From an uncultured Actinomycetes bacterium (GTDB lineage Bacteria > Actinomycetota > Acidimicrobiia > Acidimicrobiales > RAAP-2): a DNA stretch of 34,682 nt. The notes under the pieces are model-generated. The model saw only the letters and a program-made list of their open reading frames with translations. It was not told the DNA's origin and did no database searches. Of this stretch, positions 1 through 34,682 are shown one piece after another. Position 1 is the first letter of the stretch, and each line of letters starts with the position of its first letter. The stretch lies in assembly GCA_903848885.1 (NCBI GenBank), contig CAINHL010000062.1, positions 1-34,682 of the forward strand. The letters are read 5' to 3'. The position numbers were made by a program, and so were the translations under genes.

Positions 1-118
1 AACCAATCCCTGGGCTCGAACGGTTTTGGTAATCGGAACTCCGGTCACCAACGCTGGTTATCCCGCGACCGATGGTGCCGTTGGAAGTGTGAGCGACACG
101 ATTACCGCAGGCGTTCAA
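1..118. repeat. Direct repeat copy 1 (118 bp identical to 622-739)
   Basis: Bases 1-118 are identical to bases 622-739. The offset is 621 bp, exactly 207 codons, so the repeat is in frame. Beyond base 118 the copies continue recognisably with scattered substitutions to about base 174. Copy 1 probably extends left of the window. Perfect DNA identity in a coding repeat points to recent duplication or gene conversion. Confidence 0.95.
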
Positions 119-790
119 GACGACATCAACCAAGCCACTGACTTGGTTGACATCATCGTTGCTCCGAGCGCTGGCTCGGGATCAGGTAGCACCGCTCCGG
201 CTGGTGCCACCTACACCCACCCGGACGTGGCGACCTTGACGTCCATCACCGGAGCAGCTGGCCCTGCACCCATTGACTTCACCTACATGGGCGATGCATG
301 GTTCATCTGGCAGTACTTCTCGGGCGGCGACCGTTGGTTATTCAACTATGTGACCCAAGGAACTTCAATCACCGAGACCTGGCACGTAGCAGACTCCAGT
401 GGCGCAGCCTTGGCGAATGCCACCGTAACGTTAATGACCGGATATGCGGGAGTTGGTTCTCACTGGACAGCTACGGGCATTGACTCACGCGGCTTCGTGA
501 CCGGCACGACGGACGCCAACGGAAACGTCAGCTTCAGCATTACCAACACTGACACCGGTGTGACCAACGTTCCCGCTGACTTGACCGGCGATTGGACGGC
601 GAATGGCGCGGAGTACTACCAAACCAATCCCTGGGCTCGAACGGTTTTGGTAATCGGAACTCCGGTCACCAACGCTGGTTATCCCGCGACCGATGGTGCC
701 GTTGGAAGTGTGAGCGACACGATTACCGCAGGCGTTCAAAACGACATCAACCAAGCCACGGACCTCGTTGACCTGATTGTCGTTCCATAG
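2..790 (+). CDS. C-terminal part of a repeat-containing, probably secreted/surface protein (5' end outside window)
   Basis: The reading frame is open from base 2, so the gene continues upstream of the window; the first in-frame ATG-like codon near 26 lies inside a repeat and is not a real start. The visible 262 residues hold one complete repeat period of 207 residues plus the beginning of the next. The segment TNPWARTVLVIGTPVTNAG occurs at both ends. Between them are a Gly/Ser linker and a beta-rich segment (ITETWHVADSSG, then TTDANGNVSFSI) that resembles bacterial Ig-like or invasin-type domains. There is no LPXTG motif or C-terminal membrane helix, so any surface attachment would depend on the missing part. 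A strong terminator follows. The position next to glycosidase genes suggests an extracellular role, but I do not recognise a specific family. Confidence 0.75.
   Translation, partial: TNPWARTVLVIGTPVTNAGYPATDGAVGSVSDTITAGVQDDINQATDLVDIIVAPSAGSGSGSTAPAGATYTHPDVATLTSITGAAGPAPIDFTYMGDAWFIWQYFSGGDRWLFNYVTQGTSITETWHVADSSGAALANATVTLMTGYAGVGSHWTATGIDSRGFVTGTTDANGNVSFSITNTDTGVTNVPADLTGDWTANGAEYYQTNPWARTVLVIGTPVTNAGYPATDGAVGSVSDTITAGVQNDINQATDLVDLIVVP
622..739. repeat. Direct repeat copy 2 (118 bp identical to 1-118)
   Basis: This is the second copy of the in-frame 118-bp repeat. It encodes the last module of the truncated surface protein. After base 739 it diverges from copy 1 and ends at the stop codon. 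Confidence 0.95.
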
Positions 791-809
791 TCTTAAAGTT
801 TTGACAGCG

Positions 810-854
810 ATTCCCCGCTCCCAGCGCTATCTCACTGGGAGCGGGGAATTTTTT
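810..854 (+). terminator. Rho-independent terminator after the repeat protein
   Basis: A perfect 14-bp stem (810-823 with 836-849) encloses a 12-nt loop. Six T residues (849-854) begin at the base of the stem. It lies 20 bp after the stop codon of the repeat protein and isolates it from the GH1 gene. Confidence 0.93.
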
Positions 855-920
855 GTAATCCAGCAGTGCGGAGAGTTCCGAAGCGGAATCTAATCTCCCC
901 TACCCCAAGGAGACCCCCGA

Positions 921-2372
921 ATGACAGCCAGCCACATAAGCGCCCCACGTCGTTTCCCCGATGGGTTTATGTGGGGAACAGCCACTGCCGCGTACCAAAT
1001 TGAGGGGGCTGTTGCCGAAGATGGTCGCACGCCTTCCATTTGGGACACCTTTAGCCACCACAGTGGTCGTGTCACTAATGGTGACACCGGCGACATTGCC
1101 TGCGACCACTACCACCGCTACGAAGAGGATCTCGACCTCCTCGCCGAGCTTGGAGTCTCCGCATACCGTTTCTCCATCGCCTGGCCCCGTATCCGCCCTG
1201 ACGTCACTGGACTGGCCAACGAACGGGGATTGGACTTTTACAAGCGCCTCATTGCGGGGCTTCACGATCGCAATATCACACCCCTGCCGACGATGTACCA
1301 CTGGGATCTCCCCCAGTCACTCGAGGACGTGGGTGGATGGACCAATCGCGACACCGCGTATCGATTCGCTGACTACGCCGCCACTGTTTTAGAGCGCCTC
1401 GACGGAATCGGGAAGTGGACTACGTTCAACGAGCCCTGGACGAGCGCCTGGCTCGGTTACGCCTACGGTCACCACGCCCCCGGACGTGAAGATATTGGTG
1501 CGGGGGCATCCGCCACGCATCACCTTCTTCTAGCTCATGGATTGGGCGTGGAGGCGTCGCGCGCCATTCGACCCGAAGTCGAAATTGGCTTGACCTTGAA
1601 CTTAGGAACGCTCCGTTCGGGAACCAACGAGCAAGTTGATCGCGATGCCACTTGGCGTGCGGACGGTAACCAGAATCGTATTTGGCTCGACCCTCTTTTC
1701 CGTGGCTCCTACCCTGCGGACATGGTCGATCTTTACAGTGCCTACCCACCTGGTTTTTCGGTAGTACAGGATGGCGATATGGCGACTATTTCTTCGCCCA
1801 TTGACTTCTTAGGGGTCAACTTCTACGGCCCGGGAACCGTCATGGGCGAAGGACGCGAGAGGGAAGCTCGTATGGCCGGCTACAACGTCGGTCCACGGCC
1901 TGAGAGCGACGCCATCAATAGTCTCGGTACCATTGGCGTTTCCACGCCGGGACGACCCGTCACGGCCATGGACTGGGAAATCGACGCCAGTGGTCTGCGC
2001 GAACTTCTCGTACGCATCAAAGACGAATACACCGACATTCCTCTCTACATCACCGAGAACGGTGCCGCCTTTGCCGACTACATCGGCACGGACGGTGCGG
2101 TCCGTGACCCCCAGCGCATTCGCTACCTCGATCAGCACCTCGACGCCTGTTTAGGTGCACTCGAGGATGGTGTCAACCTCAAGGGATATTTCATCTGGAG
2201 TTTGCTGGACAACTTCGAATGGGGATTTGGCTACTCGCGACGTTTCGGTATCGTGTGGATTGACTACGACACGGGGCGCCGTATTCCTAAGAGCAGCTTT
2301 CACTGGTATCGCGGCATCACCGCCAACAACGAACTTCCCGAGTTGAGCACAGCCCTTCAGGCGCGCTACTAA
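921..2372 (+). CDS. GH1 beta-glucosidase
   Basis: A 483-residue cytoplasmic glycoside hydrolase of family 1, a usual full length. The N-terminal signature FMWGTATAAYQIEGA is present. The acid/base glutamate is in TTFNEPW (E171) and the nucleophile in YITENG (E379). The C-terminal block SLLDNFEWGFGYSRRFG lines the sugar-binding site in this family. No signal peptide is present, so it would act on imported beta-glucosides such as cellobiose or laminaribiose. The start is supported by AAGGAG at 907-912, 8 nt upstream. The gene converges on the ABC importer operon and is insulated upstream by a terminator. A 13-bp inverted repeat (876-888, TTCCG-AAG-CGGAA) precedes it and might be an operator, but it does not resemble the LacI-type sites at 7530-7558. 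The exact substrate (glucoside, galactoside or fucoside) cannot be settled from sequence alone. Confidence 0.95.
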   Translation: MTASHISAPRRFPDGFMWGTATAAYQIEGAVAEDGRTPSIWDTFSHHSGRVTNGDTGDIACDHYHRYEEDLDLLAELGVSAYRFSIAWPRIRPDVTGLANERGLDFYKRLIAGLHDRNITPLPTMYHWDLPQSLEDVGGWTNRDTAYRFADYAATVLERLDGIGKWTTFNEPWTSAWLGYAYGHHAPGREDIGAGASATHHLLLAHGLGVEASRAIRPEVEIGLTLNLGTLRSGTNEQVDRDATWRADGNQNRIWLDPLFRGSYPADMVDLYSAYPPGFSVVQDGDMATISSPIDFLGVNFYGPGTVMGEGREREARMAGYNVGPRPESDAINSLGTIGVSTPGRPVTAMDWEIDASGLRELLVRIKDEYTDIPLYITENGAAFADYIGTDGAVRDPQRIRYLDQHLDACLGALEDGVNLKGYFIWSLLDNFEWGFGYSRRFGIVWIDYDTGRRIPKSSFHWYRGITANNELPELSTALQARY

Positions 2373-2430
2373 GAGCCCCCTTCGAATATCGAAACGACAC
2401 GCTGGAACGATCGCGACAATCGAGCGCCAA

Positions 2431-3456
2431 TTATTTCGCTAAAATTTTCACGGCCGTTCGCTGAGCATCGCTGGCGGACAGCCAACAGCGCGCCATATGC
2501 CCATCACCCAGGTCCACTTCGGGAGGTTGATTTCCTCGACAGATATCCATCACCTGAGGACAACGCGGGCTGAAGCGACAGCCCTCGTAGTTAAAGTGCG
2601 TCGAGTCCACGTTGTGCGCGGTCGGCGAGCTTTGCTTCGACAATTTCTCCGGATTGGGTACTGAGTCAACCAGAAGTTGGGTGTAGGGATGGATCGGAGC
2701 ATCCATGACCCTCGTGCCACGTGCACGTTCCACAACTTGACCGGCGTACATCACTGCGGATTCGTCGGCGATATAACGTGCCGACGCAATGTCGTGCGTG
2801 ATGTACATCATCGCCAGCAGACGGGTATCGCAGAGCTCGCGCAAAAGGTTTAATACGCCCAGGCGAACAGACACGTCCAACATGGAGATGGGTTCATCCG
2901 CTAGGAGGACCTTGGGGTTTACCGACAAGCCACGCGCAATATTTACCCGCTGGAGTTGCCCACCAGAGAGCTCGTGAGGGTAGCGATCAAGGTACTCATC
3001 TTGGGGGGTCAAGGCCACACTGGCCAAGACTTCGCGGGCGCGTACGACGACGTCTTCCTTTGGTGTGCCGTGAATAAGAAGTGGGCGCTCGAGGGAGTGC
3101 CGAACCCTCCGCACCGGATTCGCTGAGGCGAAGGGGTCTTGAAGGACGAGCTGCACTTCGCCGGCGTAAGCGGCCGTGCGGCGCTCACGTAATGCGATGA
3201 GTTCTCCGCGAAGCAGTAGTTCACCTTCGGTCGGTACGACAATTCGTGCCAGCATCCGGGCAAGAACAGACTTACCCGATCCGCTCTCCCCTACGATGGC
3301 CAGAACTTCACCCGCTCTTAGCGTGATGCTCACGTCGTCAACGGCTCGCACCCGACGTTTCTTGCGGAACAGACCACTCTCATTACGCCCTGCAAACTCA
3401 CGCGAAAGTCCGCGTGCCTCGAGGACAATGTCGCCACGAGTGACCTGTTCCATCAT
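2431..3456 (-). CDS. Opp/Dpp-type ABC transporter ATPase (second, DppF-like)
   Basis: A 341-residue nucleotide-binding subunit of a peptide/nickel/oligosaccharide (Opp/Dpp) importer. Walker A is GESGSGKS at about residues 56-63, the ABC signature is LSGGQLQR, and Walker B reads LLADEP. The C-terminal oligopeptide-transporter extension includes HPYTQLL and the Cys cluster CRFSPRCPQVMDIC followed by a later Cys. In some Dpp ATPases such cysteines bind an iron-sulfur cluster. The start is ATG at 3456, overlapping the stop of the other ATPase by 4 nt (ATGA), so translation is probably coupled. It is the last gene of the leftward operon. Pairing with a LacI regulator and a GH1 enzyme argues for oligosaccharide rather than peptide import. 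Confidence 0.92.
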   Translation of the reverse strand: MMEQVTRGDIVLEARGLSREFAGRNESGLFRKKRRVRAVDDVSITLRAGEVLAIVGESGSGKSVLARMLARIVVPTEGELLLRGELIALRERRTAAYAGEVQLVLQDPFASANPVRRVRHSLERPLLIHGTPKEDVVVRAREVLASVALTPQDEYLDRYPHELSGGQLQRVNIARGLSVNPKVLLADEPISMLDVSVRLGVLNLLRELCDTRLLAMMYITHDIASARYIADESAVMYAGQVVERARGTRVMDAPIHPYTQLLVDSVPNPEKLSKQSSPTAHNVDSTHFNYEGCRFSPRCPQVMDICRGNQPPEVDLGDGHMARCWLSASDAQRTAVKILAK

Positions 3457-4523
3457 GCACCTTGTCCTATACGAGAAGCTGCCCTACGTGATAACGACAC
3501 GGGAACGACTTCGGTGGATGAGGAGTCGTGAAGCCAGCAGGCCACCGATCGGTGACCGTCTTCAATGGCGACCAATGGTGGTGCTTGCGTACGACAGCGA
3601 TCGTGCGCCGACGGGCAGCGTGGGTGGAAAGCGCAGCCGCCGGGAGGTGACTTGAGGTTGGGTGGCGAACCGGGAATACCCGTCATGCGCACCCGATCAC
3701 CCTGGAGAGGCGGAAAGGAATTCATCAAGCCCAAGGTGTACGGGTGACGTGGAGCGCCGTGCAATTCAACGGCCGGAGCACGCTCCACGATTTCACCGGC
3801 GTACATCACCATGATTTCATCGGCCAATTCCACCAGCAAGGAGAGGTCGTGGGTGATGAATATCATCGCGAAGCCCAGCTTCTGGCGCAGCTCATAGAGC
3901 TCGGACACAATTTCACGCTGCGTAACTACGTCCAAGGCGGTGGTGGGCTCATCCATGATTACCAGTTCGGGACGCAGAGCGAGAGCCATCGCAATCATTA
4001 CGCGCTGGCGTTGACCACCCGACAATTCGTGGGGGAAACGTTGGAGTCGGTCGGCCGCGAGGCCCACTAATGCCAGTAGCTCTATCGCTCGCTCCTGTCG
4101 TGCCGTTTTGGACGACGTGCGATCATGACGACGCAAGACCTCATCGAATTCCTTGCCCACCCGCCGCAGGGGATTCAGGGCGTTGAGCGCACTCTGCATC
4201 ACGATAGAAACCTGTGACCAGCGCACCTGGCGGAGTTCGTCCTCGCTAGCCGTGAGGACGTTGAAGGCTTCCCCATTTCGCTCTCCCGCGAGGTGCAGGG
4301 TCACCTCGCCGGAAGTAATGACCCCCGGCGCGCGCAGCAGGCGCGTCAGACCATAGACCAAGGTGGATTTACCCGACCCGCTCTCCCCCGCCACACCCAG
4401 AACTTGTGAGCGGCCAAGGGAAAAACTAACGTCCGACACGGCGCGGACGGCATCGTCTCCGTAGCCATAATCCACGCTGAAGTTCGTAACGTCCAGCACT
4501 GGCACCAACGAGTCTTCGTTCAC
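3453..4523 (-). CDS. Opp/Dpp-type ABC transporter ATPase (first, DppD-like)
   Basis: A 356-residue ATPase that would pair with the next gene product to power the importer. Walker A is GESGSGKST at residues 46-54, the signature is LSGGQRQR and Walker B is LVIMDEP. The C-terminal extension has HPYTLGLM and the cysteine arrangement CAFHPRCPSAHDRC plus a final Cys before W, as in DppD. The start is GTG at 4523, overlapping the permease stop by 4 nt (GTGA); a G-rich stretch upstream may act as the ribosome site. The family assignment is secure. The substrate is inferred from neighbours. Confidence 0.92.
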   Translation of the reverse strand: MNEDSLVPVLDVTNFSVDYGYGDDAVRAVSDVSFSLGRSQVLGVAGESGSGKSTLVYGLTRLLRAPGVITSGEVTLHLAGERNGEAFNVLTASEDELRQVRWSQVSIVMQSALNALNPLRRVGKEFDEVLRRHDRTSSKTARQERAIELLALVGLAADRLQRFPHELSGGQRQRVMIAMALALRPELVIMDEPTTALDVVTQREIVSELYELRQKLGFAMIFITHDLSLLVELADEIMVMYAGEIVERAPAVELHGAPRHPYTLGLMNSFPPLQGDRVRMTGIPGSPPNLKSPPGGCAFHPRCPSAHDRCRTQAPPLVAIEDGHRSVACWLHDSSSTEVVPVSLSRRAASRIGQGA

Positions 4524-5467
4524 GAGGAAGCCCCCTTCTTCCTCACTTCGCTACGTTGCACGGGAGTGAAACCAAGTCGGGGTCGTCGCGCCATACCCAC
4601 ACGGCGCCGTTGACGTGCCGTGAGTCCGGCGGCGCGTAAGCGTGGATTGATGAACTCATCGATGCCAAAATTAATGAGGGCTAAACTAGTCCCCACCAAG
4701 GCGATGGCGATCCCCGGCGGGGCGAGCCACCACCATTCATTCGCCAGAGCCGCGTTATTGGTCTGCGCCCAATACAACATGGTCCCCCAGTTCCACGTTG
4801 CGACGTTGGTCAGGCCCAAGAAGGCCAGGGTGGTGTAGACGCCTACGGAATACAGAATGGTAAACAAAAAAGACGCGGCAATAATGGGTAGTAAGTTCGG
4901 TCCGATTTCACCCAGCATGATGCGCCACCGGCTTTCGCCAATAATCCGAGCCGCTTCGACGAAATCACGATCGCGCAGCGACATCGTTTGCGCCCGAAGA
5001 ACACGTGCCCCCCAGGCCCATCCGGTCAGAGCGATGACCAGACCCACCACCAAGGGGTTGGCCTGCTCCCCGGCCGGAAGGTAACTGTTAATCACGATGA
5101 GCAGAGGTAGTCCGGGGATTGCCAAAAAAACGTTGGAGAGAAGTGAGAGGCCCTCGTCAGTTCGTCCTCCGATGTAACCGGCTGCCAGGCCGACCACCAA
5201 GGAAATTATGGTCGCCAAGGTTCCGGCGATGAATCCCACCACCATGGTCACACGGCATCCCACGAGAAGCTGTGAGATCACGTCCTGGCCGAGAGTGGTA
5301 GTGCCGAAGAGGTGTTGCCAGCTCGGCCGCAGGTTCGGGACGAAAGATGTGTCATTCGGGTCGTAGGGCGCGATCCACGGTCCGATAAGCGTCAGCAGAA
5401 TGAATATTCCTAAAATACAAAGCCCTACCAAAACCTTGGGCGAACGAGGAACCCTCATCGACCGCAT
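4520..5467 (-). CDS. Opp/Dpp-type ABC permease (DppC-like)
   Basis: A 315-residue inner-membrane permease of the BPD transport family. The N-terminal helix is followed by the DppC hallmark WIAPYDPND. The extracytoplasmic segment FGTTTLGQDVISQLL is also typical of DppC/OppC. The cytoplasmic coupling (EAA-type) loop is DFVEAARIIGESRWRIM. About six membrane segments are visible. The start ATG at 5467 shares one base with the stop of the preceding permease (TGATG), which favours this start over an internal Met three codons later. It would form the channel with the neighbouring DppB-like subunit. Confidence 0.93.
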   Translation of the reverse strand: MRSMRVPRSPKVLVGLCILGIFILLTLIGPWIAPYDPNDTSFVPNLRPSWQHLFGTTTLGQDVISQLLVGCRVTMVVGFIAGTLATIISLVVGLAAGYIGGRTDEGLSLLSNVFLAIPGLPLLIVINSYLPAGEQANPLVVGLVIALTGWAWGARVLRAQTMSLRDRDFVEAARIIGESRWRIMLGEIGPNLLPIIAASFLFTILYSVGVYTTLAFLGLTNVATWNWGTMLYWAQTNNAALANEWWWLAPPGIAIALVGTSLALINFGIDEFINPRLRAAGLTARQRRRVGMARRPRLGFTPVQRSEVRKKGASS

Positions 5468-6447
5468 CAGTTCACCGACGCCGTTCTGGTCCGAGGATCA
5501 AGGACGTAATAAAGGATGTCCGCCAACAAATTCGCTCCCAGCACGGTGAAGGTAATCATTAAAAAGATGCCCTGCAATAGCGGATAGTCCTCATTGCCGA
5601 CTGCACTCACCAAAAGGTTCCCAACCCCGGGATAGTTGAATATTTGCTCCACCAAAAGAGAGCCCGACACCAGCAAGCCAATGGTGAGTGCGAGATTCGC
5701 TACCGACGGAAGGACTGCATTGCGCGCCGCGTGCCACATCACGCTACGGCGCGGAAGACCCTTTGCCACGGCCATAAGGACGAAGTCTTCGCTCACCGTG
5801 GTCACCATCATGTTTCGCATTCCCAACATCCAGCCCGCTAGCGAACTCAGAACGATGGACGTTAAGGGAAGTTCCGCGTAGCGAAGAACGCTAGCAATGT
5901 AAGCCCAACTCCATCCCGGGTTCAGGGATGAGTCGTACGCGCCCATAATAGGAAACAGGTGCAGGGTTCCGGCGAAGAGCATGATCAAAATCGTTCCCAG
6001 GAAATAATAGGGAACACTTTGAAGAAATGTGGCCACGGGAATGATCGAGTCGGCACGTGAACCGCGAGTCCAGCCAAAGAGGACACCCAAGGCGGTGCCG
6101 ATAATAAAACTCACTACCGCGGCCGTACCGATGAGCCCAATCGTCCACCACATCTGCGACGAAAGCACCTGACTCACCGGAGCCGACAGGGTAATGGAGA
6201 CTCCCATATCACCATGGAAAAGTTGCCCCCAGTAGTGACCGTATTGGACCCACATGGGTTCATTGAGACCCTGCCCAAACTGGGCCTTTATGGCGGCAAT
6301 CATTTCGGGGGTAACGCGTCCCTGTAATTTCCCGATGAGTTGCTCAATGGGGTTTCCCGGCATGAGTCGCGGCAAGACAAAATTTGCTGTGATGGTGGCC
6401 CACGCAGTGAATACGTAGATACCTAAACGTCGCAGTGCAGTCCTCAT
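5467..6447 (-). CDS. Opp/Dpp-type ABC permease (DppB-like)
   Basis: A permease of 326 residues from the chosen start. It has the N-terminal helix of DppB (LRRLGIYVFTAWATITANF), the conserved RLMPGNP, the substrate-channel helices, the coupling loop EDFVLMAVAKGLPRRSVMW, and the C-terminal YYVLDPRTR. The open frame extends to 6480, but ATG at 6447 is preferred: it forms an ATGA overlap with the LacI gene stop and begins exactly where DppB homologues begin. It is the first transporter gene after the regulator in the operon. Confidence 0.92.
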   Translation of the reverse strand: MRTALRRLGIYVFTAWATITANFVLPRLMPGNPIEQLIGKLQGRVTPEMIAAIKAQFGQGLNEPMWVQYGHYWGQLFHGDMGVSITLSAPVSQVLSSQMWWTIGLIGTAAVVSFIIGTALGVLFGWTRGSRADSIIPVATFLQSVPYYFLGTILIMLFAGTLHLFPIMGAYDSSLNPGWSWAYIASVLRYAELPLTSIVLSSLAGWMLGMRNMMVTTVSEDFVLMAVAKGLPRRSVMWHAARNAVLPSVANLALTIGLLVSGSLLVEQIFNYPGVGNLLVSAVGNEDYPLLQGIFLMITFTVLGANLLADILYYVLDPRTRTASVN

Positions 6448-7517
6448 GTCAGATCCAGCCCACTGTCGCCGCAGCCACAACTCTTCCGCACCATAAGTTG
6501 CGTCGGCAATATTTGCACTGTCCCAATCTCTATCTGTCTGTTCAGAAGACCCACCACCATGTTCACCGCAGCTACGCCTAGCTCGAAACTAGGTTGCGAC
6601 ACTGTCGTCAAGTTGGATTGGGATTGACTCGCGGCGGCGATGTCATCAAAACCAGTCACCAAAACATCGCGGGGGACCTTTCGACCGCTACGCAGTAGCG
6701 CGCGCACCACACCTAAAGCCATTTGGTCGTTCGCACAGACGAAAACTTCGGGAAGTGCCGATGTGTTCGCCATGCGAAGATCGACCGCATCTTCGGCCCG
6801 TGACAGGGAAAAATCCCCTAGCAAGAAGTTCTCCTGACGCAGAACACCTCCGCAGGCATTCAGCGAAGACTCAAAGGCTTTAAATCGAGCGGCAGCGTCA
6901 GAGCTATCGGGGCTGCCAGTTACAAAACCGAAATCTTTCACCCCATGTACGTCGACCAGGTGGCGTACTACCGCCTGAATTCCTCCGTCATTGTCAACAC
7001 GAATAGTGCCTCCGAATTTCAACTTCCCGGAACCCGAAAGGTGCACGGAGTGCATTCTCTTAGCAATCCGCATGGCGCCGACGTTGCTCACAACGCGGTC
7101 CGACAAAATAATTCCGTCGACCGCACTGTAGAGATGGTGGACGGGATTGGAGGCGGATTCATTTCCCATCTGCACCGCACACGCAAAGAGCGAGTAGCCC
7201 AACTCCGTAGCCCTCCACGACGCACCACGGACGATTCCGTCTGCGTAGAGAACGCTCGCATCGTCATCGCGAATGGGAAAGGCTGAGTGACGATCCTCCT
7301 CGAGGGGATAGGCCAAGCCAATCGACCAACGTCGCCCACCCGACAAACTCCGCGCCGCGGGGCTAGGTACGAAATTGAGTTTTTTCACCGCCGCGTCAAC
7401 GCGATCGCGTGTTTCAGGACGAACCTGCGCCGACCCGTTAAGAACTCGGCTCACCGTAGCAATGGACACGCACGCTACGTCAGCAACGTCGTATATCGTG
7501 GCGGAACCTTTGGCCAT
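6444..7517 (-). CDS. LacI-family transcriptional regulator of the importer operon
   Basis: A 357-residue repressor. The N-terminal helix-turn-helix and hinge (TIYDVADVACVSIATVSRVLN, then FVPSPAARSLSGG) are typical of LacI/GalR proteins. A periplasmic-binding-protein-like sugar-sensing domain follows (about residues 60-345). The C-terminus carries an unusual Cys pair, SCGCG. ATG at 7517 is chosen over an in-frame GTG at 7523 because AGAAGAGG lies 5 nt upstream of the ATG. It is the first gene of the leftward operon. Two LacI-type palindromes directly upstream indicate autoregulation and joint control of the transporter. The effector is probably a mono- or disaccharide from beta-glucan breakdown (inference). 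Confidence 0.92.
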   Translation of the reverse strand: MAKGSATIYDVADVACVSIATVSRVLNGSAQVRPETRDRVDAAVKKLNFVPSPAARSLSGGRRWSIGLAYPLEEDRHSAFPIRDDDASVLYADGIVRGASWRATELGYSLFACAVQMGNESASNPVHHLYSAVDGIILSDRVVSNVGAMRIAKRMHSVHLSGSGKLKFGGTIRVDNDGGIQAVVRHLVDVHGVKDFGFVTGSPDSSDAAARFKAFESSLNACGGVLRQENFLLGDFSLSRAEDAVDLRMANTSALPEVFVCANDQMALGVVRALLRSGRKVPRDVLVTGFDDIAAASQSQSNLTTVSQPSFELGVAAVNMVVGLLNRQIEIGTVQILPTQLMVRKSCGCGDSGLDLT

Positions 7518-7529
7518 TGTCACCTCTTC

Positions 7530-7558
7530 TGTAAGCGATTACATTGTAAGCACTTTCA
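7530..7558 (-). promoter_or_regulatory. Tandem LacI-type operators overlapping the operon promoter
   Basis: TGTAAGCGATTACA (7530-7543) differs at one position from the ideal palindrome TGTAAGCGCTTACA. TGTAAGCACTTTCA (7545-7558) differs at two. The two sites are one base apart with centres 15 bp apart. On the minus strand a good -10 box TACAAT occupies 7548-7543, between and overlapping both sites, with a weak -35 (TTGGTC-like) further upstream. Binding of the repressor here would occlude RNA polymerase. The predicted leader before the ATG at 7517 is about 20 nt. Confidence 0.8.
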
Positions 7559-7633
7559 GGCTAGATGACCAAGCAAATTCAGAATTTGGCAGAATTTTCT
7601 TAGGAACTCGAAGCTCGCATGGACCACAGGCAC

Positions 7634-7664
7634 GAGTCGAGAGTCGAGAGTCGTGAGTCGTGAG
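7634..7664. repeat. 7-bp tandem repeat between the divergent genes
   Basis: GAGTCGA, GAGTCGA, GAGTCGT, GAGTCGT and a trailing GAG run head to tail for 31 bp, about 4.4 units. It lies in the 390-bp gap between the lacI-type gene and the solute-binding protein gene. The rest of that gap holds the operators, an A/T-rich stretch (7758-7780) and no gene that I can support. Confidence 0.85.
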
Positions 7665-7908
7665 CCAAATTCACGTTCGAGATCTCCGTGATTGCGCAAA
7701 AATTGGAGTCGCACACGACGTTCGCACGACCGAGGATGCCACGAAACGATGTAAGAAAACTTTTTCTTTCTTTTCTGAAAGATAACTTGATACGCACCTC
7801 AGCCACCTTCGTGCCGCGAACATGCGATGAAATCTCATTCGTGGCGGCAACTATTCTTGTCCCTACCGTCGGTGCGTTTAGTGCCGCAAGAAAGCGAGAC
7901 GTCCCGCG

Positions 7909-9633
7909 ATGAAAAAATTTCTGACCATGCTGAGCGCCACAATGTGTTTGAGCGGCAGCATTGTGGGCTTCTTGGCAACCACGGGTGGTGCCTCCTCTTC
8001 CGGCCCCACTGTGCTTACCGAAGAAACCAACGTGGGCCAGATATTCACCAACAACTTCAACCCAGCGAACAGCCAATCAACCAGCACACAGATGTCGACG
8101 AACGGTTTGTCTTACGAACCCCTCATTATGTACAACTCGCTGAAGGCAAACTCTTGGAGTCCATGGCTCGCTACGTCGGAGATGATGAACTCGACTGGCA
8201 CCGTAGTCACCTTCACCATGAACCCCATGGCCAGCTGGAGCAATGGTGCTCCCCTCACCGCCAAGCACGTCGCGAACGAATTCAACGCCATGAGCAACAA
8301 CGCCACTTTGAATATTTTTGGTCTCCCCGCGCTCGCGGGACCCGCGACATCGTCCGGAAACAAAGTAACCCTCACCTACGCCACGCCACAGTTCTCGAAT
8401 CTTGAGGCGCTCGGAAGCGTGCTCATTTTCCCCGTGTCCGGCGACGCAGGTATTCCCGCAAAATCAATCATCAAAAGTGGCAATGACAACTTGTCTAACA
8501 AGAACGTGATCGGAAATGGACCGTATGTGCCGACGAGCTACAGCGGTCAACTCATCAAATACACATTGAATCCCCACTGGAAGTTGACGCCCAAGCCCTA
8601 CGTCACCGGGGTTAACATCCCGTACTACGCCTCCAACCAAGCAGCCACGCAAGCTCTCGTGGCGCACAAAATTGACTGGGCCGGAAACGACATCCCTCAA
8701 ATTACGCGCACCTTCGGCGCTGCCGATCCCGCTCATAATCATTTCTATTACCCCGCAGGTTCAACCGTGACTCTCTGGTTCAATACGAGCCAGTCGGCCC
8801 CCGATGGTCAAACGGACTGCCTCGGTGACCCAACTTTTCGCAAAGCTATCTCTATGGCGATCAACCGCAGCCAACTGTCAACTATCGGCGAAACAGGCTT
8901 CGAGGCCCCCGCGACCTCAACCAGCGGGATGACCCCATCCCAGTTGGCGTACCAGGGTTCTTACGCCAATAACATCAACGTTCACGGCTGGACGCCGAGT
9001 CAGGTGTCCTCGTACCTCAGCGCGGCGGGCTACACCCGTGACGCCAAGGGCTACTTCCAGGTCTCGGCGGCCAAGGCTGTCACCGCCACAGGTTTGCCCG
9101 CTCGCACCGAATGTAAATTCAGTATTCAAGATCCTGTCTCCTACTCTGACTACGCCGAAGACATGCAATTAATTGCTTCCCAACTCCAAGCCGTACACAT
9201 CAATGCGTCCTCACAAGGAGTGACCACGGGTCAGTGGAACGCCAATATTTACACTAGTAATTTTGACGCCATCATTCGCTGGGGCGCCGGCGGGTCAAAT
9301 CCTTATTCGCAGTTCCAGAACTGGCTGGATGATCCCGCCAACACGGGCGGATCCACGAATTTCGGTGCCTACATCAACCCGATCGCGATCAACACCTTGG
9401 TCAAGTTGGCTGCGGCCAAACCAGGAACTCCCGCTTTTCAGACGAGTGTGAATACCTTGGCGAGCATTTTAACCACCGGCGTTCCTCAGGCACCGATTCT
9501 CTACGGAGCCGACTGGGATGTGTACACGACGATTCGCTTTACGGGCTGGGTAACCGCCAAGAACCAGTACGCCTACCCGGGACCTGCGGGCAACAGTATC
9601 GCCTTCGTTATTACCAAACTAAAGAAGTCGTAG
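7909..9633 (+). CDS. Extracellular solute-binding protein, family 5 (Opp/Dpp type)
   Basis: A 574-residue binding protein for the divergent ABC importer. The N-terminus MKKFLTMLSATMCLSGSIVG is a Sec signal peptide with probable cleavage after the GGA near residue 28. The Cys at 13 does not sit in a lipobox, so lipidation is unlikely. The family-5 signature appears around residues 95-130 (ASWSNGAPLTAKHVANEF, compare W.dG.plTA.Dv). The mid-protein segment FRKAISMAINRSQL is also typical. Length fits the family (500-600). Family-5 proteins bind peptides, nickel or, in several bacteria and archaea, cello- and other beta-oligosaccharides; the GH1, GH16 and LacI neighbours favour oligosaccharides. 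The ribosome site is weak (GAAAGCGAG well upstream). I see no LacI-type palindrome close to this start. Confidence 0.93.
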   Translation: MKKFLTMLSATMCLSGSIVGFLATTGGASSSGPTVLTEETNVGQIFTNNFNPANSQSTSTQMSTNGLSYEPLIMYNSLKANSWSPWLATSEMMNSTGTVVTFTMNPMASWSNGAPLTAKHVANEFNAMSNNATLNIFGLPALAGPATSSGNKVTLTYATPQFSNLEALGSVLIFPVSGDAGIPAKSIIKSGNDNLSNKNVIGNGPYVPTSYSGQLIKYTLNPHWKLTPKPYVTGVNIPYYASNQAATQALVAHKIDWAGNDIPQITRTFGAADPAHNHFYYPAGSTVTLWFNTSQSAPDGQTDCLGDPTFRKAISMAINRSQLSTIGETGFEAPATSTSGMTPSQLAYQGSYANNINVHGWTPSQVSSYLSAAGYTRDAKGYFQVSAAKAVTATGLPARTECKFSIQDPVSYSDYAEDMQLIASQLQAVHINASSQGVTTGQWNANIYTSNFDAIIRWGAGGSNPYSQFQNWLDDPANTGGSTNFGAYINPIAINTLVKLAAAKPGTPAFQTSVNTLASILTTGVPQAPILYGADWDVYTTIRFTGWVTAKNQYAYPGPAGNSIAFVITKLKKS

Positions 9634-9670
9634 CCCGAGCACTCGCTCGACAATGGAAAGAGGTGGCGCC

Positions 9671-10888
9671 ATGCGTCGCAAGTTAGTTTCGATGTTGGCG
9701 GTATCTTCCGCTCTTCTTCCCGCAGGTCTGATTTCACTCCCTGCCGACGCGGCGGTGGCGGGATCCACTTTTCACGCATGTCGTTCCGGGTCAACCCTCT
9801 CGCACATCAGCGTGCTGTCCCACTCCTGCGCCAAAGGCAGCACCCTTGTAAGTGGCACATTCAATAAAACAAAATTCACAAATGCAAACTTCACCGGAGC
9901 CAATCTGACGGGGGCCAAACTTTCAGGTGCCATCCTTTCGGGAGTTAGGTCGGGGGCGATCAAGGGTGCGGCCAGTACCCTGCCCGCGGGATGGACCCTC
10001 TCGAGCGGGTATCTGCTCGGACCGACGGCTAATTTGTCGAATGCGAACCTCACGGGGGTCAACATGAGTTCTGCGAACCTCTCGGCTGCCAACCTCAGTA
10101 ACGCCACTCTGAGCAGCGACGTCATCACTGGTGCAAACTTTTCTCACGCCAACTTCACGGGACTCACTTCATTTTCCCTCGTCGGCCGACCCAGTGCCGT
10201 TCCTACGGGATGGGGAGTTGCCGCGGGTTACTTGGTGGGACCAGGGGCCACCCTGAGTAGTGCGGACCTCACCAACGCCAATCTCACTGGTCTTAACCTT
10301 TCCGGGGCCAACCTCTACGGTGCGAATCTGACTCGCGCCAATTTCACCGGCACGAATTTGAGTGGCGTATCGATGGCGATGGCGACCTTAACTGGCGCTC
10401 GCTTCGCCGGGGCTAATTTAACTGGGCTTATTTCCTCCTACGAGATTGGTCGTCCGGCGAGCCTTCCGACATCATGGCATCTCATGAGCGGACCTTTTGA
10501 AGGTGGTGTCATTTCGTACCTCGTCGGGCCCGGTGCGCGTATCGGTGGCGCGCACCTGGAAAGTCTGTCGTTCAACGGTTACGACCTCACTGGTATTTAC
10601 TTATCCGGGTCTCACCTTGCAGGAACGAGCTTCGTCGGAGCCACCGTGAAGAATGCTTCGTTCAACAGCGTCAGCATGGGAGCCGCCACCCTGGATCGAG
10701 CGAACTTTACGGGTACTAGTTTTCTCCAGGCGGACTTCAGCGGGGTCAGTATGGCCGGAGCAAACTTTACCAACGCGAACTTCAACGGGGCACGCTTCCT
10801 GAGCGTCAGCGGCATGGACACTGCGAACTTTACGGGGGCGACGTGCCCTAACGGCATACGACACGGCAAGCCCGGAGCCAGCTGCTAG
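9671..10888 (+). CDS. Secreted pentapeptide-repeat protein
   Basis: 405 residues. A signal peptide (residues 1-28, cleavage near PADAAVA) is followed by a Cys-containing head (C37, C53) and long runs of A(N/D)LXX pentapeptides, which would fold as a right-handed quadrilateral beta-helix. The runs are interrupted three times by a related insert of the type LPxGWxLxxGYLVGPGA (about residues 101-118, 174-191 and 262-288). This gives a modular architecture with a period of roughly 73-88 residues. The C-terminus ends in a Cys-bracketed tail (C392 to C405). The start at 9671 is chosen because AAAGAGG lies 7 nt upstream; an earlier in-frame ATG at 9653 has no such site. It begins 37 bp after the solute-binding protein stop, so it may be cotranscribed. 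Function unknown; an extracellular structural or binding role is plausible. Confidence 0.88.
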   Translation: MRRKLVSMLAVSSALLPAGLISLPADAAVAGSTFHACRSGSTLSHISVLSHSCAKGSTLVSGTFNKTKFTNANFTGANLTGAKLSGAILSGVRSGAIKGAASTLPAGWTLSSGYLLGPTANLSNANLTGVNMSSANLSAANLSNATLSSDVITGANFSHANFTGLTSFSLVGRPSAVPTGWGVAAGYLVGPGATLSSADLTNANLTGLNLSGANLYGANLTRANFTGTNLSGVSMAMATLTGARFAGANLTGLISSYEIGRPASLPTSWHLMSGPFEGGVISYLVGPGARIGGAHLESLSFNGYDLTGIYLSGSHLAGTSFVGATVKNASFNSVSMGAATLDRANFTGTSFLQADFSGVSMAGANFTNANFNGARFLSVSGMDTANFTGATCPNGIRHGKPGASC

Positions 10889-11226
10889 TCAATCCGCAGA
10901 GCACTCAATTTGACGTGCTTACGAGGCGATCTGAGCGAAGCATGGGATGACTCGCGGCTCGCGACAGACGATTTTGCCGTAGATATTTCCATTTCAAATT
11001 CAGCGGAAACGGTACTACTTCTCTGCGAATTATTGATTTTTCTGCACACGACACCGAGCGGTCGAGGCTGTCGAATTTATTCAGCAGTGCCGAGTAGCCC
11101 ACCACGTCGCAAGCGCTCGGTTCCGACACATCGGACGCGGAGGGTGAAATTGACGCCGCGCTTCGCCAGGTCTCAGAACAGCCCGCTCACCCCCGCGTGT
11201 ATTACCAACAATCCACCACAACAACA
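10889..11226. other. Intergenic stretch with no supported gene
   Basis: This lies between the pentapeptide-repeat gene and the convergent GH16 gene. Open frames here lack ribosome sites and recognisable protein features, and they run into the GH16 coding region. It contains an A/T-rich patch (about 10985-11045) and ends at a hairpin terminator. Confidence 0.6.
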
Positions 11227-11259
11227 ACAAGGTCCCGCGAACATGTCGCGGGACCTTGT
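11227..11259 (-). terminator. Hairpin terminator for the GH16 gene
   Basis: A 14-bp perfect stem (11227-11240 with 11246-11259) has a 5-nt loop, ACATG. On the minus strand the stem is followed by a T-rich TTG-repeat tail. It lies 30 bp past the GH16 stop codon. It could also act weakly on transcripts from the pentapeptide-repeat gene. Confidence 0.8.
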
Positions 11260-11288
11260 CTCGTTATTTGCTCTCAAAGAACGTGCTG

Positions 11289-12428
11289 TTAGTGCACCGT
11301 CAGCGTTCCGTAGTGTGTGTTTCCCACCGTATATTGGTAGTACTTCACCGAAGCCACCTTCATTGTGGCCGAAGCAGGGGTCGGCGTACCGGTGAGTTGT
11401 GACACACCACCGATTGCGTCATTCACGAGGATGAAGAAGGGCTGATTAAACGGCCACGATCCGCCCAAGGTCGGGTTATCCGTTCCAGGTCCGTAGGTCT
11501 TGTATTGGTATGAGTTTGTTCCGGTGCGAGTGGTTGTCATCAGCTGGCCCGTGGCCGGCGTGTAGGTATCACTCGCCCATGCCACACCATCCAAAATGAA
11601 AATGATGGAATTGGGTACCCACAAGATTCCGTAGGTGTGCCAACCGCTCGTCATCTGCGCCCCCGTGAGAAGCGACCGCTGCGTTAGGCCGGATCCGCCA
11701 CCCCAGTCGGTATTTGTGTTGGGTTGGTTCGAGTGAATCGTTGACGATTCCGTCGAGTTGTTGTTCAATCCCTCGGCAATGTCAATTTCTCCACAGTTCG
11801 GCCACGTCACCGATGGGGCGGAAGTCAAGGAGGTGTAGCTCTGTCCCATCATCCAGAATGCTGGCCAGTTGAACGATCCTGAGGGCATCCAAATCTTGGC
11901 TTCGATTTCTCCGTATTGAAAGTTCACTTTTCCGTTCGTCCAAATTCGCGCACTCGTCCAGTTGGACGTCGCGAGATTTGAGCAGTTTGAGGTGCACTTT
12001 GCTGAAATGGCAAATCCGCCTGTTCCGTCTTGCGCTACGGCCGAGCTGGTGCTGAGCTCAACTTCGCCCGTGCCAAAACCCGTCTTTCCGCCTTGGACCG
12101 ACCAGACTTTGCTGTTCAAAGGGGCGCCGGAGGTGCCAGATTCTGAGTCGGACCAGATCAAAGCACCTGGGTGAAGATCAAAATTGGTGGTGGGGAGAGT
12201 AGGCATCTGCGTGCCCTTGTCGTACACGTAGGGCTGACTCTTCTTGGTCTTCGCATTGGTGTTCGCAATACACGTATATGTAACCGAACCCACCAGGACG
12301 CTCGATTTCAGCGCGTAGCACTGTTTCCCCGCTGGCGTCGAGGCGCCTGCATTGCCCCCCGCCATAGCCACAACGCTGGAAGCAACTACTAATGCCCCAG
12401 CCAACATGATTTGAATTTTGCTTTTCAT
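11289..12428 (-). CDS. Secreted GH16 beta-glucanase (laminarinase-type)
   Basis: 379 residues. A Sec signal peptide (about residues 1-29, ending AMAGGNAGA) precedes a short Cys-paired segment (CYALKSSVLVGSVTYTC) of a kind seen in other actinobacterial exoproteins. The GH16 jelly-roll domain follows from about residue 85. The catalytic motif is GEIDIAEG: nucleophile E214, helper D216, acid/base E219. The ExDxxE spacing is the beta-bulge form of laminarinases and related GH16 enzymes, not the ExDxE form of lichenases. Supporting GH16 features are YGEIEAKIWMP, WPAFWMMG, WHTYGILW and PFFILVNDAIGG. It probably cleaves beta-1,3-glucan outside the cell, feeding the importer and GH1 enzyme nearby. 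No Shine-Dalgarno is seen, but TACCTT sits 6 nt before the ATG, suggesting a leaderless mRNA. Confidence 0.93.
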   Translation of the reverse strand: MKSKIQIMLAGALVVASSVVAMAGGNAGASTPAGKQCYALKSSVLVGSVTYTCIANTNAKTKKSQPYVYDKGTQMPTLPTTNFDLHPGALIWSDSESGTSGAPLNSKVWSVQGGKTGFGTGEVELSTSSAVAQDGTGGFAISAKCTSNCSNLATSNWTSARIWTNGKVNFQYGEIEAKIWMPSGSFNWPAFWMMGQSYTSLTSAPSVTWPNCGEIDIAEGLNNNSTESSTIHSNQPNTNTDWGGGSGLTQRSLLTGAQMTSGWHTYGILWVPNSIIFILDGVAWASDTYTPATGQLMTTTRTGTNSYQYKTYGPGTDNPTLGGSWPFNQPFFILVNDAIGGVSQLTGTPTPASATMKVASVKYYQYTVGNTHYGTLTVH

Positions 12429-12434
12429 ATGGAG

Positions 12435-12440
12435 AAGGTA
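12435..12440 (-). promoter_or_regulatory. -10 box for a leaderless GH16 transcript
   Basis: On the minus strand TACCTT is separated by exactly 6 nt from the GH16 ATG at 12428. This matches the TANNNT plus 6-7 nt geometry of actinobacterial leaderless promoters. No clear -35 is visible. Confidence 0.6.
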
Positions 12441-12816
12441 TAGCAGGGCAAAAACCGAAACGCGAGAGGAAACCTTCTGAAAGTTAGTGACTTCTTACAA
12501 AGTTTTTGACCCAAGAAAAAGGCTCGGAAATCAACAGCGGCACTCGAGCCCATCTCGATTGACCGACTTGCGGTCCTCACTGGGTTGGGAGACTGGGCGC
12601 ACGTCACGGGGTGACAATCTGGACCTCCGTCAGCAGACCCCGACAACTTTTATATCCACGATCGTCCTCTTTGGCTGAACGTCAGCTAGGTCATCCGAAC
12701 CCTTGACCATATTTTCTGCACTCGAACCAGTACGCCGTCACACCCATCACAGTGGCTTGTCGCGCCAATCAATATCGCAGGCGGTTTGCTCGTAGTCCCG
12801 TGCAACGTGGTTGGAT
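12441..12816. other. Intergenic stretch with no supported gene
   Basis: This lies between the leftward flavin operon and the leftward GH16 gene. No open frame here has a ribosome site or recognisable product. It should hold the end of the flavin operon transcript and the upstream part of the GH16 promoter; I see no strong terminator hairpin. Confidence 0.55.
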
Positions 12817-13584
12817 TTAGAGAGTGGCAAATGGGAAATCAGCCGTTGCCCAGTGGCGACCATTGAATCCAATCATGAAAGCCTCATATTCGGGAATGTC
12901 GTTAATCAAAACCAAAACTTCTTCACCACCAACTGCCAAGGCGGTTGCTAGCGCGTCGGCTATTCCTAGGTCAGGCCCCGCCACGCTGGCGGAGGCCATC
13001 GAGGCTTCGTACACACCGGTGAAGGGGTTGACCAGGTGTTGCCCCCGCTCCCCTTCGCCCGACGTCGCGAGAGCGTGCGCAACCACTACCACGCGCACCA
13101 ATTGCCCTCGATCAAATGGGTCAACAATTCCCACACGAAATTTCTCGCCGGCGGGAAGTTCCCCGAAGAGAGCCACATCACCCGCCGCGTTCACAATTGC
13201 TCCGACGAGTGGGCCATCCCGGAGAATGAGTAAAGCCCGTTCTGCCGCCCAGCCTTTGACGAAACCAGAGGGATCAAAGCCGTCCGGACACGCCCAGGGA
13301 TCAAACCAACCGCCCGAAAGTGCTTTGAGTTCCTGGCATCTCTGAAATACGGTCGCCAGATCGCGCGGTAACTCATCGAGGGATTCTTCCGAGCGGCGCC
13401 ATTTGCTCACGGCGCTATCGGCTTTCCACGTCGAGAAGGTCTCGTCGACCCACTGCAGGTCAGCCGCTACCGACGCCATTCTCTGATCCCACCATCTCGC
13501 ATCGATGGGCTGCGTGGCATAACCATCCACCGTGATGGTGGTTCCCATGACCTCGATGCGAGCGTGGAGATGAGTATCGATCAT
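12817..13584 (-). CDS. apbE: FAD:protein FMN transferase (ApbE)
   Basis: A 255-residue flavin transferase that uses FAD to attach FMN covalently to a Ser/Thr of target proteins. Family blocks seen in order are VMGTTITVDG near the N-terminus, WFDPWACPDGFDPSGFVKGWAAER (with the usual D-x-x-G/S-x-x-KG core), VNAAGDVALFG (compare N-x-G-G-D), HALATSG, HLVNPFTG and the C-terminal DALATALAVGG. No lipoprotein signal is visible, so export is not obvious. It is short compared with Gram-negative ApbE lipoproteins but in range for actinobacterial forms. The gene overlaps the FMN-binding protein gene by 4 nt (ATGA), which strongly suggests that protein is its substrate. Confidence 0.93.
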   Translation of the reverse strand: MIDTHLHARIEVMGTTITVDGYATQPIDARWWDQRMASVAADLQWVDETFSTWKADSAVSKWRRSEESLDELPRDLATVFQRCQELKALSGGWFDPWACPDGFDPSGFVKGWAAERALLILRDGPLVGAIVNAAGDVALFGELPAGEKFRVGIVDPFDRGQLVRVVVVAHALATSGEGERGQHLVNPFTGVYEASMASASVAGPDLGIADALATALAVGGEEVLVLINDIPEYEAFMIGFNGRHWATADFPFATL

Positions 13585-14093
13585 CGCCCCAGGGCGCTGA
13601 GAGCTTCTTGCAGGGATTGGATGAAGCCCGCCGAGGTATAACTTGCGCCGGACACACTCGCAATGTTGGCGCTTTGTGCCCGCAAGGCCTCTTGCTCCAA
13701 TATCGGTATGGAGTAGTCATCAATGTATCGACTCCTCCCGTTGCCGTAGTCGTTCAGACTCGGCACCGTGACTGACGTTATTCTCCCGCCCGCGAGGGTC
13801 ACCTTTACGGACAATGTGCCCCAGCTGTAGTCGGTAAGCTGACCGGTCGCCGAACGAGGTCCCGCGGGAACGGTGGTAGGGGGAACGGTGGTGGGGGGAA
13901 TAGTCGGGGGGACGGTGGGCGGCGTCCCCGGAACCGTTGTCGGAGGAGTGCGGGGCGATGTCGTGCTGGTGCTGGATGAGCTCGTCGTGGTCACGGACGG
14001 TGGGGGGGACAAGGTAACCGGAGTGGTACGAAAGAACGCGATTCCGAGCAATCCGAGGGCGGTGCCGGTGAGAACGTAGGCGGAACGTGGCAT
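13581..14093 (-). CDS. Membrane-anchored FMN-binding domain protein
   Basis: A 170-residue protein with an N-terminal transmembrane anchor (residues 5-21) and a Ser/Thr/Pro-rich linker (about 29-80). The C-terminal FMN-binding domain (about 81-168) ends with VSGASYTSAGF. In this family FMN is bound covalently at the last Ser/Thr of S/T-G-A-T/S, which would be S151. The frame is open to 14189, but ATG at 14093 is chosen because it overlaps the reductase stop as TGATG and starts directly before the membrane helix; GAGGAG lies 11 nt upstream. ApbE, encoded next, would install the flavin. It probably accepts electrons from the membrane reductase encoded upstream. Confidence 0.9.
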   Translation of the reverse strand: MPRSAYVLTGTALGLLGIAFFRTTPVTLSPPPSVTTTSSSSTSTTSPRTPPTTVPGTPPTVPPTIPPTTVPPTTVPAGPRSATGQLTDYSWGTLSVKVTLAGGRITSVTVPSLNDYGNGRSRYIDDYSIPILEQEALRAQSANIASVSGASYTSAGFIQSLQEALSALGR

Positions 14094-15490
14094 CAGAAGG
14101 AGAACTCCTCGCAGTGGATTTGCCCCGCCGGCACGCGGAGAGAATCCAGGGCTCGCAGCACCGAGGCGCTGAACTCGCTCGGCCCGCATACGTACACGTC
14201 GCTGTTGCCGAGTTGGGGAACGAGCTGATGTAAGCGCGGCGCGTTCAGCGGAACTTGGTGGCGCGTGCCGATTAACTCGTGCAGTACTCCCCCACGGCGC
14301 GCCACCAGGGCAGCGATTTCATCGTGGTGCACTAAATCCTCCAACGTTCGCGCGCGAACAATCACGGTGGGCTTGACCTTGACCGGCAAGTCCTCCAAGA
14401 GCGCGCGCAAAGGTGTAATGCCCACTCCCGCACCGATCAAAGTGACGTCTCGGCTCTGCAATGCGTGACGAGTAAATGAACCGTAGGGTCCTTCGACGAA
14501 GACGCGGGTACCGGGTGCGAGGTGACGCACGGCCGTCGATTGATCTCCCAGTGCCTTGATCGTCACCCGCAGATAGGGTGGCCGTGGCATCGCCGATATG
14601 GAATAGGGATGCGAATGCCATAACAATCCGGGACTGGCGAATCGCCACTGAAAAAATTGTCCGCCGTCCACGGCCAATTTGCCCACACGACGACCCTTCA
14701 CGGTGATCGCAAACACGTCGGGTGCTACTTCTTTAACGGAAGCCACGCGAAGGCCCAAAATCACGTTGCGACCGAGTGGGAGCAGAACGCGGCTGCTCAG
14801 CGCCACGAGCGCCACGGCGATCCACAGTTCCACCCATACTTTTTGGGTTGTCGGGCTGTACATGAACATGATGCCGGTACGGATCTGGTGGGCGACGGCT
14901 AGGCCCAGGGCGAGATAGAGATAGAGGTGCACCGCCCACCAGGTTTCGTATTTCATCTTGCGCCGGACTTGCCGGTAGGAAGTAACTCCCGCCATCACCA
15001 AGAGAAGAAAAGCCACGGTGGCCATAAAAATATCGGGCGCGTGAAACACGAAGGTTAAGAACTGATGAATCACCCCGCTGTGCGAGGCCGTCGCGTAGCC
15101 CCACGTAATGGCGCCAATATGCACGGCGATGAGGACAATGGGCCAGCCACCGAGTGTGCGATGCCAGCGAATAAGTCGGTCCTGACCCACGCTACGTTCC
15201 AAGACGGGAAGTCGAATGGCCATCATCACCATGACGACCATCAATACCGTTCCCGCCATGCCCGAGGCCCGACCCACCACGTCGAGAATTCCGGAGGGTG
15301 AGCGTAGTGATGAAAGGGAATCCTGCGAAAGACTAAATCCCACCGCGGCCACCACCATGATGGCCGTCACCAGAAGGAATGCGTCGCCCACCCACGCCTT
15401 CGGAATTTTCCTCGGACGCGGCTGCCCCTTCATTTTGGCTGCCTCCCAGATGTTGGAGCTCCGCGCGCGCGTAGGGGGTGAGTTGGCCAT
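14093..15490 (-). CDS. Ferric-reductase-like transmembrane oxidoreductase (haem b / FAD / NAD(P)H)
   Basis: 465 residues. The N-terminal half has about six membrane helices of the ferric-reductase/NADPH-oxidase type. Two His pairs suit two b haems: H110 with H124, and H188 with H201. The C-terminal half is a ferredoxin-reductase module with the FAD motif HPYSIS (294-299), the NAD(P) loop GAGVGITP (353-360) and a late YVCGPSEF. It would carry electrons from cytoplasmic NAD(P)H across the membrane. It heads a three-gene operon with an FMN-binding protein and ApbE. No Shine-Dalgarno is present; TAAGAT sits 6 nt before the ATG, so the mRNA may be leaderless. A second start at Met20 is possible. 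Confidence 0.92.
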   Translation of the reverse strand: MANSPPTRARSSNIWEAAKMKGQPRPRKIPKAWVGDAFLLVTAIMVVAAVGFSLSQDSLSSLRSPSGILDVVGRASGMAGTVLMVVMVMMAIRLPVLERSVGQDRLIRWHRTLGGWPIVLIAVHIGAITWGYATASHSGVIHQFLTFVFHAPDIFMATVAFLLLVMAGVTSYRQVRRKMKYETWWAVHLYLYLALGLAVAHQIRTGIMFMYSPTTQKVWVELWIAVALVALSSRVLLPLGRNVILGLRVASVKEVAPDVFAITVKGRRVGKLAVDGGQFFQWRFASPGLLWHSHPYSISAMPRPPYLRVTIKALGDQSTAVRHLAPGTRVFVEGPYGSFTRHALQSRDVTLIGAGVGITPLRALLEDLPVKVKPTVIVRARTLEDLVHHDEIAALVARRGGVLHELIGTRHQVPLNAPRLHQLVPQLGNSDVYVCGPSEFSASVLRALDSLRVPAGQIHCEEFSF

Positions 15491-15496
15491 AACAAA

Positions 15497-15502
15497 ATCT
15501 TA
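15497..15502 (-). promoter_or_regulatory. -10 box for a leaderless flavin-operon transcript
   Basis: TAAGAT on the minus strand lies exactly 6 nt before the ATG at 15490. It is preceded directly by TG, resembling an extended -10. No Shine-Dalgarno is present. Confidence 0.6.
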
Positions 15503-15600
15503 CAATCGAAGATAAGAATGGCTGAAGAAATGAATCAAGGTCGTCGAAAATATCCCCGGTGATATCGAGAACGCCCACCCGTTCCCGTCACCACGCGGTT

Positions 15601-16575
15601 CTACATTTGATGCTGCCAACCATCTCGCTCGAGGGCTACGCCGTTCAGGGTTCGCTCATTGATGTCGGCCACCACGTGACCAATGCGCAAGGGTTCATCT
15701 AAGCCTCGTTCGGCAAATACCGCGAGCAGTCGAGCGGCATCGTCCGTCACAATCAACAACTCATAGTCTTCACCGCCGGAGAGTGCTTCGTCATGCGTTG
15801 CTCCGAGAGCTACCGGAATATTGTCGAGCACGAATCCCACGCGTGACGCATCCGCCAAGCGATGAAGGTCAATAGAAATTCCGTCCGACAAGTCCATCAT
15901 GGCGTGCACGTGGAGGTCCCGAGCGGCGATGCCTTCTCGCAGGCGTGGCCACGGGCGACGGTGCGCGATAACTAAGGGGTCATCCAGCGGTGCACCCTCG
16001 CGACGACGGCGAAGCCCCGCCGCCGAGCGACCGAGAGGCCGCGTCACAAAGATGACATCTCCGGCGCGGGCACCACTGCGCAATATCGACCCCTTGCCGG
16101 GAGCCTCGCCGAGTACCGTCACTGCGACCGAGACGTCGCGGGCTTGCGTGAGATCACCCCCCACCACGGGGCACTCGGTCATCGCTGCCGCATCGGCGAT
16201 GCCTCGATGGAGTTCCTCAAGGTCAGTTCCCGGCGGAGCGCTCACCGCCACGACGCAGGCACGGGGGCGTCCGCCCATCGCGGCCAAGTCGGAGACGGCA
16301 GAGGCCACCGCCTTGTAGCCCAGATCCTCGAGGGGGAAAAGGTGGGAATCCAGATGAATCCCCCACACGGCCACATCCGTGGAGATCAGAGTTTCCCCTA
16401 CAAATGGGGATAAAACGGCGGCGTCGTCGCCGATATGGACCTCGCCGGAGGGGGTTGTGCGTCGCCCCACGATGGCAGCGATACGCTCAAGGACGGCATC
16501 CTCGCGCCGAACGAGTTCCTCCCAGGGAACGGGTGGGTCGTTAGACGAGATCATCGCCCTGGCCCGCCAGTACAT
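15601..16575 (-). CDS. thiL: Thiamine-monophosphate kinase
   Basis: A 324-residue enzyme that phosphorylates thiamine monophosphate to thiamine diphosphate with ATP. Family features include HIGDDAAVL near the N-terminus (metal/ATP aspartates), STDVAVWGIHLDSHLFPLED, KAVASAVSDLAAMGG, CPVVGGDLT, the MMDLSDGISIDL block and ALSGGEDYELL. ATG at 16575 is chosen for the GGTGG motif 5 nt upstream; GTG at 16584 and ATG at 16554 are alternatives. It is divergent from the PEP carboxykinase gene. No other thiamine gene is in view and no thiamine riboswitch is apparent in the short intergenic space. Confidence 0.92.
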   Translation of the reverse strand: MYWRARAMISSNDPPVPWEELVRREDAVLERIAAIVGRRTTPSGEVHIGDDAAVLSPFVGETLISTDVAVWGIHLDSHLFPLEDLGYKAVASAVSDLAAMGGRPRACVVAVSAPPGTDLEELHRGIADAAAMTECPVVGGDLTQARDVSVAVTVLGEAPGKGSILRSGARAGDVIFVTRPLGRSAAGLRRRREGAPLDDPLVIAHRRPWPRLREGIAARDLHVHAMMDLSDGISIDLHRLADASRVGFVLDNIPVALGATHDEALSGGEDYELLIVTDDAARLLAVFAERGLDEPLRIGHVVADINERTLNGVALERDGWQHQM

Positions 16576-16613
16576 AGCCACCACCCGGTGGCGTAACTAT
16601 GGAGGAATTACAG

Positions 16614-18404
16614 GTGTCATTACCCACAACAAACCAAAAGCTCATCGACTGGGTGAACGAGGTAGCGGAACTCACTACCCCCGATCGTATCCACTGGTGC
16701 GACGGCAGCGCCGAAGAATACGACGAATTGTGTCAGTTACTCGTCGACAATGGAACTTTTACGAAACTTTCAGACGCCAAGCGCCCCAATTCCTACTACG
16801 CCAAGAGTGACCCGGGCGACGTGGCGCGTGTCGAGGACCGCACCTACATCTGCTCGGCCAAAGAAGTCGACGCCGGCCCCACCAACAACTGGCGTGACCC
16901 CGCCGAAATGCGTGGCCTGCTGAAGGACCTTTTCCGTGGCTCCATGAAGGGCCGCACCATGTACGTCGTGCCCTTTTCCATGGGACCACTCGGTTCGGCC
17001 ATTTCGCACATCGGTGTCGAAATCACTGACTCCGCGTACGTAGCTGTTTCGATGCGCATCATGACCCGGATGGGCAAGGGCGCTCTCGAGGTGCTCGGGG
17101 CCACCGGTGAATTCGTTCCGTGCTTGCACTCGGTCGGCATGCCACTCGCCGAAGGACAGGCCGACGTCTCGTGGCCCTGTGACGCCGAGAACAAGTACAT
17201 CGTGCACTTCCCGGAGAACAAGGAAATTATCTCGTACGGATCCGGCTACGGCGGCAACGCCTTGCTGGGTAAGAAGTGCTTCGCCCTGCGAATCGCTTCC
17301 ACCATGGCGCGTGACGCCAACTGGTTAGCCGAACACATGCTGATTCTCAAGTTGACCAACCCCGAAGGCGAAACGCGCTTCGTGACGGGCGCTTTCCCCT
17401 CGGCCTGTGGCAAGACGAATCTCGCCATGTTGATTCCCACCCTGCCGGGTTGGAAAGTGGAGACGGTGGGTGACGACATTTGCTGGATGAAGCCGGGCCC
17501 TGACGGTCGTCTCTACGCCATCAATCCGGAAGCCGGATTCTTTGGCGTCGCTCCCGGCACCAACATGGACACCAACCCCAACGCCATGTACTCGGTGGAG
17601 TCCAACACCATCTTCACCAACACCGCCCTCACCGCAGATGGCGATATCTGGTGGGAAGGCATGGGCGATGCTCCCGCCGGTATTACCGACTGGAAGGGAC
17701 AGGCGTGGACCAGCGACACCGGGACTCCCGCGGCACACCCCAACGCACGTTTCACGGCTCCCGCGGCACAGGATCCCGCTATCGCACCCGAGTGGGAAGA
17801 CCCCGCCGGTGTTCCCATTGACGCCGTTCTCTTCGGTGGTCGACGTGCCAGCGTGATTCCTTTGGTCTTTCAGTCTTTCGACTGGGAGCACGGAGTTTTC
17901 CTCGGTTCCATTATGTCCTCGGAAACCACTGCGGCCGCAGCCGGAGCCGTCGGTAACCTCCGCCGTGACCCCTTCGCCATGCTGCCGTTTTGTGGTTACA
18001 ACATGGCCGATTATTTTTCCCACTGGCTCAAGATTGGTTCGCTATCCAGCGCCGCGGCCTTACCGAAGATTTTCTACGTCAACTGGTTCCGCAAAGGTGA
18101 CGACGGGCGCTGGCTGTGGCCGGGCTACGGCGAGAACAGCCGCGTATTGGAGTGGGTCTTTGAGCGCTGTGCGGGTCGTGGTGACGCGACCGAGACCGCC
18201 ATCGGCTACGTGCCTACCGCCACCGCTATCAACATTGAAGGTTTGAAAGTCAGCCAAGCAGACCTTGATGAGCTTTTAACGGTGAGCGTTGATGACTGGC
18301 GCCGCGAAGTGCCGAGTATCCGTGAGCACTTCGCCACCTTCGGCGATCACTTGCCCGCTGCCCTGCACGCGCAAGTCGACGCTCTCGCAGCACGCCTGGG
18401 TTAA
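16614..18404 (+). CDS. pckG: Phosphoenolpyruvate carboxykinase (GTP)
   Basis: A 596-residue GTP-dependent enzyme converting oxaloacetate to PEP, typical of actinobacteria. Motifs include [13 protein letters not shown] (substrate region), [20 protein letters not shown], the nucleotide loop [13 protein letters not shown] with the family's reactive Cys (C265) and P-loop Lys (K267), WWEGMGDAP, and FGGRRAS followed by [10 protein letters not shown]-type residues. A GTG start at 16614 is preferred over ATG at 16599 because a full GGAGGA (16601-16606) lies 7 nt upstream of the GTG and would itself be inside the coding region if the ATG were used. It ends in an alternating TTAA that also carries the stop of the convergent hydrolase gene. 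Probable role in gluconeogenesis or anaplerosis. Confidence 0.97.
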
Positions 18405-19174
18405 CGACACCCCAGCAGAAAGTTGGACGCCACCCGTCCCCAGAGTGAAATCTCGTGGGACGTGGTGGCAACTTTCATTTCGGCGCCCCGCACGAGTCGG
18501 TGAACTTCTTGTGCACTCGACACGGGGTGGCCCGGGTCGGTATCCCAGGCCAAGACAAGACTCGGCACCGCGAGTTCTGCCACCGCCGAACGTGGTGGCA
18601 GATCTGACAGGGCGGCGCCACGCAACACCTGCGGGAGAATTTCCTCACGCACGCTGGGGCCCGTGGTTGGCCGTGGTGTGTCCTCGAAGATGGGGGCACG
18701 CGCCTGGTTCATACTCACTTCGATCAGCGCCGCAAGACCCTGCGATTCCACGAAGTCAGCGGCGGCGCGATAGTTGGCCGCCTGGGCGGCTCGCGTCTCG
18801 TAGGCCGTCGGTACGGCCCCCAGTACCAGCCCCGCGAAGCGTTCGGGTTGTGCCAGGGCGGCGTAGATCAAAGTGGCCGTACCCATGGAGATACCTATTC
18901 CGTGAACCCTCTCACGGGGAGCAATCACGTCGAGCAAAGCGAGGAGATCCTCGGCCAGCTCGTTCCAGCGATAGTCATTTTCAACGGGCGCGCCGCCCGA
19001 TTCTCCGTGACCACGGGCGTCGTACTGCACCACGCGAAAATTTTCGGTGAGTACCGACCAGTCCAAGGTGGAGCTAGCTCTACTTCCGGTGAGACCGTGG
19101 GCCACGACGAGTGTCGGGCCCGCACCTTGTTCCGACCACGAAATATCTACTCCGCGCACCTGTGTTACTGGCAT
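18401..19174 (-). CDS. Alpha/beta-fold hydrolase
   Basis: 257 residues of the alpha/beta hydrolase superfamily. The oxyanion region is [21 protein letters not shown] follows strand 4. The nucleophile elbow is GISMGT (S96). The acid is probably D211 or D213 in AWDTDPGHP, and the catalytic His is H240 in TTSHE. No signal peptide, so probably cytoplasmic. GGGAGG precedes the ATG by a short 3-nt spacer. The gene is convergent with pckG and their stop codons share TTAA at 18401-18404, leaving no room for a terminator between. The substrate is unknown; 3-oxoadipate enol-lactonase-like and esterase-like members share these motifs. Confidence 0.88.
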
Positions 19175-19258
19175 AGTCCTCCCCGCTCACCCGTCACCGT
19201 AGTAGCCCCTTCGTATTCCGATTGGAAGGTGCACGCCAGTGAGTAGCCTGAGATTCCC

Positions 19259-20953
19259 GTGGCCATCCTTCTCGACTTACAAGATATTGGCCACGACGCG
19301 CCTGACCGGACCTTGGTGCAGAAGTTTTCCTTCACCATTTCCGATGGTGATCGTGTGGGCGTAGTGGGTATTAACGGCACCGGGAAATCCACCCTCTTGC
19401 GCATCATCGCGGGAGCCTTGCGACCCGATCGCGGCGCCGTGCGCCGCGGCAAGAACGTCAGCGTGGCCTATCTCGAACAGATTCCCGTTATCCCCGAGGG
19501 CACGGTGCGCGACGCCCTCGGTGGTGGTTGGCAAACCGAGTCCACCTTGGACACCTTGGGCATGCTGGATCAGCTCGACAGCCCCATTTCCTCACTCTCG
19601 GGTGGTCAGCTCAAGCGCGTGGCCTTGGCACGGATCTTCACTGATCCGGCCGACGTATTGGTTCTCGACGAGCCCACTAACCACTTGGACCTGCACGCCA
19701 TTGAATGGCTGGAACAACAAATCCGGTCCTTCAAGGGTGCGATCGTCTTGGTGAGCCACGATCGCTTCCTTCTCGACCAAGTCACCACCCGCATGGTCGA
19801 AATTGATCGCGGGCAGACCTTTTTGCACGCCGGTGGTTACGCCAAACTCCTCGAAACGCAGGCCGAGCGCGAGGAACTCGCCAGCCGCACGGAAGCCACT
19901 CGCCGAAATATGGCGCGCCGCGAGCTCGCGTGGTTGCGTCGTGGTGTCAAGGCCCGCGCCACCAAGCCCCAAGCGCGAATCGACGCCGCCCAACGACTAC
20001 TCGCCACCAAGGCCGACGGTCCCGCACGGGCAGGAACATTGGACTTCGTTACCGATACGCCCCGACTCGGCAACACCGTCATCAAGGCGCACAACGTTTC
20101 CTTCGCCTACGGCGCCGCGGCACCCACCATTCAAGGTGTGACCATCGAAATTGGGCCCGGTGACCGGATTGGTGTGGTGGGTCCCAACGGTGCGGGTAAA
20201 TCAACCTTCGTCAATCTTCTCGCCCAGCAACTCGAACCCACCATGGGCACAATGAAGCACGGCCCCACCGTCGTACTGGCCTACTTCGATCAAACGGGGG
20301 CTCTGCCCAACGAGAACCTCACCGTTCAAGAGTTGGTAGCGGGACCCGGCGGAGTTCCGGGTTCGGTCAGTGATATTGCCCTGATGAAGCGCTTTTGGTT
20401 TACCGGCGCGCTCTGCGTCACTCCCGCCAAGGAACTTTCCGGTGGCGAACGACGTCGACTCCAACTCCTCCTCGCCTTGGCCCTGCGACCCAACGTCATG
20501 ATCCTCGACGAACCCACCAACGATTTGGACCTGGAGACGATTCGGCTCATCGAAGACTTCTTGAGCGAATGGCCGGGCACTCTCATCGTGGTCTCGCACG
20601 ACCGAACCTTTCTCAGTCAAACCACCGACCGTCTCCTCGAGGTGCGACCCGATGGCTCAGTCGGTGATATCCCCGGTGGTATTGATATGTGGATTGCTCG
20701 CTCGCTCAAGGTGAGCCTTGACGACGACACCCGTGCCGACAGTGACGCTCCCGCCGGCGCCTCGAACGCCAAACTTGCGCGCGAAGCGGGCAAGGACGTG
20801 TCGAGGTTGGAACGCCAGATTGCCAAGATGGCGGAGAAGATTGCCGCGACGAGCGATTACGAAGAAGCTGGTCGACTTACGAAAGACATGGACGCCCTGC
20901 GCCAACAACTCACCGAAGCGGAAGAACGTTGGTTGCGTTTGAGCTCCTCGTAG
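19259..20953 (+). CDS. ABC-F family ATP-binding protein (Uup/Ettа-like group)
   Basis: 564 residues with two fused ABC ATPase domains and no membrane segment, the ABC-F layout of ribosome-associated factors. Domain 1 has Walker A GINGTGKST (37-45), signature LSGGQLKR and Walker B VLVLDEPTNHLDL. Domain 2 has GPNGAGKST (about 307-315), signature LSGGERRR and VMILDEPTNDLDL. The charged interdomain linker contains RREAxR-like text (ARRELAWLRRGVKARATKPQ), and a C-terminal coiled coil (about 505-560) recalls Uup. The start is a GTG at 19259 without a Shine-Dalgarno. Substrate-specific roles (translation rescue, antibiotic protection, DNA-related) cannot be separated from sequence alone. It converges on the cytochrome b cluster with only 3 bp between stop codons. 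Confidence 0.9.
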   Translation: MAILLDLQDIGHDAPDRTLVQKFSFTISDGDRVGVVGINGTGKSTLLRIIAGALRPDRGAVRRGKNVSVAYLEQIPVIPEGTVRDALGGGWQTESTLDTLGMLDQLDSPISSLSGGQLKRVALARIFTDPADVLVLDEPTNHLDLHAIEWLEQQIRSFKGAIVLVSHDRFLLDQVTTRMVEIDRGQTFLHAGGYAKLLETQAEREELASRTEATRRNMARRELAWLRRGVKARATKPQARIDAAQRLLATKADGPARAGTLDFVTDTPRLGNTVIKAHNVSFAYGAAAPTIQGVTIEIGPGDRIGVVGPNGAGKSTFVNLLAQQLEPTMGTMKHGPTVVLAYFDQTGALPNENLTVQELVAGPGGVPGSVSDIALMKRFWFTGALCVTPAKELSGGERRRLQLLLALALRPNVMILDEPTNDLDLETIRLIEDFLSEWPGTLIVVSHDRTFLSQTTDRLLEVRPDGSVGDIPGGIDMWIARSLKVSLDDDTRADSDAPAGASNAKLAREAGKDVSRLERQIAKMAEKIAATSDYEEAGRLTKDMDALRQQLTEAEERWLRLSSS

Positions 20954-20956
20954 GTC

Positions 20957-21910
20957 CTAGGCCCCTTGCGCTTCCCGGCGATAGTGACTGCGCCACACCA
21001 GACGGTAGAGACGTGTGCGTCGCGGAATGCTCCGCAGACCCGGAATGAAGGGAAGAAATATCAGTCCCACGGTCAAAACACCCATGGTGGCACCCACCAA
21101 GATGTCAGCGTTACCGCTCGTGGTGTACGGAGGGATTTGGTACCAGAAGGTGTAGAGCCACAACCACGCCTGACCGGGGTAGGTTCCCGTCTCGTTCATC
21201 ATGCCCCATTGCGAACCCAAGAGGTGTTGCGCGTTAGCTTGATCGGTGAGATAGGCACCATTGGAGAGGAACAGCAAGCCCTTGGTGAAGTCGGTCGTGT
21301 AAAAACTGTCTTTCGTCAGCAGTGCCTCATCCAAGGCACCACTTCGTGCCATCAGCGTCAAGTCATTAATGAATTCGGGTACCGGACCCGAGGCGGAACT
21401 CGCCGTCACAATCGAGTCACCCGAGAACGTCATCCCGGGAGCGACGGCACCATAATGAGCCAGCCAGGTGGTGCGCTGCGCGGCGGAAGCTCCCGACCAC
21501 TCATGAAGAGCTCGTCGTAGTTGCGCATTTGCGGGGAGAGCTTCGAGCGGGGCCAGGACGAAATCACGCGCGGCCGCAATCGGAATATGTACACCAACTA
21601 ATTGGGCAATGTGCAGGGGCCCCAAGGCTTGACCGGGTGAGTTCGTGTTGTACGGCGCACCGTAGGTCGCCGTATCCGACGTCCCGTTCAGTTCACTGAA
21701 AGCAGTCTGGGCAAAGTCCACCGGTGCCGCAATGGACCATTGCTTTAGGGTCACAGCCGGATCATCCGGTGAACCGAACAGGGCCGCCAACCCCGCCACC
21801 AGCACGGTGATGGCGATCAGGGCGTAGAAACCCTCTTTTAGAAGGTCGTACGGACGCTCGGCGCCGGTCCACTCCACGACGTCCACATCTGGACGGAATT
21901 TCTTGCTCAT
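20957..21910 (-). CDS. Cytochrome b-associated membrane subunit with large extracytoplasmic domain
   Basis: 317 residues. It has one membrane helix near residues 27-45, then about 200 mostly extracytoplasmic residues, and a second helix near 268-288 followed by a basic tail. The position after a cytochrome b N-terminal-type gene, with an ATGA overlap, is that of b6f subunit IV or the C-terminal half of cytochrome b. The segment WLYTFWYQIPPYTTSG before the last helix may match the Qo-side loop of that family. However, only two clear helices are present and the long soluble region (with HIAQLVGVHIPIAAARDF) is not standard. ATG at 21910 is chosen over an upstream frame extension to 22015 because AGGAGG precedes it by 4 nt. 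The family assignment is inferred mainly from context. Confidence 0.75.
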   Translation of the reverse strand: MSKKFRPDVDVVEWTGAERPYDLLKEGFYALIAITVLVAGLAALFGSPDDPAVTLKQWSIAAPVDFAQTAFSELNGTSDTATYGAPYNTNSPGQALGPLHIAQLVGVHIPIAAARDFVLAPLEALPANAQLRRALHEWSGASAAQRTTWLAHYGAVAPGMTFSGDSIVTASSASGPVPEFINDLTLMARSGALDEALLTKDSFYTTDFTKGLLFLSNGAYLTDQANAQHLLGSQWGMMNETGTYPGQAWLWLYTFWYQIPPYTTSGNADILVGATMGVLTVGLIFLPFIPGLRSIPRRTRLYRLVWRSHYRREAQGA

Positions 21911-22521
21911 CGTGCCTCCTCGGCGAAAGGGGGCACTACCCCGCGCAAACGCACGTAGGCCACGTGCACACCCGTCAGCAGTACCAAGACCAGCGGCAGC
22001 AAGACGATGTGCCACATCAACATTTGGCCCAAGTTGAGAACGTTAAATATCGCTCCGACGCCCGCGGAGTTAATTCCGTCCTTGGCTTGCGTGGCGATCC
22101 ACTGGGAATCAAAGTTGGACTGCGATACGTATCCCGTAAAGGCCGTCACGGTAGATACGAGGAAGCAAAAAGCACCGGTCATCCAGGTCACGGCACGGCG
22201 ACCCCGCCACGCGGCCATGAAGAACTTTCCCCACAGGTGAACAACCATGGTGAAGAAGAAAACCTCCACCCCCCAGAGGTGGAGGGAGTTCACGTAGTGC
22301 CCCACGGTCGAGGTGTGCCACCACTGGGGGCCGAAAATCGCCAACACACAACCCGTGGCCATGACCACGATGAGCGCAGAAACTGTCGCGACGCCAAAGA
22401 CGTATATCCATGACGCCACGTAGCTCGGCTGGGTATCCGGGAGGGCTTTGTCCAAAGTGATGGTGCGCTCGACACCTCGTCGCAGACGAGTCGTCCATTG
22501 GCGATCAATTGTCGACATCAT
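21907..22521 (-). CDS. Cytochrome b (b6-like, N-terminal four-helix haem subunit)
   Basis: 204 residues carrying four helices and the two haem-ligand His pairs of cytochrome b: H81 with H95 in helix B, and H171 with H186 in helix D. Fourteen residues separate H171 and H186, the cytochrome b6 spacing; mitochondrial-type cytochrome b has thirteen. FTGYVSQ after helix C matches the family's GYxLPW-like position in a shortened form. It would sit in a quinol-oxidising membrane complex. The gene overlaps the small upstream membrane gene by 17 nt and the downstream subunit by 4 nt. Two adjacent Met codons give the start; the first is used. No Rieske or cytochrome c gene is adjacent, which is unusual for a complete bc complex. 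Confidence 0.88.
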   Translation of the reverse strand: MMSTIDRQWTTRLRRGVERTITLDKALPDTQPSYVASWIYVFGVATVSALIVVMATGCVLAIFGPQWWHTSTVGHYVNSLHLWGVEVFFFTMVVHLWGKFFMAAWRGRRAVTWMTGAFCFLVSTVTAFTGYVSQSNFDSQWIATQAKDGINSAGVGAIFNVLNLGQMLMWHIVLLPLVLVLLTGVHVAYVRLRGVVPPFAEEAR

Positions 22522-22690
22522 TCACGTCTTTCGTTGAGGTGGAGGCATGCGGGAAAGGAGCGACCAGGGCGATGACGAAGACCGTGAGCATGGTCGCCAC
22601 CACGATCACGTTGGAAACACTGATGTACAAGAAATGCCAATGGAGATAGTGTCCGAAGTGGCTCATCGGTATCAAAGAACTCAGTTGCAT
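22505..22690 (-). CDS. Small single-helix membrane protein at the head of the cytochrome b operon
   Basis: 61 residues with one hydrophobic helix (about residues 19-45, YISVSNVIVVATMLTVFVIA) and a His-rich N-terminal approach (SHFGHYLHWHF). The tail is polar. GGGAGG lies 9 nt before the ATG, supporting translation. It is the first gene of the cluster and overlaps the cytochrome b gene by 17 nt, so it is probably a small subunit or assembly factor of that complex. I do not recognise a named family. Met9 is an alternative start. Confidence 0.78.
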   Translation of the reverse strand: MQLSSLIPMSHFGHYLHWHFLYISVSNVIVVATMLTVFVIALVAPFPHASTSTKDVNDVDN

Positions 22691-22876
22691 GGCCGTCGCC
22701 CTCCCGTGGAAAATTCGCTAACGCTGTCACTTCCACGCTAGGTCGGTGAAAAAAAGCTAACGATTGTTCCTACGGCGGTATCACGTATTCTGCGTGGCGC
22801 AGTTGCCGACGAATCAATATCGCCTACGAAAATGTGAACAAGTAATTCTCTGCTCCTGCCGAGCAATCGGAGGAAA

Positions 22877-24211
22877 TTAGAGTGACCAGCGACGACCGAT
22901 GACGTAGGACGTGGCCATCACGAAGGCCATCACGCTGAGGAAAGCGTCACCGTCACCGAAATTTAATGCGATGGCCACCGGGATGATTGCCCCGATCACC
23001 CAGGAGAGTTGTTGACGCACCGCGAAGCGGGCGAAGGTTTGACCTTGAGCACCCTCTGGTACGTGCCGTTGCGTGATGGCGTCGAAACTAGGTGACACGA
23101 TGGCGGCCATGGCCCCAATCCAACCCACCAAGACGACTTGCGTGAGGACGCGGGGATCTCGACTCGCCGCAAAAGTTCCCACGGCGATACCAAACAGCCC
23201 CAGACTCATCAGAGTGGATTCGTGCAGACGATTACGTACGCGCGTTACCAAGGCCAATCCCAGCAATGATCCGACTCCCGCCAAGCTGAGCGCGAGGGCG
23301 AACCAGGTCAAAGGAGCGTGGGCACGACGCAGTCCGAAAGCCAGAAGGAAGGTGGCGAATCCGACCACGAAGCGCACCACGGCTGCTGCCGACAGCCCCC
23401 ATGACACTTCGGCATCGCCCGTCGGCGACAGTGCGTGAATGTCACGTTCGAGAGCGCTGACGTCGGACGAGCGACCTCGGCTCTGGCGAACTGGTTGAAC
23501 GAGACGAAAACTCGCGACCACGCCGCCGGCGAAGAGTACGGACGCTACCCATAAGACGCTCGACGCTCCGAGAGATTTCAAAATACCCACGCCGAGAGAA
23601 CCCCCGATGAGGCCGGCGCAGGTGCCGAGCAGGGTGAGTTGCGCGTTGAAGCCAGAGAACCCGGTTTCGACGGCCTCACCACTACTGGGCCAACCGGCGT
23701 CGTCGGTGCTGGCGCCGTGGGCGTGGAACTGGTCGGTACGAGCCATTTCTGGAACCAAGGTCCCTCGCGTTACGACGTAGAGCTTGGACGACACCAACAT
23801 CACGAAGGCCTCGGGGAACAGTAACCAATTCGTCAGGTCGTGACTCAACTGGTAACACAAGAGACAGCGAACCAGCGCAGAGACCGCAACCAGGGACCGT
23901 CGCCCGTTCGCCGAGCGATCGATTAAGGGACCTAGGAGGGGCGATACCACCGCGAAGGGGGCGATTGTGAGCAAGAGGTACAGCAAAACGTGACCTTTGG
24001 CCTCGGTGGGACTCACGGAAAAGAACAGCGAACCGGCGAGCGAGATGGTCACCAAGGTGTCCCCCGTCATCATGATGACGTGCACCAGAGCGAGCCGACC
24101 AAAGGCGGTGGCTTGGTCGAAAAGGTCCAGGGTGGAGACCCAGACCAATGAGAGAAAACCCCGCGTTCGCACAAGGGAAGCGTAGGCCACGACCATGAAT
24201 GGCACGGCCAC
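22877..24211 (-). CDS. MFS transporter
   Basis: A 444-residue polytopic membrane protein with about 10-12 hydrophobic helices. The loop between helices 2 and 3 reads GPLIDRSANGRRS, close to the MFS signature G-x-x-x-D-R-x-G-R-R. A long polar loop rich in S/D (about residues 180-200) separates the halves. The end is VIGRRWSL. The substrate cannot be predicted; the general look is of an efflux-type carrier. The start is uncertain: GTG at 24211 (used here) has no clear ribosome site and ATG at 24196 is an alternative. Divergent from the DUF1295 gene with only 26 bp between the assigned starts. Confidence 0.85.
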   Translation of the reverse strand: MAVPFMVVAYASLVRTRGFLSLVWVSTLDLFDQATAFGRLALVHVIMMTGDTLVTISLAGSLFFSVSPTEAKGHVLLYLLLTIAPFAVVSPLLGPLIDRSANGRRSLVAVSALVRCLLCYQLSHDLTNWLLFPEAFVMLVSSKLYVVTRGTLVPEMARTDQFHAHGASTDDAGWPSSGEAVETGFSGFNAQLTLLGTCAGLIGGSLGVGILKSLGASSVLWVASVLFAGGVVASFRLVQPVRQSRGRSSDVSALERDIHALSPTGDAEVSWGLSAAAVVRFVVGFATFLLAFGLRRAHAPLTWFALALSLAGVGSLLGLALVTRVRNRLHESTLMSLGLFGIAVGTFAASRDPRVLTQVVLVGWIGAMAAIVSPSFDAITQRHVPEGAQGQTFARFAVRQQLSWVIGAIIPVAIALNFGDGDAFLSVMAFVMATSYVIGRRWSL

Positions 24212-24237
24212 GTCCGCCGGCCAGTAAAACTGTCATC

Positions 24238-25077
24238 ATGAACAGCACATCCTTCTTTGCCAACTTGCCCCTCGCCTATTTGACGGCGGTCAGCTGGGCC
24301 TTCATCGCCTTCTTGGTCGGTCGAGTGGTCAAACGCCACGCCACGATCGACATCTTCTGGGGTTCAGGTTTCTTGATGGTCCTCCTAGAAAGTCTGTTCG
24401 TTTCGCGTGCGTGGTCGCACAGTGCAGCCGCGCATCCGTGGTGGGCTGTGAGTCACCACGCGCGGGTTTTCCGCTTGATTGTTCTTATCTGCGTGGCCCT
24501 CTGGTCCCTGCGACTCTCGATCTATCTCGCTATTCGGCAACGTGGTTCCGCCGAAGACCCGCGCTATCTCTACATCATGCGCGGCGCGCGTGGCCGCAAC
24601 GAGAATCTCTACGCTCTAACGAAGATCTACCTGCTCCAGGGAACTCTCATGTGGTTCGTATCGCTACCACTGCAGTGGATGGCCTTCGCTAAGAGTTTCA
24701 ATGCTCCTCTCGTGTCTCTCGGTGTAGCCCTGGTGGCCATTGGCTTGTTCTTCGAAGCCGTCGGTGACGGCCAGTTGCGGCGCTTCGCTCAGAATCCCGC
24801 CAACGCCGGAACCACTATGTCGTCGGGATTATGGAAATACACACGACACCCGAATTATTTCGGCGACTCGGTGGTCTGGTGGGGTCTCTACCTCATGGCC
24901 ATGTCCACCGGAATGGGCGCCGCCACCATCTTGTCTCCTCTCGTGATGACCTGGTTGCTGACCAGACTCTCGGGCGTGCCCATGCTCGAAGTTCGACTAC
25001 GCAAGACCCGAGCGGGTTATGAGGAGTACGTTGCGCGCACTAGTGCGTTCTTTCCCCGTCCCCCCAAGAAGGCCTGA
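24238..25077 (+). CDS. DUF1295 / steroid 5-alpha-reductase-like membrane protein
   Basis: A 279-residue integral membrane protein with about six helices. The C-terminal signature GLWKYTRHPNYFGDSVVWWG, followed by MLEVRLRKTRAGYEEYVARTSAFFP, is diagnostic of DUF1295, a relative of steroid 5-alpha reductases and isoprenylcysteine methyltransferases. By family these are possible lipid or isoprenoid reductases; the substrate is unproven. The open frame begins at 24199 but ATG at 24238 is preferred because the hydrophobic N-terminus starts there. No Shine-Dalgarno is visible. The stop overlaps the cupin start by one base (TGATG), so the two are coupled. Confidence 0.88.
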   Translation: MNSTSFFANLPLAYLTAVSWAFIAFLVGRVVKRHATIDIFWGSGFLMVLLESLFVSRAWSHSAAAHPWWAVSHHARVFRLIVLICVALWSLRLSIYLAIRQRGSAEDPRYLYIMRGARGRNENLYALTKIYLLQGTLMWFVSLPLQWMAFAKSFNAPLVSLGVALVAIGLFFEAVGDGQLRRFAQNPANAGTTMSSGLWKYTRHPNYFGDSVVWWGLYLMAMSTGMGAATILSPLVMTWLLTRLSGVPMLEVRLRKTRAGYEEYVARTSAFFPRPPKKA

Positions 25078-25550
25078 TGGTGTTTGACCTCATCCCGCGC
25101 GCCTTGCACCGAGGAGAGTCCGAGCTCCCCTTCGTCGATATCGGTGACGGTAGTTCCATGCAGGTGCTGCACATAGATCTCGATCGAGGCCTATGGGTGG
25201 TGCGCACGCGTTTCCAACCGGGTTACCAGGTACAAACTCATCGCCACACCGGCGAAGTCTTCGCCTTCACCCTCTCGGGTTCTTGGCACTACCGCGAATA
25301 CCCCGAGGTCAATCACGCGGGCTCGTACCTCTACGAACCAGCCGGCTCCACGCACACCTTGATGGTGCCCGCCAGCAACCAGGGGGTCACCGACGTCTTC
25401 TTCGCCATTTTCGGCGCCAACGAAAACCTCGACAACGACGGAAACGTCACCAGTGTGTGGGACGCCGCATTCATCAACATGGCCTACCGCGCGCTCTGCG
25501 AAGCCCAGGGATATCCCGCGCCGCAACTTGTCGGCGTCGAGCTCGTTTAG
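25077..25550 (+). CDS. Cupin-domain protein (2,4'-dihydroxyacetophenone dioxygenase-like)
   Basis: 157 residues forming one cupin barrel. Motif 1 appears as THRHTGEVFAFTLSGSWHY and motif 2 as GSYLYEPAGSTHTL, giving His, His, Glu and a later His as likely metal ligands. The surrounding text (RTRFQPGYQVQTH) resembles the acetylacetone/2,4'-dihydroxyacetophenone dioxygenase group, but the true substrate is unknown. No signal peptide. AAGAAGG precedes the ATG by 4 nt, and the start overlaps the DUF1295 stop as TGATG. Its end overlaps the stop of a convergent small gene by 4 nt. Confidence 0.85.
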   Translation: MVFDLIPRALHRGESELPFVDIGDGSSMQVLHIDLDRGLWVVRTRFQPGYQVQTHRHTGEVFAFTLSGSWHYREYPEVNHAGSYLYEPAGSTHTLMVPASNQGVTDVFFAIFGANENLDNDGNVTSVWDAAFINMAYRALCEAQGYPAPQLVGVELV

Positions 25551-25918
25551 TTAGAGAAGCAGCCTTTTTCGTAGACGGCACGTGGCAATTGATTCGCCGT
25601 ACACACCTGTGCGCGATTCAAGGCCACCCAGAGGTTGAGCCACGGGTCGAATTGCATAACTTCGGTCACCGAGATTCCCTGCGTACCACCATTACTGGAC
25701 CCCGGTACTTGGATAGTGGCCCAGACCCAGGCGAACCCGTCGACGCATCCCATGTCGTGAATGGAGGTCGCGTAACCCACGGCATCAATGCTCTGGGAGA
25801 TATTGAGAGAGTTGCAGGATTCCTGCGAGCTCGGCAAGGGCGCAACGTCCTTAACGAGGACTGTGCCCCAAGTGGCGCAGCAGAGTATTCCCACCAGCGC
25901 TATTCGACGGATTCCCAT
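25547..25918 (-). CDS. Small secreted Cys-containing protein of unknown function
   Basis: 123 residues from ATG at 25918 (GTG at 25936 is an alternative). The N-terminus MGIRRIALVGILCCATWG is a signal peptide. The mature part has four cysteines (SCNSL, GCVDG, VCTAN, GCFSN), suggesting two disulfides, and an aromatic-rich centre (DGFAWVWATIQVP, FDPWLNLWVAL). No ribosome site is evident. It is convergent with the cupin gene. I do not recognise a family; the organised signal peptide and paired cysteines argue that it is a real gene. Confidence 0.6.
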   Translation of the reverse strand: MGIRRIALVGILCCATWGTVLVKDVAPLPSSQESCNSLNISQSIDAVGYATSIHDMGCVDGFAWVWATIQVPGSSNGGTQGISVTEVMQFDPWLNLWVALNRAQVCTANQLPRAVYEKGCFSN

Positions 25919-26017
25919 AGAAACAGTGAAACACACGGGCGGAGGGAAAAGGAGTTGCCACGATGAACGCGACCAGCAACGACCTCTACGGATACCGAGT
26001 GACCGTCATCATGGGGC

Positions 26018-27229
26018 TTACGAAACGAATGCGGAGCCTCGGTTCTTCTCGAGGGCCACTGCGGCATACAGGGCTACGCCCGTGGACATTGCGGCCTCGT
26101 CCATCACCATTAAGTTCGAGTGGCAAGGTGCGGCTTCAAAGAAATTCACGCCCTCGGGACAGGTACCGAGAAAGACCATGGCGCCAGGAACTTTTTCCAG
26201 AATGTAGCTAAAGTCTTCGGCACCCATGACGGGATTCGACATTTCGATGCTGCGACCCGGCCCCATCACCCGATCCATCAAATCGCGGGCGAAGATCGCC
26301 GCTTCGTGGTTGTTGACCGTCACCGGATAGCCCAATCGCACGTCGACGTCCACCGCGACGCCGTGGGCCGAGGCCAGGCCCTCGCAGACTTGCCGCAATT
26401 GGTGACGGACATACTCGCGATTCTTCGCTGACACGGTGCGAATCGTGCCGTGAATCATCGCCTTTTCGGGAATCACGTTGCTGGTCGTACCCGCAGCAAT
26501 GTGAGCAATGGTCACCACGGCGGGATCGAAGGCGTCAATGCGGCGCGTGATCATGGTTTGCATGGCCAACACCATTTCGCAGGCCACCGGAATCGGGTCC
26601 ACTGAAAGGTACGGGGATGAGGCGTGCCCACCCTTGCCGGTCACGGTCACGGTGATCTCGTCGGAACTCGCCATCAGAGTGCCACCTCGTGTCGCAATCA
26701 TCGCGTTAGGTAACGAAGGCGACTGGTGAATCGCGAAAGCGAAATCGGGAGTCCCCGCAATTTCCAGAACACCTTCATCGATCATGATGGCCGCCCCGCC
26801 GTGACCTTCTTCGCCGGGTTGAAACATGAACACGACCTTGCCCGTGAGCTGGTCGCGACGTTGCACCAAGAGGTGCGCCGCCGACACCAACATGGCCACG
26901 TGCGCGTCATGACCACAGGCGTGCATGGCGTTTTCTACCGTGCTACGGAATTCGAAATCGTTGTCTTCGTGCATAGGCAGGGCGTCCATATCGCCGCGCA
27001 GCAAGACGGTGGGTCCCGGTCGTCCCGAATCCAGGACGGCGACAACCGAGCTCAAAGACTTCCCGCGCACCACGGACAGACCTAGACCCTCCAGGGCCTC
27101 GACGACCACGCGCTGGGTGCGTGGAAGGTCATTGCCCAGTTCAGGATGGGCGTGAATATCTCGACGCAGGGCGATGGTTTCGGGGAGAAGCGCTTCGGCT
27201 TCGGCTACCAGATTGTCGAAAAGGTTCAT
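26018..27229 (-). CDS. M20-family amidohydrolase (N-acyl-amino-acid/hippurate hydrolase-like)
   Basis: A 403-residue metallopeptidase-like amidohydrolase. It begins with LRRDIHAHPELG, the classic start of this family. Metal ligands are C105 and H107 in HACGHDAH, E140/E141 in QPGEEGHGG, H168 in FAIHQS, and a late His near PCHSN. GAEDFSYIL near the C-terminus is also typical. The dimerisation lid lies at about residues 185-300. It should remove acyl or benzoyl groups from amino-acid amides in the cytoplasm; the exact substrate is open. There is no Shine-Dalgarno; TACTCT lies exactly 6 nt before the ATG, so the transcript is probably leaderless. Confidence 0.93.
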   Translation of the reverse strand: MNLFDNLVAEAEALLPETIALRRDIHAHPELGNDLPRTQRVVVEALEGLGLSVVRGKSLSSVVAVLDSGRPGPTVLLRGDMDALPMHEDNDFEFRSTVENAMHACGHDAHVAMLVSAAHLLVQRRDQLTGKVVFMFQPGEEGHGGAAIMIDEGVLEIAGTPDFAFAIHQSPSLPNAMIATRGGTLMASSDEITVTVTGKGGHASSPYLSVDPIPVACEMVLAMQTMITRRIDAFDPAVVTIAHIAAGTTSNVIPEKAMIHGTIRTVSAKNREYVRHQLRQVCEGLASAHGVAVDVDVRLGYPVTVNNHEAAIFARDLMDRVMGPGRSIEMSNPVMGAEDFSYILEKVPGAMVFLGTCPEGVNFFEAAPCHSNLMVMDEAAMSTGVALYAAVALEKNRGSAFVS

Positions 27230-27235
27230 GCCGAA

Positions 27236-27241
27236 AGAGTA
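27236..27241 (-). promoter_or_regulatory. -10 box for a leaderless M20 amidohydrolase transcript
   Basis: TACTCT on the minus strand is separated by 6 nt (TTCGGC) from the ATG at 27229. The same hexamer and spacing occur before the GTG at 30528. Confidence 0.62.
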
Positions 27242-27282
27242 GGTCTGATTTGCCCTATTTACTCAATTTAAGGAAAAAAGAC

Positions 27283-27311
27283 TTGCTTTATGGAACAGCG
27301 TTCTGTAGTAT
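27283..27311 (+). promoter_or_regulatory. Sigma-70-type promoter with internal inverted repeat
   Basis: TTGCTT (27283-27288) and TAGTAT (27306-27311) are separated by 17 bp, the optimal spacing. Transcription should begin near 27318, about 36 nt before the 47-residue small gene. Between the boxes lies GAAC-AGC-GTTC (27293-27303), an inverted repeat that could be a repressor site. The spacing of 3 does not fit the actinobacterial LexA box, GAAC-N4-GTTC. Confidence 0.7.
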
Positions 27312-27353
27312 GAATGGGTAGTAACTCGTGGGGGGAAGAACCAGGAGTCAAAA

Positions 27354-27497
27354 ATGACCACACTTACCTACCTCGTATCCGCCGCCTTCGGTCGCCGCGC
27401 TTCACGCATTGCCGGCATGCCCCAGTATGGCGATGCCGTCGCTAAAGAGAGTCAGCTGCGCCGCCGCGAAGAGGCCTACGCCACTTTCGGCCGTTAG
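27354..27497 (+). CDS. Small 47-residue protein of unknown function
   Basis: The product starts MTTLTYLVSAAFGRRASRIAG and ends EEAYATFGR. AGGAG (27343-27347) lies 6 nt before the ATG, and a good promoter precedes it at 27283-27311. The sequence is rich in Arg and Ala, with a helical, highly charged C-terminal half (KESQLRRREEAY) and no clear membrane segment. It sits 42 bp before a proline-iminopeptidase-like hydrolase gene in the same direction. I do not recognise it. The signals make translation likely despite its length. Confidence 0.65.
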   Translation: MTTLTYLVSAAFGRRASRIAGMPQYGDAVAKESQLRRREEAYATFGR

Positions 27498-27503
27498 AAC
27501 TTC

Positions 27504-27524
27504 TGGGTAGAGTTCTCCTACCCA
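27504..27524 (+). other. Intercistronic hairpin
   Basis: TGGGTAG (27504-27510) pairs perfectly with CTACCCA (27518-27524) around a 7-nt loop. It lies just before the ribosome site AGAGGAG (27528-27534) of the next gene. There is no T tract, so it is not a terminator; it could affect mRNA stability or translation. Confidence 0.5.
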
Positions 27525-27539
27525 CCTAGAGGAGTTCCC

Positions 27540-28421
27540 GTGAAGGTTGAAGTGAACGGTGTTCGGCTCTTCTTTGAAGTTGTCGGCGAGAAAATGGAAC
27601 TTCACGGGACTCAATTGGTCGAGAAGCCGACCCTGCTCATCCTGCACGGCGGACCCGGTTTTGATCACCACGGCATGCGGCCATACTTCGATCGTTTTAG
27701 TGACGTCGCGCAAGTTATTTATTATGACCACCGCGGTAACGGCCAAAGTGAACGAGGTCCCCTCGAGTCACTGAATTTGTGGCAATGGGGTGACGACGTG
27801 AAAGCATTCTGCGATGTCCTTGGGGTCCAGAGCCCCATCGTTCTCGGGCACTCTTTCGGAGGCTTCGTGGCCGAGTCCTACATGACGCGTCACCCCGAGC
27901 ATCCCGCCAAGGTCATCCTTTCGTCCACGCAGGGTCGTAGCGGCAAGGACGAAAGCTTCGCCACCTACCAGCGCCTGGGCGGTGCGCCCGCAGAGCAGGC
28001 CGCTCGCGCGGCTTTCACCGATCAGAGTCTCGAGAACATGCTGGAGTTTCAGCGTGTGTGCCGACCGCTCTATCACCGCACCGAGGGGCACGGACTCCCC
28101 ACCCGACCGGGCATATTTACCGCCGAGACTCTCCTCTACTTCTGGCGTGACCACGTCGAAGCCTCCGATGGTGCATGGCGCGATTTCTCTTTTCTCGAGG
28201 GCTTGGCTTCCACTCAATGTCCGGTGCTGATCTTGGGTGGGGATGATGATCCCGCCTGTCCCCTTTCGTTTCAAGAAGAACTGGCCGCGGTGATTCCCCC
28301 GGCCTTGGTGAGTTTTCACCACTTCGCGAATTGCGGTCACGGCACGTACTTTGACTGCCCCGAGGAAACCGAACGGGTGCTCAGGGACTTTCTGGTGGAG
28401 TCCACACACCCTGCACAGTGA
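27540..28421 (+). CDS. Alpha/beta hydrolase, proline iminopeptidase-like (S33)
   Basis: 293 residues. HGGPGFDHHGM near residue 36 is the oxyanion HGGPG motif of prolyl aminopeptidases. YYDHRGNGQSERG follows. The nucleophile elbow is LGHSFGGF (S105). The acid is in ILGGDDDPACP (about D235-D237) and the catalytic His is H267 in NCGHGTYF. No signal peptide. The GTG start at 27540 has AGAGGAG 5 nt upstream. Some HGGPG-type enzymes act on non-peptide esters or lactones, so peptidase activity is not assured. Probably cotranscribed with the 47-residue gene. Confidence 0.88.
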   Translation: MKVEVNGVRLFFEVVGEKMELHGTQLVEKPTLLILHGGPGFDHHGMRPYFDRFSDVAQVIYYDHRGNGQSERGPLESLNLWQWGDDVKAFCDVLGVQSPIVLGHSFGGFVAESYMTRHPEHPAKVILSSTQGRSGKDESFATYQRLGGAPAEQAARAAFTDQSLENMLEFQRVCRPLYHRTEGHGLPTRPGIFTAETLLYFWRDHVEASDGAWRDFSFLEGLASTQCPVLILGGDDDPACPLSFQEELAAVIPPALVSFHHFANCGHGTYFDCPEETERVLRDFLVESTHPAQ

Positions 28422-28454
28422 TGTGTCCCGCCGGGTGACGGGCGAGTAGTTTTA

Positions 28455-28499
28455 TTCGGGAGAACTGCGAGACGTTCTCCCGAAAGATATGGGGAGAAC
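28455..28499 (+). promoter_or_regulatory. Two mutually exclusive leader hairpins before guaB1
   Basis: The segment 28474-28484 (GTTCTCCCGAA) can pair perfectly over 11 bp with 28455-28465 (TTCGGGAGAAC), loop 8 nt. Its first 8 bases (28474-28481, GTTCTCCC) can instead pair with 28492-28499 (GGGAGAAC), loop 10 nt, which contains the ribosome site GGGGAG (28491-28496). The first structure leaves the ribosome site free and the second hides it. A possible -10 box, TAGTTT (28447-28452), would start the RNA close to the first arm. Regulation by this switch is inference. Confidence 0.5.
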
Positions 28500-28500
28500 C

Positions 28501-29934
28501 ATGAAATTCACGACCGACTTGCCTCCTTTCGAGCTCACCTACAGCGACGTATTTCTGGTCCCGAGCTACTCCGAAGTGGAATCTCGTTTGGACGTGGACT
28601 TATCCACGCCCGACGGGATTGGAACCATCCCCCTCGTGGTGGCCAACATGAACGCCGTGGCGGGTCGCCGCATGGCCGAAGTCACCGCGCGACGCGGCGG
28701 CATCACCGTTCTGCCCCAGGACATGCCCTTTGACGTGGTCGCCCGCACGGTGGCCGCCGTCCGCGCCGCTGATCCCGTTCTCGACTCCGCCCTCACTCTC
28801 GGACCGAGCGACACCGTTAATGACGCCTTGAACATCGTGCACAAGCGTGCCCATGGTGCCGTGGTGGTGGTGGACGGCGAGCACCGGCCACTCGGAATCT
28901 TCACCGAGAAAGATGGTGACGGACTCGACCGTTTCACCAAGGTGGAATTCGCCATGAGCCGACCCGTGGACACCGTGTCCGCACGACTCAGCCCTACCGA
29001 AATGTATGAGGAACTGAGTCAGCGCCGACTAGGTGTGGCCCCAGTCGTTGACGAGCAGGGCCGCCTCGTGGGCGTAGTGACCCCTACTGGTTGCGTACGA
29101 TCCACTATTTATCGGCCCAACACCGACGATCAGGGTCGACTGAACGTGGCGGTGGCGGTGGGAATCAACGGCGACGTCGCCGGTCGTACCTCGCGCCTGG
29201 TGGAACTTGGCGTTCGCACCATCGTGGTCGACACCGCGCATGGCCATCAACGAAAGATGATTGAAGCCATTCGCCTCGCGCGCGCGGCCGCTCCCTCGGC
29301 CACCATCGTGGCCGGTAACGTCGTCACCGCTGACGGCACGCGAGAACTTCTCGATAGTGGGGCGGACATTGTCAAAGTAGGCGTGGGTCCCGGAGCCATG
29401 TGCACCACCCGCGTGATGACGGGTGTCGGCCGACCTCAGTTCACCGCCGTGGTGGAATGCGCCGCGGCCGCTCGCGCAGCGGGTGGGCACATTTGGGCGG
29501 ACGGTGGTATTCGCCACCCCCGTGACGTTGCGCTGGCTTTGGCTGCGGGAGCCAGCAACGTGATGTTCGCTTCGTGGTTGGCGGGTACCTACGAAAGTGC
29601 CACCGACCTTTTGCACGACGAGCTCGGTCGCAAATATAAAGAGAACTACGGAATGGCGTCTCGACGTGCCGTGACGGGACGCACGCAGGCCGAACACGAC
29701 ATGGAGCGCGCCAAGAAGCAGCTCTTCGAAGAGGGCATCAGTTCTTCGCGTTACTACCTCGACCCTCAACGCCCGGGCGTGGAAGATCTCATCGACCACA
29801 TCATGGCGGGTGTGCGTAGTGCCTTTACCTACGCCGGCGCTCGTACCGTTGTCGAATTCGCCGAGCGCGCAGTGGTGGGTGTGCAGTCAGCCGCGGGATA
29901 CTCCGAAGGGCTCCCCCGTCCCACGAACAGCTAG
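28501..29934 (+). CDS. guaB1: GuaB1-type GMP reductase (IMP dehydrogenase-related, with CBS domains)
   Basis: A 477-residue TIM-barrel enzyme interrupted by two CBS domains (about residues 90-210; [18 protein letters not shown] and [19 protein letters not shown]). The catalytic loop is [11 protein letters not shown] with C301; AMCTTR rather than SICTTR, and the [13 protein letters not shown] flap, match actinobacterial GuaB1. In mycobacteria that family was shown to be a GMP reductase (GMP to IMP with NADPH) with CBS-mediated nucleotide control. ATG at 28501 is preferred over 28489 because GGGGAG lies between them and the protein aligns from [10 protein letters not shown]. The leader hairpins described at 28455-28499 may regulate it. 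Confidence 0.92.
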
Positions 29935-29996
29935 GCGGGTTCGACAGGTATTTCTGACGTCCTTTTCGTGACGACGCGATATTTCTCGTCATCCAA

Positions 29997-30386
29997 TTGA
30001 CATCATGGGGTGACCTCGACGGCTTCGTGTTAGTCATCGTTGCCGTAGACGACAACGTGGTCAATGCCGCCGTGGTGGCCGAAGCACAGCAACGCGGAAT
30101 TTGGATCAACGTGGTGGATAATCCGTCCCTGTGTGACTTCTATTTCACTGCCGTGCATCGCGACGGTGACGTGGTGATATCGGTGTCCTCCTCGGGGTCG
30201 GCGCCAGCCTTGGCGCAGGCGATTCGTGACCGCATCCGATTGCTCCTTCCCCACCACCTCGGCGAGGTCGCAGGCACCTTGCGTCGCGAACGCGATCTCC
30301 TCCACGCCGAAGGTGAATCCACCGAAGATTTCTCGTGGCGTGAACGAATTGAAGAGTTATTGACCGAACCAAAGGCGCGGATTTAA
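29997..30386 (+). CDS. N-terminally truncated siroheme synthase (Met8/CysG-N)-like ORF
   Basis: About 129 residues from a TTG at 29997; the frame is open back to a stop at 29955. The text DLDGFVLVIVAVDDNVVNAAVVAEA, RGIWINVVDNPSLCDFYFTA and VVISVSSSGSAPALAQAIRDRI matches the second half of the precorrin-2 dehydrogenase/ferrochelatase domain. The N-terminal Rossmann part with the GGGxVA NAD-binding loop is absent, and the 62 bp between the guaB1 stop and this ORF cannot encode it. No ribosome site or leaderless promoter is evident. It is either a decaying remnant or a shortened protein with a changed role. Normal lengths are about 200 residues or more. Confidence 0.6.
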   Translation: MTSWGDLDGFVLVIVAVDDNVVNAAVVAEAQQRGIWINVVDNPSLCDFYFTAVHRDGDVVISVSSSGSAPALAQAIRDRIRLLLPHHLGEVAGTLRRERDLLHAEGESTEDFSWRERIEELLTEPKARI

Positions 30387-30399
30387 GCAGTATCGGGAG

Positions 30400-30472
<73 letters not shown>

Positions 30473-30515
30473 GCAAACAACGACTCAGACGCTAACACTC
30501 GTCGCTCCCTTGTCG

Positions 30516-30521
30516 TACTCT
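30516..30521 (+). promoter_or_regulatory. -10 box for the leaderless MBL/sulfatase transcript
   Basis: TACTCT is followed by 6 nt (TGCGGG) and a GTG start at 30528. Hexamer and spacing are identical to those before the M20 amidohydrolase gene. No Shine-Dalgarno exists for this GTG. Confidence 0.65.
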
Positions 30522-30527
30522 TGCGGG

Positions 30528-32246
30528 GTGACCCAACTTCGTGCCCGCAGTTTCGAACCCAATGACCACCTGACCATCACCTTGCCGGGGGGGCAGCGCG
30601 CGCACCGCGACCACGTCAGCCAGTCCGATCGTGTCGCCAAGACCTTCTACGAGGTCCGCCCCGGAGTGTGGAACTTCGTTGGCAATGGATTTTCGAATCA
30701 AAGCTTCGTCGAGGCTCCCGACGGCATCATCGCCATCGACTCGGGCGAGTCGGTGGAAGAGATGCGTGAAGCCATCCACGAGTTACGCCGGCACACCAGC
30801 AAGCCCATCGTGGCTGCGCTGTACACCCACTTTCACTACGTAGCGGGCACCAAGGCCATTGTGGAAGAGACCGGCGAAGTGAACTTTCCCATTTGGGGTC
30901 ACGAACGCATTGCGGGAAACCTCGTGCGGGCCACCACCGAAATTGGACCCACGTACGCCCGTGGCGTGATTGAGCAATTCGGAATGTTCCTCCCCGACGA
31001 TGGCCCCGACGGTTTGGTGAATGCCGGCCTCGGCCCCTACTGGCGAGACGCCGCCCACGCACCATTCTCGCCAGGGTTTATCGCGCCCACCCACACCTTC
31101 GGTGACCAAGCTGTCACCATCAACGTGGCGGGGCTGCAGGTCGACGTCACCCCCGCACCTTCCGACGCCGACGACTCTGTGACCTTCTGGTTTCCCGAGT
31201 TGGGACTGTGCGTCAACAACGCAGTGTGGCCCGTACTTTTCAATGTTTTTGCCATCCGTGGCGAGGAGTACCGCGACCCTCGGGTACTCGTCAAAGGTAT
31301 TGAGCACATCTTGGGCCTGGCTCCGGAGTACCTCGTCGGTGCCCACGGTCCACCCCTCACGGGACAAGCCGACATCCTGCGGAGGGTCACGGTGTATCGC
31401 GACTCGATTCAGTACCTCTGGGATCAAGCCGTACGCGCCTCCAATGCCGGACTCACCAGCACCGAGGTGGGTTTATCGGTGAGCCTCCCTGACGCGTATG
31501 ACACCGACTACCTGACATCTGAGCTCTACGGGGTAGCCGAACACCACCTCCGTCAAATTCAAATGGGACTCTTCGGTTTCTTCGACGGTGACGAAGCCAA
31601 TCTCTTTCCCCTCCCCACCCCCGAGCGCTCGGCTCGCCTCATTGACGGCTTCGGTGGACGCGCAGAAGTGCGACGCCAAATGCAGGTCGCCATCGACGGC
31701 GATGATCTGCGATGGGCTTTGGAACTAGGAAGTTGGTTAGCCCGTTCCCCCGAGGCCGACGACACCGATCGTTTGCTGCTCGCGACCGCACTTCGCCGCG
31801 TCGCCGAACGTACGCCGGCCGCCAACATTCGTAACTGGTGCATCACCCGAGCACGATCGCTCGATGGTTCTTTGAACTTCAAAAGTTTTTACAAGCAGCG
31901 CATCGCCGAGTTTGCGGTTTTGCTCTCACCACCGTCAACCTTCGTCGACTTACTGCGCGTGATGCTCGACCCCACGAAGATCGCGGGAATCAACTTCTAC
32001 GTCACCTTCGAATTTGATGGCGCACTGGCGTCAGGCTTGCACATTCGTAATTCCATCGCCGCGATTCGCACCGACGGACAGCCGGACGCCACCGTGTCCA
32101 CTTCCCTCGCGACCTGGGCCAAAATTCTGGGTGGCTCGCTCACCTGGAGTGCGGCGGTCGCCGCGGGTGAGCTACGGGTTCGAGGGGATGAGTCGGCCCT
32201 GCGTCGCGCGATGGCGGGCTTCGAGGTTCCAGGACTGCAGGCGTGA
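30528..32246 (+). CDS. Alkylsulfatase-like metallo-beta-lactamase-fold protein with altered metal site
   Basis: 572 residues in the domain order of type III alkylsulfatases: an MBL fold (about 40-300), an alkylsulfatase dimerisation domain (about 300-440) and a C-terminal SCP2-like sterol-carrier domain (about 460-572). Family text includes VWNFVGNGFSNQSFVEAPDG, FAIRGEEYRDP and VGAHGPPLTG. The metal motif HxHxDH, however, reads HFHYVA (H101, H103, then V105 and A106). The region that normally carries AEN with a metal Glu reads VNN. The usual two-metal site should therefore be incomplete. The GTG at 30528 is chosen over a TTG at 30510 because of the leaderless -10 box. The stop overlaps the arylsulfatase start by 4 nt. 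Either a pseudoenzyme or one with different chemistry; the sulfatase neighbour suggests sulfate-ester metabolism. Confidence 0.87.
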   Translation: MTQLRARSFEPNDHLTITLPGGQRAHRDHVSQSDRVAKTFYEVRPGVWNFVGNGFSNQSFVEAPDGIIAIDSGESVEEMREAIHELRRHTSKPIVAALYTHFHYVAGTKAIVEETGEVNFPIWGHERIAGNLVRATTEIGPTYARGVIEQFGMFLPDDGPDGLVNAGLGPYWRDAAHAPFSPGFIAPTHTFGDQAVTINVAGLQVDVTPAPSDADDSVTFWFPELGLCVNNAVWPVLFNVFAIRGEEYRDPRVLVKGIEHILGLAPEYLVGAHGPPLTGQADILRRVTVYRDSIQYLWDQAVRASNAGLTSTEVGLSVSLPDAYDTDYLTSELYGVAEHHLRQIQMGLFGFFDGDEANLFPLPTPERSARLIDGFGGRAEVRRQMQVAIDGDDLRWALELGSWLARSPEADDTDRLLLATALRRVAERTPAANIRNWCITRARSLDGSLNFKSFYKQRIAEFAVLLSPPSTFVDLLRVMLDPTKIAGINFYVTFEFDGALASGLHIRNSIAAIRTDGQPDATVSTSLATWAKILGGSLTWSAAVAAGELRVRGDESALRRAMAGFEVPGLQA

Positions 32247-34582
32247 GCGCACCCACGGGCCTGCCGCACGGCACTCCTGCGTTTGACGGCGAAATCACTC
32301 GACTCATCGCCGACGCCACCGCGCGACGTCTGCACGCACCCGGCGCCCCCGCCGGGGCCCCCAATGTGCTGCTCATCATGTTGGATGATGTGGGCTTTGG
32401 CTCCTTCGGTACCGTCGGTGGCCCCGTGCCCACTCCGGGTTTTGACGCGGTGGCGCAACGTGGTGTTCTCTATAACCAGTTTCACACCACCGCCTTGTGC
32501 TCTCCCACCCGCGCCGCCCTGCTGACGGGACGTAATCACCACTCGGTTCACATGGGTGGCATCACCGAAATTGCGAACTCCTTTCCGGGATACGACAGTG
32601 CCATTCCGCCCGAAGCCGCCACGGTCGCTCAAGTCCTCTCGGCCTCGGGTTACGCCACTAGTTGTTTTGGCAAGTGGCACCTCGCACCCTCCTGGGAACA
32701 GAGCCCCGCCGGGCCCTTCGACCGCTGGCCTACCGGGCTGGGCTTTGATCGCTTCTACGGCATCATCGGGGCCGAAGCGTCGCAATACGAACCCGCCGTC
32801 TACGACCAGACCACGCCCATCAACCCGCACGTCGGTCGCGAGGGATATCACCTGACCGAAGACTTGGCCGATCAGGCCATCACCTGGATACAGCGGCAAA
32901 AAGCTTCCCGGCCCGATCAACCCTTCTTTTGTTATTTCTCTACTCCGGCCGTGCACGCGCCCCATCACGTGCCCGCGGAATGGAGCGACCTCTTCAAGGG
33001 GCAATTCGACGACGGTTGGGACGCCCTCCGCGATCGTATCTATCAGCGCCAACTCGAATTAGGTGTCATCCCCGCGAACACCGCGAACACCTCACGACCC
33101 GAGGAAATACCGTCGTGGGAGGACTACCCCGCGCGTTACCGTCCAGTGGCTGCTCGCTTGATGGAGGTCTTCGCGGGCTTCCTCGCGCACACCGACGCGC
33201 AGATCAAGCGCGTCATTGATTCACTCACTGACATGGGTCTTGACGAGAACACTTTGGTGATTTACATCACCGGTGACAATGGTGCCTCCGCCGAAGGAAC
33301 CATTCACGGCGCGTGGTCCGCGCCGTCATTTCAAAATGGTGTCGAGGAAGATCCCGAGTGGCTCCTCGAGCACATGGACGACTTTGGAACCGCCGCGTGC
33401 GAAAACCACTTCAACGTCGCCTGGGCCTGGGCCTTGGACGCGCCGTTTCAGTGGATGAAACAGGTGGCCTCGCACTTTGGGGGCACGCGCAACGCCATGG
33501 CCATTTCTTGGCCGCAGTCGATTTCTGAGGGTGGCGGCCTGCGCACCCAGTTTCATCACGTCGTGGACATCGCCCCGACCATCTACGACCTGGCCGGCAT
33601 TACGCCTCCCACGCATTACAAGGGGCTAGAACAAATGCCCCTCGACGGCGTCTCGATGGCCTACAGCTTCGCGGCACCCCACGCCCCGAGCACCCATGTC
33701 ACCCAGTACTTCGAAATCTTGGGTAACCGGGCGATTTATCACGACGGTTGGATGGCCTCGTGCTTCCACGGACGCGTTCCCTGGGTGCGATTGGTCGGTA
33801 TGCCCTTTGACGGCGAGCAAGAGCGCTGGGAGCTCTACGACATCACCACGGATTTCTCCCAAGCCGTAGACCTCGCTACGCAATACCCAGAAAAATTGGT
33901 CGAGCTCCAGGAAATTTTCCACCGCGAGGCTCTGCGCAATCAGGTCTATCCCCTGCGGGACCCTTCCGGTCCGCGTCACGGTGAGTTTGCGGTCCCCCAT
34001 TCCTTGGGCGACCTTCGCGAAATGACCTACACCACCGCGCACGTCCGCATGCCGGAAATTTCGGTCATCAACATCAAGAACTGCGCCTTTCGCATTAGTG
34101 CGGACATCTCCATCACTCAGCAGTCGGCTTCGGGGGTTATTGCCTGCCAGGGCGGCAACATGGCCGGTTGGTCGCTCTATCTCACCGAATCCGGTAGCGC
34201 GGCGTTTCATTACAACCTCTACGGTCACGTCCACACGATTATTACCGACGCCCAGATCCTGCCCGCGGGGCGCCACCACCTCGAAGTGGTCTTTGACTAC
34301 GACGGCGGCTTCGGCGCGGGTGGCCAATTTCACCTCTTCGTGAATGGCACCATCATCGGTAACGCTCGCGTCGAAAAGACCGTGCCGCTCGTTTTTTCCA
34401 TGAGCGGCGAAACCTTCGACGTCGGCGTCGATACCGGCTCTCCCGTGGGTTTTTACCCGCACCACTTTCCCTGTACCGCCCAGATTCACGGGGTTACTTT
34501 GACTCGTCTCTCGGACGTCATGGAGTCGGTCAAAGAGGCGGTACGCGAGGGCATGTTCCGTGCATCGCTCAGTACGCAATAG
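32243..34582 (+). CDS. Large arylsulfatase (type I, formylglycine-dependent)
   Basis: 779 residues of the alkaline-phosphatase-like sulfatase family. Metal aspartates are in LLIMLDDVGFGSFG. The formylglycine motif is LCSPTRAALLTGR with C86 as the residue to be oxidised by a formylglycine-generating enzyme. GKWHLAP carries the next conserved Lys and His. YITGDNGASAEG provides late metal ligands. The C-terminal ~150 residues form a beta-rich, LamG-like region (GGQFHLFVNGTIIG) seen in large bacterial arylsulfatases. No signal peptide, so probably cytoplasmic. The GTG at 32243 overlaps the previous stop (GTGA), so expression is coupled to the MBL-fold protein. No formylglycine-generating enzyme is encoded in this window. 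Confidence 0.93.
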   Translation: MSAPTGLPHGTPAFDGEITRLIADATARRLHAPGAPAGAPNVLLIMLDDVGFGSFGTVGGPVPTPGFDAVAQRGVLYNQFHTTALCSPTRAALLTGRNHHSVHMGGITEIANSFPGYDSAIPPEAATVAQVLSASGYATSCFGKWHLAPSWEQSPAGPFDRWPTGLGFDRFYGIIGAEASQYEPAVYDQTTPINPHVGREGYHLTEDLADQAITWIQRQKASRPDQPFFCYFSTPAVHAPHHVPAEWSDLFKGQFDDGWDALRDRIYQRQLELGVIPANTANTSRPEEIPSWEDYPARYRPVAARLMEVFAGFLAHTDAQIKRVIDSLTDMGLDENTLVIYITGDNGASAEGTIHGAWSAPSFQNGVEEDPEWLLEHMDDFGTAACENHFNVAWAWALDAPFQWMKQVASHFGGTRNAMAISWPQSISEGGGLRTQFHHVVDIAPTIYDLAGITPPTHYKGLEQMPLDGVSMAYSFAAPHAPSTHVTQYFEILGNRAIYHDGWMASCFHGRVPWVRLVGMPFDGEQERWELYDITTDFSQAVDLATQYPEKLVELQEIFHREALRNQVYPLRDPSGPRHGEFAVPHSLGDLREMTYTTAHVRMPEISVINIKNCAFRISADISITQQSASGVIACQGGNMAGWSLYLTESGSAAFHYNLYGHVHTIITDAQILPAGRHHLEVVFDYDGGFGAGGQFHLFVNGTIIGNARVEKTVPLVFSMSGETFDVGVDTGSPVGFYPHHFPCTAQIHGVTLTRLSDVMESVKEAVREGMFRASLSTQ

Positions 34583-34640
34583 CCACTAAAAATCCTCGCT
34601 TATCTCACCCGACGCCAGCTCGACCACGACCATCACCTCT

Positions 34641-34682
34641 TCAGTCGTTGATCCACTCGTCGTCGGGCGTGAGAAGCACGAG
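34641..34682 (-). CDS. Probable 3' end of a leftward gene (partial)
   Basis: On the minus strand one frame enters from the window edge and reads LVLLTPDDEWIND before a TGA at 34643-34641. Nearly every codon ends in G or C, as in nearby genes. A second frame reads through to TAG at 34588-34586 and ends VVVELASGEISEDF, which is also protein-like. The short length does not allow a firm choice, and no function can be assigned. Confidence 0.3.
   Translation of the reverse strand, partial: LVLLTPDDEWIND

Follow-up and report, generated by a model that had tools for sequence, protein, structure and literature searches.

A conserved branch of alkylsulfatase-fold proteins with an altered metal site, paired with a type I sulfatase in Acidimicrobiia

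Introduction

The type III alkylsulfatases SdsA1, SdsAP, Pisa1 and YjcS share a three-domain architecture, and the alkylsulfatases of known structure in the literature cited here hold two zinc ions. In SdsAP, the ligands of the first zinc are His197, His367, Asp196 and Glu322, and those of the other are His192, His194, Glu303 and Glu322 (PMC5426288). The general acid of Pisa1 is a histidine (PMC3920027). Elsewhere in the metallo-β-lactamase (MBL) fold, the persulfide dioxygenase ETHE1 binds a single iron via two histidines and one aspartate (PMC4383860).

Here we analyze a gene pair in a window of 34,682 nucleotides, positions 1-34,682 of contig CAINHL010000062.1 from an uncultured bacterium of the Acidimicrobiia. 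The first gene encodes an alkylsulfatase-fold protein with the motif HFHY where canonical members have HxHxDH, and the second encodes a type I sulfatase.

Results

An alkylsulfatase-fold protein with all three family domains

The first gene of the pair is as follows.

30528..32246, + strand: HFHY-type alkylsulfatase-fold protein, 572 aa, GTG start

A longer frame, started by TTG, opens at 30510. The 572-aa product consists of an MBL-like, a dimerization and an SCP2-like domain. In Pfam it matches Alkyl_sulf_dimr (1.9e-21) and Alkyl_sulf_C/SCP2 (7e-9, 2e-4), with no match to Lactamase_B. An AlphaFold2 model, built from 50 homologues and with no metal placed, has a mean pLDDT of 92.3 and a pTM of 0.90. 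The closest solved structures are Pisa1 (Foldseek, 2.2e-38), YjcS of Escherichia coli (Z 41.0 over 535 residues), SdsAP and SdsA1 (Z 40.7 over 544 residues), and the alkylsulfatase folds as a whole superpose with Z scores of 33-41 across 535-549 of the 572 residues. The protein therefore has the full set of three family domains, which places it in the SdsA1/Pisa1 fold family by domain architecture and bears out the original prediction that the overall architecture, including the dimerization and sterol-carrier-like domains, is kept (Pfam matches; Z of ~41 to YjcS).

Sequence identity to SdsA1, SdsAP, Pisa1 and YjcS is 22-25%. The protein shares with them the first two histidines and the last histidine of the metal site, Asn239, Arg244 and the motifs of the dimerization domain. 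Unlike them, it has HxH--Y for HxHxDH, Asp for Glu303, Asn for Glu322 and Phe for the presumed general-acid His, and shows no signal peptide. Since no N-terminal signal peptide is seen by eye in either this protein or the partner sulfatase, both are probably cytosolic.

Half of the two-zinc site is replaced

The ligand positions of SdsAP (residue names of PMC5426288) were mapped by alignment with canonical proteins of related genomes, which locates the site as follows.

30828..30839, + strand: codons of His101-Phe102-His103-Tyr104 (HFHY), from the sequence and alignments; HxH retained, x-Asp lost, Tyr in place of His
31161..31184, + strand: codons of Ser212-Thr219 (SDADDSVT); Asp213 lies at the position of the SdsAP ligand Glu303
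31218..31220, + strand: codon of Asn231, at the position of the bridging Glu322 of SdsAP; Asn is invariant in the HFHY core
31344..31346, + strand: codon of His273, at the position of the SdsAP ligand His367; kept

The corresponding stretches read YTHFHYVAGT (residues 99-108), APSDADDSVTFWF (210-222), CVNNAVWP (228-235) and GAHGPP (271-276). In the alignment, the canonical HxHxDHFGG corresponds to HFH--YVGG in the HFHY clade, with His101 and His103 at the positions of His192 and His194, Tyr104 at that of His197, and no counterpart of Asp196. The original prediction that HxHxDH is replaced by HFHYVA was thus right in substance, with the refinement that HxH itself is retained, the x-Asp pair lost and the following His changed to Tyr. 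It had also placed VNN where the glutamate of an AEN motif is usual; this is confirmed, the second N (Asn231) being the one at the bridging position, while the first varies between N, H and Q.

Across the seven ligand positions, three are intact (all His), one is changed conservatively from Glu to Asp, and the others comprise a Glu-to-Asn swap, a His-to-Tyr swap and a deleted Asp. What has been lost are the Asp and His ligands of the "cysteine" zinc site together with the bridging Glu; what has been retained is the "histidine" site (His, His and a carboxylate) plus the last His. The complete two-zinc site, that is, HxHxDH with two Glu and a His, is absent from the HFHY clade.

The altered site defines a conserved clade

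A protein scan of one genome per species (84,980 species) found homologues at 49 loci, with 46-63% identity and mostly from Acidimicrobiia and Phenylobacterium/Caulobacteraceae; five further loci were found among related genomes. His101, Phe102, His103, Tyr104, Asp213, Asn231, His273, Asn239 and Arg244 are invariant in 57 of 57 aligned HFHY rows, which include some near-identical sequences. The frame is open at all but one (L073) of ~55 loci, and dN/dS between close pairs is 0.03-0.19, which indicates purifying selection.

The family is also discrete in the two groups sampled with its profile, Actinomycetota and Alphaproteobacteria. In 396 actinomycetotal genomes, members score 818-977 bits, all within the class of the window, and everything else at most 228; in 385 alphaproteobacterial genomes, members score 606-956 bits (the lowest being a contig-cut copy) and sister families at most 359. 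These next-best alphaproteobacterial families nearly all have an intact HxHxDH. More distant HxHY relatives, at ~30% identity, occur on a Vibrio fortis plasmid (L098) and in two other genomes (G690, locus L109; G607, locus L116). All three retain the equivalents of His101, His103, Tyr104, Asp213, His273 and Arg244; inspection of the ungapped x-N motif by eye shows the Asn to be matched as well. A tblastn search of plasmids returned only distant homologues, the V. fortis protein among them. The latter (L098:2827-4665), whose annotation reads alkyl sulfatase dimerization domain-containing, combines the HxHY site with a signal peptide-like N terminus, and its annotated neighbors include no sulfatase.

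In a tree computed without the motif columns, all HxHY proteins form one clade with a support of 100/99, and when each long-branch member is included singly the support is 98-99/97-98. The neighbors of the clade are families with an intact HxHxDH. Because the HxHY proteins group together even without the motif columns, the rewriting of the metal site most likely happened a single time, and the result was then kept. The clade can be delimited by HxH--Y, Asp213 and His273, with Asn231 in addition in the HFHY core, all of which the protein of the window displays. The search for homologues sharing the variant motif that the original prediction had called for thus yielded 57 rows with the same site, and together with the score gap and the clade support it upholds the suggestion of a conserved, distinct clade. 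Conversely, the outcome that was to refute it, a variant unique to one genome and showing decay, is excluded by the clade and the dN/dS values. Pseudogene decay or sequencing error is likewise ruled out by the 57 rows, dN/dS and the open frames.

The closest relatives outside the HxHY clade, at ~28-33% identity, are sister families with an intact site (L103-L108, L110-L115, L117, L122 and L130, mostly from Alphaproteobacteria, and L097 from a Caballeronia plasmid). Like the HFHY protein, they keep the last His and the Asn/Arg pair, with [SG]E[TA]xD as the counterpart of SDADD; unlike the HFHY clade, they have a full HxHxDH and Glu or Asp at both carboxylate positions. Those of L103-L105 have an apparent signal peptide.

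The literature searched, from which most subscription papers were absent, contained no description of the HxHY clade, and no paper was found there that deals with alkyl sulfatase pseudoenzymes or with the alkyl sulfatases of Acidimicrobiia.

The presumed general-acid position is also changed

The residue preceding Asn239 is Phe238 in 57 of 57 HFHY rows, whereas all 18 canonical rows have His there. In our own reading of the alignment, the His of this "HN" motif would be the general acid of Pisa1; a Pisa1-like general-acid His beside the conserved Asn is absent from the HFHY clade, and in the sister families with an intact HxHxDH the position is occupied by Pro. Since the presumed general acid is Phe238 in one group and Pro in the other, the HFHY protein is unlikely to catalyze the reaction of Pisa1. 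Asn239 and Arg244 are invariant in both the canonical and the HFHY proteins compared, which suggests that the ability to bind an anionic group persists. The counterparts of these two residues in SdsA1 are presumably the ones that hold the sulfate.

These residues bear on whether the protein might simply be a standard two-metal alkylsulfatase whose second metal has Tyr104, for His197, and Asn231, for the bridging Glu, as replacement ligands, with the reaction essentially unchanged. Both residues lie exactly at ligand positions and never vary in the 57 rows, and the protein retains His273, whose counterpart is a ligand of the second zinc. On the other side, the Asp of HxHxDH is deleted, Tyr and Asn are both unusual as zinc ligands in MBL enzymes, and Phe replaces the presumed general-acid His at a position that is Pro even in sister families whose HxHxDH is intact, so that the change in chemistry probably preceded the change in the metal site. 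We consider an unchanged two-metal enzyme improbable.

The gene is coupled to a type I sulfatase

Downstream of the HFHY gene lies its partner.

32243..34582, + strand: type I (Cys-type, CSPTR) arylsulfatase, 779 aa; closest solved structures are the Pseudomonas aeruginosa arylsulfatase group (1hdh, 4cxk)
32498..32532, + strand: formylglycine signature region of the sulfatase, CxPxR...LTGR, found by pattern search

The signature reads CSPTRAALLTGR and contains the CxPxR of type I sulfatases. The intact CSPTR is shared with the P. aeruginosa group, compared with which the partner is longer and has a LamG-like C-terminal stretch, and its orthologue subtype tracks the HFHY gene. The last four bases of the HFHY gene, GTGA (32243-32246), are shared with the sulfatase gene, which starts at this GTG. 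This overlap, the CSPTR motif and the widespread adjacency of the two genes agree with the earlier proposal of translational coupling to a type I sulfatase with an intact motif.

An orthologue of the sulfatase (~62-80% identity) adjoins the HFHY gene on the same strand at ~39 loci, and is downstream in all but one (L124), where the order is reversed and the gap is ~150 bases. Among 61 related genomes, an orthologue of at least 63% identity is present in all six that carry the HFHY gene (G000, G013, G016, G022, G058 and G059) and in none of the 55 that lack it, counts that are not independent of descent and co-transfer; a sulfatase orthologue without the HFHY gene was therefore not seen in this set. 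At DNA level, a plasmid search gave matches in the sulfatase part alone, within annotated arylsulfatases. A conserved wider operon was not found. The genes upstream of the HFHY gene vary by group and include those for a 2OG-Fe(II) oxygenase, an MttB-like methyltransferase with an FMN dehydrogenase, an amidase/P450 and a PAC2 protein; apart from the sulfatase, the neighboring genes thus point to no particular pathway.

The association is not universal. The sulfatase is not adjacent, despite room for it, at three actinobacterial loci (L031, L046 and L125) and at the Caulobacteraceae loci. Of 12 Caulobacteraceae-type genomes, three (G067, G069 and G071) have an orthologue elsewhere and the other nine only paralogues of ~38-47% identity. 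The HFHY protein would thus work without the partner sulfatase in many species and, since most Caulobacteraceae searched lack the orthologue, would not be an obligate subunit, a role for which we found no support.

The same distribution matters for the idea that the HFHY protein is a catalytically dead binding protein, in which the Asn/Arg pocket and the SCP2-like domain hold a hydrophobic sulfate ester and hand it over to the sulfatase or scaffold it. Such a role would accommodate the loss of the bridging Glu, of the Asp/His pair and of the presumed general-acid His, the retention of Asn239 and Arg244, and the gene coupling. It fits poorly with the finding that most Caulobacteraceae searched carry the protein but no sulfatase orthologue, and with the invariance of His101, His103, Asp213 and His273 both at 46-63% and at ~30% identity, since the metal ligands of a pure carrier would be expected to drift. 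A dead binding protein is in our judgment unlikely, if a more serious contender than an unchanged two-metal enzyme. For the same reasons, namely four metal-site residues that never vary and Caulobacteraceae without the orthologue, a carrier that binds no metal and a subunit that is obligatory for the sulfatase are the less supported readings; the options in the original prediction had been a metal-free enzyme and a carrier partner of the sulfatase.

Sulfatase maturation in the genus

The formylglycine-generating enzyme FGE (PF03781) has no match in the genus to which the window belongs (37 genomes, G000-G036), while 19 of the 24 genomes that represent the rest of the order, outside the family, do have one. 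A radical-SAM maturase scores above the cut-off in three of the 37, and Cys-type sulfatase signatures occur in many. These counts raise the question of whether the HFHY protein could serve as the formylglycine maturation factor of the adjacent sulfatase in a genus without the usual FGE. We regard this as highly improbable and have rejected it: the HFHY gene is missing from many FGE-less genomes of the genus that have Cys-type signatures, it occurs in Caulobacteraceae with no sulfatase beside it, and G058 has an FGE together with the HFHY-sulfatase pair.

Other features of the window

Just upstream of the pair, a tRNA-Met (CAT) is encoded on the minus strand (30399-30472). At L075, a tRNA-Met (CAT) lies ~320 bases upstream of the HFHY gene, which is not so at most other loci. 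A short plus-strand ORF (29997-30386) matches only positions 66-163 of the profile of the CysG N-terminal part (precorrin-2 dehydrogenase); its NAD-binding N-terminal part is not seen upstream in the three forward frames, and it looks truncated. Before it, 28489-29934 (plus strand) encodes a GuaB1-type protein that passes the NCBIfam GMP reductase model NF052358. In the region 921-10888, genes for a GH1 β-glucosidase, a LacI-type regulator and a pentapeptide-repeat protein of 411 aa are grouped with those of an oligopeptide-type ABC transporter.

Discussion

By its sequence signature, the HxHY branch is a conserved, so far unnamed branch of alkylsulfatase-fold (detergent-splitting) proteins. 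Among the options raised by the original prediction, we favor a one-metal enzyme, because metal-binding residues are retained without exception at four of the seven ligand positions. We put at about even the prospect that the protein is a member of the HxHY clade whose two-metal site became a one-metal site, and that it acts in the pathway of the sulfatase. A single metal ion would sit at the former "histidine" site, bound by His101, His103, Asp213 and perhaps His273, and Tyr104 and Asn231 may shape or complete it. The missing equivalents of Asp196, His197 and Glu322 would remove the tighter zinc site and the bridge. Asn239 and Arg244 could hold an anionic, sulfate-like group while the SCP2-like domain holds a hydrophobic tail. 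The reaction would then be other than the two-zinc C-O cleavage of alkyl sulfates, and might be a hydrolysis, elimination or oxygenation at one metal. It may act on what the co-transcribed cytosolic sulfatase consumes or releases, as part of the catabolism of a sulfated lipophilic compound. The change of the presumed general acid to Phe238 and the loss of the bridging carboxylate count against a one-metal enzyme, and would fit a non-catalytic protein as well.

The proposed center is reminiscent of that of ETHE1, with one metal, two His and one Asp, an analogy only, in which the HFHY residues are those read from sequence. ETHE1 differs in that other residues of the motif are kept, a different subset of ligands is used, and neither a dimerization nor an SCP2-like domain is present.

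A broader reading, which we advance tentatively and with less confidence than the one-metal site itself, is that the HxHY clade represents a new type of enzyme. The fold would have been converted once to a one-metal center (His, His, Asp and possibly His/Tyr) with new chemistry, and in Acidimicrobiia paired with a dedicated type I sulfatase, so that the two genes form a unit that handles a sulfated lipophilic compound.

Since HxHY proteins match Alkyl_sulf_dimr, they are likely to be annotated as alkylsulfatases, a label that would mislead as to mechanism. The sister families with an intact site allow a direct before-and-after comparison with the clade. A branch in which half of the two-zinc site is gone and the rest is fixed, and which in aquatic actinobacteria accompanies a single subtype of sulfatase, points to a reaction of sulfated organics that has yet to be described.
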